Assembly: GCF_004402785.1 (NCBI RefSeq)
Contig: NZ_SOFP01000071.1
Coordinates: 1 to 64,000 of the forward strand
DNA: 64,000 nucleotides
From: Cryobacterium algoritolerans
Lineage (GTDB): Bacteria; Actinomycetota; Actinomycetes; Actinomycetales; Microbacteriaceae
Reading direction: 5' to 3'
The position numbers were made by a program, and so were the translations under genes. The notes below the pieces were generated by a model. That model saw only the letters and a list, made by a program, of their open reading frames with translations. It did not search any database and was not told where the DNA came from. Positions 1 through 64,000 of this stretch are shown in pieces (within the stretch, counting starts at the first letter, position 1; each line of letters begins with the position of its first letter).

Positions 1-107
1 ACGACCGGCCCGCACGACCGGCCCGCACGACCGGCCCGCACGACCGGCCCGCACGACCGGCCCGCACGACCGGCCAGGCACGACCGATCAGGCAACGCTG
101 GCCAGGC
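1..107. repeat. 13-bp tandem repeat with degenerate tail
   Basis: The unit ACGACCGGCCCGC occurs five times in perfect head-to-tail order (1-65) and is followed by a partial copy (66-75). After that the pattern decays to ACGACCGATC and AACGCTGGCC blocks separated by AGGC. The array touches the window edge, so its true copy number is unknown. It has no spacers and so is not CRISPR. It lies upstream of the ABC exporter; no ORF or promoter was recognised in 108-268. Confidence 0.9.
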
Positions 108-268
108 ATCACCGAACGGTCGGCACTCGCACCAGCCCGCTGCCCGCGCACCGGAAGCCCCCAGGCCTTCCCCGTCGCCGAGGGACCACGATCCCCGGTG
201 GCACTGACCGGCACCGGCGCCGCACCGCACACCCGCACACCAGCACACTGACATTTCAGGACTCACAC

Positions 269-2125
269 GTGACCACGCTCACCGACCAGAAACATCCGTT
301 CGACGCCGCAGGGGACACCGCACCGCACCGGAGGACCACCCTCCAGACCCTGCTGCGTCTCTACCCCTACGCGAGGCCGGCCCTGCCGCGCCTCAGCCTC
401 GGCATGCTCGCCGCGCTTCTCGCCGCGCTCGTTGCGCTCGCCATCCCACAGGTGCTGCAACGGCTCGTCGACGGTGCGCTGTCCCGGCAGGACTCTGCAG
501 AGATCTGGTCAGCCGTGATCGTCATCCTCGGGCTCGGCGTGCTCGAGGCGGTGCTGATCGCGCTCCGGCGCTGGTTCGTGCTCGGCCCGGGCACGCACAT
601 CGAGGCCCGGATGCGCAACGCCCTCTACGCCAGGCTGCAGGACCTCCCCGTCGCCTTCCACGACCGGTGGCCGAGCGGCCAACTACTCTCCCGCGCCGTC
701 AGCGACCTCAACCAGATCCGGCGCTGGATCTCCTTCGGACTCGTCCTCCTCGTGGTCAACCTGGTCACCATCGTCATCGGCGCCGTCATCCTGGTCTCGA
801 TGAACTGGGTCCTCGGCGTCATCTTCCTGGTCTGTTCCGTGCCGCTCTGGATCGTCGGCTATCTGTTCGAGGAGAAGTACTCGGTCGTGGCCAGGCGCAG
901 CCAGGACCAGGCCGGCGACCTGGCGACGGCCGTCGAGGAGTCGGTGCACGGCATCCGCGTGCTCAAGGCGTTCGGGCGTGGCTCGTTCGCGCTCAAGAAC
1001 TTCTCCGCACAGGCGGAAAGCCTGCGTGGCACCGAGATCGAGAAGGCGCGGGCCATCGCCGGCATCTGGCTCTGGCTGCTGCTCGTGCCCGACGTCGCCT
1101 TCGCCCTCTGCCTCGTTGCGGGCGTCTGGCTGGCCGGCCAGGGGGAGCTCACCGTGGGTGGGCTGGTCGCGTTCTTCGCCACGGCGACCGTGCTGCGCTG
1201 GCCGGTCGAGTCGATCGGCTTCCTACTGTCGATGACCTTCGACACCCGCACCGCCACCGACCGGTTCTTCGACGTGCTCGACGCCCCGAACACGATCACC
1301 GACCCGGAGAACCCGGCCACGATCGACCACCCGCGCGGACGGCTCGCTTTCGAGGGCGTGCACTTCCGTTACCCCGACTCGCCCGCCCGGTTCCCCGACC
1401 TGCTCGACGGCGTCGACCTGGTGCTCGAACCCGGCGAGACCATGGCCCTGGTCGGGCTGACCGGCTCAGGCAAATCGACGCTCACGGCGCTGACCACCCG
1501 CCTCTACGACGTGACGGCGGGCGCGGTGACCCTTGATGGGGTAGACGTGCGCGCCCTCGGCCGCGAGGAACTGCGCCGCCACCTGGCGATGGCGTTCGAG
1601 GATGCGACCCTGTTCTCGGCATCCGTGCGCGATAACGTGCTGCTCGGCCGCCCAGAGTGGGCCGAACGATCCGGCGACGCGGATGCCGCGCTCGAGGAGG
1701 CGCTGCAGGTCGCCCAGGCGGGGTTCGTGCACGACCTCCCGCAAGGCGTGGACACCCTCGTCGGCGAGGAGGGCCTGTCCCTCTCCGGCGGCCAACGGCA
1801 ACGGCTCGCACTCGCACGCGCCGTCGCCGCGAAACCCGCGGTGCTCGTGCTCGACGACCCGCTGTCGGCGCTCGACGTTGACACCGAGTCGCTCGTCGAG
1901 GCCGCGCTGCGCGACGTGCTCGCCTCCACCACGGCGCTGGTCGTGGCCCACCGGCCGTCCACGGTTATGCTCGCCGACCGGGTGGCGCTGCTTGAGAACG
2001 GCCGGATCACCGCGGTCGGGCGGCACTCCGACCTGCTCCACCGGAGCGAGCACTACAAGTTCGTCATCTCCAGCCTGGAAGACGAAGAACGACGCGAATC
2101 CGCACGAAAGGAGGTGACGCTGTGA
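269..2125 (+). CDS. ABC exporter half-transporter with degenerate ATP site
   Basis: This 618-aa protein joins an N-terminal six-helix exporter domain (about residues 40-320) to a nucleotide-binding domain. Walker [10 protein letters not shown] is at 396-404 and the signature LSGGQ at 505-509. The catalytic glutamate after Walker B is replaced by Asp530 ([11 protein letters not shown]), and the Q-loop glutamine is Glu444 (MAFEDATLF). The GTG start at 269 follows a weak CAGGA. The stop overlaps the next gene by four bases (GTGA), so the two are translationally coupled. Together they should form a type IV heterodimeric exporter in the cytoplasmic membrane, in which this subunit's own Walker A/B belongs to the poorly hydrolysing site. 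The substrate cannot be read from sequence; multidrug or lipid export is typical of the family. Confidence 0.93.
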
Positions 2126-3927
2126 GCGTCACCGGAGTCGAAGGCGAGGAGCGCAGCAATTTCAGTGCCGCCGAGAGCAAACAGATCAGGGCCAGGTCGT
2201 TGCGCCTGCTCGGGTCGCTGCTCGCGCTCGTGCGCTCGCCGGTGATCGCGGCGATGCTCATCGTCGTGCTCTCGACCGCCGCGCAGGTGGCAGGTCCGGC
2301 GCTGATCGCCTACGGGATCGACCAGGGCTTGCCGGCGCTGCTGAACCAGGACTGGTTCCCGCTCGCCGCCACCGGAGTCATCTACCTGATCACCGGCGTG
2401 ATCGGCGCCGGCCTGATCGCCTGGTACACCCTGATGTCGGCCCGGATCAGCCAGGCTGTGCTGATCGACCTGCGCAAACGGGTCTTCCTGCAGACCCAGC
2501 GGCTGAGCCTGGAGTTCCACGAGTCCTATACGTCCGGGCGGATCATCTCCCGGCAGACCAGCGACCTCGACGCGATCCGGGAGCTGCTGGACTCCGGGAT
2601 CAACCAGCTCGTGCAGGGCCTGCTCTACATGACGTTCACCGCGATCGCCCTCTTCGTGCTCGACGGGCTGAGCGGGCTGGTCCTGTTCGGAGCGCTGGTG
2701 CCCCTGCTCATCCTCACCCGCTGGTTCCAGGTGCGCTCGCAGACCCTGTTCCGGCAGTCCCGGACCGCGTCGGCCAGCCTGATCGTGCAGTTCGTGGAGA
2801 CGATGACGGGCATCCGCGCGGTCAAGGCGTTCCGGGCGGAGAAGCGCAACGAGAAGGTGTTCGGCGAACTCGTCGAGGACTACCGGAAGGTGAACGGCCG
2901 GGTCATCCAGCTGTTCGGCATCTTCGACCCCGGCCTCGTACTGATCGGCAACGTCGCGGTCGCCGTGGTGCTCCTGGTCGGAGGGTTCCGGGTCGCCGAC
3001 GGGCAGCTCTATATCGGCGCGCTGCTTGCGGCGCTGCTCTACACCCGGCGCTTCTTCGACCCGATGGAGGACATGGCGATGTTCTACAACTCGTACCAGT
3101 CGGCCGCTGCGGCGCTGGAGAAGATCTCCGGCGTGCTCGAGGAACACCCCGGTGTGCCGGACCCCGTGACGCCGGTCGACCTCTGGACGGCGCACGGTTT
3201 GGTGGCATTCGAGCAGGTGAGCTTCGCCTACCAGAGCGAGCGGGTCATCCTGCCCCGGTTCGACCTGACGATCCCGGCCGGGCAGACCATCGCCCTGGTC
3301 GGGTCGACGGGGGCCGGCAAGTCGACCCTGGCCAAGCTGATGGCCCGGTTTTACGACCCGTCGGACGGCCGGGTCACCCTCGACGGGGTCGACCTGCGTG
3401 ACCTGCACCCGAAGGACCTGCGCCGCGCGATCGTCATGGTCACCCAGGAGGCGTACCTGTTCAGCGGGTCCGTCGCCGAGAACATCGCGATCGGCAAACC
3501 GGATGCCACGCCGACCGAGATCCTCGCCGCGGCCAGGGCCGTGGGTGCGCACGACTTCATCGAGGGGCTGCCCAGCGGTTACGACACCGACGTGAACAAG
3601 CGCGGCGGCCGGGTGTCGGCCGGGCAACGGCAGCTGATCTCGTTCGCGCGGGCTTTCCTCGCCGACCCGGCCGTGCTCATCCTCGACGAGGCCACCTCGA
3701 GCCTGGACATCCCCAGTGAACGGCTGGTGCAGCAGGCCCTGCAGACCCTGTTGGCCGACCGCACCGCCGTGATCATCGCGCACCGGTTGTCGACCGTGGC
3801 GATCGCCGACCGGGTGCTCGTGATGGAGCACGGCCGGATCGTCGAGGACGGCGCCCCGGCGGACCTCATCGCGGGCGCGGGGCGTTTCGCCCAGCTGCAC
3901 GCCGCCTGGCGGGAGTCTCTGGTCTGA
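2122..3927 (+). CDS. ABC exporter half-transporter, catalytically competent partner
   Basis: This 601-aa partner of the upstream gene has the same membrane domain plus ATPase layout. Walker [10 protein letters not shown] is at 394-402, the Q-loop VTQEAYLF is normal, and Walker [13 protein letters not shown] keeps the catalytic Glu523. Its signature motif is altered to VSAGQ (498-502). The composite site made from this Walker A/B and the partner's LSGGQ is therefore the consensus site. The other site (partner Asp530 plus VSAGQ) is degenerate. The GTG start is preceded by a strong AAAGGAGG (2107-2114) inside the upstream gene. An efficient hairpin follows the stop at 3965-4002. The substrate is unknown. 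Confidence 0.93.
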
Positions 3928-3964
3928 TCACGACCGTCGCGCTCCGTCCTGGTGGCGCACGTTC

Positions 3965-4002
3965 GGGAAGCGGGCGCACGGGAGAACGCGCGCCCGCTTC
4001 CC
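3965..4002. terminator. Bidirectional hairpin terminator
   Basis: A perfect 13-bp stem (GGGAAGCGGGCGC at 3965-3977 with its complement at 3990-4002) encloses a 12-nt loop. It lies between the convergent ABC operon and the cupin gene. There is no U tract, as is usual for high-GC actinobacteria. Confidence 0.75.
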
Positions 4003-4028
4003 CGCCGCGACGGATGCCCGGCACGCGG

Positions 4029-4448
4029 CTACTCGGGGGCGAGCGGGCCGAGTGGGCCGAGTGGGCCGAGCGGCTGCCCGGCCCCGGCCGGCGCGGGCGA
4101 TGAGCGCGTCGGCGACGGTTCCTTCAGCTCGAAAAGGATCGTGTGCGTCTCCGTGTCGCCCGTGTTCTCCCCGGAGTGCGCCTGCGCCGCCAGCCACCGG
4201 GCCTCACCCGCCGGCAGGACGACATCAACCTCCCGGCCATTCGCCGACAGCCGCCGGCTAAAGGAACTCAAGGTGAACATCACGCTGTCGGGATGCGCGT
4301 GCGGCGTGGTCTTGTCGCCGGGGGAGTCGAGGTACTCCAGTACGCGCACGCGCTCGTTCTCCAGGATCACGCGGTAGTGGCTGGGATTGGTCTGCACGGG
4401 ATCGTCGCCCGGGACGGATTCGTGGGTCACCTCAGGGTCGTTCGTCAT
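4029..4448 (-). CDS. Small cupin-fold protein, paralogue 1
   Basis: This 139-aa protein resembles single-domain cupins. The core around residues 22-110 carries a PHAHPDSVMFTLS stretch whose His residues could bind metal, then an EARWLAAQAHSGENTG stretch in the second cupin motif. The C-terminus is a low-complexity Gly-Pro-Leu repeat (LGPLGPLGPLAPE). It is closely similar to the protein at 4646-5086 across the same segments (YRVxLENxRVRVLE, HPDSVMxTLS, RRLS), so the pair is a tandem duplication. The start is ATG at 4448, 6 nt after a TAGCCT -10 box, which implies a leaderless mRNA. The function is not known; relatives are usually annotated only as cupin-domain proteins. Confidence 0.8.
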   Translation of the reverse strand: MTNDPEVTHESVPGDDPVQTNPSHYRVILENERVRVLEYLDSPGDKTTPHAHPDSVMFTLSSFSRRLSANGREVDVVLPAGEARWLAAQAHSGENTGDTETHTILFELKEPSPTRSSPAPAGAGQPLGPLGPLGPLAPE

Positions 4449-4454
4449 GGCGGC

Positions 4455-4460
4455 AGGCTA
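4455..4460 (-). promoter_or_regulatory. Leaderless -10 box of cupin paralogue 1
   Basis: TAGCCT on the minus strand ends 6 nt before the ATG at 4448, leaving no room for a ribosome binding site. Confidence 0.6.
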
Positions 4461-4561
4461 ACACCGGGCGTCCGGAAGGGACAGGGGGCGGTCCGGAGCC
4501 CGCAGGGAGGGTGTGCACCGGGCCCACGACGTGCGCCCGGCAGCCTCGTGGCGCAGGTTGT

Positions 4562-4597
4562 GGAAGGGGGCGCACGGTGGAACGTGCGCCGGCTTCC
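4562..4597 (-). terminator. Hairpin terminator after cupin paralogue 2
   Basis: GGCGCACG (4569-4576) pairs with CGTGCGCC (4583-4590). The stem is extended by GGAAG/CTTCC outside a 2x2 internal loop. It sits about 50 nt downstream of the stop of the minus-strand cupin gene ending at 4646. Confidence 0.6.
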
Positions 4598-4645
4598 GCA
4601 AGGAGCGCCACGAGCCGGTCTGCCCGGGCGTTCGCGCGGGTCAGG

Positions 4646-5086
4646 TCATGCGAATCCCCAGGCCTTCTCCTCGTCGCTCGAGGCGTCGGACAGGGGGGTG
4701 CCGGTCAGCGGGCGAGGCGCCACAGGGCCCAGTGGGTGGTAACTCGGGTCCGTGGCGCGCACGGCCGCCTCCTTGAGCTCGACGAAGATCGCGTGCGTCG
4801 GGGTCCTGCCGATGTTGAGGCCGGCGTGTTCCTGGGCCGGCAGCCAGCGCGTCTCGCCGGCGGGCAGTTCGACGTCGAGTTCACGGCCCTCCGACGACAA
4901 CCGCCGGGAGTAGCCGCTGAGGGTGATCATCACACTGTCGGGGTGCTCGTGCGGGTTGGTCTCATCGCCCGGGGCGTCGAGGAATTCGAGCACGCGAACC
5001 CGGTCGTTTTCGAGGAGCACCCGGTAGAGCCCAGGGTCGGTGACAAGGGGATCCAGGGGATCCGTGACTTTTTTTTCGCTATCCAT
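4646..5086 (-). CDS. Small cupin-fold protein, paralogue 2
   Basis: This 146-aa cupin-like protein (from ATG 5086) is paralogous to the 4029-4448 product, with the conserved PHEHPDSVMITLSGYSRRLS and ETRWLPAQEHAGLN segments. A longer reading from GTG 5101 is open and has a GGAG nearby. ATG 5086 is preferred because its distance to the upstream TTACCG matches the arrangement in the paralogue. Codons 4-6 create a run of eight A residues (5069-5076 on the complementary strand), unusual in DNA this GC-rich and prone to slippage. The C-terminal tail differs from the paralogue and is acidic. The biochemical role is unknown. Confidence 0.78.
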   Translation of the reverse strand: MDSEKKVTDPLDPLVTDPGLYRVLLENDRVRVLEFLDAPGDETNPHEHPDSVMITLSGYSRRLSSEGRELDVELPAGETRWLPAQEHAGLNIGRTPTHAIFVELKEAAVRATDPSYHPLGPVAPRPLTGTPLSDASSDEEKAWGFA

Positions 5087-5230
5087 GTGGCACGGTAACA
5101 CCGTTGGGCTCCGCCGAACAAGGCTTCCGAGATGACCGGCGGCAGACGTTCCCGGTGCCGATCGCCGCGGGTGCCGGGGGCACCTTGACGCGCACGCAGA
5201 GCCGGACTAGACGGGAGGTGGGGCATCCGG

Positions 5231-6142
5231 ATGATTCACTCGATGGGAGTTCTCATGAGCCGGTCAGTTTCCACCCACTCACGGCGGCCGTCCTCCTCGC
5301 TCCGGGCCTTCGCCGCCCGCCGCCCGGTCATCCTGTTCTGCGCGGTCGCGGTCGGCCTGACCCTGATGCTGCAAACCCTGTTGCTCGTCGAGGGGCTGGA
5401 CCTGACGCCCGGCAAACTCGCGGAACTCGTCATCCTGTTCGGGTTCGCCCTCCTGCTCACCTCGTGGATCAGCGGGGCACCCCTGGCGCGTCGGCTGCCG
5501 GCCGGGCTGGCCTGCTGGCGTTTCGGCCTCGGCCGATGGCTGCTCGTGCTCCTGGCCCTGCCCACCCTCACCGTGGCGGTCGGCCTGACCACGGGCACCT
5601 TCCGCACCTCGCCCGACGGCTGGGGAGCGGTGACTCTTGACTACCTGGTGATCCTGGTTCTCATCGCGCTCACCGCGAGCGCGTGGGAGGAGACGGCCTG
5701 GTCCGGCTTCGTGCAGTCGCGCCTGATGGCCGACCACGGGCTGCTCATCGGCTCGCTGCTCACCGCTGTGCCGTTCGCGCTCATCCGTCTGCCGTTGGCC
5801 TTCGAGTCCTCGGGCCTGGCCGGGACGAGCCTCACGGATGCCTGGATCAGCTGGGCCTTCGTCATCGGTTCCGCGCCCCTCTTGCGCTACCTTGCGGGTG
5901 GGCTGCTGGTCGACACCGGCGGCAGCATCCTCGCGGTCGCCCTCCTGCACGCGTCATTCATCGCGTCGGGCTCGCTCAGCATCGTCCCCGGCGGGTGGCA
6001 GGACGCGCTCGCCCTCGTTGCGCTCACGATCCTCGTTGCCGCTTACCGTGCGCTGCGTGGCCGCTCGCTCGTGCGCGGCACCATCCCCGCCCCGGCAGGG
6101 CCGCGGTCGCGTCCGGCCGGCGACCAGCGCGCCACGGCGTAG
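5231..6142 (+). CDS. CPBP-family intramembrane protease-like protein
   Basis: This 303-aa, multi-helix membrane protein matches the CPBP (Abi/Rce1-like) family. The glutamate motif is EETAWSGF (usual form EExxWRGx), followed by FALIR, and ALLHASF with the late conserved histidine. The Arg usually found in the first motif is Ser here and the FxxxH histidine is Arg, so catalytic competence is uncertain. ATG 5231 has GGGAGG ten bases upstream; an internal ATG at 5255 with GGGAG is a plausible alternative. Its 3' end overlaps the convergent gene at 6043-6429 by 100 bp. The substrate is not known. Confidence 0.82.
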   Translation: MIHSMGVLMSRSVSTHSRRPSSSLRAFAARRPVILFCAVAVGLTLMLQTLLLVEGLDLTPGKLAELVILFGFALLLTSWISGAPLARRLPAGLACWRFGLGRWLLVLLALPTLTVAVGLTTGTFRTSPDGWGAVTLDYLVILVLIALTASAWEETAWSGFVQSRLMADHGLLIGSLLTAVPFALIRLPLAFESSGLAGTSLTDAWISWAFVIGSAPLLRYLAGGLLVDTGGSILAVALLHASFIASGSLSIVPGGWQDALALVALTILVAAYRALRGRSLVRGTIPAPAGPRSRPAGDQRATA

Positions 6143-6429
6143 TCGACCCGGTAACCGGGGGCCAGCGCGTTCAGCAGCGGTGTGCCCTCGGCCCGGTAGT
6201 GCGCCAGGGCGCGCGCCTCGTGTTCGACCGGCGGATGCCCGCCGGCACGGATGACCCGCCACCACGGCACATCCGACCCGTAGTGCGACATCACCTGGCC
6301 GACCACGCGGGCGCCGCGGGAGCCGAGCACAGCCGCGACATCCCCGTAGGTCATCACCCGTCCGGGCGGGATCGAGTCGACGATGTCGAGCACGTCGGTC
6401 ACGAATGGGCTGTCCGGGGCGATGCGCAT
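6043..6429 (-). CDS. Alkyltransferase-like (ATL) DNA-binding protein, MGMT family
   Basis: This 128-aa protein has only the DNA-binding domain of O6-alkylguanine-DNA alkyltransferases (IPPGRVMTYGDVAAVLG, ARVVGQVMSH). At the site of the alkyl-acceptor cysteine (PCHRV in active enzymes) it reads PWWRV, with Trp56 replacing Cys. By family precedent such proteins bind alkylated guanine without repairing it and pass the lesion to nucleotide excision repair. The last 30 or so codons overlap the 3' end of the convergent CPBP gene and are poor in family features. That tail is probably an extension left by a lost stop codon. Confidence 0.85.
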   Translation of the reverse strand: MRIAPDSPFVTDVLDIVDSIPPGRVMTYGDVAAVLGSRGARVVGQVMSHYGSDVPWWRVIRAGGHPPVEHEARALAHYRAEGTPLLNALAPGYRVDYAVARWSPAGRDRGPAGAGMVPRTSERPRSAR

Positions 6430-6459
6430 CAGGCTGGCTCGGTCAGGGCTGCGGCTCGG

Positions 6460-6912
6460 TCAGAGCTGCAGGGAGCCGATCACTTCGCCATAGGCGGTCT
6501 GGCCGATGTCGCGGAAGCCGATCTTGTGGAAGAAGGACTCCGGTCCCTCTTCGCCGGGCTCCCAGATCACGGTGATGTGGTCGAAGCCGCGCCCCCGCGC
6601 CTCCTCGGCGAGAGCCTCCGCGGCGAACTTGCCGACACCCCTGCCTTGCGCGTTTGCGTCCACGTTGATCCGCCAGATGCAGGCGCGGAACTCCTCGTGC
6701 ACCGAATCGGGGTCGAAGTTGCCGTGGATGAAACCGGCCACCTCGCCGTCGAGCAGCACGACACGCTGCCAGGACGTGGCCGGGTTGATCACGGATGCCG
6801 CGACCGAGTACGAGACCGGAGCAATGTATTGTTCCTGGCCCGGCTTCAGGCTCAGGGTATTGGCCGCAACAATATTGCGCGCGGACAGTTCTTCCAGTCG
6901 TAGTTCACCCAT
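6460..6912 (-). CDS. GNAT-family N-acetyltransferase
   Basis: The 150-aa protein has a single GNAT fold. The acetyl-CoA pyrophosphate loop is NAQGRGVGKFAAEAL, preceded by the CIWRINVD strand, and the C-terminal ESFFHKIGFRDIG segment is typical of motif B. The start is ATG 6912, 6 nt after a TAGCCT -10 box (leaderless). It lies 30 bp from the ATL gene on the same strand and the two may be co-transcribed. The acceptor substrate cannot be told from sequence; small amines and amino acids are common for single-domain GNATs. Confidence 0.85.
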   Translation of the reverse strand: MGELRLEELSARNIVAANTLSLKPGQEQYIAPVSYSVAASVINPATSWQRVVLLDGEVAGFIHGNFDPDSVHEEFRACIWRINVDANAQGRGVGKFAAEALAEEARGRGFDHITVIWEPGEEGPESFFHKIGFRDIGQTAYGEVIGSLQL

Positions 6913-6918
6913 AGCAAC

Positions 6919-6924
6919 AGGCTA
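6919..6924 (-). promoter_or_regulatory. Leaderless -10 box of GNAT gene
   Basis: TAGCCT on the minus strand lies 6 nt upstream of the ATG at 6912. This predicts transcription starting at or next to the start codon. Confidence 0.6.
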
Positions 6925-6975
6925 ACGTGCGCCCGGGGGTGCCGGTAGTCGGGGTTTCCGCCGACCGGAGAACTG

Positions 6976-7050
6976 TCTCGATGTCAAGATAGTTGAGTCC
7001 CTCCGGTAGAATTGACGTGGCCATTCAGGCCCCCCGACATTCTGAGGAGA
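6976..7050 (+). promoter_or_regulatory. icd promoter with 14-bp imperfect palindrome
   Basis: TCTCGATGTCAAGA (6976-6989) is an inverted repeat with one mismatch (TCTyGA / TCAAGA). It covers the position expected for the -35 element of the -10 box TAGAAT (7007-7012). A strong GAGGAGA (7044-7050) then precedes the TTG start at 7056. The spacing suggests a repressor or redox-sensor operator; sites of this shape are typical of MarR-type dimers. The regulator is not in the window. Confidence 0.55.
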
Positions 7051-7055
7051 ATTCA

Positions 7056-8270
7056 TTGGCGAAGATCAAGGTTGAAGGCACTGTCGTCGAGCTCGACGGG
7101 GACGAGATGACCCGCATCATCTGGCAGGCGATCAAGGACACCCTGATTAACCCGTATCTCGACATCGACCTCGAGTATTACGACCTGTCGATCCAGAAGC
7201 GCGACGAGACCGATGACCAGGTCACGGTCGACGCGGCCCGCGCCATCCAGAAGCACGGCGTCGGCGTCAAGTGCGCGACCATCACGCCCGACGAGGCCCG
7301 GGTCGAGGAATTCGGCCTGAAGAAGATGTGGGCATCGCCCAACGGCACGATCCGCAACATCCTCGGCGGCACCATCTTCCGCGAGCCCATCATCATCTCC
7401 AACATCCCGCGTCTCGTGCCCGGCTGGAACAAGCCGATCATCATCGGCCGCCACGCGTTCGGCGACCAGTACAAGGCAACGAACTTCCGGTTCGAGGGTG
7501 AAGGCACGCTCAGCATGACCTTCACCCCGAAGGATGGCGGCGAACCCCAGTACTTTGAGGTCTTCCAGGCGCCGGGCAGCGGCGTGGCGATGGGGATGTA
7601 CAACCTCGACAAGTCGATCATCGACTTCGCCCGCGCCTCGCTCAACTACGGCCTCGAGCGCAACTATCCGGTATACCTCTCCACGAAGAACACCATCCTC
7701 AAGGCCTACGACGGCCGGTTCAAGGACATCTTCCAGGAGATCTTCGACGCCGAGTTCAAGAAGCGCTACGAGGCCGCCGGCCTCACCTACGAGCACCGCC
7801 TGATCGACGACATGGTCGCATCCGCCATGAAGTGGGAGGGCGGTTACATCTGGGCCTGCAAGAACTACGACGGCGACGTGCAGTCCGACACCGTGGCGCA
7901 GGGCTTCGGCTCGCTCGGCCTGATGACCAGCGTACTCTCCACCCCCGACGGCAGGGTCGTCGAGGCGGAGGCTGCGCACGGCACCGTGACCCGTCACTAC
8001 CGCCAGCACCAGCAGGGCAAGCCCACCTCGACCAACCCGATCGCGTCGATCTACGCCTGGACCCGCGGCCTCGCCCACCGAGCCAAGCTCGACGCGAACC
8101 CGGCGCTCGCCGAGTTCTCGCACACCCTCGAAGACGTCATCATCAAGACGGTCGAAAGTGGCAAGATGACCAAGGATCTCGCACTCCTGGTCGGCCCGGA
8201 CCAGGGTTACCTGACCACCGAGGAATTCCTCGCGGCGATCGCGGACAACCTCCACACCCGCCTGGCCTGA
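7056..8270 (+). CDS. icd: NADP-dependent isocitrate dehydrogenase
   Basis: This 404-aa enzyme converts isocitrate to 2-oxoglutarate with CO2 release in the TCA cycle and yields NADPH. The sequence shows the homodimeric eukaryote-like IDH type: [14 protein letters not shown] near the N-terminus, the substrate loop region [18 protein letters not shown], the [14 protein letters not shown] segment, and [14 protein letters not shown] near the C-terminus. The open frame extends upstream to 6993, but the start is taken as TTG 7056 because GAGGAGA lies five bases before it and the protein family begins at this point (KIKVEGTVV). A 12-bp hairpin at 8289 follows the stop. The gene is monocistronic. Confidence 0.97.
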
Positions 8271-8288
8271 CCACCGCGCCTGAGCGGC

Positions 8289-8319
8289 GGAAGGCCCCGA
8301 GCAGCGGTCGGGGCCTTCC
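8289..8319 (+). terminator. icd terminator
   Basis: A perfect 12-bp stem, GGAAGGCCCCGA (8289-8300) with its complement (8308-8319), and a 7-nt loop lie 18 nt after the icd stop. Confidence 0.8.
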
Positions 8320-8374
8320 GGGGTTGAGGTGAGCCTTTCCTTGCTGGCGCGGCTCACCGCCCGGGGGGAAGAAT

Positions 8375-10276
8375 ATGAGCATGTCGACTCTTCTCGCCGC
8401 CGTGCGACGCTATCCTCTGGTCGCCGCCACGGTCCTCCTTGGGCTGGTCGGTGTGGTTCTCGAGTCGGCCGGGCTGCCCGAGGCGGTGGGCTGGCTGTTC
8501 AGCGGGTTCGGGCTCGCGGTGGCAGCGTACGAGGCGGTCGGCATGGTGCGGCAGCTGCGCAGGGGGACCTTCGGCATCGACTTTCTCGCCATCACCGCCA
8601 TCATCGCCACCGTGCTCGTCGGCGAATACGTCGCCACCATGATCATCGTGCTCATGCTGACCGGAGGAGCGGCGCTGGAGGACTTCGCGGTGAACCGCGC
8701 CAAGCGGGAGCTCAACGCCCTGCTCCAGCGCGCGCCGCAAATCGCGCACCGGCACAACGCCGACTTCACAGAGGTTGATGACGTGCCTGCCACGGAGGTG
8801 CGCGTGGGCGATCACCTGCTGGTTCGCCCGGCCGAGATCGTGCCCGTCGATGGGGCACTCGTCACCGACAGCGCCGCCTTCGACGAATCCTCCCTCACCG
8901 GGGAGAGCCTCCCGGTCGAACGTGTCACGGGCGATGCGATTCTCAGTGGGTCGATCAACGGCCAGGCCGCGGCTACCATCCGCGCCACCGCGACCGCGGC
9001 CAACAGCCAGTACCAGCAGATCATTGCGCTGGTCGAGGAGGCCGCGGCAAGCAAGGCGCCGGTGGTGCGCCTCGCCGACCGGTACGCGGTGCCGTTCACC
9101 GTGGTGTCGCTCCTGATCGCCGGGCTCGCCTGGCTCTTCAGCGGCGACCCGGCGCGCTTCGCCGAGGTGCTCGTCGTGGCCACCCCGTGCCCGCTGCTGA
9201 TCTCCGCTCCGGTCGCGTTCATGGGCGGGATGAGCCGCGCCGCCCGCAACGGCATCATCGTCAAGGGCGGCGGGGTGCTCGAGACCCTGTCACGGGCCAG
9301 GACCGTCGTCTTCGACAAGACCGGCACTCTCACGCACGGCACCCCCACCATCGCCCGGGTGCTGCCGGAGGCAGGCTTCGGCGAGGATGAGCTGCTGGCG
9401 CTCGCTGGCTCTGCCGAACAGTACTCGTCACACGTGCTCGCGGCATCCGTTATCGCGGCGGCCCGGGCTCGCGGGCTCGAATTGACCTCCACCGACACCG
9501 CCCACGAGGTCCCCGCCAACGGTGTCGTCGCCCGCCTCGGCTCGACCGAGGTCACCGTCGGCAAGCTGTCCTTCATCAGGGACAGAGCTCCGGATGCCGT
9601 GGCCACCCCGCTCGACGGCGGTGAACTCGCCATTTACCTCGCCGTCGACGGCCGGTTTGCCGGGAGCATCGTCGCCAGCGACAGGCTTCGAGGCAACGCC
9701 CGCCAGACGATGGCCGATTTCCGCGCCCTGGGCATCGTCGAGACCGTCATGCTCACCGGCGACGCCCGGCCCACGGCCGAGCACATCGCTGCGATGGTCG
9801 GGATCGAACAGGTGCAGGCGGACTGCCTCCCCGCCGATAAGGTCAACGCCGTGCGCGGCCTAGCCCGCCGCCCGGTGATCATGGTCGGCGACGGGGTCAA
9901 CGATGCGCCGGTTCTCGCCGTCGCCGACGTCGGCATCGCGATGGGCGCCAGGGGGGCGACCGCGGCCAGCGAATCGGCCGACGTCGTCATCCTGATCGAC
10001 GATCTGTCCCGCACGGCCCGCGCCGTCGCGATCGGCCAGGACACCATCCGGATCGCGCTACAGAGCATCTGGCTGGGGATCGTCATGAGCATCGGCCTGA
10101 TGCTCCTGGCCGCGTTCGGTTTCATCCCCGCCACGGTCGGGGCGCTGCTGCAGGAATTCGTCGACCTGGCCACGATCCTGAACGCGTTGCGGGCGATCGG
10201 CGGCCGACGGGATGCCGCGGCGCAGGCCCAGATCGCCGCCCGCGAACCTGTGACAGCCGGGATCCTCCTGCGCTGA
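8375..10276 (+). CDS. P1B-type metal-transporting ATPase with TPCP motif
   Basis: This 633-aa membrane pump has the P-type hallmarks: TGES (SSLTGESLPVE), DKTGTLT with phospho-acceptor Asp314, and GDGVNDAP in the hinge. The ion-binding membrane motif is Thr270-Pro-Cys-Pro273, not the CPC of Cu/Zn pumps or the SPC of Co pumps. Published P1B classifications place TPC pumps in a separate subgroup (P1B-5), with nickel/iron transport reported for one member. There is no N-terminal metal-binding domain and no C-terminal hemerythrin domain. The usual HP dipeptide of the nucleotide domain reads His-Val (SSHVLAAS). GGGGGGAAG precedes ATG 8375. The direction is presumably efflux; the ion is uncertain. 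Confidence 0.9.
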   Translation: MSMSTLLAAVRRYPLVAATVLLGLVGVVLESAGLPEAVGWLFSGFGLAVAAYEAVGMVRQLRRGTFGIDFLAITAIIATVLVGEYVATMIIVLMLTGGAALEDFAVNRAKRELNALLQRAPQIAHRHNADFTEVDDVPATEVRVGDHLLVRPAEIVPVDGALVTDSAAFDESSLTGESLPVERVTGDAILSGSINGQAAATIRATATAANSQYQQIIALVEEAAASKAPVVRLADRYAVPFTVVSLLIAGLAWLFSGDPARFAEVLVVATPCPLLISAPVAFMGGMSRAARNGIIVKGGGVLETLSRARTVVFDKTGTLTHGTPTIARVLPEAGFGEDELLALAGSAEQYSSHVLAASVIAAARARGLELTSTDTAHEVPANGVVARLGSTEVTVGKLSFIRDRAPDAVATPLDGGELAIYLAVDGRFAGSIVASDRLRGNARQTMADFRALGIVETVMLTGDARPTAEHIAAMVGIEQVQADCLPADKVNAVRGLARRPVIMVGDGVNDAPVLAVADVGIAMGARGATAASESADVVILIDDLSRTARAVAIGQDTIRIALQSIWLGIVMSIGLMLLAAFGFIPATVGALLQEFVDLATILNALRAIGGRRDAAAQAQIAAREPVTAGILLR

Positions 10277-10487
10277 ACCGCCGACCGCTGCCGGACGTCG
10301 GAGCCCGCTCGCGCTGAGCCTGCCGACCGAGCGTGCGTCGTGAGCCGGGCCGCCGCGACGAACTGGGCGTCTTGACCCCAGTTCGGATGTCACCTTGTGC
10401 AAGTTGCGCTGTCGGCCGCGAGATTCCGCTAGCTTCAGGTTCACGTCCCTCTGTTGGGGGCCAACCATTCATTGATGAGCGGATTGG

Positions 10488-13400
10488 ATGATGCACGTGA
10501 CCAAAAGAAGTCGGCATTTCATACTTTGGGACCATGCCCCACGTTCGGCTCGCGCTCTGCGCCGTGCCACCGCGGTGACCCTGACTGTCGGGCTGGTGGC
10601 CACCGCGGCCCTCCTCGGCGGAACGGTCGCCGCCGGGGCCGCTCCCCTGTCGGCGGCCGGCAAACCCGCTGCCACCTTCGAAGCCGGGCGTTACGTGGTC
10701 ACCCTGGCCGGCAGCGCCGTGGCCACCTACTCCGGCGGCGTCTCCGGGTTCGACGCGACCACGCCAGCCCCGGGCCGGCAACTCGACGCCCGGTCGAAGA
10801 ACGCGAAGGCCTACTCCGAGCACCTTGCGATCGAACAGAAGAGGGTCGCCGCTGCCGCCGGTGCGAGCGTCAGCGCCTCGTACACGACGGCGCTGAACGG
10901 CTTCGCGGCAGACCTCACCTCGGCGCAGGCCGCCACGCTGTATGCGAACCGTGAGGTCGTCGCGCTCGAGAGGGACTCGCTCCGCAAGATCACGGCCGAG
11001 TCGTCGACCGACTTTCTCGGCCTCGGTGACGCCACCGGCGCCGGCGGAGTCTGGGACACCGTCGGCGGCGTTCAGGCCGCCGGCGCCGGCATCGTCGTCG
11101 GCATCGTGGACACCGGCATCGCTCCGGAGAACCCGTCGTTCGCCGGGGCCCCACTCGGCACCAGCAGCGGCGCAGCACCGTACCGCGCGGCCGACGGCAG
11201 CATCAGCTTCGCCAAGTCAGACGGCGGCACCTTCACCGGCGCCTGCGTCACCGGCGTGCAGTTCACCGCGACCGACTGCAGCACCAAGATCGTCGGCGCC
11301 CGGTACTACGTCGACGGCTTCGGAGCGGCGCGGATCGGCGCGACGAGTGTTGGCGAGTATCTCTCGCCACGCGATGGCGACGGCCACGGCTCACACACCG
11401 GCAGCACCGCGGTCGGTAACCACGCCGTCGCCGCGTCGGTGGGCGGAATCGACTTCGGCACCATCTCGGGCATCGCGCCGGCGGCGAAGATCGCGGTATA
11501 CAAGGTCTGCTGGTCCGGCCCCGACCCGGCCAGCCGGGACGACGACGGTTGCGCCACCAGCGACCTCCTCTCGGCGATCGACCAGGCCACGGCGGACGGT
11601 GTCGACGTGATCAACTTCTCGATCGGCGGCGGCGCGGCCCAGACCACGGTCTCCGCCACCGACGTCGCCTTCCTCGGCGCAGCAACCGCGGGCGTCTTCG
11701 TTGCGGCCTCGGCCGGAAACGCCGGCCCCGGCGCGTCGACGCTGGATAACGCGTCGCCGTGGATCACCACCGTCGCGGCCAGCACCATCCCGAGCTATCA
11801 GGCCACCGCAACAGTCGGCAGCGGCCTCGCCTATGCGGGCGGCTCGATCACGGTCCCCGCTGCCACGGTGACCGGTGCTCTGGTGCGCGGTGACCTCGTG
11901 GCCGCCCGCCGCGCGACCGATCCGCTGCTCTGCGCCCCGAACTCGCTCGACCCGGCCAAGGTGGCCGGCAAGATCGTGTTCTGCCAGCGTGGCATCTACG
12001 ACCGGCTGGCGAAGTCGGCGGAGGTGAAGCGCGCCGGCGGTATCGGCATGCTGCTGGTGAACAAGACGGCCAGCTCGCTCGACCTCGACCTGCACTCGGT
12101 TCCGACGGTGCACCTCAATGCCGAAGCCTTCGCCACGACATTCGCCTACGCGGGCACGGCCGGCGCGACGGTGACGCTCACGCCGGGCAACACGCTTGGC
12201 ACCGCTCCGCCCACCCCGCAGGTCGCCGGGTTCTCCTCGCGCGGACCGGTCCTGGCCGACGGCAGCGACATCATCAAGCCGGACATCTCCGCCCCCGGTG
12301 TCGCCATTCTCGCCGACGGCGCGAACGCCGCCGGCCAGGCGGGAACCTATCAGTTCCTGTCCGGCACGTCGATGTCGTCGCCGCATATGGCCGGGCTTGC
12401 CGCCCTGTACCTGGGTGTGAAGCCGGCGGCCACTCCGGCCGAGGTGAAATCGGCCTTCATGACCACCGCCTACGACACGGTCAACGCGGCCGGCGCTGCC
12501 GTGACCGACCCGTTCAGCCAGGGCGCCGGGCACGTTGACCCGACGAAGTTCTTCGACCCGGGGCTCGTCTACCTCAACGGGGAAAGCGACTGGATGTCCT
12601 ACATCAAGGGCGCCGGGAACACCGGCGGCGGCCTGGACGCCGTCACCGCGGTCGACCCGTCGAACCTCAATCTGGCCTCGATCGGCATCGGTTCGCTGAC
12701 CAGGCCTGAGACGATCACCCGCACGGTGACGTCGACGCAGGCGGGTACGTTCGACTCCTCCGTGAGCGGCCTCGCCGGCATCGACGTCGCGGTCAGCCCG
12801 TCGACGCTGACCTTCGGCGCGGCGGGGCAGAGCCAGTCGTACACGGCGACGTTCACCCGAAAGGATGCGCCGGTCGATACGTTCGCGATCGGCTCGCTCA
12901 GCTGGACGAGCGGCGCCACGGTCGTGCGCAGCCCGGTGGCGGTCAAACCCGTCACTCTCGAGGCGCCGGTCGCCGCCGCTGGAACCGGCCTGACCGGCTC
13001 CATCGACATCAGCGTGACCCCCGGCACGACCGCCGACATCCCCCTGGCCACGGACGGCCTCGCGGCCGGCGTGCTGCTCAGGGAGAATAAGGGCGGTGTG
13101 AACAAGCCCTACTCGGGGGTTGGCACCGCCGGCCGGGAGATCACCTTCACCGTGCAGGTCCCGGCGGGAACGGCAGTGCAGCGCTTCGACCTTGACTCGC
13201 TGACCGATTCCGCCGACCTGGACCTGAGCGTCTACCGGCTCAGCGGCAAGGGCGGCACGCAGGTCGCCGGCTGGCAGTCGGCGACGGCTTCCACGGATGA
13301 GCACGTCGACCTGCGCAACCCGGTCGCCGGGTACTACCAGGTCGTCGTGTCGGTCTTCAGCGGCACCGACAATTACAGCCTGACCACCTTCACGGTAGCG

Positions 13401-13574
13401 CCGGGCGTGGGTGCCGGATCGTTCACCGTCGCCCCGAACCCCCTCCCCGGGGTGCAGGGCGTGCCGGTCAGCTACGCGGCCTCCTGGAGCGGGCTGGCGG
13501 CCGGAACCGACTACCTGGGCCTGGTGCGCTACGGAGCCAGCGGTTTCTCGACGATTGTGGCGGTCAAGAACTAG
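10488..13574 (+). CDS. Secreted S8 subtilisin-like serine protease with PA domain
   Basis: This 1028-aa extracellular protease has a basic N-terminus and a hydrophobic signal segment (cleavage probably near AGAAP, residue 56). An I9-type propeptide follows (about 60-165), then a peptidase S8 domain with Asp208 (IVDTGIA), His300 (GDGHGSH), oxyanion Asn411 (SAGNAGP) and nucleophile Ser628 (SGTSMSSPH). A protease-associated domain is inserted between Asn411 and Ser628 (VAGKIVFCQRG, AEVKRAGGIGMLLVN). The C-terminal 350 residues resemble Fn3-like and prepeptidase-type beta domains. No LPxTG anchor or C-terminal helix is seen, so it is probably released. ATG-ATG at 10488 has no strong ribosome site. 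The 210-bp upstream gap holds a small GTTGG/CCAAC hairpin. A stem-loop follows the stop. Confidence 0.95.
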   Translation: MMHVTKRSRHFILWDHAPRSARALRRATAVTLTVGLVATAALLGGTVAAGAAPLSAAGKPAATFEAGRYVVTLAGSAVATYSGGVSGFDATTPAPGRQLDARSKNAKAYSEHLAIEQKRVAAAAGASVSASYTTALNGFAADLTSAQAATLYANREVVALERDSLRKITAESSTDFLGLGDATGAGGVWDTVGGVQAAGAGIVVGIVDTGIAPENPSFAGAPLGTSSGAAPYRAADGSISFAKSDGGTFTGACVTGVQFTATDCSTKIVGARYYVDGFGAARIGATSVGEYLSPRDGDGHGSHTGSTAVGNHAVAASVGGIDFGTISGIAPAAKIAVYKVCWSGPDPASRDDDGCATSDLLSAIDQATADGVDVINFSIGGGAAQTTVSATDVAFLGAATAGVFVAASAGNAGPGASTLDNASPWITTVAASTIPSYQATATVGSGLAYAGGSITVPAATVTGALVRGDLVAARRATDPLLCAPNSLDPAKVAGKIVFCQRGIYDRLAKSAEVKRAGGIGMLLVNKTASSLDLDLHSVPTVHLNAEAFATTFAYAGTAGATVTLTPGNTLGTAPPTPQVAGFSSRGPVLADGSDIIKPDISAPGVAILADGANAAGQAGTYQFLSGTSMSSPHMAGLAALYLGVKPAATPAEVKSAFMTTAYDTVNAAGAAVTDPFSQGAGHVDPTKFFDPGLVYLNGESDWMSYIKGAGNTGGGLDAVTAVDPSNLNLASIGIGSLTRPETITRTVTSTQAGTFDSSVSGLAGIDVAVSPSTLTFGAAGQSQSYTATFTRKDAPVDTFAIGSLSWTSGATVVRSPVAVKPVTLEAPVAAAGTGLTGSIDISVTPGTTADIPLATDGLAAGVLLRENKGGVNKPYSGVGTAGREITFTVQVPAGTAVQRFDLDSLTDSADLDLSVYRLSGKGGTQVAGWQSATASTDEHVDLRNPVAGYYQVVVSVFSGTDNYSLTTFTVAPGVGAGSFTVAPNPLPGVQGVPVSYAASWSGLAAGTDYLGLVRYGASGFSTIVAVKN

Positions 13575-13628
13575 GCGGCTGCGCACGGCGAACGGCTGCG
13601 CGCGGCGGAACGGCTGCGCGGAACGATG

Positions 13629-13663
13629 AGTGGGCGACGGATGCCTCGCATCCGTCGCGCACT
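13629..13663 (+). terminator. Terminator after subtilase
   Basis: An 11-bp perfect stem GCGACGGATGC / GCATCCGTCGC (13634-13644 and 13648-13658) has a 3-nt loop. It is extended by AGTG/CACT beyond one mismatch and lies about 55 nt after the stop. Confidence 0.7.
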
Positions 13664-13707
13664 CGGCGTCGCCTCCCGCGCCGGGCCTGCTGGCGCCGCC
13701 GAAGGCT

Positions 13708-13713
13708 TACCCT
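13708..13713 (+). promoter_or_regulatory. Probable leaderless -10 box of MFS gene
   Basis: TACCCT lies 6 nt before ATG 13720. The intervening GAGGTA could alternatively act as a very close ribosome site. Confidence 0.4.
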
Positions 13714-13719
13714 GAGGTA

Positions 13720-14937
13720 ATGCGATTCGCACCCATCCGCCGAGGCGGCGAGAGAACCGTCGGGAGCCGACCGCGGCTGTCCCGCGAGGTGTACGTGCTG
13801 GGCGTGATCGCCTTCTTCGTGATGGTGGGCTTCGGCGTCGTCGTGCCGGTGCTACCGGTCTACGTGCGCAGCTTCGGGGTGGGCAACCTGGAGATCGGTG
13901 CCGTGGTCTCCGCGTTCGCCCTGATGCGCTTCGTCTCGAGCCCGTTCTGCGGCCGAATGATCGACTGGGCCGGCGAACGAGCGATCCTGGCGACCGGCAT
14001 CGGGATCGTCGCGCTCTCCAGCGGGCTGGTCGGCATTGCCCAGAACTACCCGCAGCTGCTCCTGCTGCGCGGGGCCGGCGGCATCGGCTCGGCCATGTTC
14101 ACGGTCTCCGCGATGACCCTGCTGCTCGGCTCGACCTCGCCGGGGATCCGCGGTCGCGCGATCGGCTTCTACCAGGGCGGGTTTCTCCTCGGCGGCATGG
14201 CCGGGCCGGCGCTCGGCGGCCTCCTCGCCACGATCTCCCTGACCGCACCGTTCTTCTTCTACGCCGGAACGCTGAGTGTCGCCGGCATCCTGGGGTTGCT
14301 GCTGCTCGGCCCGAGCCGGCGCACCGGGGCCGACGAGTCGGGCGTCCCGGTGCCGAGGGTCCCGTTCCGCACCGTGCTGCGCGACCCCCGGTTCCGGGCG
14401 GCCTGCCTGGCGAACTTCGCCCAGGGCTGGACCTCCTTCGGGGTGCGGAACGCGCTCATCCCGGTGCTCGTGGTCGAGGTGCTCAAGGGTCCGAGCTCGT
14501 GGACCGGGATCGCCTTCGCCTTCGCGGCCGTGGCACAGACCATCGCGCTCGCGCCCGCGGCACGGTTCGTCGACACGGTGGGCCGCCGCCCGGCCATCAT
14601 CGGCGCGTACGCGCTTGCCGCGGTCACCATCATGGCGGTGCCGTTCGCGCCCAACATCGTCGTCCTCACCGGGCTGCTCTGCGTCTACGGGGTTGCATCG
14701 GCGTTCATGGGGACCGCGCCGGCGGCCGCGGTCGGCGACGCGGCCGGGTCAGGCGGCGGCCGTCCCGTCGCGGTGTTCTCGATGTTCTCCGACTTCGGCG
14801 CGATCATCGGCCCGCTGGTCGCCGGGTTCCTCGCCGACCGGTTGTCGTACCCGATGGCGTTCCTCGTCGGGGCGCTGTTCTTCGTCGCGACCTCGCTCTA
14901 CGCGACCCGGATGCCGCGCGAGGCCCGCCGGCCCTGA
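13720..14937 (+). CDS. MFS drug/metabolite efflux transporter
   Basis: This 405-aa protein has the twelve-helix pattern of DHA1-type major facilitator exporters. A loop 2-3 motif variant is present (FCGRMIDWAGERAILATG), as is the helix 5 region with GFYQGGFLLGGMAGPALGG, which resembles the antiporter motif C. The frame is open from GTG 13630, but that start falls inside the upstream terminator, so ATG 13720 is chosen. It ends five bases before the convergent YrdB-like gene. The substrate is unknown; no linked regulator is present. Confidence 0.88.
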   Translation: MRFAPIRRGGERTVGSRPRLSREVYVLGVIAFFVMVGFGVVVPVLPVYVRSFGVGNLEIGAVVSAFALMRFVSSPFCGRMIDWAGERAILATGIGIVALSSGLVGIAQNYPQLLLLRGAGGIGSAMFTVSAMTLLLGSTSPGIRGRAIGFYQGGFLLGGMAGPALGGLLATISLTAPFFFYAGTLSVAGILGLLLLGPSRRTGADESGVPVPRVPFRTVLRDPRFRAACLANFAQGWTSFGVRNALIPVLVVEVLKGPSSWTGIAFAFAAVAQTIALAPAARFVDTVGRRPAIIGAYALAAVTIMAVPFAPNIVVLTGLLCVYGVASAFMGTAPAAAVGDAAGSGGGRPVAVFSMFSDFGAIIGPLVAGFLADRLSYPMAFLVGALFFVATSLYATRMPREARRP

Positions 14938-14942
14938 CCCGG

Positions 14943-15293
14943 CTAGCGCAGCTCCGAACGGCCGGTGAGCACGCCGCTCACGGTCGCCACGACGGCGAAG
15001 ACCACGCCGACCAGCGGCAGACCGAGGTCCCACCAGGCCAGCGCCGCAGCGCCGAACACGGTGATCTCCACGACGGCCTTGCCGAACGGGTCGAGGGTGA
15101 ACACGGCCTTGGGGGAACGGAAGAGCGCCCAGATCAACACCGCGAACGCAGGGGCCGCGATGCCGATGAGCACGCCGGGCCAGGGGAGCGGCCACGCAGC
15201 GAAGCCCCACAAGCCGAGGGTGACGAACGCGAAGAGTTCGAGCAGGAACCGCAGGATGTCGTTGGCGCCGACCTGCACGCGGGAATTTGTCAC
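14943..15293 (-). CDS. YrdB family small membrane protein (DUF2568-like)
   Basis: This is a 116-aa protein with four predicted transmembrane helices (LLELFAFVTLGLWGF, VLIGIAAPAFAVLIWALF, ITVFGAAALAWWDLG, VGVVFAVVATVSGVL). The pattern and the LDPFGKAVVEI segment match the YrdB/DUF2568 family, whose function is unknown. GTG 15293 is chosen because a TAGGAT -10 box ends 7 nt upstream; the longer open frame runs into the palindromic repeat at 15319-15360. Confidence 0.8.
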   Translation of the reverse strand: MTNSRVQVGANDILRFLLELFAFVTLGLWGFAAWPLPWPGVLIGIAAPAFAVLIWALFRSPKAVFTLDPFGKAVVEITVFGAAALAWWDLGLPLVGVVFAVVATVSGVLTGRSELR

Positions 15294-15300
15294 GTGCCCA

Positions 15301-15306
15301 ATCCTA
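15301..15306 (-). promoter_or_regulatory. Leaderless -10 box of YrdB-like gene
   Basis: TAGGAT on the minus strand sits 7 nt before GTG 15293. The palindromic repeat lies where the -35 region would be. Confidence 0.6.
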
Positions 15307-15318
15307 CCGAGCCGCCGG

Positions 15319-15360
15319 GTCCGGACAGGCTCGACCACCGGTGGTCGAGCCTGTCCAGAC
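15319..15360. repeat. Palindromic intergenic repeat, GGCTCGACCACC family, copy 1
   Basis: A perfect 34-bp palindrome (17-nt arms, 15323-15339 and 15340-15356, no spacer) is built on GGACAGGCTCGACCACC. It extends three more pairs (GTC/GAC) beyond one mismatch. It lies between purU and the YrdB-like gene, both on the minus strand. A second member with the same GGCTCGACCACC core is at 44290-44316. It resembles dispersed REP-like elements. Confidence 0.85.
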
Positions 15361-15397
15361 CAGCCGCTCACAGAAATCCGACATCAGGCAGCCCTGC

Positions 15398-16270
15398 CTA
15401 CCGGAAGATGATGGTGCGGGCTCCGTCGAGGAGCACCCGGTGCTCGGCGAACCAGGTCACCGCCTGGGTGAGAGTGCGGCTTTCCTCGTCCTGGCCGATC
15501 GAAACGAGCTCGGCCGGGGTGCGCGAGTGGTCCACGCGCACGACGTTCTGCTCGATGATCGGCCCCTCGTCGAGGTCGCCGGTGACGAAGTGCGCCGTCG
15601 CGCCGATCAGCTTCACGCCGCGGGCGTGCGCCTGCTTGTAGGGGTTCGCACCCTTGAACCCGGGCAGGAACGAGTGGTGGATGTTGATGGCGCGGCCCTC
15701 GAGAACCGCGCAGAGTTCGGGGGAGAGGATCTGCATGTACCGGGCGAGCACGACCAGTTCGATGTCCTCCTCCTCGATCGCCTCGATCACGCGCGCCTCG
15801 AACGCGGCCTTGCTGGCGGCATCCGTGATCGGCAGGGACTCGAACGGCACGCCGTAGAAGCCGACCAGGTCACGCAGGGTGCCGTGGTTGGACAGCACCA
15901 GCGGCACCTCGATCGGGAGTTGGCCGCCGCGCTGGCGGAAGAGCAGGTCGTTGACGCAGTTGCCTGCCGTCGACCCGAGTACGAGGGTGCGGACCGGCCG
16001 GCCGACGACGTCGATGACCGATTCCATCGCGTATTTCGCCACCACCGGTGCGAGTTCCGCCTCGAGTTCCTCGCGAGGTGCCGGAGACTCCACCTGCAGC
16101 CGCATGAAGAAGCGGCCGGTGTCGGCGCTGGTGAACTGCTGGCTCTCCGTGATGTTGCCGTTGGCCCGCACGATGGCGCCGCTCACCGCGTGCACGATGC
16201 CCGGCTGGTCGACGCAAACGAGGGTGATCACCCAGTGGTGACGTGTGCGGGTCGGCAGCGAGGAAGTCAT
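15398..16270 (-). CDS. purU: Formyltetrahydrofolate deformylase
   Basis: The 290-aa enzyme hydrolyses 10-formyl-THF to formate and THF, balancing one-carbon pools and supplying formate for purine synthesis. An N-terminal ACT domain (about 12-90, VCVDQPGIVHAVSGAI) precedes a formyltransferase-type catalytic domain (about 100-290). The latter has the conserved NIHHSFLPGFKGANPY and GATAHFVTGDLDEGPII segments that carry the catalytic Asn/His/Asp set. ATG 16270 follows a TAGCCT -10 box by 6 nt. glyA and folD, further along the window, belong to the same pathway but are not adjacent. Confidence 0.96.
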   Translation of the reverse strand: MTSSLPTRTRHHWVITLVCVDQPGIVHAVSGAIVRANGNITESQQFTSADTGRFFMRLQVESPAPREELEAELAPVVAKYAMESVIDVVGRPVRTLVLGSTAGNCVNDLLFRQRGGQLPIEVPLVLSNHGTLRDLVGFYGVPFESLPITDAASKAAFEARVIEAIEEEDIELVVLARYMQILSPELCAVLEGRAINIHHSFLPGFKGANPYKQAHARGVKLIGATAHFVTGDLDEGPIIEQNVVRVDHSRTPAELVSIGQDEESRTLTQAVTWFAEHRVLLDGARTIIFR

Positions 16271-16276
16271 CCGACT

Positions 16277-16282
16277 AGGCTA
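16277..16282 (-). promoter_or_regulatory. Leaderless -10 box of purU
   Basis: TAGCCT on the minus strand, 6 nt upstream of ATG 16270, indicates a leaderless transcript. Confidence 0.6.
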
Positions 16283-16445
16283 CCGGCCTTCCCGGCCACC
16301 CGGTTTGCACGTCGGGTAGACTGGGGACTGGTCGGCGCAGCATGCCGGCCCCGGGCGCGCACGTCGGCGCGCAGTCAAACCGGACCGGCCCCGCGGCGAC
16401 AGAGCGGCGGGCGCCACTGTTCCCGTCTGTGAGCCACAGCACACC

Positions 16446-17735
16446 ATGTCATTCACCGCGCCTATCACCCTGCCGTCGTCCGACCCGTCCGACGGGCCGG
16501 ACCGCCCCGGCCAGACGCCTGGCTCCTTCCCGTGGGTGGGCCTGATCGCCCTCGCCGCGGCCGTGTTCCTGTCGGTCACCTCCGAGATGCTGCCGACCGG
16601 CCTGCTGCCGGACATGAGCCGGGGCCTCGGTGTCAGTGAGGCCCAGGTTGGGCTTCTCGTCTCGTGGTTCGCCTTCACCGTGGTGCTCACGAGCACCTCG
16701 CTCGCCCACCTCACCCGCCGGCTGCCCAGGCACGGCCTGATCGTGCTCGTCCTGGTCGTGCTCGCCGTCAGCAACGTGCTCACCGCGATCGCCCCGAACT
16801 ACGCCTTCATGGTGGGCGGCCGCATCCTCGGCGGCATGGCCCACGGGCTGTTCTGGGCCGTGGTCGGTGCCTACGCTGCGCACCTGGTGCCCCGGGAGCA
16901 GATCGGCCGGGCCGTGGCGATCACGGTATCCGGCGGAACCCTCGCGTTCGTGTTCGGCGTTCCGCTGGCCACAGCCGCCGGTCATCTGCTGGGCTGGCGA
17001 CTCTCGTTCGTCGTGCTCGCCGGGTTGATGCTGGTGGGAGCGGTTGTCGTCTGGCGATTCCTTCCACGCGTGTCGCACTACGGCGCCCGCCGCACGCCCG
17101 CCGAGGTGACCGCGCTCGCTGCCGCCGCGCCCGCGTCCGCAGCGGTGCCCCCCGAACCTCGCCGGGATCCGACCATGCCGGCGGTGATCCTACTCTGCAT
17201 GATCACCGCCTTGACCATGGTCGGGCACTACACCTTCTACACTTACATCGCCCCGTTCCTGATCGAGGGGCTGGGCGTGGACAGCTCAGCCGTCGCCCCG
17301 CTCCTGTTCGCCTACGGAGTCGCCGGCGCGGTCGGGCTGGTGCTCTCCGGCACCGTGTTCGGCCCCCGGCCCCAGCTTGGGCTGGTCATCGGCCTCACCG
17401 TGTCCGCGCTCAGTGTCAGCGTGCTGGCGATCTTCGCCGCAGCGCTGCCGGTGGCCATCGCCGCCTTCGTGCTGTGGGGGCTGGCGTTCGGCACACTGCC
17501 GCCGCTGCTGCAGACGCGGCTGCTACGCACCGCCTCGCGGCGCATCCGCGACACCGCCAGTGCCATCTACACCACCGCGTTCAACGTCGGCATCGGCGGC
17601 GGGGCGCTGCTCGGTGCCGCACTGCTGAACACGCTGGGCATGGACGTCGTGCCGGTCACCTACATCGGCATCCTGGTGCTGGCGCTGGTTCTGGTCATCG
17701 TCAGCGACGCGGTCACGCGCCGCCGCACCGCCTGA
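16446..17735 (+). CDS. MFS exporter, AraJ/Cmx-like (DHA1)
   Basis: This 429-aa, twelve-helix transporter belongs to the sugar-efflux/chloramphenicol-exporter branch of DHA1. It begins with SEMLPTGLLPDMSRGLGVSEA. Helix 4 carries GRILGGMAHGLFWAVVGAYA, and helix 5 the SGGTLAFVFGVPLATAAG motif (motif C-like). The central loop is Ala/Pro-rich. A TAGACT box (16316-16321) lies about 125 nt upstream, so the mRNA may carry an unusually long GC-rich leader for this region. The substrate is unknown; drug or sugar efflux is possible. Confidence 0.88.
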   Translation: MSFTAPITLPSSDPSDGPDRPGQTPGSFPWVGLIALAAAVFLSVTSEMLPTGLLPDMSRGLGVSEAQVGLLVSWFAFTVVLTSTSLAHLTRRLPRHGLIVLVLVVLAVSNVLTAIAPNYAFMVGGRILGGMAHGLFWAVVGAYAAHLVPREQIGRAVAITVSGGTLAFVFGVPLATAAGHLLGWRLSFVVLAGLMLVGAVVVWRFLPRVSHYGARRTPAEVTALAAAAPASAAVPPEPRRDPTMPAVILLCMITALTMVGHYTFYTYIAPFLIEGLGVDSSAVAPLLFAYGVAGAVGLVLSGTVFGPRPQLGLVIGLTVSALSVSVLAIFAAALPVAIAAFVLWGLAFGTLPPLLQTRLLRTASRRIRDTASAIYTTAFNVGIGGGALLGAALLNTLGMDVVPVTYIGILVLALVLVIVSDAVTRRRTA

Positions 17736-17758
17736 GCCGCTCGACGACCGGCCCGGCG

Positions 17759-19357
17759 CTACTCGGTCTTCTGTCCCGGCCCGTCCCGGTCGGAGAGCGG
17801 CCGGTTCGCGATCACCGGCATCTGGCCGGTGAAGCCGTCGCGGGCCGCCGCGATCTCGAGGATGCGCCCGCGACAGGCATACCAGCCGACGATCAAGGCG
17901 GGGACGATCAGCACGAGGGAACTGATGGTGAGCGTGCCGACCGGCCAGTCGAACGCCATCAGCACGAGCACCGCGACGAGGAAGGCCAGGCTGGCGTAGC
18001 CCGTGTACGGGGCCCCGAACATCCGAAAGGCCGGCCGTTCGAGGATGCCCTTCTTCGCCCACGCCTGCAGCCGGAGCTGGCAGAGCACGATCATGCCCCA
18101 GGCGCTGATGATGCCGATGGCAGCCATGTTGAGCACGATCTCGAAGGCCTCATCCGGCACGATCGCGTTCAGGCCGACGCCGAGCAGCGTGACCACGCCG
18201 GTGAGCAGGATGCCGCCGAACGGCACCCCGGTGCGGCTCACTTTGCCGGCGAACCGCGGCGCAGATCCCGCCAGCGACATCGAGCGCAGGATGCGCCCGG
18301 TCGAGTACAGGCCCGCATTCAGCGAGGACAGGGCGGCCGTGAGCACCACGAGATTCATGATCACGTCGACGCCGTCGACGCCGATGGTGCCGAAGAAGGT
18401 GACGAACGGGCTTTCCCCTGCCCTGTACGCCGTGTACGGCAGCAGCAGCGAGAGCAGCAGGATCGACCCGACGTAGAAGACGGCGATCCGCACGATCACG
18501 GTGTTGATCGCCTTCGGCATCACCGTCTCCGGGTGCTCGGTCTCCCCGGCGGTGGTGCCGACCAGCTCGATCGACGCGTAGGCGAACACGACGCCCTGCA
18601 CCACGAGTACGGAGGCGAGCAACCCGTTCGGGAACCAGCCTCCGTTGTCGTTGATCAGGCTGAACCCTGCCTCCTGGCCGGTGATCGGCGTGCCGAAGAG
18701 CACCATCCAGGTGCCCACCAGCAGGAAGGACACGATCGCCACGACCTTGATCAGCGCGAACCAGAACTCGAGCTCACCGAACACGCTCACCGAGAGCAGG
18801 TTCAGTGACAGGACAACGGCCAGGGCGATCAGCGCAAACAGCCACTGGGGTACGTCGCCGAACGGCGCCCAGTACTTGGCAAAGAAGTTCATGTATAGGG
18901 CCACGGCGGTGACGTCGACGATCGCGGTCATCACCCAGTTCACCCAGTAGAGCCAGCCGGTCACGAACGCGGCCTTCTCCCCGAAGAACTCGCGCGCGTA
19001 GGAGACGAAGGAACCGCTCGACGGGCGGTGCAGCACAAGCTCGCCGAGGGCCCGGAGGATCAGGAAGGCGAAGAAGCCGCAGATCGCGTAGACGAAGACC
19101 AGCGACGGCCCGGAGCTGGCGAGCCGGCCGCCCGCGCCGAGGAACAGGCCGGTGCCGATGGCCCCGCCGATCGCGATCATCTGCACCTGGCGGGCCTTGA
19201 GCCCCTTGTGGAGTCCGTCGTCCTCGTGCACGCTGAGGGCATCCGAGATGTGTTCGAGCGGGGTCTCCCTGGGGAGGCCCTGGTTTTCCCGACGTTCTCC
19301 GTGCGCGGTCTCGTGCGAGGCTGGAGGCCGTTCGGGCCCGTGGGTGGTGCTCGTCAT
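17759..19357 (-). CDS. Amino acid permease, AAT family
   Basis: This 532-aa proton-coupled permease has the twelve-helix APC layout. The signature of the amino acid transporter (AAT) family appears at the first helix: [43 protein letters not shown] and [20 protein letters not shown] are typical of the GabP/CycA/AnsP branch. The N-terminal about 70 residues are hydrophilic. The open frame extends to 19453, but ATG 19357 fits the divergent promoter region shared with mrpA. Candidate substrates are asparagine, D-serine/alanine/glycine or GABA; the sequence alone does not choose among them. Confidence 0.88.
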
Positions 19358-19500
19358 GGGGCCGCTTCCGTTGTCCGGTTTTTCGCCAACACTATCGCGA
19401 CGACGTTCCCAGTCTCCTGTCGCAAACCCCCGGACGGGGCCCGAGGCAGGCATCCACTACACTGAATCCGACATTCTGACGGGGAGAGCCGGGAGGCCGC

Positions 19501-22428
19501 ATGGCGACAATCCTCCTGATTTTCCTGGTCCTGTCGCTTGTCACGCCGGCCCTGACCCGCCGTCTCGGCCCTCGAGTCTTCTACCTGATCGCCCTGCTCC
19601 CGGCGACGGCATTCGTCTTCACCCTCGGCCAGACCGGGCTCGTGACACACGGCGGGGCGGCCGTCGAGAGCATCCCGTGGATACCGCAGCTCGGAGTGGC
19701 CCTGTCCTTCCGCGTCGACGCCCTCGCCTGGTTGCTGGCCCTCGTCGTCACCGGGATCGGCGCGCTGGTACTCTTCTACTGCGCCCTCTACTTCACCGCG
19801 GACGAGTCGGCACTGAGCCGCTTCGCCGGCTGCCTGCTCGCCTTCGCCGGCACCATGTACGGGCTGGTCACCGCCGACGACATCGTTGTGATGTTCATGT
19901 TCTGGGAGATCACCAGCGTGCTCTCCTACCTTCTGATCGGCCACTACACCGCCAGGCGGGAGAGCAGGGGCGCGGCGCTGCAGGCGCTCCTGGTGACCAC
20001 GTTCGGCGGGCTGGTCATGCTGATCGGCGTGGTGCTGCTCAGCGTGCAGGCCGGCACCACCTCGCTCGCCCTGCTCGTCGCCGAGCCGGTCACCGGTCCG
20101 ATCGCCGGCTGGGCGGTGCTTCTGATCCTGGTCGGGGCCCTCTCCAAGTCGGCGCTGGTGCCCTTCCACTTCTGGCTGCCCGCAGCGATGGCCGCCCCGA
20201 CCCCGGTCAGTGCCTACCTGCACGCAGCGGCGATGGTCAAGGCCGGCATCTACCTGGTCGCCCGGCTCGCGCCCGGCTATGCGGACGTCGACGGGTGGCT
20301 GCCGGTGCTGGTGACGATCGGCGTCTGGACCATGCTCGTCGGCGCGTGGCGGTCCCTGCGCAACCACGACCTCAAACTGGTGCTGGCCTACGGCACGGTC
20401 AGCCAGCTGGGCTTCATCATGGTCGTGGTCGGCTTCGGCAGCCGGGACGCGGCGCTCGCCGGGGCGGCGCTCCTGCTCGCCCACGCCCTCTACAAGGCGG
20501 CGCTCTTCCTCGTCGTCGGCATCATCGACCACCGCGCCGGAACGCGGGACCTGCGGCGTCTCTCGGGCCTCGGCCGCAGTGAACCCGCTCTCGCCGTGAT
20601 TGCGCTCATCGCCGTGGCGTCGATGGCCGGGCTGCCGCCGCTGCTCGGCTTCGTCGCCAAGGAAGCCGTGTTCACGGCGTTTCTCGCGGCCGGCCTGGCC
20701 GGTGACGGCTGGGGCTGGGTCGCGCTCGTGGGCACTGGCGTCGGCTCGGTGCTGACCGTGGCGTACAGCATCCGTTTCTTCTGGGGTGCGTTCGGCAGCC
20801 GCCCCGCGATGGCGACCACCGCGCTGCACCCGAGCCGGTGGGACTTCGCCCTGGCGCCGGGCCTCCTCGCCGTCGCCACCCTCGCGCTCGGACCGCTGAG
20901 CGGCCTCCTCGATCCGCTGCTCTCGAGCTACGCGGACACGCTGGCCGGCGGCGGCGACTACCACCTGGCGCTCTGGCACGGACTCGAACCGGCCCTCCTG
21001 ATCGGCGTCGTCGTCGTGCTGGCCGGCGCCGCACTGTTCTGGCAGCGGCTGCGAGTGGCCAGGGCGCAGGCGAGGGTTCCGGACTGGATCGACGCCGGGC
21101 GCGGCTACGGGTCCCTCGTGCGCGCGGTCGATCGTTCGGCGGCCCGGGTCACCCGGTTAGCCCAACATGGCGGGCTGCCGCAGTACCTGGGCACGATCCT
21201 CGTCGTCTTCGTGCTCGCACTCGGTTTCGCGGCGTCGCTGAACCGAAGCTGGCCGGAGGCGCTCGTGCCCTGGGACTACCCAGGTCAGGCGCTGATCGCC
21301 CTGGTGGCGGCGATCGTGGCCGCCTGGGCCGCCCGGGTGGGCAAACGGATGACGTCGGTGCTGCTCGCGGGAGTCACCGGGTACGGCCTGGTGGCCCTGT
21401 TCGCCCTCCAGGGCGCCCCCGACCTCGCCCTGACCCAGGCGCTGGTCGAGACCATGACCCTCGTCGTCTTCGTGCTGGTTTTGCGGCGGCTGCCGACCCG
21501 GATCGCCCAGGCCAACCGCCCGGTCCATCGGCGGCGGCGGGCCCTGATCGGCGTGCTGGTCGGCGCGGTGATGGGCACCATCGCGGTGATCGCCCTCGGC
21601 GCCCGCCAGGACCCGGGCATCGCGGCGGAGCTGCCGCGCCTGACCCTCGAGGCTCACGGCACCAACATCGTCAACGTCATGCTCGTGGACATTCGGGCCT
21701 GGGACACGATGGGGGAGATCGCCGTGTTGATCGTCGTGGCCACCGGCGTCGCCAGCCTGCTTTTCGTCTCGGGGCGGGCCGTGCCCCTGCCGCGGCTGAA
21801 GGGGTCCCGCAGCCAGCGGGCGCCGCGCAACCGGCGACGCGTCGTCGCCGACCCGCACGCATCATCCGCCGGCCACGCCGTGAGCCGGCAGTCGTTCCTG
21901 CTGGGCGGCCGCACGATCCCGGCGGAGGACAGGTCGATCCTGATCGAGGTGCTGGTGCGCCTGCTCTTCCACCCCGCCATCATCGTGTCGGTCTACCTGC
22001 TCTTCGCGGGCCACAACGCGCCCGGCGGCGGGTTCGCCGGCGGGCTGCTGGCCGGCCTCGCGCTGGTCTCCCGCTACCTGGCCGGCGGCCGGTACGAACT
22101 CGGTGAGGCCGCGCCGATCGACCCGGGCAAGCTCCTCGGGCTCGGCGTCGTCCTCGCGGTCGGCACGGCGGTGGCGTCCCTCTTCTTCGCCGGGGTTCCG
22201 CTGGAGTCGGCCTACGCCGCCATCGACGTGCCCCTGCTCGGGCACCTCTCCTTCGGTACCTCCACCATCTTCGACATCGGGGTGTACCTCGTCGTGATCG
22301 GGCTCGCGCTGGACATCCTCCGCAGCCTCGGCAGCGAGATCGACCGGCAAAGCGAGGCGGGCGATGCAGCCGAGGCGGATTCCTCATCCGTGAGCGCGTC
22401 GACGCCGGTCACGGAGGTGCTGCCATGA
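19501..22428 (+). CDS. mrpA: Mrp cation/proton antiporter subunit A fused to subunit B
   Basis: This is the 975-aa large subunit of the multi-subunit Na+/H+ (or K+/H+) antiporter, homologous to the NuoL subunit of complex I. The N-terminal 500 residues carry the proton-translocation domain (DESALSRFAGCLLAFAG, FHFWLPAAMAAPTPVSAYLH, LKLVLAYGTVSQLGF). The C-terminal 150 residues (from about 815) are MrpB-like (FHPAIIVSVYLLFAGHNAPG). This explains why no separate mrpB follows. ATG 19501 has GGGAGG upstream, and a TACACT box at 19458. It heads six genes with overlapping start/stop codons. The complex acts in pH and sodium homeostasis at the cytoplasmic membrane. Confidence 0.96.
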   Translation: MATILLIFLVLSLVTPALTRRLGPRVFYLIALLPATAFVFTLGQTGLVTHGGAAVESIPWIPQLGVALSFRVDALAWLLALVVTGIGALVLFYCALYFTADESALSRFAGCLLAFAGTMYGLVTADDIVVMFMFWEITSVLSYLLIGHYTARRESRGAALQALLVTTFGGLVMLIGVVLLSVQAGTTSLALLVAEPVTGPIAGWAVLLILVGALSKSALVPFHFWLPAAMAAPTPVSAYLHAAAMVKAGIYLVARLAPGYADVDGWLPVLVTIGVWTMLVGAWRSLRNHDLKLVLAYGTVSQLGFIMVVVGFGSRDAALAGAALLLAHALYKAALFLVVGIIDHRAGTRDLRRLSGLGRSEPALAVIALIAVASMAGLPPLLGFVAKEAVFTAFLAAGLAGDGWGWVALVGTGVGSVLTVAYSIRFFWGAFGSRPAMATTALHPSRWDFALAPGLLAVATLALGPLSGLLDPLLSSYADTLAGGGDYHLALWHGLEPALLIGVVVVLAGAALFWQRLRVARAQARVPDWIDAGRGYGSLVRAVDRSAARVTRLAQHGGLPQYLGTILVVFVLALGFAASLNRSWPEALVPWDYPGQALIALVAAIVAAWAARVGKRMTSVLLAGVTGYGLVALFALQGAPDLALTQALVETMTLVVFVLVLRRLPTRIAQANRPVHRRRRALIGVLVGAVMGTIAVIALGARQDPGIAAELPRLTLEAHGTNIVNVMLVDIRAWDTMGEIAVLIVVATGVASLLFVSGRAVPLPRLKGSRSQRAPRNRRRVVADPHASSAGHAVSRQSFLLGGRTIPAEDRSILIEVLVRLLFHPAIIVSVYLLFAGHNAPGGGFAGGLLAGLALVSRYLAGGRYELGEAAPIDPGKLLGLGVVLAVGTAVASLFFAGVPLESAYAAIDVPLLGHLSFGTSTIFDIGVYLVVIGLALDILRSLGSEIDRQSEAGDAAEADSSSVSASTPVTEVLP

Positions 22429-22871
22429 GCGCGTCCCTGACCCTCGTGGTGCTGATGGCCGTGCTGTACGCGGCGGGCGTCTACATCATGCTCGAGCGCA
22501 GCCTCACCCGGGTGCTGATCGGTTTCGTGCTCGTCGGCAACGCCACCAACCTGCTCATCTTCATCATGAGCGGCCGCCCGGGCGGCTCGCCGATCATCAC
22601 GGGCACGGCCCGGGACGCGAACATGGCCGATCCGGTTCCGCAGGTGCTGATGCTGACGGCCATCGTGATCAACTTCGGGATCACGGCGCTCATCCTCGCC
22701 CTGATCTACCGGTCATGGTGGTTGGCCCGGCTCGGCGACGAGGGCGACGACCTCACCGACGAGCATGCCGGCGAGACCGCGTCGTCGTCGGAGGAGAACT
22801 TCCGGTCCTCCTCCGACGACGATGCCGCCGTGCAGGCGTCCCTTGACGCCGGCGCGGAGGATGCCCCATGA
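22425..22871 (+). CDS. mrpC: Mrp antiporter subunit C
   Basis: This 148-aa NuoK-like subunit has three transmembrane helices and the conserved GVYIMLERSLTRVLIGFVL and VLMLTAIVINFGITALIL segments. The C-terminal 45 residues are acidic and Ser-rich, longer than in typical MrpC. ATG overlaps the mrpA stop (ATGA). Confidence 0.95.
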   Translation: MSASLTLVVLMAVLYAAGVYIMLERSLTRVLIGFVLVGNATNLLIFIMSGRPGGSPIITGTARDANMADPVPQVLMLTAIVINFGITALILALIYRSWWLARLGDEGDDLTDEHAGETASSSEENFRSSSDDDAAVQASLDAGAEDAP

Positions 22872-24436
22872 ACGCGATGAGCATCCTGGTGCCCCTTGTC
22901 GTTGCGATCCCGTTGATCGGCTCGGCGGTCACCCTTGCCCTCGGCCGGCGGCACAGCCGGCAGATCACGGTGAGCGTCGTCTCGCTGACCCTGGTCGTGC
23001 TGGCCGCAGCGGCGCTCCTCGTGCTGGTCGACCGGCACGGCCCCGCCGTCGTGCACGTCGGCGGCTGGCAGGCGCCGTGGGGGATCGTGCTCGTCGTCGA
23101 CCGGTTGTCGGCGCTGATGCTGCTGATCTCGGCCCTGATGCTACTCGGAGTGCTGCTCTTCGCGGTCGGCCAGGGCATCGTCGACGGCGACAGCGAGACC
23201 CCGGTGTCGATCTTCCATCCCAGCTACCTGGTGCTGGCGGCCGGCCTGTTCAACGCTTTCATCGCAGGCGACCTGTTCAACCTCTACGTCGGGTTCGAGA
23301 TGCTCCTCTCGGCCAGCTACGTGCTGCTCACCCTCGGCGGCACGGGAGCGCGCATCCGGGCCGGCGTCACCTACATCGTCGTCAGCCTGGTCTCCTCCGT
23401 GCTCTTTCTCAGCGCGATCGCCCTGGTCTACGGCGCGACCGGCACGGTGACCCTCGCCCTGCTGGCCGAACGCATCCCGGCGCTCCCGACCGGGATACAA
23501 CTCATCCTCGGGCTGATGCTGCTGCTGGCATTCTCGGTGAAGGCCGCCGTGTTCCCGCTGTCGTTCTGGCTGCCGGATTCCTACCCGACCGCTCCAGCCC
23601 CCGTCACGGCAGTGTTCGCCGGCCTGCTGACCAAGGTCGGCGTCTACGCCATCCTGCGCACCCAGACGCTGCTCTTCCCCGAGAACCCGTTCTCGGTTCC
23701 ACTGTTGGTGGTGGCGATGCTCACGATGCTGGTCGGCATCCTCGGCGCCCTCGCCCAGGCCGACATCAAACGGCTGCTGTCGTTCACGCTGGTCAGCCAT
23801 ATCGGCTACCTGATCTTCGGCATCGCCATCGGCACCCCGCTCGCCCTCGCGGCGACCATCTTCTACCTGGTGCACCACATCTCCGTGCAGACCACGCTGT
23901 TCCTCTGCGCCGGCCTGGTCGAGCGGGTCGGCGGCACCACCTCGCTGGCCAGGCTCGGCGGTATGCTCAAGGCCGCCCCCGTCGTCGCCGTGCTCTTCTT
24001 CGTCGGCGCCCTCAACCTCGGCGGGATCCCGCCGTTCTCCGGCTTCCTCGGCAAACTCGCGTTGTTCCAGGCCGGTGCCGAACTGGGTACCCCGCTCGCG
24101 TACGCCGGCCTCGCCGCGGGCGCCGTCACCTCCCTGCTCACCCTCTACGCGCTCGCCCGGGCCTGGAACATGGCCTTCTGGCGTCCCCGCCGGGAGGTCG
24201 AGAACTACGAGTCGAGCATGCTCGACCGGCTCACCGACGACCCGCACGATCAGGGGAGCGTCATCACCAAGACCGTGTCCGCGCTGATGGTCGGCGCCAC
24301 GGCGGCCATGCTCCTTCTCACGCTGAGCCTCACGGTCTTCGCCGGCCCCGTCTTCGCCTTCGCCGCACGCGCCGCGGCGGACGTCGAGGCGCCGGCCACC
24401 TACATCGACGCCGTCTTCCCGAACGGAACGCCATGA
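22868..24436 (+). CDS. mrpD: Mrp antiporter subunit D
   Basis: This 522-aa NuoM/N-like proton-translocating subunit has about fourteen helices. Conserved stretches include FNLYVGFEMLLSASYVLLTL (carrying the key Glu), VKAAVFPLSFWLPDSYPTAP (Lys) and GNIPPFSG-type NLGGIPPFSGFLGKLALF. It overlaps mrpC by ATGA and mrpE by four bases. It is required with MrpA for the antiport activity of the complex. Confidence 0.96.
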   Translation: MNAMSILVPLVVAIPLIGSAVTLALGRRHSRQITVSVVSLTLVVLAAAALLVLVDRHGPAVVHVGGWQAPWGIVLVVDRLSALMLLISALMLLGVLLFAVGQGIVDGDSETPVSIFHPSYLVLAAGLFNAFIAGDLFNLYVGFEMLLSASYVLLTLGGTGARIRAGVTYIVVSLVSSVLFLSAIALVYGATGTVTLALLAERIPALPTGIQLILGLMLLLAFSVKAAVFPLSFWLPDSYPTAPAPVTAVFAGLLTKVGVYAILRTQTLLFPENPFSVPLLVVAMLTMLVGILGALAQADIKRLLSFTLVSHIGYLIFGIAIGTPLALAATIFYLVHHISVQTTLFLCAGLVERVGGTTSLARLGGMLKAAPVVAVLFFVGALNLGGIPPFSGFLGKLALFQAGAELGTPLAYAGLAAGAVTSLLTLYALARAWNMAFWRPRREVENYESSMLDRLTDDPHDQGSVITKTVSALMVGATAAMLLLTLSLTVFAGPVFAFAARAAADVEAPATYIDAVFPNGTP

Positions 24437-25023
24437 GCACCCCGCGGGAACGCCTCGCCGGAGCGGTGAACCAGTCACCACTGTTCCTCGGGCTCGTCGC
24501 CCTGTGGATGCTGCTCTGGGGTCGGTTCGGCTGGCTTGAGCTCCTCACCGGGGCGCTGCTGGCCGGGCTGGTCTCCGTCATCTTCTACCTCCCGGCTGTG
24601 CAGCTGAGCGGGCGGCTGAACCCGTGGCACAGCGCCCGGTTCTTCCTCCGGCTCCTCGCCGACATCGTGCGGGCCTCGGTGCAGGTGGCCGCGCTCGCCC
24701 TCTCGCCGCGGTACCGCCCCGGCAACGCCATCCTCGCCGTCGGGTTGAACACCCGAAATGACCTGATCCTGACCTGGACCGCCGTGGCCACCTCGATCGT
24801 GCCCGGTTCGATCGTGGTCGACGTTGACCGGGTGGGCTCGACCCTCTACCTGCACGTGCTGAACGTGCACACGGCAGGGCAGGCCGACCGGTTCCGGGCG
24901 AGCGTACTCGAGACCGAGCGGCGGATCGTGCTGGCCTTCGGGTCGCGGGAGGACGTCGAACGGATCAGGTCCGGCCCGGCCGGGGCGGATGCCGCCCCCG
25001 ATAATAATGGGGGAGCCGGCTGA
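24433..25023 (+). CDS. mrpE: Mrp antiporter subunit E
   Basis: This 196-aa subunit has two or three N-terminal helices (LGLVALWMLLWGRFGWLEL) and a soluble region with TSIVPGSIVVDVD and LYLHVLNVH, both hallmarks of MrpE. ATG 24433 overlaps the mrpD stop. The same frame is open upstream through mrpD, but only this start gives a family-length product. Its stop overlaps the mrpF ATG by one base (TGATG). Confidence 0.94.
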   Translation: MSTPRERLAGAVNQSPLFLGLVALWMLLWGRFGWLELLTGALLAGLVSVIFYLPAVQLSGRLNPWHSARFFLRLLADIVRASVQVAALALSPRYRPGNAILAVGLNTRNDLILTWTAVATSIVPGSIVVDVDRVGSTLYLHVLNVHTAGQADRFRASVLETERRIVLAFGSREDVERIRSGPAGADAAPDNNGGAG

Positions 25024-25286
25024 TGGAGATCGTGGTCATCGTCGCCGGACTCTTGTTCGGCGCCGGCGCGCTCTGCGCCGTCTACCGCATCATCCGGGGT
25101 CCCTCCGTGTTGGACCGGGTGGTCGCCTGCGACGTGCTCGTCGCCACGGTGATCTGCGCGCTCGGCGCCGAAATGGCTCTCAACCGCCACACCGACAATC
25201 TTGCCGTGCTGCTGGTGCTCGCGCTGTTCGCCGTGCTCGGGTCGCTCAGCGTCGCCCGGTTCCTCCCGGGAAAGGGAAAATCGTGA
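25023..25286 (+). CDS. mrpF: Mrp antiporter subunit F
   Basis: This 87-aa, three-helix subunit carries the family segment YRIIRGPSVLDRVVACDVL. It is coupled to mrpE (TGATG) and to mrpG (GTGA overlap at 25283). Confidence 0.94.
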   Translation: MEIVVIVAGLLFGAGALCAVYRIIRGPSVLDRVVACDVLVATVICALGAEMALNRHTDNLAVLLVLALFAVLGSLSVARFLPGKGKS

Positions 25287-25642
25287 ACGACCTGGCACGG
25301 GAGATCCTGACCGCGGTCCTCGTACTCGCGGCGGCCGTGATGTGCTTCGCGGCCGGGGTCGGCGTCATCCGTTTTCCCGACGTGCTCAGCAGGCTGCACG
25401 CGGCCACGAAACCGCAGATTCTCGGCCTGATCGCGGTGACGGTCGACATCGCGGTGAACGACTTCAGTCTCGGCACGGTCACCCTTGTCGCCGCCATCGT
25501 CGCATTCCAGGTTCTCACCGCGCCGATGGCGGCCCATCTCGTGGCGCGGGCCGCCTACGCGCAGGGCCATCCGCGGCCGGACCTGCTCTTCGTCGACGAG
25601 TTAGCCCCGGCCGATCGAAATCCTCCCCGCGGCGACTGGTAG
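25283..25642 (+). CDS. mrpG: Mrp antiporter subunit G
   Basis: This 119-aa, three-helix subunit has GVGVIRFPDVLSRLHAATKP, the conserved MrpG motif, and the C-terminal VLTAPMAAHLVARAAY. GTG 25283 overlaps the mrpF stop. The stop codon TAG (25640-25642) is also the first half of the -10 box of the following riboswitch transcript. The mrp operon and the glyA promoter are therefore directly abutted. Confidence 0.94.
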   Translation: MNDLAREILTAVLVLAAAVMCFAAGVGVIRFPDVLSRLHAATKPQILGLIAVTVDIAVNDFSLGTVTLVAAIVAFQVLTAPMAAHLVARAAYAQGHPRPDLLFVDELAPADRNPPRGDW

Positions 25643-25645
25643 GAT
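25640..25645 (+). promoter_or_regulatory. -10 box of the ZTP riboswitch-glyA transcript
   Basis: TAGGAT overlaps the mrpG stop codon. The expected start, about 7 nt further on (25651-25652), coincides with the first base of riboswitch helix P1. Confidence 0.55.
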
Positions 25646-25651
25646 TATTCC

Positions 25652-25735
25652 TGTCGCAACTGGCGTAGCACGAAAGATGGGTCACCATCGGGGAGCGACT
25701 GACACGGTTAGTGGCCGCACGCCTGGGCCACGACG
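25652..25735 (+). promoter_or_regulatory. ZTP (pfl-motif) riboswitch controlling glyA
   Basis: The leader fits the ZTP/ZMP riboswitch. P1 is formed by GTCGC (25653-25657) with GCGAC (25695-25699). The conserved ACTGGCG follows P1. P2 is GATGG/CCATC (25676-25689) followed by GGGGAGCGAC. A downstream hairpin GTGGCC/GGCCAC (25711-25731) carries CGCCTGGGC. CGCC in its loop can pair with GGCG (25662-25665) to make the pseudoknot of this class. The ligand signals 10-formyl-THF shortage, and glyA is a classic target. No oligo-U terminator follows. A weak hairpin around AAGGAG (GTCT/AGAC, 25763-25774) hints at translational control. Confidence 0.85.
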
Positions 25736-25777
25736 ATTAATCATCACGTCGTTAACCAATTCGTCTAAGGAGACCCC

Positions 25778-27076
25778 GTGTCCGATTCCGTGCCATCCAC
25801 CGTTCTGAACTCCACCTTCAACGAGCCGCTCGAAGTCGTCGACCCCGAGATCGCCGCCGTGCTCGAGCTGGAGCTCGGCCGCCAGCGCGACTACCTCGAG
25901 ATGATCGCGAGCGAGAACTTCGTGCCCCGTGCCATCCTGCAGTCTCAGGGTTCCGTGCTCACCAACAAGTACGCCGAGGGCTACCCCGGCCGCCGCTACT
26001 ACGGCGGTTGTGAGTACGTCGACGTGGCAGAGCAGCTTGCGATCGACCGGGCCAAGGCCCTCTTCGGCGCCGAGTACGCGAACGTGCAGCCGCACTCCGG
26101 CGCCACCGCGAACGCCGCCGTGCTCGCCGCGATCGCCGCGCCGGGCGACACCATCCTGGGCCTCGAGCTCGCCCACGGCGGGCACCTCACCCACGGCATG
26201 AAGCTCAACTTCTCCGGCAAGCTCTACAACCCGGTGGCCTACGGCGTGGATCCGACCACCTTCCTGATCGACATGGACGTCGTGCACGAGAAGGCCCTCG
26301 AGACCAGGCCCAAGGTCATCATCGCCGGCTGGTCGGCGTACCCGCGTCACCTCGACTTCGCGGCCTTCCGCAGCATCGCCGACGAGGTCGGCGCCATGCT
26401 CTGGGTAGACATGGCCCACTTCGCCGGCCTCGTCGCCGCCGGCCTGCACCCGTCCCCGGTTCCCTACGCGGATGTCGTGTCCACCACCGTGCACAAGACC
26501 CTCGCCGGTCCCCGCTCCGGTTTGATCCTCGCGCGCGACATGACGCTGGCGAAGAAGCTCAACTCCAATGTGTTCCCCGGCCAGCAGGGCGGCCCGCTGA
26601 TGCACGTGATCGCCGCCAAGGCGACCGCGTTCAAGCTCGCGGGGGAACCCGAGTTCAAGGAGCGTCAGGAGCGTACCCTACGCGGGGCGAGCATCCTTGC
26701 GGACCGTCTGATGGCGGATGACTCGCGCGCGGGCGGCGTCGACGTGCTCACCGGCGGCACCGACGTGCACCTCGTTCTCGCAGACCTCCGCAACTCGCCC
26801 ATCAACGGGCAGCAGGCTGAGGACGCCCTGCACGCGGTCGGCATCACGGTAAACCGCAACTCTGTGCCGTTCGACCCGCGCCCGCCGATGGTCACCAGCG
26901 GCCTGCGGATCGGCACGCCCGCCCTGGCAACCCGCGGCTTCGGTGACGAGGAGTTCACGGTCGTCGCCGACGTGATCGCCGAGGCCCTCAAGCCGGACGC
27001 CGACATCCAGGCCCTCCGCGCCCGGGTCAGGGTGCTCACCGAGGCCTTCCCGCTGTACCCCGGCCTGCAGCAGTAG
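25778..27076 (+). CDS. glyA: Serine hydroxymethyltransferase
   Basis: This 432-aa PLP enzyme interconverts serine and glycine while forming 5,10-methylene-THF, the main entry of one-carbon units. Visible hallmarks are [51 protein letters not shown] and the PLP lysine Lys240 in [17 protein letters not shown] 25778 has AAGGAG five bases upstream, and the leader contains a ZTP riboswitch. folD follows after a long inverted repeat. Confidence 0.98.
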
Positions 27077-27085
27077 TCCCCGTTT

Positions 27086-27172
27086 GGTCGAATTCGACGG
27101 AGATTTTCGGACAATCGGGCTTGTGAAGCCTGGATCCGAGGTTCTCAGCCAGAATCTCCGTCGAATTCGACC
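27086..27172. repeat. Long inverted repeat between glyA and folD
   Basis: Two perfect 20-nt arms (GGTCGAATTCGACGGAGATT at 27086-27105, complement at 27153-27172) enclose 47 nt. Each arm itself contains the palindrome TCGAATTCGA. The segment TTCGACGGAGATT is shared, with one difference, with the arm region of the inverted repeat at 33789-33855 (33847-33859). It may act as a terminator or attenuator, or be a mobile palindromic element. Confidence 0.85.
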
Positions 27173-27238
27173 GGGCGGATCGGTTTGGTCAGCGGGGCAG
27201 TCTGCCGTGCTCGCGACCTTCGAACGATTGGATCCACC

Positions 27239-28123
27239 ATGAGCGCAATCACCCTCGACGGAGTCAAGACGGCCTCCGCTATCAAGTCGGAACTCATCGA
27301 CCGCATCACCGACCTGCGGGCGCACGGGGTCGTACCGGGGCTCGGCACGCTGCTCGTCGGCGACGACCCGGGATCCCGCTCGTATGTCGCCGGGAAGCAC
27401 CGCGACTGCGCCGAGGTCGGCGTCGAGTCTATCCGGATCGACCTGCCAGGGTCGGCGACGAGCGCGGATGTTCGCGCCGCCATCACGGACCTCAACGCCA
27501 GCCGTGAGGTGACCGGCTACATCATCCAGTTGCCGCTGCCCGTCGGCCACAACGACAACGCCATGCTCGAACTCATCGACCCATCGAAGGATGCCGACGG
27601 GCTGCACCCGACCAACCTCGGTCGGCTGGTGCTCGGCATCGAGGGCGAATTGCGCTCGCCCCTGCCGTGCACGCCGGCGGGCATCGTCGAGCTGCTGCGC
27701 CGCTACGAGGTGCCGATCGTCGGCCGGAAGGTGGTCGTCGTGGGCCGAGGCCTCACCGTCGGACGCCCGCTCGGTCTGCTCTTCACCCGGAAGGGCCTGG
27801 ATGCCACGGTAACCCTCACCCACTCGCGCACCGTCGACCTGGCCGGCGAAGTGCGCCGCGCCGACATCGTCGTCGCGGCGGTCGGGGTGCCGCACCTGAT
27901 CCAGGCCGACTGGGTCAAACCGGGCGCCGCCGTGCTCGACGTGGGCATCACCCGGGTGACCGACCCGCAGACCGGCACGGGCAGGCTGACCGGGGACGTG
28001 CATCCGGACGTGGCCGAGGTCGCCGGCCACCTCTCGCCGAACCCGCGAGGCGTCGGCCCGATGACCCGCGCCATGCTGCTGAGCAACGTTGTGAAGGCCG
28101 CCGAGCAGGCCCTGCGCCCCTGA
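27239..28123 (+). CDS. folD: Methylene-THF dehydrogenase / methenyl-THF cyclohydrolase
   Basis: This 294-aa bifunctional enzyme oxidises 5,10-methylene-THF with NADP+ and hydrolyses methenyl-THF to 10-formyl-THF. The catalytic pair Tyr49...Lys53 is seen in [10 protein letters not shown]. Also present are [12 protein letters not shown], the [10 protein letters not shown] loop and the dinucleotide motif [16 protein letters not shown] 27239 is preferred over the open frame start at 27185 because the protein family begins there. glyA lies upstream on the same strand, so the two carry successive steps. Confidence 0.97.
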
Positions 28124-28268
28124 CGGCCAGGCCGAAGAGACGGGTGCAGCGCCGGGCGGGCCGATCTGCACCAGCGCGCGGCAGTTCCGGTGCCACCCGT
28201 TCTGGTCAGCGCGGTGGCGCTGAACTACGCTCGGGAGAACGAGCGTGAGATCACGGAGGTCGCCAGCC

Positions 28269-29171
28269 ATGTCAGAGCCGACAGTGATTCGAGGTGCGGC
28301 GCCCGCGCCCTCGCCGGTGACAGCCCCTGGATCGACAGGCCAGGTGCCTCCCGGGCCGAGCGTGCGACTGGCCCTGTTCCAAGGCCGCGCCGAACCGCTG
28401 GACCTCGTGGCCAACCTCGCCGTGCTCGATCAGGCGGCCAGGGAGGCCCGGGCGGCCGGCGCCGATCTGCTGCTCACCCCCGAGCTCTTCGCGACCGGGT
28501 ACGCTCCCAGTCTGATCCGTGATTCGGTCTCGACCGCCGCGGCCGCCGACCTCGACCGGGATCTTGCACGCATCGCCGCCCGGCACGACATCGCCCTCGT
28601 CTACAGCGCACCCGGCCCAGGACCGGCAGATGACCGCCGGATCACATCCACACTCGTAGACCGCGCCGGCCGGGTGGTGGCGCGGTACGCGAAATCGCAC
28701 CTGTTCGGGGCGGAGGAGCGGGCAAGCTTCCGGCCCGGCACCGCGCCGCCACCGGTCGTCGACTTCCTCGGCCTGAAGATCGCCCTGCTGATCTGTTATG
28801 ACGTCGAGTTCCCTGAGGTCGTGCGTGACGCCGCCGTGCACGGCGCCGGCCTCGTGCTCGTGCCAACGGCGCTGAGCCGCGGTTATGAGAACGTCTCCCG
28901 GGTGCTCGTGCCGGCCCGCGCCCTCGAGAACTCCGTCACGCTCGCCTACGCGAACCACGTCGGTATCGAGGCCGGGCTCGACCTGGCCGGGGCCAGCGTG
29001 ATCGTCGGACCGGACGGCACTATCGTCGCGGACGCCGGCCGGACCACGGGCCTCAGCTACGCCACCGTCACGGCCCCCGGCACCGATGTCGACTATCTCG
29101 CCGACCGCCGACCCGAGCTGTACCGGTCCTGGACCGACGCGGCGCACGACCGGAGCGGCCGGCCCGACTGA
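28269..29171 (+). CDS. davA: 5-aminovaleramide amidohydrolase (nitrilase superfamily), DavA-like
   Basis: This 300-aa carbon-nitrogen hydrolase has the Glu-Lys-Cys triad in TPELFATGY, YAKSHLFGAEE and LLICYDVEFPE. The segments LALFQGRAEPLD, KSHLFG and ICYDVEFPE closely follow Pseudomonas DavA as I recall it. DavA hydrolyses 5-aminovaleramide to 5-aminovalerate and ammonia. The identification is strengthened by davB (the enzyme that makes the amide) two genes away. ATG 28269 has GGAGG nine bases upstream. The N-terminus is about 35 residues longer than DavA and Pro/Ala-rich. Another aliphatic amide remains possible. Confidence 0.82.
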   Translation: MSEPTVIRGAAPAPSPVTAPGSTGQVPPGPSVRLALFQGRAEPLDLVANLAVLDQAAREARAAGADLLLTPELFATGYAPSLIRDSVSTAAAADLDRDLARIAARHDIALVYSAPGPGPADDRRITSTLVDRAGRVVARYAKSHLFGAEERASFRPGTAPPPVVDFLGLKIALLICYDVEFPEVVRDAAVHGAGLVLVPTALSRGYENVSRVLVPARALENSVTLAYANHVGIEAGLDLAGASVIVGPDGTIVADAGRTTGLSYATVTAPGTDVDYLADRRPELYRSWTDAAHDRSGRPD

Positions 29172-29190
29172 CGATCGGCGCCGCACCCGG

Positions 29191-29761
29191 TCAGGGCTGG
29201 TAGGGCAACGCGATCAGCAGTTCGGCGCGCACCTCGGCGTCGTCGAGGTCGCGCCGCGACGATCAGGAGTTCGTGCTCGGGCCGGGGCTGCATCGTCTCC
29301 CGCATCAGGCGTTTGTTTGTGTCGGCGAGCGACTTGAGGGTCTCGATCCGCTTGAGCTCGAGGATCTCGGCGAAGGTGCGGGTGACCATGACGAACGGCG
29401 TTCCCTCGGCGACCACCAGCAGGGGCAGACCCACGTCGGCGCAGGCGTCGACCAGTTCGCGCGGTACCTCGGAATGCACCGGGCTGACGCCGATGCCGAG
29501 GGCGCCGACCCTGGCCGCCACGAGCCGGTCGACCTAGTCACGGATGCCCGCCGCGTCCCCCGGGGTGATCGGCGTGCCCGCGGTGAGGAGCAGCTCGCCG
29601 CCGAGCAGGTACGGGGCAGGGTCGGCCAGCTCGCTGCAGGCAACCCGGCGCAGTAGGATTGGAAAAGCCGTCGCAGGAGCGGCCCGGATCCGCCCGGTGA
29701 GCCGCGAGAGCAGCTGGGCAAGGGTTATCGTCGGCAGCCCGTCGGTTGAGGCTGTCAGCAT
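29191..29761 (-). pseudogene. Decayed PucR-family regulator (N-terminal domain remnant)
   Basis: Reading from ATG 29761, the minus strand encodes a PucR-type purine-catabolism regulator domain (TITLAQLLSRLTG, ELADPAPYLLGGELLLTAG). A TAG codon interrupts it at 29534-29536. The same frame continues (LVAARVGALGIGVSPVHSE, EGTPFVMVTRTFAEILELKR) to HELLIVA near 29255. There the frame shifts to a short DLDDAEVRAELLIALPYQP tail ending in TGA at 29191. The GGDEF-like middle and C-terminal helix-turn-helix of a full-length (about 500 aa) PucR protein are missing. It lies between the lysine genes and was probably their regulator. Confidence 0.85.
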
Positions 29762-29930
29762 CGTCCCGTCATGCCTGCAGCATTGGAGCCCGTCAATTTG
29801 ATTCCCGCGCAGCCCGCCGGTGTGAATGGCCACCGAACCGGGCGGCGCGGGACAAACCGGCCGCAGGGCCGGGCGATTCCGCAACCTACGCTGACGACAC
29901 CACCATTTTCAACGTCGGAACGGACCGTCA

Positions 29931-31433
29931 ATGACGGCCACTAGCCTGCCCCGAACCGAGACGAAAACCTCCCTGCGCACCCAGCTGGCCCGGCGCAAAC
30001 CGATCGACCGGCTCCCGCACCCCGACGAGTCGCCCCTGCCCCACGGCGACCTCAAGCGCAGCCTCGGACTCTGGCAGCTCACCATGATCAGCGTCGGCGC
30101 CACCCTGGGCACCGGTATCTTCGTGATCCTCGGCGCGTCGATTCCCCTCGCCGGGCCGGCGATCTGGATCGCCTTCCTGGTCGCCGGGGTCGCGGCGTTG
30201 CTCTCCGCCCTGTCCTACGCCGAGATGGCCAGTTGCGTGCCGGCATCCGGTTCGAGCTACTCGTATGTCTACGCGACCATGGGCGAGGGCATCGCCTGGG
30301 TCTGCGGGTGGTGCCTGGTACTCGAGTATGCCGTGTCGATCGCGGCCGTGGCCGTCGGTGCGGGCCAGTACATCAATGAGAGCCTCGCAACGTTCGGCCT
30401 GCAGCTGCCGGACGCGATCGCCCAGCCGCCCGGTTTCGGCGGAGTGGTGAATCTGCCCGCCGCCGGGCTCGTCATTCTGTCGATGCTGCTGCTCATCCGG
30501 GGTGCCCAGGAAAGCGCCTGGGTAAACACGGTGATGGTCGGCGTCAAGATCGTCATCCTGCTCATCTTCGTCGCGATCGCGTTCACGGCGTTCTCCGCCC
30601 GCAACTTCGAACCGCTTGCCCCGATGGGAGTCGCGGGGATCTCTGCGGCCGCGTCCCGGCTGTTCTTCTCCTACATTGGTTTCGATGCCGCTTCCACCGC
30701 CGGGGAGGAGGCCAGGAACCCCCAACGCGACCTGCCGAAGGCGATTATCCTGTCGATGCTGATCATCACCGTCATCTACATCCTGGTCGCGATCGCCGCG
30801 ATCGGGGCCCGGCCGTGGACCTGGTTCCACAGCGGTGAGGCCTCCCTCGTTGTCATCCTGCAACAACTCACCGGCCAGCCGTGGGTGGCCCTGGTTTTCT
30901 CCGTCGGCGCCGTGATCGCCATCGCGAGCATCGTGCTGACCGTGCTCTACGGCCAGACCCGGATCCTGATGACCATGTCCAGGGACGGTATGGTCCCCAG
31001 GGTGTTCGGCCGGATCTCCCCGCGCACGAACACCCCCGTCGCCGGCACCCTCATCGTCGGGATCGTCGTCGCGGTCGCCGCGGCCCTGATCCCACTCGGC
31101 GAACTCGCCGACGCGACCAGCATCGGCACCCTCTGCGCGTTCGCACTGGTGAACCTGTCCGTGATCTACCTCCGCCGGGCCCGGCCCGAACTCCGGCGCT
31201 CCTACCGGGTGCCGTTCTACCCGCTGGTCCCGATCGCCGGCTTCGCGATGTGCGTCCTGCTCATGCTCACCCTGGGCGGGACGACCTGGCTGGTCTTCGG
31301 AATCTGGATGCTCATTGGCACCGGCCTGTATTTCCTCTACGGTCGGAAGCACTCCGTCGTCGGCGCACTGAGCGCCGTGGATTACGCGGACGCAGCCGAT
31401 TCCTCCCTGTCGATCGTGAAGGCACTCAAATGA
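29931..31433 (+). CDS. Cationic amino acid (probable lysine) permease, APC superfamily
   Basis: This 500-aa, twelve-helix transporter starts its first helix with LTMISVGATLGTGIFVILGA. It has SYAEMASCVPASGSSYSYVY and FFSYIGFDAASTAGEEARNPQRDLP, both typical of the CAT/APC subfamily that imports arginine, lysine and other amino acids. It overlaps davB by ATGA, so the transporter and lysine 2-monooxygenase are translated together. This makes lysine the best guess for the substrate. Confidence 0.88.
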   Translation: MTATSLPRTETKTSLRTQLARRKPIDRLPHPDESPLPHGDLKRSLGLWQLTMISVGATLGTGIFVILGASIPLAGPAIWIAFLVAGVAALLSALSYAEMASCVPASGSSYSYVYATMGEGIAWVCGWCLVLEYAVSIAAVAVGAGQYINESLATFGLQLPDAIAQPPGFGGVVNLPAAGLVILSMLLLIRGAQESAWVNTVMVGVKIVILLIFVAIAFTAFSARNFEPLAPMGVAGISAAASRLFFSYIGFDAASTAGEEARNPQRDLPKAIILSMLIITVIYILVAIAAIGARPWTWFHSGEASLVVILQQLTGQPWVALVFSVGAVIAIASIVLTVLYGQTRILMTMSRDGMVPRVFGRISPRTNTPVAGTLIVGIVVAVAAALIPLGELADATSIGTLCAFALVNLSVIYLRRARPELRRSYRVPFYPLVPIAGFAMCVLLMLTLGGTTWLVFGIWMLIGTGLYFLYGRKHSVVGALSAVDYADAADSSLSIVKALK

Positions 31434-33127
31434 CAATGGCATCCGATCTTCCGCACCCCCGCGTTCCCGGCGAGGCCGCACGTCTGCCGATCACCATGCT
31501 GAATCCGGACTTCCCGTTCAGCTACGACCACTACCTGGCGCACCCGGCCGGGCTCGGCCGCGTGCCCGACCTCAAGCTGGGCACCGAGGTGGCCGTCGTC
31601 GGCGCCGGGTTGTCCGGCGTGATCGCCGCGTACGAGCTGCTCCGGCTGGGCCTGAAGCCGATCGTCTACGAGGCCGCCCGCATCGGCGGCCGGCTGAAGA
31701 CGGCCGAGTTCTCCGCGGCGCCCGGCGTTGTCGCCGACCTCGGCGGCATGCGCTTCCCCGAGTCGGGTAAGGCTTTCTACCACTACGTCGACACGGTCGG
31801 CCTGGAGACCCGGGAGTTCCCGAACCCGCTCTCAGCTGTGACGCCGAGCACGCTGATCGAGTTGGAGGGCACGGCCCATTATGCGGAGACGGCAGACGAC
31901 CTGCCGCCGTTCTTCACCGAGGTGGCCGAGGCTTGGCGGCGGGCCCTGCGCGAAGAGGTCGACTTCGACGCCGTGCAGGAGGCCCTGCGCAGCCGCGATG
32001 TTGCCACGATCAAACGGATCTGGAACCGGATCGTCGCCGAACTCGACGAGCAGACGTTCTACGGTTTCATCGCCGGCAGCGCTGCCTTCAGGGAGAAGTC
32101 CTTCGCACATCGGGAGGCCTTCGGGCAGGTCGGCTTCGGCACCGGCGGCTGGGACACCGACTTCTCTAACTCGATCCTCGAGATCCTGCGGGTGGTCTTC
32201 ACCGACGCCGACGACAAGCACCGGCGCATCCTCGGCGGCGCCCAGCGGCTCCCGGACGGTCTCTGGTCGCACGCCCCCGACGATCTGGTGCACTGGCCGA
32301 AGGGCACCTCGGTCGCCGGCCTGAACGGTGGCGTGCCGCGCGGAGCCGTCGCCTCGATCAAGCGGGGCGAGGGCGGCGGCATCCGGATCACGGAGAAGTG
32401 GGGGGCGACCCGCGAGTTCGAGGCGGCCATCGTCACCTGCCAGTCCTGGCTGCTCTCCGCCCGGATCGACACGGAGGAGACGCTCTTCGCGCCGGAGATG
32501 TGGACGGCGATCGAGCGCAGCCACTACATGCAGTCGTCCAAGACCTTCGTCATGGTGGACCGCCCGTTCTGGAACGACATCGACCCGGCGACCGGGCGGC
32601 ACGTGCTGAGCATGACGCTCACCGACCGGTTGCCGCGTGCGACGTACCTGCTCGATGACGGCCCGGACAAGCCCGCGGTCATCCTGCTCTCGTACACCTG
32701 GAACGATGACGCGCTGAAGTTCCTCTCGCTCAGCGCGGATGAGCGCACCGACCTCATGCTCCACTCGCTGAAGAAGATCTACCCCACGGTGGACATCGCC
32801 TCCCACATTGTGGGCGAGCCGATCACGGTGTCGTGGGAGGCCGACCCCAACTTCATGGGCGCATTCAAGAACAACCTGCCCGGTCACTACCGCTACCAGG
32901 AACGGCTCTTCGGGCACTTCGTGCAGCACGAGTTGCCTGCCGCCCAGCGCGGCGTCTTCCTCGCCGGTGACGACATCTCGTTCACGGCCGGCTGGGCGGA
33001 GGGCGCGGTGACCACGGCCCTCAACGCGGTCTGGGGGACCGTGCGGCACCTCGGCGGGGAATCGGCGCCGGGCAACCCGGGCCCCGGGGACGTCTGGGAC
33101 GAGCTGGCGCCGGTCGTCCTGGACTGA
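31430..33127 (+). CDS. davB: L-lysine 2-monooxygenase, DavB-like flavoprotein
   Basis: This 565-aa FAD enzyme belongs to the flavin monoamine oxidase family, with the dinucleotide motif VAVVGAGLSGVIAAYE. Long segments match the lysine 2-monooxygenase DavB of Pseudomonas as I recall it: NPDFPFSYDHYLAHPAGLG, ADLGGMRFPESGKAFYHYVD, GQVGFGTGGWDTDF, YMQSSKTFVMVDRPFW and PGPGDVWDE. The reaction is oxidative decarboxylation of L-lysine to 5-aminovaleramide, the substrate of DavA. It begins at ATG 31430 inside the permease stop, with GAAGG upstream. DavT and DavD, which finish the route to glutarate, are not in the window. Related enzymes act on tryptophan or phenylalanine, so the substrate still needs proof. 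Confidence 0.85.
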   Translation: MTMASDLPHPRVPGEAARLPITMLNPDFPFSYDHYLAHPAGLGRVPDLKLGTEVAVVGAGLSGVIAAYELLRLGLKPIVYEAARIGGRLKTAEFSAAPGVVADLGGMRFPESGKAFYHYVDTVGLETREFPNPLSAVTPSTLIELEGTAHYAETADDLPPFFTEVAEAWRRALREEVDFDAVQEALRSRDVATIKRIWNRIVAELDEQTFYGFIAGSAAFREKSFAHREAFGQVGFGTGGWDTDFSNSILEILRVVFTDADDKHRRILGGAQRLPDGLWSHAPDDLVHWPKGTSVAGLNGGVPRGAVASIKRGEGGGIRITEKWGATREFEAAIVTCQSWLLSARIDTEETLFAPEMWTAIERSHYMQSSKTFVMVDRPFWNDIDPATGRHVLSMTLTDRLPRATYLLDDGPDKPAVILLSYTWNDDALKFLSLSADERTDLMLHSLKKIYPTVDIASHIVGEPITVSWEADPNFMGAFKNNLPGHYRYQERLFGHFVQHELPAAQRGVFLAGDDISFTAGWAEGAVTTALNAVWGTVRHLGGESAPGNPGPGDVWDELAPVVLD

Positions 33128-33148
33128 CCGCCCGGCACGACCGGGAGC

Positions 33149-33188
33149 GGCGTCCCTGGCTCAGGCCTGCGGCTCGGCCAGGGACGCC
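33149..33188. terminator. Terminator between davB and gamma-CA gene
   Basis: A perfect 12-bp stem GGCGTCCCTGGC / GCCAGGGACGCC has a 16-nt loop. The second arm lies inside the 3' end of the convergent gene, so it can serve both directions. Confidence 0.7.
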
Positions 33189-33709
33189 GAGTGCAGGGCC
33201 GAATGCTCCAGATACGCCTCGGCGTTGTGACGGATGCCGGCCACCTCGTCATCCGTCAGCGCCCGGCGCACCTTCGCGGGCACTCCGGCGACCAGGGAAC
33301 GCGGCGGTACCACGCTGCCCTCGAGCACGACGGCCCCGGCCGCGACGAGCGAGCCCACGCCGATGACGGCGCCGTTGAGGATGGTCGCCGACATTCCCAC
33401 GAGCACGTCGTCCTCGATCGTACAGCCGTGCAGCACGGCGCCATGGCCGACGGAGACGTTGCGACCGAGGATCAGAGGGAAGCCGTGGTCGACGTGGCAG
33501 GACACGTTGTCCTGCAGGTTGGAGCCGGCGCCGATCCGGATCGGCTCGGCCTCGGCGCGGAGCACCGCGTTGTACCAGACGCTGGCGTTCTCGGCCAGGA
33601 TGACCTGGCCGACGAGCACGGCGCCGGGGGCGACGAACGCGGTGGCGGCCACGCTCGGTCCGGGGCGGTCGGCGAGGGTGATGATGCGGGCGGTGTTGTC
33701 GGCAGTCAT
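33161..33709 (-). CDS. Gamma-carbonic-anhydrase-like hexapeptide protein
   Basis: This 182-aa left-handed beta-helix protein of the gamma-CA/YrdA/PaaY group forms trimers. Hexapeptide repeats run from about residue 20 to 145. The three zinc-type histidines are seen in NVSCHVDHGFP and VGHGAVLHGC. Arg and Gln positions (WYNAVLRAE, NLQDN) are those of the family active site. ATG 33709 lies 7 nt after a TAGGCT -10 box. Many members have no measurable carbonic anhydrase activity, so the enzymatic role is unproven. Confidence 0.88.
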   Translation of the reverse strand: MTADNTARIITLADRPGPSVAATAFVAPGAVLVGQVILAENASVWYNAVLRAEAEPIRIGAGSNLQDNVSCHVDHGFPLILGRNVSVGHGAVLHGCTIEDDVLVGMSATILNGAVIGVGSLVAAGAVVLEGSVVPPRSLVAGVPAKVRRALTDDEVAGIRHNAEAYLEHSALHSASLAEPQA

Positions 33710-33716
33710 ACGCGCC

Positions 33717-33722
33717 AGCCTA
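33717..33722 (-). promoter_or_regulatory. Leaderless -10 box of gamma-CA-like gene
   Basis: TAGGCT on the minus strand, 7 nt before ATG 33709. Confidence 0.6.
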
Positions 33723-33788
33723 CTGCGCCGCTTTCCCGCGCCGCCGGACTCGCGTCTGCCCGCGCCCGCGTATCCGCTCGATCTCCAC

Positions 33789-33855
33789 TCCGCCGAACTG
33801 TGAGTAATGCGCTCTTTTTGGCCCTAAAAGTGGGCTTTGCTCACAGTTCGGCGGA
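33789..33855. repeat. Inverted repeat between divergent leaderless promoters
   Basis: Arms TCCGCCGAACTGTGAG (33789-33804) and its exact complement (33840-33855) enclose a 35-nt, T-rich and A-rich loop that is unusual here. It lies upstream of both divergent genes (gamma-CA-like and ybaK), so it cannot be their terminator. The right flank shares TTCGGCGGAGATT, 12 of 13 bases, with the repeat at 27086. Confidence 0.85.
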
Positions 33856-33916
33856 GATTCGGCGCCACTGAGAGGGGCAGGTGCGGCGGATGCCGGCAGC
33901 GGGCGGGAGGGACGTC

Positions 33917-33922
33917 TAGTCT
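33917..33922 (+). promoter_or_regulatory. Leaderless -10 box of ybaK-like gene
   Basis: TAGTCT, 6 nt before ATG 33929. Confidence 0.6.
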
Positions 33923-33928
33923 GGCTGC

Positions 33929-34405
33929 ATGGTCAAGACCACTCATCCCGCCGTCGATCGGGTGCGTGATGCCCTCCGCGGGCACGGTCTCGATCCCGAC
34001 ATCCGCTGGTTCGACGACGCGGCCACGACCGCCCCGGCCGCCGCGGCGGCGCTCGGCATCTCGGTCGGCGCGATCGCGAACTCGCTCGTCTTCACGCTGG
34101 ACGACGAGCCGCTGCTCGTCCTGACGTCCGGCGCCCACCGGGTCAACACCGAGTGGTTGGGGCAACGCCTCGGCGGCATTATCGGGCGGGCGTCACCGGA
34201 GGTGGTCAGGGATGCGACCGGGCAGGTGATCGGCGGGGTCGCACCGGTGGGGCATCCGTCGCCGCTGCGCACCCTGGTGGATGTCGCGCTCGCCGAATTC
34301 CCGGTGGTCTGGGCCGCCGCGGGGCATGCCCACACGGTCTTCCCCACCACGTTCGACGAGTTGGTGCGGATCACCGGCGGGGAACCGACCGCCGTGGCTC
34401 CCTGA
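33929..34405 (+). CDS. YbaK/EbsC-type aminoacyl-tRNA deacylase-like protein
   Basis: This 158-aa single-domain protein is of the YbaK/ProX editing family. It shows the AAALGISVGAIANSLVF segment (the usual catalytic Lys of the IxKSLxF motif is Asn here), GAHRVNTEWL and GVAPVGHPSPLRTLVD, with the conserved GxxPxGH loop near 105-113. Members hydrolyse mischarged Cys-tRNA(Pro) or similar. The Lys-to-Asn change makes activity uncertain. It is leaderless and convergent with galK. Confidence 0.85.
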   Translation: MVKTTHPAVDRVRDALRGHGLDPDIRWFDDAATTAPAAAAALGISVGAIANSLVFTLDDEPLLVLTSGAHRVNTEWLGQRLGGIIGRASPEVVRDATGQVIGGVAPVGHPSPLRTLVDVALAEFPVVWAAAGHAHTVFPTTFDELVRITGGEPTAVAP

Positions 34406-34428
34406 CGCGTCCGGTGTGGGTGCCGGCG

Positions 34429-35592
34429 TCAGTCCTGTTCGCGACCGGCGCCGTCGGCGGCGCGCACGACGAACAGGTCGGGCGTGCCGAAGCCGCGGGC
34501 GGCGAAGGCGGCCGTGACGGCGGCCGTGACGGCCGGGATCAGGGCGTTCGGGGTCAGGGCGATCGCCGCTCCACCGAACCCACCGCCGGTCATCCGAGCC
34601 CCGATCGCCCCGGCGGCCCGGGCGGTCTCGACCGCAAGGTCGAGCTCAGGCACCGAGATCTCGAAGTCGTCCCGCATGGACACGTGTGAGGCGTCCAACA
34701 GGGCGCCGATCGCGAGCGGGCCTTGCTCGCGCAGGGTCCGCACTGTGTCGAGCACGCGTTGGTTCTCGGTGACCACGTGCCGCACCCGGCGGAAGGTCTC
34801 GTCGTCGAGCAGCTCGCGGGCCCGGCCCAGGTCGTCCACGCCGAGGTCCCGCAGCGACGGAACCCCCATCAGGCCGGCGCCGGCCTCGCAGGATGCCCGG
34901 CGGGAGGCGTAACCGCCGGTGGAGTGCGCGTGGCTCACCCGGGTGTCGATGATGAGCAGTTCGAGCCCGGCCGCGTCGAAACCGAGCGGGATCACCTCGG
35001 CGTCGAGACTCCGGCAATCGAGGAACACGGCCGCGTCGGCTCTGCCGAGCAGGGAGGCGGACTGGTCCATGATCCCGGTCGGCGCCCCGACGGCCCGGTT
35101 CTCGGCGAGCTGCCCGACCCTGGCCAGCACGCGTCGGTCCAGCCCGAGCTGCCAGACGTCGTTGAGGGCAACCGCGACCGCGCTTTCGATCGCGGCCGAG
35201 GACGAGAGCCCGGCGCCGATCGGCACGTCTGAATCGATGAACACCTCGAAGCCGGGAACGACGGCAAGGTCGGCGCCGAACCGGCCAAGCGCCCAGGCAA
35301 CGCCGAGCGGGTAGGCAGACCAGCCGTCGAGGTTGTCGGGGGTGAGATCGTCCAGCGACAGCTCGACGGTATCGTCGGCGAAGGAACTCGCCACCCGGAT
35401 CAGCCGGTCGGCGCAAAGTCCGAGTGCCACGACCGTGCGGCGGTCGATCGCGAACGGGAAGACGAAGCCGTCGTTGTAGTCGGTGTGCTCGCCGATCAGG
35501 TTGACCCGGCCGGGGGCCGACCAGAGCCCGGTGGGTGCCCGGCCGAACCGGGTCTCGAAACCGGTCGTCACCGTCTGGTGGAGTTCGCTCAT
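34429..35592 (-). CDS. galK: Galactokinase
   Basis: This 387-aa GHMP kinase phosphorylates galactose to galactose-1-phosphate. It shows the galactokinase signature GRVNLIGEHTDYNDGFVFP near residue 28, the ATP loop PIGAGLSSSAAIESA, and the third motif MTGGGFGGAAIAL. ATG 35592 overlaps the galT stop (ATGA), which gives a galTK operon. It ends 23 bp from the convergent ybaK-like gene. Confidence 0.97.
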   Translation of the reverse strand: MSELHQTVTTGFETRFGRAPTGLWSAPGRVNLIGEHTDYNDGFVFPFAIDRRTVVALGLCADRLIRVASSFADDTVELSLDDLTPDNLDGWSAYPLGVAWALGRFGADLAVVPGFEVFIDSDVPIGAGLSSSAAIESAVAVALNDVWQLGLDRRVLARVGQLAENRAVGAPTGIMDQSASLLGRADAAVFLDCRSLDAEVIPLGFDAAGLELLIIDTRVSHAHSTGGYASRRASCEAGAGLMGVPSLRDLGVDDLGRARELLDDETFRRVRHVVTENQRVLDTVRTLREQGPLAIGALLDASHVSMRDDFEISVPELDLAVETARAAGAIGARMTGGGFGGAAIALTPNALIPAVTAAVTAAFAARGFGTPDLFVVRAADGAGREQD

Positions 35593-36809
35593 GACTGGGC
35601 CATTCCGGGGAGGTTGGCGGCCCGCTCGGCCTGGCCGACGGCATCCGCCGCCGCATTCGCCGCATTCGCCGCATCGGCCGCATCGGATCGTTCGAGCGCC
35701 GCGCGAATCGTCACGGCCGCCTGCTCGGGCGTGACGTCGCCGATCCAGGCGCCCATGGCGGCCTCCGAACCGGCCAGGAACTTGAGCTTGTCCTCGGCCC
35801 GGCGCGGGCTCGTCACCTGCAGCATCAGCCGGATCTCGTCGCGCCGGGTGTTCACCGGGGCCTGGTGCCAGGCGGCGATGTACGGTGTCGGCGTGCGGTA
35901 AATGGCGTCGAGTGCGCGCAGCAGCCGGCGGTAGAGCACCGCCAGTTCGTCGCGTTCGGCCAGTGTGGTGCCGGCGAAATCGGGCACTTGGCGGTGCGGG
36001 AGCATGTGCACCTCGATCGGCCAGCGGGCGGCGAACGGCACGAATGCGCTCCAGTGCTCACCGGTCAGGATGACCCGGTCCCCGGCCCGTTCGGAGGCGA
36101 GGATGTCGGCGAACAGGGTGGGCCCGTAGGAGTCGAGGGCGGCGATCACCCGCTGGCTGCGGGGAGTCACGTAGGGGTACGAGTAGATCTGGCCGTGCGG
36201 GTGGTGCAGCGTGACACCGATCGCCTCACCGCGGTTCTCGAACGGGAACACCTGCTCGATCCCGGGCAGCGCCGAGAGCGCGTGCGTGCGCTCAGCCCAC
36301 GCCTCGATCACGGTGCGGGCGCGGGTGACCGACAGGCTGCCGAACGAGCCCTCGGTAGCGGGGCTGAAGCAGACGACCTCGCAGCGTCCGACCGAGGTGC
36401 GGATGCGGCCCAGGCCGATCCTGGTCAGGTCGTCCTGGCCGGTGGGCGCGTCGGCATCCGTCAGCAACGGGCCGAACGAGGGCGACTTGTTCTCGAACAC
36501 GGCCACGTCATAGTTGCTCGGCACCTCTGACGGGTTCTCCGGCGTCGCCGGGGCCAGCGGATCGAGATGCGCCGGCGGCAGGAACACCCGGTTCTGGCGG
36601 GTTGCGGCGATCGACACCCATTCACCGCTCAGCGGGTCCTGGCGCATCCGGGCCGTCGCGGGCCGCGGATCGAGCTCGCGAAGGTCGGGGGCGCGCTCCG
36701 GCGGGAGCGTGCTGTCCGGGTCATCGAAGTAGATCAGGTCGCGGCCGTCCGCGAGGGTGTGGCGGTGACGGATGATGCCGGTGTCGGCGACGAAGTTTTT
36801 TGTATTCAT
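35589..36809 (-). CDS. galT: Galactose-1-phosphate uridylyltransferase
   Basis: This 406-aa enzyme transfers UMP from UDP-glucose to galactose-1-phosphate in the Leloir pathway. The active-site motif HHPHGQIYSYPYV carries the nucleophilic histidine, and VPFAARWPIEVHMLPHR is the C-terminal metal/nucleotide region. The C-terminal tail is an Ala-rich run (DAADAANAANAAADAVG). ATG 36809 is chosen over GTG 36821. The promoter lies in the AT-rich divergent region shared with the DeoR regulator. galE is not in the window. Confidence 0.96.
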   Translation of the reverse strand: MNTKNFVADTGIIRHRHTLADGRDLIYFDDPDSTLPPERAPDLRELDPRPATARMRQDPLSGEWVSIAATRQNRVFLPPAHLDPLAPATPENPSEVPSNYDVAVFENKSPSFGPLLTDADAPTGQDDLTRIGLGRIRTSVGRCEVVCFSPATEGSFGSLSVTRARTVIEAWAERTHALSALPGIEQVFPFENRGEAIGVTLHHPHGQIYSYPYVTPRSQRVIAALDSYGPTLFADILASERAGDRVILTGEHWSAFVPFAARWPIEVHMLPHRQVPDFAGTTLAERDELAVLYRRLLRALDAIYRTPTPYIAAWHQAPVNTRRDEIRLMLQVTSPRRAEDKLKFLAGSEAAMGAWIGDVTPEQAAVTIRAALERSDAADAANAANAAADAVGQAERAANLPGMAQS

Positions 36810-36825
36810 GGCACTGACCACGATA

Positions 36826-36894
36826 ACAAATTTGCAAATCTGAAACTACAAGTTTCGAATTGAAAACTAAAGCAAACTAAGTGAAGATGGCACC
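36826..36894. promoter_or_regulatory. Divergent gal promoter region with DeoR-type operator
   Basis: This 69-bp stretch is far more AT-rich than its surroundings. It contains the palindrome GAAACT-ACA-AGTTTC (36842-36856), a further half-site GAAAACT (36862-36868) and the -10-like GTTATC towards galT. It is the natural target of the adjacent DeoR-family repressor. Confidence 0.6.
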
Positions 36895-37746
36895 ATGTCC
36901 GAATCCGCACTGCCGAAGGACCAGAACCCGCAACCGCAGCTCGATCGCGAGGCCCTCCCGCCGCACCAGCGGCGTGAAAGCATCCAGATGCTCGTCGACG
37001 AGCGCGGATTCGTGCGGGTCAGCGAGCTCCGTGAGGCCTTCGGGGTGTCCGGAGTGACCGCCAGGAGCGACCTCGATGCCCTCGAAGCGGCCGGGTCCCT
37101 CCAGCGGGTGCACGGCGGCGCGGTGCCGGCTCCGACGGGAACCGGGGCCAGGCCCGACCGGGAGTCCTCGTTCGAGGAGGCTCTCGCGGCATCCGTGCTG
37201 CCCAAGCAGCAGATCGGCGTGCTCGCCGCTTCGCTCGTCTCGAGCGGGCAGAGCGTGATCCTCGACGTGGGAACGACCACGCTCGCGGTGGCCAGGGCGC
37301 TGCTCGCCCGCACCGAACTGACCGACGTCGTGGTGATCACGAACGGCCTGAGCATCGCGCTCGAACTCGAACCGGCCATTCCCCGGTTCACGGTGATCGT
37401 CACCGGCGGCTCCCTGCGCCCACTGCAGCATTCCCTGGTCGAGCCCCTGGCCGCGACGGTGCTCGGCCAGGTGCACGCCGACCTGGCGTTCATCGGCTGC
37501 AACGGGGTGGACGCGGAGCACGGTGTGACCAACATCAACCTCCCGGAGGCCGGCATCAAGACACTCATGCTCGCTGCCGCGACGCGGGCAATCGTCGTGG
37601 CCGATGGTTCGAAGCTCGGCCAGGTGCACCTCGGCCGGATCGGCGCGCTGACCGCCTTCGACACCCTTGTGACGGATGCCGACGCCCCGGCGGACGGCCT
37701 AGAACCCCTCCGCGACGCCGGTCTGACCGTTCTCCAGCCGGAATAG
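36895..37746 (+). CDS. DeoR-family transcriptional repressor of the gal cluster
   Basis: This 283-aa regulator has an N-terminal winged helix-turn-helix (about 20-76: QRRESIQMLVDERGFVRVSE, GVSGVTARSDLDALEAAG, LQRVHGGAV). The C-terminal DeoR sensor domain (about 95-260) has the phospho-sugar binding loops VILDVGTTTLAVA and FIGCNGVD. The effector is probably galactose-1-phosphate or another sugar phosphate, inferred from its position between galTK and galM. Confidence 0.92.
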   Translation: MSESALPKDQNPQPQLDREALPPHQRRESIQMLVDERGFVRVSELREAFGVSGVTARSDLDALEAAGSLQRVHGGAVPAPTGTGARPDRESSFEEALAASVLPKQQIGVLAASLVSSGQSVILDVGTTTLAVARALLARTELTDVVVITNGLSIALELEPAIPRFTVIVTGGSLRPLQHSLVEPLAATVLGQVHADLAFIGCNGVDAEHGVTNINLPEAGIKTLMLAAATRAIVVADGSKLGQVHLGRIGALTAFDTLVTDADAPADGLEPLRDAGLTVLQPE

Positions 37747-37749
37747 GCT
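37744..37749 (+). promoter_or_regulatory. Leaderless -10 box of galM-like gene
   Basis: TAGGCT, overlapping the deoR stop codon, 6 nt before ATG 37756. Confidence 0.55.
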
Positions 37750-37755
37750 GAACGC

Positions 37756-38760
37756 ATGCGAGCAGCTACAGGCACACAGTACGAGTTGCGAGCGGCCACC
37801 CCGAGCGGGCCGGCGCTGGCGATCGTCACCGAGGTCGGCGCGGGGCTTCGAGTATATTCCGTGGACGGAATAGACCTGGTCGAGACCTTCCCGGCAAGCT
37901 CGATTCCGCCCAGGGGCGCGGGCACGGTGCTGGTGCCGTGGCCGAATCGCATCCGCGACGGCGTCTGGATGCACGACGGACTGGAGCAGCAGCTGCCGAT
38001 CAACGAGCCGCTCGAGCACAACGCCATCCACGGCCTGCTCGCCGGCTCTCCCTACCGACTGCTCGACCGCGGCACGGCGGCCGTCACCCTCGCCGCGACG
38101 GTGTTCCCCCAGACCGGTTACCTCTTCCAGCTCGACACCACCGTCACGTACGCCCTCACCGACGACGGGCTCGACGTCACCCACACCGTGCGCAACGTCG
38201 GCACGGATACCGCCCCGGTAGCCATCGGAGCCCACCCCTATCTGAAGATCGGCGGGGTTCCCACCGAGGACCTCACGCTGACGGTGCCGACCCGCACGCG
38301 GATCGAGGTGGACGAGCGGTTGAACCCGGTCGGCGAAGCGCCGGTGGACGGCACCGGCTACGACCTGCGGGCCGGGCGAACGGTGCGGGACCTCGACCTC
38401 GACGACGGCTTCACCGTCACCATGAGGGAAACCGTTTCCGGTGGCGACACCGACGAGCTGGACGACGACGGCGATGCGTTCGACGGCGACAGGGCTGCAG
38501 TGGAACATTCGCTGACCGCGCCGAACGGCCGCAGCGTCACCGTCTGGGGGGATGAGAACATGCGTTACGTGCAGGTCTTCACGCCCCGTGCCTTCCCGGT
38601 CGACGGCCCCGGCGGTCCGACCCCGGGGCGCGCGGTCGCGGTGGAGCCGATGACGGCTCCGGCGAACGCCTTCAACACGGGGGCCGGACTGCGCTGGCTG
38701 CCACCCGGCGAGACCTGGACGGTGCGCTGGGGCATCCGTCACACCGGCCTGGCAGGGTGA
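37756..38760 (+). CDS. galM: Aldose 1-epimerase
   Basis: This 334-aa galactose mutarotase-fold protein has the expected catalytic residues: His in NAIHGLL (about residue 93), His in GAHPYLKIG (about 158) and the base Glu in VAVEPMTAPANAFN near the C-terminus. It would convert beta- to alpha-galactose ahead of GalK. It starts nine bases after the DeoR regulator. The DTDELDDDGDAFDGD stretch is an acidic insertion. A broader aldose-epimerase specificity (YihR-like) cannot be excluded. Confidence 0.9.
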   Translation: MRAATGTQYELRAATPSGPALAIVTEVGAGLRVYSVDGIDLVETFPASSIPPRGAGTVLVPWPNRIRDGVWMHDGLEQQLPINEPLEHNAIHGLLAGSPYRLLDRGTAAVTLAATVFPQTGYLFQLDTTVTYALTDDGLDVTHTVRNVGTDTAPVAIGAHPYLKIGGVPTEDLTLTVPTRTRIEVDERLNPVGEAPVDGTGYDLRAGRTVRDLDLDDGFTVTMRETVSGGDTDELDDDGDAFDGDRAAVEHSLTAPNGRSVTVWGDENMRYVQVFTPRAFPVDGPGGPTPGRAVAVEPMTAPANAFNTGAGLRWLPPGETWTVRWGIRHTGLAG

Positions 38761-38787
38761 AACGTCCGGTGATCTGGTCGACCGATG

Positions 38788-40287
38788 CTACGAGAGTATG
38801 TCCGTGACCAGTTCCTCGTTCTCGCTGTGGGAGACGAGGGAGAGAACGTAACCGGCGGTGAGCAGCGCGAACGGCAACGCCACCAGGACCCAGCCGATCG
38901 GGCTCAGCCCCCAGGAGGTCGTCGTGGGGTCGATCCCCTCGGCGACCGTGCCGGCGAGAAGGCCGAACCGGCTCATCAGCAGGTACTCGCCGATGACGAG
39001 GCCGATCGCGGCGAGAATCGGCGCGATGACCGTCTGGAACAGATTCTCACTGCCCTTGTTCCGGTTGAAGTAGACGATGATGGCGATGCAGACGAGAATC
39101 TCGATCAGCACGATCGCGACAACGGCGAGGCCGCTGAACCAGTAGAACATGTTCAGCACCGGGTCGAGCTGGAAGAGCGCGAAGACGGCGATGACGAGTC
39201 CCGTGACGACCGACGTGACCACGGATGCCGTGCTCGGAGCGCCGCGCGGGTTCACGTGGCTGAGCGGCGCGGGCAGGGCCCCGCCCCGACCGAGCGCGAA
39301 CAGGTATCGGCCCGCCGCGTTCTGGAAGGCGAGCAACCCGGCGAACAGGCTGGACAGTACGAGGATCCCCATCAGGGTCGCCATCCACGGGCCGACGTAC
39401 TGCGTGGCGAGGGCGAAGAGCACCGCGGCCGGGTCGGCAAGCGGTACGCCGTTGAGGGTGGAGAGCTCCACGGTCTTCTCGACCACCGATGATGCTCCCA
39501 TCCCGGTCACCATGGCGAACGCGGTGAGGGCGAAGAGCACGGTGATCACGCCGACCGCCAGGTAGGTTGCGCGTGGAACAACCCTCTTGGGGTCCTTGGA
39601 TTCCTCGCCGTAGATGGCCGTGGCCTCGAAGCCGATGAAGGACGCGAATGCGAACGCGAAGGCGATACCGGCCGAGCCGGTGAGTCCGCCGGCGAGGATC
39701 GCGGTCGGGTTGAACGACGCCCAGACGTCGATCCCCTCCGGCCCGCCGTTGGCCAGGATCGCGACGGAGGTGACGATGAGGGCGGTCAGCTCGAGCAGCA
39801 TGAGAACGCCGAGGACCTTGGCGCCAACGTCGACACTGAGCAGGGAGAGCAGGGTCACCAGGACCCAGGCGAGCAACGTCCAGGCCCACCAGGGGAGCAG
39901 CCCGACCTGGGCGGCCAGGAGCCCGCCGAAGAATCCATAGATCGCGAGTTGGATGGCCAGGTAGGCGAGGATCGACACGAAGGCCGACGCGGTGCCGAGG
40001 TGCTTGCCGAGGCCCCGGCCCACGTAGGCGAAGAAGGCGCCGGCGTTGGTCACCCGCTGGCTCATCGCGGCGTAGCCGACGCTGAACAGGAGCAGGGTGA
40101 TGCCGACGATGAGGTACGCGCCGGGGGCGGCCGCCCCGTTTCCGAGCACGATCGCCACGGGAACCGCGCCGGTCATCCCGACGAGCGGGGCCGCTGCGGC
40201 GACCACGAAGAATACGATGCCGATGACGCCGAGCCTCCCCTTGTGCAGGGTGGTCTCCGGTTCGGCCTCGATGTGGGTGGTCGTCAT
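38788..40287 (-). CDS. APC-superfamily amino acid/amine permease
   Basis: This 499-aa, twelve- to fourteen-helix permease has GIVFFVVAAAAPLVGMTGAVP at helix 1, YVGRGLGKHLGTASAFVSIL at helix 3 and FASFIGFEATAIYGEESKDP, the APC helix 6 region. ATG 40287 has GAGGAG upstream; the long upstream open frame is rejected. It lies next to two regulators and a copper amine oxidase, so uptake of an amine or its precursor amino acid is the likely job. Confidence 0.87.
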   Translation of the reverse strand: MTTTHIEAEPETTLHKGRLGVIGIVFFVVAAAAPLVGMTGAVPVAIVLGNGAAAPGAYLIVGITLLLFSVGYAAMSQRVTNAGAFFAYVGRGLGKHLGTASAFVSILAYLAIQLAIYGFFGGLLAAQVGLLPWWAWTLLAWVLVTLLSLLSVDVGAKVLGVLMLLELTALIVTSVAILANGGPEGIDVWASFNPTAILAGGLTGSAGIAFAFAFASFIGFEATAIYGEESKDPKRVVPRATYLAVGVITVLFALTAFAMVTGMGASSVVEKTVELSTLNGVPLADPAAVLFALATQYVGPWMATLMGILVLSSLFAGLLAFQNAAGRYLFALGRGGALPAPLSHVNPRGAPSTASVVTSVVTGLVIAVFALFQLDPVLNMFYWFSGLAVVAIVLIEILVCIAIIVYFNRNKGSENLFQTVIAPILAAIGLVIGEYLLMSRFGLLAGTVAEGIDPTTTSWGLSPIGWVLVALPFALLTAGYVLSLVSHSENEELVTDILS

Positions 40288-40468
40288 TGGTGTGCTCCTC
40301 ATTGAGATGACAACGGAATTCGGGGGTGAGGGCGCCGGGGGCGGGTGCGGCATGCATCCGGTCTCGTCTGCGGATCCTGTGTGACGACTCTGTCCGAACG
40401 CGTCGGAGCGGACTTGCCATTCCGGGTACGGCAGTTGACGACCAGCGACGAAACGGATGCGGGCCCGG

Positions 40469-41443
40469 TCAGCCGCGGCGGTAGGTGCTGGGCGGTTCGC
40501 CGAACGCCGTGCGGAAGATCCGGCTGAAATGGGCGGCATCGATGAACCCCCACCGTGCGGCGATCACCCCGACCGAGCGCGGCGCGAGGATGGGGTCGCG
40601 GAGGTCCCGCCGGCAGTGTTCGAGCCGGCGTGCCCTGATCCAGCCGGACACCGTGGTGTCGGCCGGATGGAACACATTGTGCAGCTGGCGGAGGGAGATG
40701 AAGTGGGCCGCGGCGATCCCCGCCGGTGACAGCTCCGGGTCGCCGAGTTCGGCCTCGATGTAGCGGTGGATGCTCGTGAGCAGGTCGCCGCGGGTCCCGG
40801 GTGCAGGGTCGCGACGGATGCTCAGCTCGCTCTCGAACATTGTCGCGACCAGGTCGACGGCGTTGTACGCCAGCCGGTGGCCGGTCGAGCCGGACAGGGC
40901 ATCGAGGTTCTCGGCCAGTTGCACCATGAACGGGCTGATCATCCGGCCAAGGCCCGCGTCGCCGGCCATTCTCACCGCGGTGAGCTGCGCGATGGCATCC
41001 GCGGGCAGGTCGAGCGCGTCGTGCGGGAACATGAGCACGAGCGTGCGAAAGTCCCGTTCGAAGGCCAGGGTGTACGGCCGGTTCGTGTCGTAGACAGCGA
41101 GGTCGCCCGGGCGCAGGGTCGCCTCGCGATTGTCCTGGATCAGGATCCCGCTGCCGGAGAGCTGCAGGTTGAGTTTGAAGTACTGCCGGTCGGACCTGGC
41201 GATGAGCGACGGGGTGCGCAGGACCTGGTGCCCGGTGGCCGTGACCTCGACGATGGAGAGGTCGTCGAGCACCCGCGAACGGAGTGTGCCGTGGAAGTCG
41301 CGCGTGTCGGAACGCACCTCGAGTGGAACGAACGAATCAGAGACGAGGGTGCGCCACTGGCCGAACGAGTTCGCCTCGGCGCGGTGGACGGCGTCGTCGC
41401 TGTCGCCGGCCGGGGCGGGCGGGGTGGCCATGGTCATCGTCAC
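40469..41443 (-). CDS. AraC-family regulator, FeaR-like
   Basis: This 324-aa protein has an N-terminal AraC-binding-like domain (about 40-200, FKLNLQLSGSGILIQDNREA, RPGDLAVYDTNRPY). The C-terminal double helix-turn-helix (about 225-322) has SLRQLHNVFHPADTTVSGWI and GFIDAAHFSRIFRTAFGEPP. This architecture is that of FeaR, the activator of the tyramine oxidase gene tynA in enteric bacteria. The copper amine oxidase nearby supports the same role. It is encoded divergently from the oxidase, with the TetR gene between them. Confidence 0.87.
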   Translation of the reverse strand: MTMTMATPPAPAGDSDDAVHRAEANSFGQWRTLVSDSFVPLEVRSDTRDFHGTLRSRVLDDLSIVEVTATGHQVLRTPSLIARSDRQYFKLNLQLSGSGILIQDNREATLRPGDLAVYDTNRPYTLAFERDFRTLVLMFPHDALDLPADAIAQLTAVRMAGDAGLGRMISPFMVQLAENLDALSGSTGHRLAYNAVDLVATMFESELSIRRDPAPGTRGDLLTSIHRYIEAELGDPELSPAGIAAAHFISLRQLHNVFHPADTTVSGWIRARRLEHCRRDLRDPILAPRSVGVIAARWGFIDAAHFSRIFRTAFGEPPSTYRRG

Positions 41444-41551
41444 GGTGGGCTCCTTTGCCGTCGTGTGCAGACACGCTGTGGCAGTAACCTAGCCGGGTTC
41501 GCCGGGAAAGTCACTCTTTTTTCAACGTACGTCGAAAAACCGCCGTGCGGA

Positions 41552-42148
41552 TCAGTCGCCCGTCGCCAGCAAATGGAGGTAGCCGTCGAGCTGGGTGATC
41601 AGCTGGTTCGGTGAGTGGTCGGCGGGGGAGAGGGCCGCGGTGATCTGGGCGCCCAGCACCACCGTCATCAGGTGCCCAACGATGTCCGTGTCGCCGACCG
41701 TGCTGTGGATCTCCCCGTTCGCGCGACACTCCGTGAGCAGGGCGCGGAGGGCCTGCCGCCACTGCAGCATCGACGCGTCGTGCAGCTGCGCCTTGGCCGG
41801 ATCGCTGAGCGCCTTCTGCCAGAACGGGATGACGATGCGGGCCTCGCTGATGCGGATGTCGTCCAGCGGCAGGATCTCGTGGCAGTAGGCACGCAGCGCG
41901 ATGAGTCCGGTTTTTCCGGTCGTGGCGGCGCGCATCCGTTCGCTGGTCTGGCTGAACACGTGCCCGAACGCGAAGGTGAGCAGGTCGTCCTTGGTCGGGA
42001 AGTAGGGCTTCAGAGCGCCGTTCGCGAACCCGGCCTCTGCCGCGATTTCGCGCATCGTCGCACCCTCGATGCCGTGCCTGGCGATGATGCGCCAGGTCGC
42101 GTCGACCAACTCGACCCGACGCTGATCATGGTCGACAACCTTTGGCAT
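41552..42148 (-). CDS. TetR-family regulator, BetI-like
   Basis: This 198-aa protein has an N-terminal helix-turn-helix (about 12-56: LVDATWRIIARHGIEGATMR, EIAAEAGFANGALKPYFPTK) and an all-helical ligand domain. Its pattern is close to the BetI branch. It is divergent from the copper amine oxidase gene, with 154 bp between the two starts, and probably controls it. The inducer is unknown. Confidence 0.88.
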   Translation of the reverse strand: MPKVVDHDQRRVELVDATWRIIARHGIEGATMREIAAEAGFANGALKPYFPTKDDLLTFAFGHVFSQTSERMRAATTGKTGLIALRAYCHEILPLDDIRISEARIVIPFWQKALSDPAKAQLHDASMLQWRQALRALLTECRANGEIHSTVGDTDIVGHLMTVVLGAQITAALSPADHSPNQLITQLDGYLHLLATGD

Positions 42149-42234
42149 GCTTCCCCATCTCGAAAAAGAACTCGAAGGAATTGACCCTTGCCCCCGAGCT
42201 TACTGAGCCCTATTCTTCTACAACCATAGGAAAT

Positions 42235-42252
42235 AAATGCAGTGACGCATTT
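42235..42252 (+). promoter_or_regulatory. Candidate operator upstream of copper amine oxidase
   Basis: AAATGC-AGTGAC-GCATTT is an 18-bp inverted repeat in the AT-richer divergent TetR/amine oxidase intergenic region, 50 nt before ATG 42303. It is a plausible TetR- or AraC-type site; nothing proves which. Confidence 0.4.
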
Positions 42253-42302
42253 GGATGCCCGGCGCATTCACCTGCCCGGCCCACAACCTCGAAAGGGTTC
42301 CC

Positions 42303-44246
42303 ATGACACTCGCCTCCGCTGACGCCACCACGGCCTCACCTCCCCTGGACGGTGCGCACGCGCTGACCTCCGCCGTCGAACTCGAGTCGGTCAGGGTGAT
42401 CCTGAGTGAGGCCGGCCTGCTCGGGGAGAGCGTGCGGGTGGCGTACCTCGGCCTGCTCGACCCGCCGAGGGCAACGGCGCCCGGGGAGGCGGACCGGCGC
42501 TTCCGGGCGTTCCTGCATGACATCTCCGGCGTGGCGCCCAAGGACGTCACCGTCTCGGTGACCCGGCGAGCTGTCGAATCCGTGGTCGAGCTCGACACCG
42601 CGGTGACCGGCGAGCTGCCCGTGCTCGATGAGGAATTCGGCGCGGTTGAGGAGCTCCTCATCCACGACGCGCGCTGGCTGGCGGCGCTCGCCGCACGCGG
42701 ACTGGATGTCGCCACCGTGCGGGTCGCCCCGCTGTCGGCCGGAGTCTTCGAGTATCCGGAGGAGAAGGGCCGTCGCATCCTGCGCGGGCTCGCTTTCGTC
42801 CAACAGTTCCCGGAGGACAGCCCGTGGGCCCACCCGATCGACGGCCTTGTCGCCTACGTCGACATCGTGAGCAAGACCGTGGACCAGGTCATCGACTACG
42901 GCGTGCTGCCGATCCCGGCCGAGCACGGTAACTACACCGATCCAACGCTCACCGGTCCGCTGCGCGAGACGCTCAAACCGATCGAGATCACCCAGCCGGA
43001 GGGCCCGAGTTTCACCGTCACCGGCGGAAACCACGTCGAGTGGGAGAAGTGGAGCCTTGATGTGGGCTTCGATGTGCGCGAGGGTGTCGTGTTGCACAAC
43101 ATCGGCTTTGACGACGCCGGGGTGCGCCGGTCGATCATCCGACGGGCGTCGATCGCGGAAATGGTCGTGCCCTACGGCGATCCGTCGCCCGTGCGGTCGT
43201 GGCAGAACTACTTCGACACCGGCGAGTACCTGGTCGGCCAGTACGCAAATTCGCTCGAGCTCGGCTGCGACTGCCTCGGTGAGATCACCTACCTCAGCCC
43301 TGTCATCACAGATGGCTTCGGCAACCCCCGTGAGATCCGCAACGGAATCTGCATGCACGAGGAGGACTGGAGCATCCTCGCCAAGCACAGCGACCTCTGG
43401 ACCGGAATCGACTACACCCGCCGCAACCGTCGCCTCGTGATCTCCTTCTTCACGACCATCGGGAACTACGACTACGGCTTCTACTGGTACCTCTACCTCG
43501 ACGGCACCATCGAATTCGAGGCAAAGGCCACCGGCATCGTCTTCACCAGCGCGTACCCGGGCAAGGGCTACCCGTATGCCTCGGAGCTGGCCCCGGGGCT
43601 CGGTGCGCCTTTCCACCAGCACCTGTTCAGTGCCCGGCTGGACATGGCCGTCGACGGACTGACCAACCGGGTCGAAGAGGAGGAGGCGGTGCGCGTGCCG
43701 ATGGGTTTCGGCAACGAACGCGGCAATGCCTTCACCCGCAAACGCACGGTGCTGGCCCGCGAGGCCGACGGGGTGCGAGAGGCGGACATGCGACACGGCC
43801 GCACCTGGCTGGTCTCGAACCCGACCGTGCTCAACCGCCTCGGCGAGCCCGTCGGCTACAAGCTCTACCCCCAGGGGCAGCCGACCCTGCTCGCGGACGA
43901 GGCGTCGTCCGTCGCGCGCCGGGCGGCGTTCGCGACCAAGGACCTCTGGGTCACCCGTTTTGCCGAGGATGAGCGCTACCCCACCGGGGACTTCGTCAAC
44001 CAGCACGCGGGTGGCGCCGGTCTTCCGGCATACATGGCCGCGGATCGTGACCTGGACGGGCAGGACATCGTGCTCTGGCACACCTTCGGTCTCACCCACT
44101 ATCCGCGGATCGAAGACTGGCCGATCATGCCGGTCGACACGGCCGGGTTCAAGCTCAAACCGGACGGTTTCTTCGACCGCAGCCCCGTGCTCGACGTGCC
44201 GGCGAGCACCCCGGCCGCAGCGGGCGAGGACCACTGCCACTGCTGA
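42303..44246 (+). CDS. Copper-containing primary amine oxidase (topaquinone enzyme)
   Basis: This 647-aa enzyme oxidises primary amines to aldehydes with release of ammonia and H2O2. The topaquinone precursor is Tyr389 in [10 protein letters not shown]. Copper ligands are His438 and His440 ([12 protein letters not shown]) and His593 ([10 protein letters not shown]). The catalytic base Asp lies in [10 protein letters not shown]2/N3-type domains precede the catalytic domain, and the length equals that of Arthrobacter amine oxidases. The C-terminus is His/Cys-rich (DHCHC). ATG 42303 has AAAGGG upstream. No signal peptide is seen, so it is cytoplasmic as in Arthrobacter. An aldehyde dehydrogenase is not adjacent. 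Confidence 0.95.
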
Positions 44247-44256
44247 CCCTTCTCCG

Positions 44257-44340
44257 CCCCGGTGGTCGTGCCGCCCCAGGGTCTCGACTGGCTCGACCAC
44301 CGTCGGTGGTCGAGCCGGCCCGGTGGTCGTGACTGTCAAA
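44257..44340. repeat. Palindromic intergenic repeat, GGCTCGACCACC family, copy 2
   Basis: GGCTCGACCACCG (44290-44302), one T, then the exact complement (44304-44316) form a 13-bp-arm hairpin. It is flanked on both sides by degenerate CCCGGTGGTCGTG pieces (about 44258-44270 and 44319-44331). The core is the same as the palindrome at 15323-15356. It lies between the amine oxidase and DUF445 genes. Confidence 0.8.
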
Positions 44341-44419
44341 CCAGGTCGCCCGACGCCCCCGGTCTCGGCAATCACGCCGGGGGTTTCGCCGCCCGCGCCG
44401 CATCGGGCAAGCTGGGGTG

Positions 44420-45721
44420 ATGGTCGAGCAAGCGTCAGCGTTGAGACGAACGCCAGTCCCGTCGAACCTGAGCCCGTCCGATACCGCACGGCAGACGGCC
44501 CTCGTGCGGATGAAACGGCTCGCGGTGGGCCTGCTTCTCGTGATGGGCGTCGTGTTCGCCGTGTCCTTCGCACTACAGGAGCGCTACCCGGCCCTGCAGT
44601 ACGTGCGGGCCGCCGCCGAGGGCGGCATGGTCGGCGCTCTCGCGGACTGGTTCGCGGTGACGGCACTGTTCCGCTACCCGCTGGGCCTGCGCATCCCGCA
44701 CACGAACATCATCGCCAGCCGCAAGAACGAGATCGGAGCGAGCCTGGGTGAGTTCGTCGAGACGAACTTTCTCTCCGAGGCCGTAGTGCGCGGCAAGCTC
44801 GAATCGATGGGAGTCTCCCGGCGGTTGGGCGCGTGGTTGTCGTCGCCGGAGAACGCCGGTCGGCTGACCGATGAGGTCGCGGTGGCCGGCACAGGGCTGC
44901 TCGAACTGCTCAGCGACGACGCCATCAAGGACCTGATCGAGACCGTCGCCCGCGAGCACCTCGTGCAGGCCGATTGGGCACCCCCGATCGGCCGGGTCGG
45001 TGAACGGTTGGTGGAATCCGGGCAACAGCACGCTGCCGTCGACCTGCTGCTGGAGCGAGCCGAGGGCTGGCTGCTCGCACACCCTGAGGCCTTCGGCCGG
45101 GCCGTGTCGCAGCGCCTGCCGAGCTGGATGCCCGGATTCGTCGACAAGCTCGTCGACGACAAGGCGCACCGGGAGGTGCTGGCCTTCCTCGCCGCGGTGC
45201 GGGTGGATGCCGCGCACCCGCTGCGCAGCGCCATCGACCGTTACCTCGTCGAACTCGTGGGCGACCTGCAACACGACCCCGCCATGATCACCCGGGTGGA
45301 GACGCTCAAGCGCGAGTTGCTCGACAGCGCTCGGCTGCGCGAATTCGCCGGCGAAACCTGGGAGTCGGTGAAGGCCTCGCTGGTCGATGCCCTGGGCGAC
45401 CCGGCAAGCGCACTGCGCGCCGGCATCCGCTCCACGGTGATCGAGGTGGGCGCGCGGCTGCTCGACGACGGTGCCCTCGGCGCGCGGATCGACCGGTGGA
45501 TCGCGGATTCGGCCAGTTATCTGGTGCGGAGTTACCGGCACGAGATCGCCGGCGTCATCACCGAGACCGTCGAACGGTGGGACGCGACCGAGACCTCGGA
45601 GAAGATCGAGCTTCAGGTCGGCAAGGACCTGCAGTTCATCCGCATCAATGGCACGGTCGTCGGCGCCCTCGCCGGACTGGCCATCTTCGCGGCCGCGCAC
45701 GCCGTCGTGTCACTGACCTGA
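44420..45721 (+). CDS. DUF445 membrane protein
   Basis: This 433-aa protein matches the DUF445 family. An N-terminal helix ([19 protein letters not shown]) is followed by the conserved [22 protein letters not shown] and [21 protein letters not shown] long helical middle and a C-terminal helix ([20 protein letters not shown]) complete it. The termini are probably anchored and the centre soluble. The function is unknown; distant relatives in this group act near the cell envelope. ATG 44420 is preferred over the adjacent GTG 44417. Confidence 0.88.
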
Positions 45722-45834
45722 GCCGGGCCCGGGCGGCGGCACCCGCCGTCCAATTGCATACAATTTCGACGGATGGGGGATACTGGGCCAATCCGCGTGG
45801 ACCTCCCTCGCGAGTGGGAGCGCAAGAGGAACCG

Positions 45835-47064
45835 GTGCACGAACTCATTCGCAGGTCGCTGGCGCCGACGATGCGTGCCTGGGCCACGGCCGCCGAGAGG
45901 GAGTTCACGAACATCCCGATGCCCACGGATGCCCCGCAAGCGCACTCCGCGGGCGTCGACGCCGACCGTATCCTCATCGTCGGGTCCGGGCCGGCGGTCG
46001 GCCGCGGGGTGATGAGCCACGACCTCGCCCTCCCCGGGGCGTTGGCGCGCGCCGTATCGGCGCGAACCGGGCGCGGAGTCGACGTCGACGTTGTCGCCCG
46101 GTCCCGGATGACAGCGGTCACCGCTCTTGCCGAACTCGACGACCTGAGGCTGACCCGATTCGACGCGATCGTCGTCACCCTGGGCGTGAACGAGTCGGTC
46201 ACCCTGGCGTCTGAGCGGGTGTGGCGGCTCGAGCTGAGCAGGCTCCTGCGCCAGCTGGTGCAGCGCAGCTCGGGCAGCACCCGGGTGTTCGTTGCCGGGA
46301 TCCAGCCCATCCGGTCGATTCCGATCTTCGATAGTTCGCTCGGCGACCTGGCAGACGGGCACGCGCGCAGGCTGAACCTGGCCACGGCCGCTATCTGCGC
46401 CGATGTCCCGCACGCCAACTTCGTGCCCCTCGACGGAGCACCGCTCCCCGGCGCTGATCGCTATCGCTCCCCGGGGGTGTACTCCCATTGGGCGGGACTG
46501 CTCGCGGCGTCGATGGTGCCTGCGCTGGAGACGGAGCGCTTCGCCTCCGCGCAGGAGGTCGCCCCGCTCGTTCTGAAGGATGCTGCCACCCGCGAGGCCA
46601 TGCGGCAGAATGCGGTCGACCGGCTCGGCATCGTCGACACGGCGCCGGAGGAACGGTACGACCGAATCGCCGACCTCGCCCGAATCATGTTCGGCACCCG
46701 TTCCGCCGCGGTGACCGTGATCGACCTTGATCGGCAGTGGCACAAGGCGAGGATATCCCTCGACCCCGATGAGGTGGCGCGGAGCACTTCCTTCTGCACG
46801 GTCACGATCCAGGGACCGGAACCGATGGTGGTCGCGGATGCCCTACTCGACGATCGCTTCCGGGAGAGCCCGCTCGTCGTCGGCGAGCCTCACATCCGCT
46901 TCTACGCCGGGTTCCCGATCGAATCCCCCTCCGGGGAACGGATCGGCGCGCTCTGCGTCTTCGACCCGGAGCCTCGCCGCGACGGAGCGGTGGACCTGGT
47001 CCTGCTGCGGGAGCTCGCGCTGATGGTCCAGCGCGAGCTGCGGCATCCGCCGGGCCACGTGTAA
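45835..47064 (+). CDS. SGNH-hydrolase-like domain fused to GAF domain
   Basis: The 409-aa protein starts at GTG 45835 after AGAGGA. Residues about 45-235 look like a flavodoxin-fold SGNH/GDSL hydrolase, but the blocks are altered. [13 protein letters not shown] stands where GDS is expected, TLGVNES replaces GxND, and YSHWAG supplies the late His. Residues about 250-405 are a GAF sensor domain ([52 protein letters not shown]). No output domain follows. It may be a cytosolic sensor with a hydrolase-derived module, or an esterase controlled by GAF ligand binding. The upstream TACAAT (45759-45764) is a possible -10 box. A reading frame open from 45496 overlaps DUF445 and is rejected. Confidence 0.8.
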
Positions 47065-47088
47065 CGCCGGGCCCCGTCTAACGCCGGA

Positions 47089-47541
47089 TCAGGCGGCCGA
47101 ACGGAGTCCGGCCCCTGGCAGGTCGGCCTGCCCGTGTGCGGCGTGGGCGCTGCGCGACACTGTTGCGGCGGCCACCGCGTTGTCGGACACACGGACGTCC
47201 CGGTCGAGAACGGCGCCGGCCGGGATGCGGGCGTTCCGGCCGATTCGGGAGTGACTGCCCAGCCGGGCTCCGTTTCCCACCTGCGCGTCCGCGCCGACGT
47301 GCACGTTCTGGCCGATGAAGACCCGCGACCCGATGACTGCCCCGTGGTCGATCCAGCTTCCCGGCCCGATCCATGACTCGGCGCTGACCTGCGCGCCGCT
47401 TTCGACATAGGCCGTGCTCGACACGAACGCACTCGCGTGCACCCGTGCGGCGGGGGAGACCAGTCCACGCCCGTTGCTGTGGCGCCGGTACTTCTCGATC
47501 ACTCCGGTGTTGACCTCTACCTCTTCGTTTACTCTTTCCAC
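47089..47541 (-). CDS. Left-handed beta-helix (hexapeptide repeat) protein
   Basis: This 150-aa protein has at least eight hexapeptide turns between residues about 28 and 120 (SPAARVHASAFVSSTAYVES, IGPGSWIDHGAVIGSRVFIG, GRNARIPAGAVLDRDVRVSD), as in LbH acyltransferases. No gamma-CA His triad or clear acyl-CoA loop is seen, so the activity is unknown. GTG 47541 has a perfect AGGAGG six bases upstream. The first ten codons are AT-rich, which favours initiation. Confidence 0.78.
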   Translation of the reverse strand: MERVNEEVEVNTGVIEKYRRHSNGRGLVSPAARVHASAFVSSTAYVESGAQVSAESWIGPGSWIDHGAVIGSRVFIGQNVHVGADAQVGNGARLGSHSRIGRNARIPAGAVLDRDVRVSDNAVAAATVSRSAHAAHGQADLPGAGLRSAA

Positions 47542-47688
47542 GTGCGACCTCCTTAGTTCGTCGCCGGGCCGTGCCCGTTCTGTTCTGCAGTATGAGCGGG
47601 AAACCCGAACACTTACCCCATCAACGCTGTACGCCCGCCGGGAATTCCGCAGAGCGTCGTCCGCGTGCCGCGAACAGGGCCCGCAGTG

Positions 47689-48861
47689 TCAGGGCGCCGT
47701 GACCGCCGGGGGGCGCTGCGGGGGGACCGGCTCGGGCTCCCGGTGCGTGGCTGCCCGTCCGCCCGCGATGGCGGACACCCCGATAGTGACCAGGGCCCCG
47801 AGGATCAGCGCCGCGGCCTCACCGGGCAGCAACAGGTTCGATTGGGTGCCGATCGTGACCGCGGCGACCGGCACCCCGAGTTGCGCGGCCGACATCAGGC
47901 CGAGCGGAAGCGGCAGCCCGAGGAAGCGCGTGACGGCGTGCGCCAGCACGGCGGCGAGCCCCAGCGACAGGCCGAGCACGATCATCTGCGGCCGGTTCAG
48001 GAGGTCGAGCAGGTGGAGAGAGGCGCCGAGCCAGACGAAGAACAGCGGGCCGAGGAATCCATCGGCGATGGCGAACAGCTGCCTGGCCAGTCGCCTCGGT
48101 TCGCCGACGGCGGCAACGGCCAGTCCGAACGAGAACCCGGCCAGCATGATCGACACATGGCTGTAGACGGCCAGGGCCGCCATGGCGAAGAGGATCGCGA
48201 GCTGGATTCGCAGCTCCAGGGCGAACTTACGGGACTCCGACAGGTGGTGCAGGCGGAGCCGCGCCCCTGTTTTCTCCAGTCGGGAGAGCACGAGATAGAG
48301 CAGCACGGATGCGCCGGCCACCGCGGCCGCGCCGAGCGCCGCCCGGCCGGCATTGGGCGGGTCGATCGCCAGGGGCAGTGCCACGATCGCGGCGATGTCC
48401 GCGATGGCGACCTGTGCGATCACCTCGAGTACCGGGCTCCCGTTCAGTCGCAGGGAGTCGATGATCGGCAAGACCAGGGCGGCAGACGACGAGGCGAGCA
48501 GCACGATGTAGAGCGGCGCGTGGTTGATGCCGAAGAGCGCGGCGATCCCCACCCCGAGCCCGGCGGCGAACACGGCGGTGACGGTCGCGCGGGCCGCCCC
48601 CTTGCCGAGCGCAGACCGTTTCTGACCGTCCCGCAGGGGAACGTGGGATCCGGCGACGAACATCATCAGCGCGAATCCGACGTCGGCCAGCAGCGTGATC
48701 GACGGGTCCGTCGAATCCACCAGCCGGAGGCCGCTCTGCCCGACGATGATGCCCGCGAGAAGCTGACCGAGCATCACCGGCAGGCGCCAGCGACGGGGGA
48801 TGGCCAGAAGCGGCCCGAGCAGCGCGACGACGGAGATGATCGCCAGGGTGTGGAAGGTCAT
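47689..48861 (-). CDS. CPA2-family cation/proton antiporter
   Basis: This 390-aa membrane protein has about eleven to twelve helices of the KefB/NapA-type antiporter fold. RLPVMLGQLLAGIIVGQSGL lies at the N-terminus. The discontinuous helix 5 region is QVAIADIAAIVALPLA, and its Asp is the ion site. PLFFVWLGASLHL is seen in helix 9. There is no C-terminal TrkA-N domain, so it is a NapA-type monovalent cation antiporter and not a glutathione-gated Kef channel. The ParB-like gene lies immediately upstream on the same strand (22-bp gap). Confidence 0.88.
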   Translation of the reverse strand: MTFHTLAIISVVALLGPLLAIPRRWRLPVMLGQLLAGIIVGQSGLRLVDSTDPSITLLADVGFALMMFVAGSHVPLRDGQKRSALGKGAARATVTAVFAAGLGVGIAALFGINHAPLYIVLLASSSAALVLPIIDSLRLNGSPVLEVIAQVAIADIAAIVALPLAIDPPNAGRAALGAAAVAGASVLLYLVLSRLEKTGARLRLHHLSESRKFALELRIQLAILFAMAALAVYSHVSIMLAGFSFGLAVAAVGEPRRLARQLFAIADGFLGPLFFVWLGASLHLLDLLNRPQMIVLGLSLGLAAVLAHAVTRFLGLPLPLGLMSAAQLGVPVAAVTIGTQSNLLLPGEAAALILGALVTIGVSAIAGGRAATHREPEPVPPQRPPAVTAP

Positions 48862-48883
48862 CTCGGCGCTCTCCAGGGGGCGG

Positions 48884-49267
48884 TTAGAGCGTCAGATCGG
48901 CGAGCCGCACGGGGATGTCGGTGTTCTCGTTGGTGAGGTATGTGGCACACACCCGGTGGTACCCGTCTGCAATGTGCAGCGGCACCCCGGCGGGCAGATT
49001 GCCGCGGACAAGCAGGATCGGGGACAGCCTCACCCCGTCACGGATCAGTTTCAGGTAGGCGGCCACGTGCGGATTGGCGGCGTCGAGTAACGGCAGGCCG
49101 CTCGCCCGGAGGATGTCCTTGGCCTTCTGGTGCGTGAGCGGCGCCGCCTCAAGCGCGCCAACGGTGGCCTCGACAGCGCCGTCGTTCACGAGCAGATGCA
49201 GGAAGTTGGCGGCCTTCGGGAAGTCTTCGGCCTCGGGTTGGTCGAGCCACTTCACTTTCCTGGACAT
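48884..49267 (-). CDS. ParB/sulfiredoxin-fold protein of unknown function
   Basis: This 127-aa protein carries the core PILLVRGNLPAGVPLHIADG followed by YHR, which resembles the DGxHR loop of the ParB N-terminal/sulfiredoxin fold. An N-terminal helical part (HLLVNDGAVEATVGALEAAP) precedes it. There is no helix-turn-helix, so it is not a chromosome partition ParB. ATG 49267 is preceded by GGAGG. The longer open frame runs through the tRNA gene and is discarded. Its role is unknown; a phosphotransfer or nuclease activity would be speculation. Confidence 0.75.
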   Translation of the reverse strand: MSRKVKWLDQPEAEDFPKAANFLHLLVNDGAVEATVGALEAAPLTHQKAKDILRASGLPLLDAANPHVAAYLKLIRDGVRLSPILLVRGNLPAGVPLHIADGYHRVCATYLTNENTDIPVRLADLTL

Positions 49268-49365
49268 TGCGCCTCCGTTCGCGGTGCCGACCCGGCTCCG
49301 GCCCGGTCGATACCTCGAGCGTAGTAGCAGCAGAGGGCATCCGTCGGCCGGGTGCCGCGAGAAAG

Positions 49366-49438
49366 TGGGCCCCGTCGGGCTCGAACCGACGACCCAAGGA
49401 TTAAAAGTCCTTTGCTCTACCAACTGAGCTAGAGGCCC
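49366..49438 (-). tRNA. tRNA-Lys (TTT anticodon)
   Basis: The 73-nt gene folds into a full cloverleaf. The acceptor stem is GGGCCTC/GGGGCCC with one G-T pair, the D arm contains AGCTCAGTTGGTAGAGC, and the anticodon stem AAGGA/TCCTT encloses CTTTTAA. The T arm is GTCGG-TTCGAGC-CCGAC and the discriminator is A. No CCA is encoded. A -10 box TAGATT (49448-49453, minus strand) lies 9 nt upstream. Confidence 0.97.
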
Positions 49439-49546
49439 GCGGTTAATAATCTAGCGTGGATTCGCGAAGGGTTTTTCTGGGTACCGTTGAACTGCGCCCC
49501 AAGAGTGTCGGGGCGGCGGCGCCGAAGCGAACAGCAGGAGGATGCG

Positions 49547-50176
49547 ATGGCCGACGATTTCCACAAGCCCACCCAGTTCTCCGGCAGCAAGTTCGAGTCG
49601 TTCCAGGGTGGCGACGACCCGGCGTCGATCAGTCGTGTCGCCCACGAGACAGCCCATGCCCTCCTCGCCCGGGTGCGCAACGACCCGGATCCCGCAGTCG
49701 TCGACCGGCTGGTCGCCTACACCGATGAGCACGGCGTGGACGCCGTCGCGGAGTTGTGGGCGAGTGCGACCCCGCGCAGCCTTCCCGGCGCACTCTGGCG
49801 GATCTACCTGGTGCGACTCCTGATCAGGCAGGACCCGCATGGTACGGCGCTCCTCTATCAGCGGGGCACTGAGGTCACCGTGGCGATTGACCCGGTGATT
49901 GCCGGTGCAGCGGCCCCGACTGGCCCCGGAGAGATCATCGCGCTGGCCGACCAGATCCTGCGCGGGATCTTCACCGGTGACTTTGCGGTGGCGCTCGACC
50001 GCGCAGCGGCGTTCTGTCGGGTGATCTCGATCGGCTGCACGAGCGTCGCTGACGATTCGGAGACGAGCGAGCCACTGCGAGCAACCGAGCTCACGACCCG
50101 AGCGCTGCGCTTCTCGACCACGGCGCAGGAGCTCGGTTCCTGCGCCAGGCTGTGGCGCAGCGAGTCCCTGGACTGA
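49547..50176 (+). CDS. Conserved actinobacterial protein of unknown function
   Basis: This 209-aa soluble protein has no recognised domain. It begins MADDFHKPTQFSGSKFESFQ and continues with mainly helical segments (AHETAHALLARVRND, AVVDRLVAYTDEHGVDAVAE, ALWRIYLVRLLIRQD, LADQILRGIFTGDFAVALDR). No signal peptide, membrane helix or metal motif is visible. ATG 49547 follows a good AGGAGGAT; the upstream frame to 49487 lacks one. It stands between tRNA-Lys and the sigK operon, 277 bp before sigK. Confidence 0.8.
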   Translation: MADDFHKPTQFSGSKFESFQGGDDPASISRVAHETAHALLARVRNDPDPAVVDRLVAYTDEHGVDAVAELWASATPRSLPGALWRIYLVRLLIRQDPHGTALLYQRGTEVTVAIDPVIAGAAAPTGPGEIIALADQILRGIFTGDFAVALDRAAAFCRVISIGCTSVADDSETSEPLRATELTTRALRFSTTAQELGSCARLWRSESLD

Positions 50177-50396
50177 ACCGCTCGGGACCGGCCCGGTCGG
50201 TCTCCCCGGCCCGGGCCGCCGGCACCTTCCTGAGCTGGGGAACAAATAACCCGAGGTCGTCGTTTACACTGGATGCTGGTCGGGCCGCAGTAACCCCGGG
50301 CTCCAATATTCGCCGCTCCGAGCGGCCTCGCGCCGAGAGGCGTTCTGCGGCCCGGCCTTCACTTTGTGTTCACTTCGCCGTTGATTCGTCTTTCCC

Positions 50397-50426
50397 CCAA
50401 TCCAACCCGGGTTCGGCACCGAACCC
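50397..50426 (+). promoter_or_regulatory. Putative sigK promoter overlapping an 18-bp palindrome
   Basis: CCAATCC (50397-50403) and CCGAAC (50419-50424) resemble the -35 and -10 elements known for mycobacterial SigK (CCATCC and CCGAAT), although the 15-nt spacer is short. The -10 half lies in the perfect palindrome GGGTTCGG-CA-CCGAACCC (50409-50426). The site is about 30 nt before ATG 50454, compatible with autoregulation. Confidence 0.4.
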
Positions 50427-50453
50427 TAGACATGGAACGGGAAAAGACCTGAC

Positions 50454-51050
50454 ATGCTGGGTCTCATGACTGCTGATTTCGACTTCGACCTTGAGTCGAC
50501 TGCTCCTGCCTCCAAGGAGGTGCTGCTGGGCCGCGTGGCTCAGGGAAACGAAACGGCTTTCGGAGACCTGTATGACCAGATGGCCCCTCGGGTGCTCGGT
50601 CTGGTCAAACGCCTGCTGATCGACCACGCGCAGTCGGAAGAAGTGACCCAGGAGATCTTCCTGGAGATCTGGCAGTCGGCGTCGCGGTACGAGGCGCAGC
50701 GTGGCGGTGCCTCGACCTGGATCCTGACCATGGCGCACCGGCGTGCGGTCGACCGAATCCGGTCGTCCCAGGCCGGACGCGACCGGGACACGAAGATCGG
50801 CATCCGCGACCTCGCGGTGGAGTACGACAACGTGTCCGAAACCGTCGAAACACGTATCGAGCACGAAAGGGTGGAAAAGGCGATGTCCAGATTGACCGAA
50901 CTGCAACGCCAGGCGATCAGCCTCGCGTATTACGGCGGTCTCAGTCACAGCGAAGTCGCCGAACGCCTGCATATCCCGCTCGGCACCGTAAAGACCCGCC
51001 TTCGAGACGGCATGATCCGGCTGCGGGACGAATTGGGCGTGGCAGCATGA
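50454..51050 (+). CDS. sigK: ECF RNA polymerase sigma factor SigK
   Basis: This 198-aa ECF sigma factor has region 2 (FGDLYDQMAPRVLGLVKRLL, SEEVTQEIFLEIWQ, WILTMAHRRAVDRIRSSQA) and region 4 (LTELQRQAISLAYYGGLSHS, EVAERLHIPLGTVKTRLRDG). It recruits RNA polymerase to its own regulon and is held inactive by the membrane anti-sigma factor encoded next, which overlaps it by four bases. An alternative ATG at 50466 (MTADFD) is possible. The leader contains a palindrome and a SigK-like promoter. Confidence 0.95.
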   Translation: MLGLMTADFDFDLESTAPASKEVLLGRVAQGNETAFGDLYDQMAPRVLGLVKRLLIDHAQSEEVTQEIFLEIWQSASRYEAQRGGASTWILTMAHRRAVDRIRSSQAGRDRDTKIGIRDLAVEYDNVSETVETRIEHERVEKAMSRLTELQRQAISLAYYGGLSHSEVAERLHIPLGTVKTRLRDGMIRLRDELGVAA

Positions 51051-51937
51051 CCGGCACAGGCAACAACCGCGTCGACAACGTAGGCGAGAACCCCGGCGAG
51101 ATGTCCGGCGCCTACGCCCTCCATGCGCTCAACCCGGGCGAGGCTGCCGGCTACGAGGCCCACCTCGCGGAGTCGGAACAGGCCAGAATCGAGGCGGCAG
51201 AACTCAGCGACACCGCCGTAGCCCTTGGCCTGGCCACCGCCCCGGTCCAGCCGTCCGCGGCGCTCAAGGCATCCCTAATGGCCCGGCTCGCCACTACCCC
51301 GCAGCTGCCCCCCCTCCGGGCGCCGACGGTTGCACCCGCCGTCGTCCGCGCCGTGCCCGTGCCGCCGGATGTCGTCGAGCCCGCCGCCGAGCGACCCGCC
51401 GAGGCATCCGCCGGCCCCGTCACGCCGGTGGCGGCGTCTTCAGGGGGCACCGCGTCCGAACGGGCCAGGCGGCGTTGGTTCCGTGGACCGGTCAGCATGC
51501 TCGTCGCTGCGGCCGCGGCCGTCGCACTCTTCGTGGGTGGCGCGTTCGCCGGTCAGGCGTTCAACTCCGACCAGTTCCCGCAGCAGCAGGCGGCCGGGCT
51601 GGCCCAGATCAACTCGGCGCCGGATTCCAAGCGCGCCTCGACCACAACCTCAGACGGCCACAAGGCCACCCTGGTCTGGTCCACCGAACGCAAACTCTCC
51701 GCACTGCTGGTCGATGACCTGCCGGAACTGCCCTCCGACAAGGACTACCAGCTCTGGTACATCGGCGGGACGGGAGCGGTGTCGGCCGGCACCTTCGATT
51801 CCTCCGGAACCGGAACGGTGTGGCGGGTACTGGACGGCAGCATCACGGTCGGCGACCTCATCGGGGTCACCGTCGAGCCCAAGGGCGGCTCCAAGCAGCC
51901 GACGACCGACCCGATTGTCGCCATCCAGAGTTCCTGA
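51047..51937 (+). CDS. rskA: Anti-sigma-K factor RskA
   Basis: This 296-aa membrane anti-sigma factor has a cytosolic N-terminal sigma-binding helical domain (GAYALHALNPGEAAGYEAHL). A Pro/Ala-rich linker (about 90-145) and one transmembrane helix (VSMLVAAAAAVALFVGGAFA) follow. The extracytoplasmic RskA domain shows LVDDLPELPSDKDYQLWYIG and VTVEPKGGSKQPTT, the family signature. The zinc-binding Cys residues of ZAS proteins are absent. It is translationally coupled to sigK (ATGA). Release of SigK is expected to follow regulated proteolysis. Confidence 0.94.
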   Translation: MTGTGNNRVDNVGENPGEMSGAYALHALNPGEAAGYEAHLAESEQARIEAAELSDTAVALGLATAPVQPSAALKASLMARLATTPQLPPLRAPTVAPAVVRAVPVPPDVVEPAAERPAEASAGPVTPVAASSGGTASERARRRWFRGPVSMLVAAAAAVALFVGGAFAGQAFNSDQFPQQQAAGLAQINSAPDSKRASTTTSDGHKATLVWSTERKLSALLVDDLPELPSDKDYQLWYIGGTGAVSAGTFDSSGTGTVWRVLDGSITVGDLIGVTVEPKGGSKQPTTDPIVAIQSS

Positions 51938-51948
51938 TTCGATCGAAG

Positions 51949-51954
51949 TAGGCT
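51949..51954 (+). promoter_or_regulatory. Leaderless -10 box of pabC-like gene
   Basis: TAGGCT, 6 nt before ATG 51961 and just after the rskA stop. Confidence 0.55.
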
Positions 51955-51960
51955 CGGGGT

Positions 51961-52848
51961 ATGACGCTGCCTTTCACCCTGCTGATCGACCCGGTTCCGG
52001 CGGATTCCACCCGAACCGAGTTCGCGGACACATTCCACGAGATGGAATCGACGGCGCCGGCGTTGCGGGTCGGAGAGCTGAGCACCCAGCGCGGTGACGG
52101 CATCTTCGAGACCCTCAGCGTGGTGAACGGCCACCCGCAGGAGGTCGAACCGCACATCAGCCGGCTGCGCAACTCGGCCGAGATCTGCGAACTGCCCGTG
52201 CCCAACGCCGCGCAGTGGCGGGCGGCGATCGCGCACGCCGTCGATCGGATCCCCGGCGAGGGAGAACTCGCGCTCAAGTTCGTGCTCAGCCGCGGTGTCG
52301 AGTCAGGGCCGGCCCCCACGGCGTGGCTGCACGCGACGGCGGCGCCCGACTACCGTGCCGTGCGGGAGCAGGGCGTGCGCGTCGTCACCCTCGACCGTGG
52401 CTACCCCCGCGGGGTGGCCGAAGTGGCGCCCTGGCTGCTGATGGGCGCGAAGACGCTCAGCTACGCCATCAACATGGCCGCGATCCGCGAGGCGAAGCGC
52501 CGCGGCGCCGACGACACGATCTTCACCACCCACGACGGCTACGCGATGGAGGGGCCGACGTCAAGCGTGATCATCCGGACAGGCGGCGTGTACGTCACGC
52601 CGGCGCCGAGCGGCGCCATCCTGCACGGCACCACCCAGCAGAGCGTGTTCGAGTACCTCGAGGCTGCGGGGGAGTCGACCGAATACCGGGATGTCACGGT
52701 CGAGGAGCTGAGGAACGCCGAGGCGGTCTGGCTGGTCTCGAGCGTGCGCCTCGCTGTGGTCGTCACGTCCATCGACGGCGAGCCCTGCCCGACGGACATC
52801 GACCTGACCCGATCCCTCAACGCCTACCTCCTCGCCCGCACAGCCTGA
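51961..52848 (+). CDS. pabC: Aminodeoxychorismate lyase-like class IV aminotransferase
   Basis: This 295-aa fold-type IV PLP enzyme has QRGDGIFETLSVVNG at the N-terminus, the PLP lysine in MGAKTLSYAINMAAIREAKR, and GYAMEGPTSSVIIRTGGVYV and GTTQQSVFEYLEAAGE in the cofactor phosphate region. By family it releases pyruvate from 4-amino-4-deoxychorismate to give p-aminobenzoate for folate. Related branched-chain or D-amino acid aminotransferases share these motifs, so the symbol is a best guess. It is leaderless. Confidence 0.8.
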   Translation: MTLPFTLLIDPVPADSTRTEFADTFHEMESTAPALRVGELSTQRGDGIFETLSVVNGHPQEVEPHISRLRNSAEICELPVPNAAQWRAAIAHAVDRIPGEGELALKFVLSRGVESGPAPTAWLHATAAPDYRAVREQGVRVVTLDRGYPRGVAEVAPWLLMGAKTLSYAINMAAIREAKRRGADDTIFTTHDGYAMEGPTSSVIIRTGGVYVTPAPSGAILHGTTQQSVFEYLEAAGESTEYRDVTVEELRNAEAVWLVSSVRLAVVVTSIDGEPCPTDIDLTRSLNAYLLARTA

Positions 52849-52856
52849 TCTACCCC

Positions 52857-52950
52857 ACCCGACTCATCCCTCATCCTCATCCGCGAGAGTGCACTTTTCG
52901 CCCTCTCAGCAGCCCCGAAAGGGCGAAAACTGCACTCTCGCGAGTCGGGT
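52857..52950. repeat. Nested inverted repeat between convergent pabC and pstB
   Basis: The inner stem has 23-nt arms (52882-52904 and 52920-52942) with one mismatch and a 15-nt loop. The arms contain CGCGAGAGTGCA and TTTTCGCCCT. A second pair, ACCCGACTC (52857-52865) with GAGTCGGGT (52942-52950), surrounds it. It could end transcription from both sides, but it is much longer than the simple GC hairpins used elsewhere in the window. Confidence 0.85.
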
Positions 52951-53051
52951 ACGGAGGCGGGGAGAGGGCACGGAGGCGGGGAGAGGGCACGGAGTCGGGG
53001 AGCGGGCGGGGAGCGGGCGGGGAGCGGGCGGGGAGCGGGCGGGGAGCGGGC
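52951..53051. repeat. Two adjoining G-rich tandem repeats
   Basis: Three copies of a 19-bp unit (ACGGAGGCGGGGAGAGGGC, the third diverged) at 52951-53007 run into five perfect copies of the 11-mer GGGGAGCGGGC (52997-53051). The array ends three bases before the pstB stop codon. One strand is very G-rich with runs of G4 and could form G-quadruplex. Confidence 0.9.
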
Positions 53052-53054
53052 GGG

Positions 53055-53834
53055 TCAGCCGAAGCGGCCGGAGACGTAGTCCTCTGTGGCCTGGATGCTC
53101 GGGTTCGAAAAGATCGTCGTGGTGTCGCTGTACTCGATCAGCTTGCCCGGCTTGCCGGTTCCGGCGATGTTGAAGAACCCGGTGCGATCCGAGACCCGCG
53201 AGGCCTGTTGCATGTTGTGCGTGACGATGACGATCGTGTAATCGGCCTTCATCTCTTCGATCAGGTCCTCGATCGCGAGGGTGGAGATCGGGTCGAGGGC
53301 AGAGCAGGGCTCGTCCATCAGGATCACGTCGGGCTGCACCGCGATCGCCCGGGCGATGCAGAGGCGCTGCTGCTGGCCGCCGGAGAGGCTCGAGCCGGGC
53401 TTGTCGAGGCGATCCTTGACCTCCTGCCACAGGTTGGCGCCCTGGAGCGACTTCTCGATCAGGTCGTCGGCGTCTGACTTCGCCATCCGCCGGTTGTTCA
53501 GTTTCACGCCCGCCAGCACATTGTCGCCGATCGACATGGTCGGGAACGGGTTCGGGCGCTGGAAGACCATGCCGACCTGGCGCCGCACGAGCACCGGGTC
53601 GACGCCGGGGCCGTAGAGGTTGTTCCCGTCGATGAGCACCTCACCCTTGACGTACGCGCCGGGAATGACCTCGTGCATGCGGTTCAGCGTGCGCAGGAAG
53701 GTGGACTTGCCGCACCCGCTGGGCCCGATCAGGGCGGTGACGGTGCGGGGCTCGATCGTCAGCGACACGCCTTCGACAGCCAGAAACTTGCTGTAGTAGA
53801 CGTTGAGGTCGTTGACTTCAATGCGCTTGGACAT
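53055..53834 (-). CDS. pstB: Phosphate ABC importer ATPase
   Basis: This 259-aa ATPase of the high-affinity phosphate importer has Walker A ([17 protein letters not shown]), Q-loop ([12 protein letters not shown]), signature ([18 protein letters not shown]), Walker B ([12 protein letters not shown]) and the H-loop ([11 protein letters not shown]). AAGGA lies upstream of ATG 53834. It is the last gene of pstSCAB; a tandem repeat array directly follows its stop. Confidence 0.98.
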
Positions 53835-53872
53835 GCATTCCTTCGAGTTGGAGGCCAGCGGCCGGGTGGAGG

Positions 53873-54961
53873 CTATCGGCCGAGCTTGGGGGAGAAGAGT
53901 TTGGCGATCAGCCGGGCGAGGGCGTTGAGCAGCATCACGATCAGGATCAGCGTGAGCGCGCCGGCCCAGGCGCGGTCGAGGTAGGCCTGCGTGTCTGTGC
54001 CCTGGTTGGCGTACTGGGTGTACACGAACACCGGCAGCGTCATCATCCGCTCACTGAACAGGTTGTAGTTCATGCTGGCGGTGAAACCGGAGATGATGAG
54101 CAGCGGCGCAGTCTCGCCGATCACCCGGGAGATCGAGATCATGATGCCGGTCACGATTCCAGCGAGGGATGTCGGCAGCACCACCTTGAGGATGGTCAGC
54201 CACTTCGGCACGCCGAGCGCGTACGCGGCCTCACGCAGCTCATTGGGCACGAGCTTGAGCATTTCCTCGCTGGAGCGCACGACCACGGGGATCATCAACA
54301 CCGACAAGGAGATCGCTCCGCCGAACCCGAACCGGATCCCCGGGTCGTTGAACAGGAGCGAGAACAGCGCGAAGGCGAACAGGCCGGCCACGATCGACGG
54401 GATGCCCGTCATCACGTCGACGAAGAAGGTGATCGCCCGCGCCAGCCGGCCGCGGCCGTACTCGGTCAGGTAGATCGCCGAGAGTAGCCCGATCGGCACG
54501 GAGATCAGCGTTGCGAGGCCTGTGATGAACAGGGTGCCGATGACGGCGTGCAGCGCGCCGCCTCCGGCGCCGACGACATTGCGCTGGGAGGACGTGAAGA
54601 ACGTCGGGGTGAGGAAGGCCGGAAGCCCGTTGATGACCGTCGTGGCCACGAGGGAGATCAGGGGGAGCAGGGCGATTACGAACGCGGCGGTGACAAGCGC
54701 CGTGACCAGCCGGTCCTTGGCCTTCCGCACGCCCTCTACGAAATAGGAGAGCAGGTAGATCGCGACGCAGTAGAGCACCGTACCGAAGAACAGGGTGCCG
54801 GCGACGTTGAAGCTGGTGCCGGCGCTGGAGAGCTGCACGATGAGGAAGACGGCCGCGGTGACCAGCCAGCTCGCCAGCAGCACGACCGGCGAGGAATGCT
54901 TGGGCAGTTTGCCGGCGGTGAGCGAGTTGGGGAGGGGCGCCGCCACAGTCGTGGTGCTCAT
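53873..54961 (-). CDS. pstA: Phosphate ABC importer permease PstA
   Basis: This 362-aa permease has the binding-protein-dependent transport fold (about 145-350) with the EAA loop [20 protein letters not shown]. The N-terminal about 110 residues form an extra set of helices beyond the minimal PstA. The open frame extends far upstream through pstC, but ATG 54961 overlaps the pstC stop by one base (TGATG) and gives the expected protein. It forms the membrane channel with PstC. Confidence 0.95.
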
Positions 54962-55905
54962 CAGTTCGCTCCAGAGAATGCCTTGCGGCGGTTGATGATG
55001 ACCCGGGCGACCATGTTCACGGCCAGGGTGATCACGAACAGGACGAGCCCGGTGGCGAGGAGGATGTTCACGCCGGTCCCGTGCGCCTCCGGGAAGTTCA
55101 GGGCGATGTTCGCGGCGATCGTCGTCGGGTTCTGGGACGTGAGCAGCTGGAAGATGACCTGCGGGCTGGGCGAGAGCACCATGGCGACGGCCATGGTCTC
55201 GCCGAGGGCACGGCCGAGGCCGAGCATGGATGCGGAGATGATGCCGGAGCGGCCGAAAGGCAGCACCGCCATCGCGATCATCTCCCAGCGGGTCGCGCCG
55301 AGGGCCAGGGAGGCCTCCTCGTAGAGCACGGGGGTCTGCAGGAAGATCTCCCGGCAGATGGCGGTGATGATCGGTAGCACCATCACGGCCAGCACAATCG
55401 AGACCGTGAGGATCGTTCGCCCGGTCCCGGAGACGGGGCCGGCGAAGAGCGGGATCCAGCCGAACCATTCGACCAGGCTCGTGTAGAAGGGCTGCAGGAG
55501 CGGGGCAAGCACTCCGATGCCCCACAGGCCGAACACCACCGACGGCACGGCGGCCAGGAGGTCGATGATGTAGCCGAGGCCCTGGGAGAGCCTGCGCGGG
55601 GCATAGTGCGAGATGAAGAGGGCGATGCCGATCGCCAGCGGGATGGCGATCAGGAGCGCGAGCAGTGCCGACCACAGCGTGCCGAAGGCCAGAGGCCAGA
55701 CGTAGGCCCAGAAGTTGGTGGCGTCGCCGTTGAAGTCGGCGGGTGTGGCCACGAACGCCGGGAGGCTCTGCATCAGGAGGAAGGCTGCCACGGCGGCGAG
55801 CACGGCGAGGATGAGGCTGCCGGCCACCACGGTCGCGGTCGAGAAGATCCGATCGCCGGCCCGCTGGGGCGCCCGGATGGAGTCACGGGCAACGATGGTG
55901 GTCAT
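54961..55905 (-). CDS. pstC: Phosphate ABC importer permease PstC
   Basis: This 314-aa permease has six or more helices and an EAA-type loop EEASLALGATRWEMIAMAVL. The N-terminal helix VAGSLILAVLAAVAAFLLMQ and GLGYIIDLLAAVPSVVFGLW are typical of PstC. ATG 55905 has GGGAG upstream. It follows pstS after 135 bp and is coupled to pstA. Confidence 0.96.
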   Translation of the reverse strand: MTTIVARDSIRAPQRAGDRIFSTATVVAGSLILAVLAAVAAFLLMQSLPAFVATPADFNGDATNFWAYVWPLAFGTLWSALLALLIAIPLAIGIALFISHYAPRRLSQGLGYIIDLLAAVPSVVFGLWGIGVLAPLLQPFYTSLVEWFGWIPLFAGPVSGTGRTILTVSIVLAVMVLPIITAICREIFLQTPVLYEEASLALGATRWEMIAMAVLPFGRSGIISASMLGLGRALGETMAVAMVLSPSPQVIFQLLTSQNPTTIAANIALNFPEAHGTGVNILLATGLVLFVITLAVNMVARVIINRRKAFSGAN

Positions 55906-56040
55906 GCCGGGCGTCTCCCTGGAGTGGTGAGGTGCTGGATTGGGGGGAGCAGGTTCGAGCCGCTGGCCGCAAACCTAAGTGTGCCCGGTCCCAGGGGCGC
56001 ATGCAATGCGACTCCCGGGCCGGGCAGACTTCAAGCGGTG

Positions 56041-57135
56041 TTACTTGACGGTCTTGAGGACCGCGGCGACCTTGTCGGCCAGGTCGGCGGACAGCGGCGC
56101 TGCGCCACCGGCGGAGGCTGCGACGGACTGGCCGTCGGTGCCCGCCATGTAGCTGACGTAGGCCTTGACGAGCTCACCCTGGGCGGGCTTGGCGTACTCG
56201 GTGCAGACCAGCGCGTAGCTCACGAGCACGAGCGGGTAGTGCGTCGGGTCGGTGGTGAGACGGTCGATCTTGATGGCGATGTCGCTCGCGTCGCGGCCCT
56301 GGACGAGGGGCGAGTCGTTCACGACGGCGGCAGCGGCTTTGGCCGTGTAGCCGACGAACTTGTCGCCGACCTTGATCTTCGCAACGCCGAGCTTGCCGGC
56401 CTTGGACGCATCCGCATAGCCGATGGTGCCGGTGCCGTTGGTGACGGCGTCGACGACACCGGAGGTGCCCTTGGCGCCTTCACCGGTCTTGAACGGGAAG
56501 GGGTCAGCCGGCTTCTCGGTCCACACGTCGGGTGCGGTCTGGTTCAGGTAGTCGGAGAAGTTCTTCGTGGTGCCGGAGTCATCCGAGCGGTGCACGGCCG
56601 TGATGGCCGTCGTGGGCAGGGTGGCCTTCGGGTTCAAGGCGGCGATGGCCGGGTCGTTCCAGGTGGTGATGTCGCCCTTGAAGATCTTCGCGAGCGTGGC
56701 CGAGTCGAGGTTGAGGTCCTTGACGCCCTCGACGTTGAAGATAACGGCGATGGGGGAGATGTAGACCGGGAGGTCGACAGCCTTGCCGGTCGGGGCGCAG
56801 GCGGCGAACGTGCCAGCCAACTCCTCGTCCTTCAGGTAGGAGTCACTGCCGGCGAAGTCGGAGCCGCCCGCGATGAATGTTGCGCGGCCTGCGCCGGAGC
56901 CGGACGGGTCGTAGTTGACCGTGACGCCGGGGTTGGCGGTCTGGAACGCTGCGATCCAGGCTTCCTGGGCTGAGCCCTGAGCGGACGAGCCCGCGCCGGT
57001 CAGGGTACCGGTGAGAGTGCTCGCGGAAGCGGCGTCGGAGGCGGCCGGAGCGGCCTCGTTCGCGGCGCAGGAGGACAGTGCAAGAGCGGCAACGACGGCG
57101 ATGACCGCGGGTCGGCCAAAACGCGTGAAATTCAC
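56041..57135 (-). CDS. pstS: Phosphate-binding lipoprotein PstS
   Basis: This 364-aa secreted lipoprotein has signal peptide residues 1-22 and the lipobox LSSC with Cys23. The mature protein shows phosphate-binding loops GAGSSAQGSAQEAW, YDPSGSGAGRATFIAGGSDF and HRSDDSGTTKNFSDYL. It captures phosphate outside the membrane for PstCAB. A PHO box (57241-57272) lies about 105 nt upstream, so PhoP-controlled expression at low phosphate is expected. Confidence 0.97.
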   Translation of the reverse strand: MNFTRFGRPAVIAVVAALALSSCAANEAAPAASDAASASTLTGTLTGAGSSAQGSAQEAWIAAFQTANPGVTVNYDPSGSGAGRATFIAGGSDFAGSDSYLKDEELAGTFAACAPTGKAVDLPVYISPIAVIFNVEGVKDLNLDSATLAKIFKGDITTWNDPAIAALNPKATLPTTAITAVHRSDDSGTTKNFSDYLNQTAPDVWTEKPADPFPFKTGEGAKGTSGVVDAVTNGTGTIGYADASKAGKLGVAKIKVGDKFVGYTAKAAAAVVNDSPLVQGRDASDIAIKIDRLTTDPTHYPLVLVSYALVCTEYAKPAQGELVKAYVSYMAGTDGQSVAASAGGAAPLSADLADKVAAVLKTVK

Positions 57136-57240
57136 AAGGATCCCTTTCGAGGGTTGACTGCAGAATTACTGGAATGCAAGGCAGAGGCCGGTGCTGGCCC
57201 CGGTGAGACCATATTCGTCACGATTAACGACACTCCCCCC

Positions 57241-57272
57241 GTGAGGTGAACGGCAGGTTAACGCGCGTCAAC
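57241..57272 (-). promoter_or_regulatory. PHO box upstream of pstS
   Basis: On the minus strand three direct repeat units follow each other: GTTGACGCGC, GTTAACCTGCC and GTTCACCTCAC. This is the 11-nt periodic GTTCACC-type repeat bound by actinobacterial PhoP. A TATGGT (57210-57215 region) is positioned downstream as a possible -10. Confidence 0.7.
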
Positions 57273-57308
57273 GAATCGATCGGCCGTGAAGGCCGTCCAA
57301 CGGCTGGC

Positions 57309-58247
57309 CTAGACGGTGGGGGCGTGCGTTTCGATGGCGACGATGCCCGCGCTCGGGTTCTCGGCCGAGAGGTGCACGACCGCGAACGCCCCGGTGTCCA
57401 GGCTCGCGGCGTCGGCGACGACCGCACCGAAGGTCGTCCCGGTGGCGAGGGCAATTTCGTGGAGAATCTCGGGCAGCACGGGTCCATGGCTGCAGATCAC
57501 GGCGGACTTGCGTGAGCGCACCCGTTTGCCGATGCCCGAGCGCACGTCGGCGAGACCCTGCTCGAAGGCGTCCTGGCTGAACACCTCTGTGCGCTTGATC
57601 TGGATGCCGGTGGCTGCCGAGAGCGGCGCCACCGTCGTGACGCAGCGGGTCGCGGTGCTGGAGATGATGCGGCGGGGACGCCACGCGGCAATGGTGCCGA
57701 CGAGACCGGCTGCCTGGGAGACCCCGCGTTCGGAGAGGGGGCGGGTGCTGTCCGGGCCGTCCCAGCTGCCCGGCTGCACCGCCTTGCCGTGCCGGAGCGC
57801 GATCAGCGCGAAGGTGCGGGTGACGCCGGCGTCGACGAGCTTCGCGAACGCGTCGACGATCTCGACATCGGGGGTGTAGCTGAGGTAGGTCCTGGCCTTC
57901 TTGATCGTGACCCATTCGATCGCGGCGACCTCACCGTTGGGCACGAAGGTGGAGCGCTGGATCGCCTCCGGGCTCACCTCGGCGGCCCAGTAGTGCACGA
58001 CCTTCTCCCGGCCGCCCGGCATTGAGTAGGTGGAGATTCCCAGCGGCACGCCGAGGGCCACCGCCAGCCCGGTTTCCTCCTCGATCTCCCGCACCGCCGT
58101 CTGCGGCAGCGTCTCGCCCGGATCGACCTTTCCCTTGGGAATGGTCACGTCGCCGTAGACCGTGCGGTGGATGAGAAGCACGTGCATCTTCCCCTCGATC
58201 AGGCGCCAGCAGACGGCGCCGGCGGCGAAGATCGGCAACTCCGTCAT
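57309..58247 (-). CDS. mutT1: MutT1-type Nudix hydrolase fused to histidine phosphatase
   Basis: This 312-aa two-domain protein is like mycobacterial MutT1. The Nudix domain (about 5-135) carries the box [20 protein letters not shown] followed by TG. A SixA-type histidine phosphatase domain (about 145-312) follows, with catalytic RHG in [11 protein letters not shown]. Such proteins clean up oxidised nucleotides (8-oxo-dGTP) and dinucleoside polyphosphates. ATG 58247 overlaps the ppk1 stop (ATGA), so it is translated with polyphosphate kinase. Confidence 0.93.
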
Positions 58248-60418
58248 CGCCGGCCCGTCGGACGCTTGCGGAGGGAGATCTGCTGCATGAGCCGGTTCTG
58301 CATGTCGTCGAGCGGATGCCCGGCGCCGTCCAGGTGGTGGCGCATCCACTCACCCGAGCTGTCGAGCCACCACGAGGCAGTGCGGTCGTCCATCGCCCGG
58401 TTGAACAGCGCATCGATCTCGCTGAGGTGCTCAGGGTCGACGAGGCGCACGAGCGCCTCGACCCTGCGGTCGAGGTTACGGTGCATCATGTCGGCGCTGC
58501 CGATGAACACCTGCCGGTCGCCGGCGTTGTGGAAGGAGAAGATCCGCGAGTGTTCGAGATAGCGGCCGAGGATGGATCGCACCTTGATCGACTCGCTCAT
58601 ACCCGGCACCCCCGGTTTCAGGCTGCAGATTCCGCGCACCCAGATCTCGATCGGCACCCTGGCCTGGCTGGCACGGTAGAGCGCGTCGATGATGGCCTCG
58701 TCGACCATCGAGTTCACCTTGATCCGAATGCCGGACGGCTTGCCGGCGAGGGCGGTCGTTGTCTCGTCGGCGATGTTCTTGAGCAGGGCCCGCCGCAGGT
58801 GCAGCGGCGCCACGAGGAGACGTTTGAACTTCTTCTCGATGGCGTAGCCGGACAGTTCGTTGAACAGCCGGGTGAGGTCCTTGCCGACCTGCGGGTCGGT
58901 GGTGAGCAGGCCAAGGTCCTCATAGAGCCGGCTGGTCTTCGGGTTGTAGTTTCCGGTGCCGATGTGGCTGTAGTGCCGAAGCAGACCGTCTTCATTGCGC
59001 ACCACCAGGGCGAGCTTGCAGTGCGTCTTCAACCCGACCAGGCCGTAGACGACGTGCACGCCGGCCTTCTCGAGCTTGCGCGCCCAGGAGATGTTGGCCT
59101 GCTCGTCGAAGCGGGCCTTGATCTCGACCAGGGCGAGCACCTGCTTACCGGATTCCGCGGCGTCGATGAGAGCCTCGACGATGGGGCTGTCGCCCGAGGT
59201 GCGGTAGAGGGTCTGCTTGATCGCGAGCACGTTCGGGTCGGCGGCGGCCTGTTCGAGGAACGCCTGCACGCTGGTTGCGAACGACTCGTACGGGTGGTGC
59301 AGCAGGATGTCCCGGCGGCGGATGGAGCTGAAGATGTCCGGCTGCGCGTTCGGCTCGCCGGCCATCAGCTGCACGGCCGTCGTCGGCACGTGCTTTGCGT
59401 AGTGCAGGTCGGGCCGGTCGATCCGCAGGTCGAAGAGGCCGCCGAGGTCGAGCGGGGCCGGCAGCCGGTAGACCTCCTGCTCGGTCACGTCGAGCTCACG
59501 GACGAGGAGTCCGAGGGTCACCTCGTCCATGTCCTCGGTGATCTCGAGGCGGATGGGCGGGCCGAAACGGCGCCGCAGCAGCTCCTTCTCGAGGGCCTTG
59601 ATCAGGTTCTCGGTTTCGTCTTCCTCGATCTCGACGTCTTCGTTCCGGGTCACTCGGAAGACGTGTTGTTCGAGGATGTCCATGCCCGGGAACAGGTCGC
59701 CGAGGTGGTTGGCGATGAGATCTTCGAGCGTGATGAAGCGCACGCTTTCCACATTCTCGCGCCGGTCCACCCGGATGAAGCGCGGCAGCATGGTCGGCAC
59801 CTTGAGCCGGGCGAACTCCTGCTTGCCGGTCTTCGAGTTACGCACGCGCACGGCGAGGTTGAGCGAGAGCCCGGAGATGTACGGGAAAGGGTGCACCGGG
59901 TCGACGGCCAGCGGCATCAGCACCGGGAAGATCTGGTTCGAGAAATAGCCGCGGAGCGAGCGGTGGTCGGCCTCGTCGAGGGTGTCCCACTTGACGATGT
60001 CGATGCCGGCCTCGGAGAGTGCCGGGATGACCAGGTCCTGGAAGGCATGCGCGTGCCTGGCCTGCAACACGTGCGCTGCCGCGGAGATGTCGGAGAGGGC
60101 ATCCTGGGGAGCCCGCCCGATGTTGGTGGGCACCGCGAGACCGGTGAGGATGCGCCGCTTCAGCCCGGCAACCCGCACCATGAAGAACTCGTCCAGGTTG
60201 CTCGCGAAGATGGCGAGGAAGTTGGTGCGCTCGAGCACCGGCAGGTCGGGGTCCTCGGCGAGTTCGAGCACACGCTGGTTGAAGGCCAGCCAGCTCAGCT
60301 CGCGGTCGAGGTAGCGGTCGGCCGGCAGAGCGGGGTCGTTCGTGCCGACCAGGGGATCGAAATCGTCGTCGAAGTCAGTACCGAGACCGGAGTCCGTCGG
60401 GATGTTGTCGCCGTCCAT
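58244..60418 (-). CDS. ppk1: Polyphosphate kinase 1
   Basis: This 724-aa enzyme reversibly polymerises the gamma-phosphate of ATP into polyphosphate. It has the four-domain PPK1 layout: an N-terminal helical domain with [19 protein letters not shown], a middle domain with [13 protein letters not shown], and two phospholipase-D-like C-terminal domains. The autophosphorylated histidine is His485 in [28 protein letters not shown] and [15 protein letters not shown] are conserved. It is upstream of mutT1 on the same strand and close to pstSCAB. Confidence 0.97.
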
Positions 60419-60475
60419 CTGTCCATCTTGACACCGAGTGCAGGGCCGAGGCGACGATCCGGCATGAACGGATGG

Positions 60476-61381
60476 CTAACGCGGGTCCCGCCGGTACTGC
60501 ACGTCGACGGTGTGGTCGGTGAAACCGAGCGAGCGGTACAGGTGCACGGCGGCCGTGCTGTCCGCCTCGACGTAGAGGGCCGCAACGGTGCAGCCCCTGG
60601 AATGGAGGCGTTCGAGGCCCGCGAGCATCAGCCGGCGGCCCAGACCCCGCCCTGCGGCGGCCGGCTGCACGCCGATGACGTAGATCTCACCGACGGCTTC
60701 GCCCGGCTCGATCTTGAGCCAGTTGTAGCCGAGCATGCTGCCGCTTGCCCGGTCGCGGGCGAGCAGGAAATCGCCCGCGTCGAACCAGGGCTCGGACTGC
60801 CTGGCCTCGAGGTCGGCCAGGGTGAGCGCACCCTGCTCGGGGTGATTCGCGAAGACGAGGGCGTTCAGGGCGACCCACTCGGCGTCGTCTGCCCCGGGGC
60901 GGAAGTGGCCGATGTTCGTCGCGGCGGCGCGAGAGTCATCGAGGTCCGCCGGATCGACAACGTCGCCGGTGCCTGTGGGGAGCGGCATGCGAAGTTGTAG
61001 CAGGGTGCGGTCGGCGATGAATCCGAACCGGGCGGCGAGGGCCTGGGCGCCCGGGTGGTCGCCGTGTGACCAGACGGTCAGTTCCCCCGGCACGCCGGGC
61101 AGGAGCGCGGCGAGTGCGGCGGCGCCGTGCCCGAGGCGCCGGGCACCGGGTCGCACGACGAGGTCGAGTTCCCCCCGCCCGGTGACCACCGCGCCGACGT
61201 AGCTTCCCAGGTCGGAGAGGAGCAGCGGGGTGCGTCGCCGGGCGGACACGTCGAACAGGGACTGCTCGTTGAACGGGCGATAGCCGTCGGCCGCCTCGGC
61301 CTCGGCTGCGATTCCCAGGAGCTCAGCCGTGAACGCGGCATCCGCCGGGTCAGGCCCTGACCGGATGAATTCCACGCACAC
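60476..61381 (-). CDS. mshD: Mycothiol synthase
   Basis: This 301-aa protein has two GNAT domains. The second (about 150-301) is the active acetyltransferase, with the CoA loop [39 protein letters not shown] and the MshD-typical [10 protein letters not shown] and YNWLKIEP. The first domain is degenerate. It acetylates Cys-GlcN-Ins in the last step of mycothiol synthesis, the actinobacterial thiol. The start is GTG 61381, inside the 3' end of glnR (32-bp overlap). Confidence 0.95.
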
Positions 61382-62042
61382 CGTCCTCTTCCGTCACGTT
61401 GAAGCGGTATCCGACGTTGCGCACCGTGCCGATCAGCGACTCCTGGTCGCCGAGCTTGGCGCGCAGTCGGCGCACGTGCACGTCTACCGTGCGGGTGCCG
61501 CCGAAGTAGTCGTAGCCCCAGACCTCGCTGAGCAGCTGCTCCCGGGTGAACACCCTCGACGGGTGGGCGGCGAGGAAGCGCAGCAACTCGAACTCCTTGT
61601 AGGTGAGATCGAGGGGCCGTCCGTGCACCTTCGCCGAATAGCTGGCCTCGTCGATGACCACACCGGCCGCGCGGATGGTGGCGGACTCCTCCGGGCGCGG
61701 GGCGCGACCGACTGCCAAACGGATGCGCGCATCCACCTCGGCCGGACCGGCCGCGTCGAGAATCACGTCGTCGACGCCCCAGTCCGCGCTGACCGCGGCC
61801 AGCCCTCCCTCGGTGATCACGAGCAGGACCGGAACCGTGTTCCCGGTCGTGCGCAGAATCTGGCAGAGTGACCTGGCGGCGATCAGGTTGCTCCGGGCAT
61901 CGACCAAGATCGCGTCGGCGTCGGGCGCGTTGACGAGCTGGTCCGGCTGGGCCGGAATGATGCGCGTGCCGTGCGACAGCAACGCCAGGGCGGGGAGAAC
62001 CTCGCTGTTGACCGCCGAGGTCAGGATCAACAACTGCGCCAC
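61350..62042 (-). CDS. glnR: GlnR-type OmpR-family nitrogen regulator
   Basis: This 230-aa response regulator has an atypical receiver domain (about 1-115) and a winged-helix output domain. The receiver stretches [29 protein letters not shown] and [19 protein letters not shown] follow actinomycete GlnR. The output domain has [40 protein letters not shown] and [12 protein letters not shown]. GlnR controls ammonium assimilation genes as an unphosphorylated dimer. GTG 62042 is chosen because GGAGGG lies five bases upstream. mshD follows and overlaps, an arrangement also known in Streptomyces. Confidence 0.92.
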
Positions 62043-62102
62043 GCGCACCCTCCAAGGATCGTGGCCCAATACTAGCGTGCCGCGAATGTGCCCCGGGCAG
62101 GG

Positions 62103-62108
62103 CAGAAT
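62103..62108 (+). promoter_or_regulatory. Possible leaderless -10 box
   Basis: CAGAAT lies 6 nt before GTG 62115; the GAGG in between is too close to act as a normal ribosome site. Confidence 0.4.
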
Positions 62109-62114
62109 GAGAGG

Positions 62115-62378
62115 GTGAGCTGGCAGTGGAAGAGCATCGTGGTGGTCTGGCTGTTCGCGCTCGTCTGCGCGGTGCTGACCGGGCTGCTGTCCTTCCCCGG
62201 TCAGGCGCTGGTCTGGATCGGACTGTCGTTCGCCGGTTGCGTGATCGGAACGCTGTGCGTTCAGCTCGCGACCGGCCGCAAAGAGGGCTATGTGAACCGC
62301 GTGACGGTGAGCCTCGTCGGCGCCGTGGCTGTGCTTGCCGGAGCCACCGGAATCTTCGCGCTGGCCGGCCTCGCCTAG
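62115..62378 (+). CDS. Small membrane protein, two to three helices
   Basis: This 87-aa hydrophobic protein has helices around [39 protein letters not shown] and [21 protein letters not shown] basic loop ([12 protein letters not shown]) lies between the last two. No family was recognised. GTG 62115 is chosen over the frame start at 62088 because the mature hydrophobic pattern begins there. Confidence 0.7.
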
Positions 62379-62396
62379 ATTTCGCCCGAGGGCGGC

Positions 62397-62402
62397 TAGA
62401 GT
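62397..62402 (+). promoter_or_regulatory. Leaderless -10 box of the 37-aa ORF
   Basis: TAGAGT ends 6 nt before ATG 62409. Confidence 0.55.
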
Positions 62403-62408
62403 TGAGCC

Positions 62409-62522
62409 ATGTCAACCCTCGCACTCGAAATCTTCTTCCTGGGGCTGCTCGCGCTGGCGAGTCTGTCGATCGCCTGGGTCTCCGGAATCGTCCTGTTCAA
62501 GCTGTTTCGGGGGCAGCGGTAG
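62409..62522 (+). CDS. Single-helix small membrane protein (37 aa)
   Basis: This short ORF ([10 protein letters not shown] start, [10 protein letters not shown] end) encodes one long hydrophobic helix followed by a basic tail, the pattern of a tail-in small membrane protein. It starts at ATG 62409, 6 nt after a TAGAGT -10 box, and ends six bases before the nitrobindin-like ORF. The two are therefore probably on one leaderless mRNA. It is too short for a confident family call. Confidence 0.6.
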
Positions 62523-62528
62523 CTTTCG

Positions 62529-63143
62529 ATGTTCGAGCTTCCCACCCAGCTCCCGTCCGAACTCGTCCCGCTCTCGTGGCTTGTCGGCGTCTGGGAGGGT
62601 TCCGGCATCCTCGATTACGCCATCGGCGACACCGCGGTCACCCGGGAATTCGGCCATCGGCTGAGCTTCAGTCATGACGGCCTGCCGCACCTGAACTACA
62701 GTTCGTACACCTGGCTCGAACCGGTGCCGGGCTCCGGCAGCGATGAGAAGACCCCGTTGATGACGGAGACGGGCTACTGGCGGCTGAGTCGACCGCAGGG
62801 GACCGGCGATCCGGGCCCAGGTATGCTGCCAGCCGAGGGCGACTATTCGTTCGTCAACGCGGCGGCGGTCGAGACGCTCCGTAATGCTGACGGCGGGTTC
62901 GACATCGACGTGACCCTCGTGCATCCCGGGGGAGTGGCCGAGATCTACCTGGGCCAGGTGAAGGGACCCCGGATCGACCTGGCCACGGATGCCGTGATGC
63001 GTACCCAGGGTGCCAAGGGGTATTCGGCGGCCACCCGGTTGTACGGCCTGGTTGAGGGCCACCTGCTATGGGCCTGGGACATCGCGGCACTGGGCCAGCC
63101 ACTCCGCACGCACGCCTCCGGCCGGCTCAAACGGGTCGAATGA
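62529..63143 (+). CDS. Nitrobindin-like (FABP/DUF1794) heme-binding beta-barrel protein
   Basis: This 204-aa protein is of the THAP4/nitrobindin family. The diagnostic LVGVWEGSG motif is near residue 20 and FGHRLSFSHDGLPHLNYSSY follows. The C-terminal GLVEGHLLWAWDIAALGQPL and HASGRLKR carry candidate heme-ligand histidines. The mycobacterial homologue Rv2717c binds ferric heme and scavenges peroxynitrite or NO, by published work. No signal peptide is present. It sits upstream of ygfZ. Confidence 0.85.
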   Translation: MFELPTQLPSELVPLSWLVGVWEGSGILDYAIGDTAVTREFGHRLSFSHDGLPHLNYSSYTWLEPVPGSGSDEKTPLMTETGYWRLSRPQGTGDPGPGMLPAEGDYSFVNAAAVETLRNADGGFDIDVTLVHPGGVAEIYLGQVKGPRIDLATDAVMRTQGAKGYSAATRLYGLVEGHLLWAWDIAALGQPLRTHASGRLKRVE

Positions 63144-63292
63144 CCCTGGCCTGCCGTCGTCAAACGGCGTCCGATGGGCAACCCGCCCCTCGCCCCGTTT
63201 AACCGGCCGGCCCCAGCCCGATCGGTTAGGCTCCCGGACACCACGACCCGTTTGATCAGTCGGGCCCGACAGCACGTTTGGAAAGAGCGCTC

Positions 63293-64000
63293 ATGAGCAT
63301 GTCACCCGTTTCTCCCCTTCTCGAACTCGACGGAGCCGTGCAGGCGGACGGCCTCGACGCCGGTGTCGCGGCGCACTACGGCAACCCGATGATCGAGCAG
63401 CGCCGGTTGCTGGCCGGCGAGGCCGTCGTTGACCTGTCCAACCGCGGTGTGCTCGGCGTGGCCGGGCCAGACCGCCTGACCTGGCTCAACTCGATCTCGA
63501 GCCAGGAGCTGCGCAGCCTCGCCCCCGGGCAGTCGGCCGAGACCCTGCTGCTCGACCCGAACGGCCGGATCGAATATGCGATGGACGTCATCGACGACGG
63601 GGTGGAAACCTGGCTGATCCTGGAGGCAGGCGAGCTGCCCGGCCTGCACACCTGGCTCGACAAGATGCGCTTCACCCTGCGCGTACAGGTCGTCGACCAC
63701 AGCCTGGCCTACGCGGTGATCGGCACGATGGCGGTCGATCCGGCGGCCGTGCACCTTGCCCCGGCCGCACCGAATGGGGTCGCGCTGACTTGGCGGGACC
63801 CGTGGAGCAGCGTCGGCAACGGCGGGTTCCAGTACGCGGATGCACCGGCCCATCCCGCCGCCGACTGGCACTGGACCGAGGCGCTCGTGCTCCGTGACCG
63901 GCTCCCTGCGCTGCGCGACGCCGTGCGGGCAGGCACGGTCTCCGCCGCAGGCACCCTGGCCCTCGAGGCACTCCGGATCGCAGCGTGGCGTCCACGACGG
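63293..64000 (+). CDS. ygfZ: YgfZ/GcvT-like folate-binding protein, 5' part
   Basis: The open frame from ATG 63293 (GGAAAG upstream) runs off the window after 236 codons. It shows the GcvT-fold start HYGNPMIEQRRLLAGEAVVD, LSNRGVLGVAGPDRLTWLNS, and LALEALRIAAWRPR at the edge. These are typical of YgfZ, which assists Fe-S cluster assembly in a folate-dependent way. The diagnostic KGCYxGQE motif would lie beyond the window, so GcvT itself is not formally excluded. Confidence 0.88.
   Translation, partial: MSMSPVSPLLELDGAVQADGLDAGVAAHYGNPMIEQRRLLAGEAVVDLSNRGVLGVAGPDRLTWLNSISSQELRSLAPGQSAETLLLDPNGRIEYAMDVIDDGVETWLILEAGELPGLHTWLDKMRFTLRVQVVDHSLAYAVIGTMAVDPAAVHLAPAAPNGVALTWRDPWSSVGNGGFQYADAPAHPAADWHWTEALVLRDRLPALRDAVRAGTVSAAGTLALEALRIAAWRPRR

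Follow-up and report, generated by a model that had tools for sequence, protein, structure and literature searches.

The basic L-amino-acid oxidase/monooxygenase of Pseudomonas sp. AIU 813 (PDB 3we0, 5yb6-8; EC 1.13.12.2 / 1.4.3.2) accepts lysine, ornithine, and arginine, with monooxygenase kcat/Km values of 74, 200, and 24, respectively (PMC5832979). In this enzyme, the positively charged end of the side chain is bound by Asp238, Gln258 contributes through water to holding the amino-acid end, and Ala515 lies along the substrate chain (PMC5832979). According to the same paper, the C254I substitution lowers the monooxygenase activity below detection and raises the oxidase activity ~fivefold. 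In Streptomyces, arginine monooxygenase is followed in its pathway by 4-guanidinobutyramide hydrolase (PMC5082578). The azalomycin and marginolactone producers (Streptomyces, Actinomycetota) have these two activities, and a CoA ligase activates the resulting acid for use as a polyketide starter (PMC5082578 and PMC4737276). A Streptomyces protein provisionally annotated as agmatinase cleaves 4-guanidinobutyrate to 4-aminobutanoate (PMC5704753).

We analyzed a 64,000-nucleotide stretch of Cryobacterium algoritolerans DNA (hereafter the window), in which an initial annotation had placed a lysine monooxygenase cluster. The cluster consists of a nitrilase-superfamily amidase gene (28269..29171, + strand; earlier label davA, here a predicted 4-guanidinobutyramide hydrolase), what remains of a divergent PucR-family regulator gene (29253..29884, - strand), an APC-superfamily, CAT-like permease gene (29931..31433, + strand; cationic amino acid import predicted), and the gene of an FAD-dependent L-amino-acid 2-monooxygenase (31430..33127, + strand; earlier label davB, here a predicted arginine 2-monooxygenase). 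The reading frames bore out the coordinates previously given for the nitrilase and flavoprotein genes, as well as the ATGA overlap of the permease and flavoprotein genes. The nitrilase reading frame spans 28245-29171 with an ATG codon at 28269, and the MSEPT start is also found in the copy of a close relative (L049), which supports the start at 28269. All parts of the cluster were found far beyond chance, and the arrangement is common across Actinomycetota.

The nitrilase contains a CN_hydrolase domain (Pfam, E 6e-38), and the Glu, Lys, and Cys of what we take to be the usual nitrilase catalytic motifs are readable in its translation. The permease contains an AA_permease_2 domain (Pfam); its closest PDB chains are 'Amino acid transporter' 5oqt/6f34, then cationic amino acid transporters 4 and 1, in agreement with its former designation as CAT-type.

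The flavoprotein contains an Amino_oxidase domain (Pfam, E 4e-50) and matched PDB 3we0 (L-amino acid oxidase/monooxygenase) with an E value of 2.7e-231 over query residues 13-564. By this near full-length homology, with 56% identity over aligned columns, it is a true relative of the AIU 813 enzyme. Arg102, Trp235, Asp238, Tyr416, Trp418, Phe473, and Trp516 (AIU 813 numbering) are common to both, Asp238 being aligned with Asp244 of the window enzyme (codon 32159..32161, + strand). Given the substrate range of AIU 813, the family is promiscuous, and this charge-sensing Asp is retained in the window enzyme; both points weigh against an arginine reading. Relative to AIU 813, substitutions occur at three sites that belong to the substrate cage or adjoin it: C254A, Q258H, and A515G, the last corresponding by alignment to Gly521 (codon 32990..32992, + strand). 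Identity with Trp 2-monooxygenase (IaaM) was rejected: IaaM has Val in place of Asp at position 238 and is 33% identical to the window enzyme, and in the tree comparison proposed by the initial annotation the two did not group together. Nor is the flavoprotein a Phe enzyme, judging from PMC5832979, which gives Leu319 for Phe oxidase (PAO) where the window enzyme has Asp. The hydrophobic residue that replaces Asp238 in the Trp and Phe enzymes is thus absent from the window flavoprotein.

The 124 homologues compared, a count that leaves out a truncated sequence (L116), three duplicates (L083, L178, and L186), AIU 813, and IaaM, fell into two types. The A254/H258/G515 type comprised 103 rows including the window, with G515 present in every row carrying A254/H258. 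In the other 21 rows, the AIU 813 type, neither A254 nor H258 occurred and A515 was found in 19; the pocket letters of this type (C/L/F254, Q258, and usually A515) do not match those of the window enzyme. In 12 aligned columns no letter was common to both types; type-specific columns include T417, C/N/S419, and D420 in the window's type versus A/S417, M419, and G/S/T420 in the other. All 30 named Streptomyces rows were of the window's type, the Streptomyces matches first found in the 295-genome count being left out of the pocket table. One annotated record of the window's type, from Tsukamurella (L038), is named only 'NAD(P)/FAD-dependent oxidoreductase.' In a flavoprotein tree of 48 rows below 85% identity, for which SpeB-linked rows were chosen first, the AIU 813 branch (support 100/100) excluded the window enzyme, which together with L052 was sister to Nesterenkonia/Auritidibacter (support 100/98). 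Because IaaM sits on a very long branch, the root is unsure, but the split between the types forms a branch of its own.

A flavoprotein homologue was found in 284 of 295 Streptomyces genomes, and its distribution in the taxonomic order of the window is patchy. PMC5082578 states that S. lividans lacks an arginine monooxygenase; set against the frequency of the homologue in Streptomyces, this statement counts against an arginine reading.

We also surveyed the ureohydrolase gene speB around these loci. In the sister lineage (Nesterenkonia and Auritidibacter), speB lies within 5 kb at three of four loci, and in Tsukamurella the speB, permease, nitrilase, and flavoprotein genes form a single run. 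Four genomes of the window's taxonomic order (L056-L059) have speB directly 5' of the flavoprotein gene, and distances of ≤5 kb were found in Auritidibacter, two of three Nesterenkonia, Kineococcus, Haloechinothrix, Rhodococcus, Actinomycetospora, Geminicoccus, Palleronia, and G422. Two loci of Pseudomonadota (L117 and L120) carry a linked ureohydrolase from another subfamily. At all seven loci of the window's genus, the window included, speB was not in the fetched stretch; absence here refers to that stretch only, and loci shorter than 15 kb account for 12 of the 127 rows. One AIU 813-type row, L066, also has a guanidinobutyrase-like gene nearby, at a distance of 1.4 kb and on the other strand. 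Counted per locus, speB adjacency did not separate the window's type from the other (15/103 versus 1/21, p = 0.30). When rows were merged into clusters at 85%, the counts were 12/26 versus 1/15 clusters (p = 0.014), and at 75% they were 9/13 versus 1/7 clusters (p = 0.057). Furthermore, a SpeB homologue (E ≤ 1e-20) was present in all 13 flavoprotein-bearing relatives compared with 53 of 120 genomes overall (hypergeometric 9.6e-6, kinship ignored). SpeB matches with one internal stop include those of G019, G027, and G052 among these 13 genomes; on rechecking, the G019 match (L161) had its stop at query residue 13, away from the conserved region, and none was present in the alignment of G027 (L160).

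The genome of the window strain itself encodes SpeB at G000:C51:23033-24088, unlinked to the cluster. In the SpeB tree, which has long branches for E. coli and 3nip, this protein was sister to those of Auritidibacter L079 and Nesterenkonia L081 (support 98/98). It therefore groups with two of the three linked SpeBs of the sister lineage, the third, from Nesterenkonia L112, grouping with L059 and L060 instead; as reconstructed, the flavoprotein and SpeB trees agree only in part. The closest PDB entries of the own SpeB are guanidinopropionase and guanidinobutyrase, before agmatinases, and it is by homology a 4-guanidinobutyrase candidate of the monooxygenase-linked kind. NCBIfam calls it agmatinase, over the cut-off, and a putrescine oxidase homologue adjoins the GABA genes in this genome, so that the protein could serve an agmatine route. 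A PF00491 (arginase family) search gave a second, weaker match on C81 (95.8 bits). Two GABA transaminase matches exceeded the curated cut-off, both outside the window, answering the genome search that had been suggested for a GABA-type transaminase, and the best match for succinate-semialdehyde dehydrogenase scored 561.6 bits, under the curated cut-off of 646.35.

Taken together, these results suggest that the cluster probably supplies an importer and the enzymes for steps one and two of the arginine oxygenase route via 4-guanidinobutyramide, for which (EC 1.13.12.1 entry) a basic L-amino-acid 2-monooxygenase homologue and an amidase gene are present. The CAT-like permease would import arginine, the flavoprotein would convert it with O2 to 4-guanidinobutyramide by oxidative decarboxylation, and the amidase would release 4-guanidinobutyrate and ammonia. 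The unlinked ureohydrolase may then yield GABA and urea, and GABA may reach succinate through a GABA transaminase and a succinate-semialdehyde-type dehydrogenase encoded elsewhere. The davT and davD genes had been noted as missing nearby, and indeed E. coli GabT and GabD had no match at E ≤ 1e-15 among window ORFs of at least 120 aa; under the arginine reading this absence would be no puzzle, because that route calls for a guanidinobutyrase together with a GABA transaminase, and each has a candidate elsewhere in the genome. The finding is a reannotation to a known, older arginine route, not a new system. Whether the whole A254/H258/G515 type is a large family of catabolic arginine 2-monooxygenases of Actinomycetota, beside which two ureohydrolase subfamilies were separately recruited, is evenly balanced.

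Lysine has less support than arginine as the substrate, given the sequence type, the speB linkage in the sister lineage, the grouping of the own SpeB, and the co-occurrence of SpeB with the flavoprotein. A genuine lysine route (DavB and DavA), in which lysine passes through 5-aminovaleramide to 5-aminovalerate and on to a GABA-type transaminase and semialdehyde dehydrogenase encoded elsewhere, is unlikely, although the GABA transaminases in the genome would suit it and a nitrilase gene also adjoins most AIU 813-type rows (14 of 21). The lysine 2-monooxygenase assignment of the initial annotation stands as far as homology to AIU 813 and the retained Asp238, Trp235, and aromatic cage are concerned; it does not extend to the substrate and product, since the enzyme lies on a separate branch with three cage positions changed, several of its nearest relatives stand beside speB-type genes, and the flavoprotein and SpeB trees match in part. 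In addition, CsiD, which belongs to one of several glutarate routes, gave no match in the genome. Somewhat less likely still is a broad enzyme acting on Lys, Orn, and Arg within a general scavenging operon. The substrate range of AIU 813 and a CAT-like permease without clear preference are consistent with it, but the change of type and the speB linkage in the sister lineage point to arginine as the selected substrate, as does the other-subfamily ureohydrolase in the two Pseudomonadota. An oxidase that forms mainly the 2-keto acid, leaving the amidase to act on something else, is very improbable: position 254 is changed, as in the C254I variant, but at 94 of 103 loci of the window's type the fetched stretch includes a nitrilase gene, suggesting an amide product.

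A polyketide-starter role was considered and gained no support; a ketosynthase-motif regex brought up no arginoketide cluster: it had no match in the loci scanned first and, in 18 further Streptomyces regions, a single DTACSA-like match, in L243 only. The activities predicted for the window match those of the azalomycin and marginolactone producers, the monooxygenases being compared by activity and not by sequence, whereas the ureohydrolase and GABA genes of the window genome suggest catabolism.

If the arginine route is correct, a family labeled lysine 2-monooxygenase by homology alone would be an arginine enzyme, and the lysine label would mislead flux models and searches for actinobacterial 5-aminovalerate enzymes. 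The old arginine-to-GABA route would gain assigned genes, and a natural substrate could probably be named for a crystallized amidase (PDB 4izt group). The signature A254/H258/G515 with T417, C/N/S419, and D420 is simple and could settle discrimination between arginine and lysine in this enzyme family.

The description of the cluster as built around a dead regulator was confirmed. Only codons 1-209 of 551 are left, with an in-frame TAG at 29534-29536 and a loss of ~960 bp relative to the intact L049 gene (tblastn and blastn). The fragment scores under the Pfam cut-off for PucR, and a complete PucR domain and the C-terminal HTH_30 are absent, whereas the intact L049 regulator has both domains. 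Two close relatives (L049 and L050) carry the 551-aa PucR-family gene intact at the corresponding position. The regulator between amidase and permease is thus dead in this strain, and control has therefore been lost or taken over by something else. The Tsukamurella tyrosinosolvens plasmid run (L038) has the same three kinds of gene, the ureohydrolase gene being part of the run, and the same pocket type, but differs in sequence (57% identity), in gene order, and in an XRE-family regulator nearby instead of PucR. The Arthrobacter/Paenarthrobacter locus (e.g., L078) shares the window's gene order of amidase, divergent pucR, permease, monooxygenase, and hexapeptide genes, with the regulator gene open, unlike that of the window. 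In Arthrobacter-type loci a permease homologue (63-71% identity) precedes or adjoins the monooxygenase gene, and an alanine-racemase-type gene lies between pucR and the permease gene in 14 of the 128 loci searched, L078 included.

The cluster in the window (G+C, 68.7%), which comes from an actinobacterium, consists of a nitrilase-family amidase gene (28269-29171, plus strand), a permease gene (29931-31433, plus strand) with a broken PucR-type regulator gene lying between these two on the minus strand, and a flavoprotein gene (31430-33127, plus strand) joined to the permease gene by an ATGA overlap. This organization and the kinds of genes agreed with the initial annotation, but its assignment of lysine as the substrate is probably wrong. 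Because the flavoprotein differs in type from the Pseudomonas sp. enzyme AIU 813 (PDB 3we0) and several of its relatives are linked to ureohydrolase (speB) genes, an arginine oxygenase route is the best-supported reading. Arginine would be converted to 4-guanidinobutyramide, then to 4-guanidinobutyrate, and finally to GABA and urea. The open reading frames upstream of the cluster, inspected by eye, presumably correspond to glyA and folD.

AIU 813 was the nearest structure to the window flavoprotein (E 2.7e-231, 56% identity), and tryptophan 2-monooxygenase was distant (E 5e-55). All seven substrate-holding residues of AIU 813 (Arg102, Trp235, Asp238, Tyr416, Trp418, Phe473, and Trp516) were kept in the window protein. 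In AIU 813, Asp238 binds the positive end of lysine, ornithine, or arginine, and the enzyme accepts all three, with monooxygenase kcat/Km values (per s per mM) of 74 for lysine, 200 for ornithine, and 24 for arginine (PMC5832979). Homology alone therefore indicates a basic amino acid rather than lysine.

We next compared 124 distinct homologues, which fell into two types. Ala254, His258, and Gly515 (AIU 813 numbering) occurred together in 103, including the window protein, whereas the other 21, the type of AIU 813, combined Gln258 with Cys, Leu, or Phe at position 254, and 19 of them had Ala515. Twelve aligned columns, including 254, 258, 417, 419, and 420, shared no letter between the types; the last three flank Tyr416 and Trp418. 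The first type came mostly from Actinomycetota, with three rows titled Pseudomonadota (loci L117, L120, and L123), and the second mostly from Pseudomonadota, with two rows from the phylum of the window (L065 and L066). A maximum-likelihood tree built from 48 rows set the second type apart on one side of a branch with 100/100 support; in it, the window protein with that of L052 was sister to those of Nesterenkonia and Auritidibacter (100/98). In AIU 813, Gln258 contacts the amino-acid end of the substrate via water, and Ala515 lines the substrate chain; the tryptophan and phenylalanine enzymes likewise carry Gly at 515, which makes their pockets wider (PMC5832979). A wider pocket would presumably suit arginine better. 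The A254/H258/G515 type is a testable specificity signature. A guanidinobutyrase-like gene was observed 1.4 kb from the AIU 813-type gene of L066 (F254, Q258, G515), on the opposite strand; on this locus, Gly515, rather than 254/258, might be the mark of arginine use.

Of the 103 first-type loci, 15 had a speB-type gene within the fetched stretch, compared with 1 of the 21 second-type loci, a per-locus difference that was not significant (p = 0.30); many first-type loci of Streptomyces and Arthrobacter had none in the fetched stretch. After clustering at 85%, linkage was found in 12/26 first-type versus 1/15 second-type clusters (p = 0.014), and at 75% in 9/13 versus 1/7 (p = 0.057). The placement of speB says more than the per-locus counts. 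It was immediately 5′ of the flavoprotein gene in four genomes of the order of the window (L056-L059), formed a single run with the permease, nitrilase, and flavoprotein genes in Tsukamurella, and lay within 5 kb in three of the four loci from the sister group (L079, L081, L090, and L112). The linked ureohydrolases of Geminicoccus and Palleronia grouped with the solved guanidinobutyrase 3nio (99/98), with that of L066 also inside, and belong to a different ureohydrolase subfamily. Six speB-linked loci (L038, L056, L058, L060, L114, and L138) had, within the fetched stretch, a small gene for an XRE-family regulator that is a homologue of the Tsukamurella one.

The genome of the window itself contained one strong match to the arginase/agmatinase family (contig C51, 23033-24088), unlinked to the cluster, and one weak match. 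The nearest PDB neighbours of the strong match were 3-guanidinopropionase and guanidinobutyrase, with agmatinases behind; its NCBIfam label was agmatinase, above the cut-off. Its sister group in the SpeB tree (98/98) comprised the SpeB proteins encoded in Auritidibacter L079 and Nesterenkonia L081, whose genes lie close to the monooxygenase gene, and the monooxygenase tree showed a matching pairing. A third such linked SpeB, from Nesterenkonia L112, was placed elsewhere, and therefore the trees agree only partially. A SpeB homologue (E <= 1e-20) was detected in 13/13 monooxygenase-bearing relatives, which are not independent, compared with 53/120 overall (hypergeometric, 9.6e-6). For GABA, two transaminase matches exceeded the curated cut-off, several semialdehyde dehydrogenase matches were all below it, and no match to CsiD was found in this genome. 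Homologues of GABA transaminase, succinate-semialdehyde-type dehydrogenase, and putrescine oxidase are grouped on contig C68 (83089-88562), by homology a putative putrescine-to-succinate cluster. Near the own speB gene (L067, 5461-10092) are genes for an amino-acid-type ABC transporter (binding protein, permease, and ATPase), and an ADP-ribosylglycohydrolase gene adjoins it.

The window amidase was closest to PDB 4izt and its group, titled "Amidase", which we take to be the Nesterenkonia aliphatic amidase. Because 4izt is 75% identical to the amidase of Nesterenkonia L081 (11784-12566), encoded 65 bp from the monooxygenase gene, the natural substrate of the crystallized enzyme may be 4-guanidinobutyramide. 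The permease was nearest to 5oqt/6f34, followed by cationic amino acid transporters, consistent with arginine or lysine as cargo. In L051, L052, and L053, from the genus of the window, the amidase gene is immediately 5′ of the monooxygenase gene, and no permease orthologue lies beside the cluster.

Decades-old biochemical descriptions of the arginine oxygenase route also exist for Arthrobacter and Brevibacterium helvolum; no title on these was among the papers listed in our literature search, with subscription papers mostly outside its scope. An arginine-to-GABA pathway, named the oxidase/dehydrogenase pathway in the source and drawn via 2-ketoarginine, is stated to have been described first for Streptomyces griseus, on the basis of its products (PMC2242806). 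Arginine monooxygenase and 4-guanidinobutyramide hydrolase are reported from Streptomyces polyketide producers (PMC5082578, PMC4737276, PMC10322714, PMC8944477). The chief difficulty for the arginine reading is that S. lividans is stated to be without arginine monooxygenase (PMC5082578), whereas a flavoprotein homologue (E <= 1e-150) is present in 284 of 295 Streptomyces genomes. S. lividans may be exceptional in this respect, its gene may be silent, or the enzyme of streptomycetes may act on another substrate.

The PucR gene (551 aa) was intact at the corresponding site in two close relatives. The window remnant retains 209 codons with a stop, ~960 bp having been lost; different, smaller pieces remain in L048, and L051-L053 gave no match to the intact gene. 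The differing remains imply separate events or continuing decay. PucR homologues occurred in 39 of the 128 loci searched, including the window remnant. In 14 of these 128 (L078, 7147-8379, and 13 other Arthrobacter-type loci), an alanine-racemase-type gene lies between pucR and the permease gene on the pucR strand; it might be an arginine/lysine racemase supplying D-amino acids to the route or a plain housekeeping alr. Directly after the monooxygenase gene of the window, on the opposite strand, is a hexapeptide-repeat gene (33161-33709), a neighbourhood kept over a long time. Such a gene was present in 36 further loci of the 128; in the genus of the window and in many Arthrobacter-type loci it occupies this position, and in L109 it lies elsewhere within the stretch.
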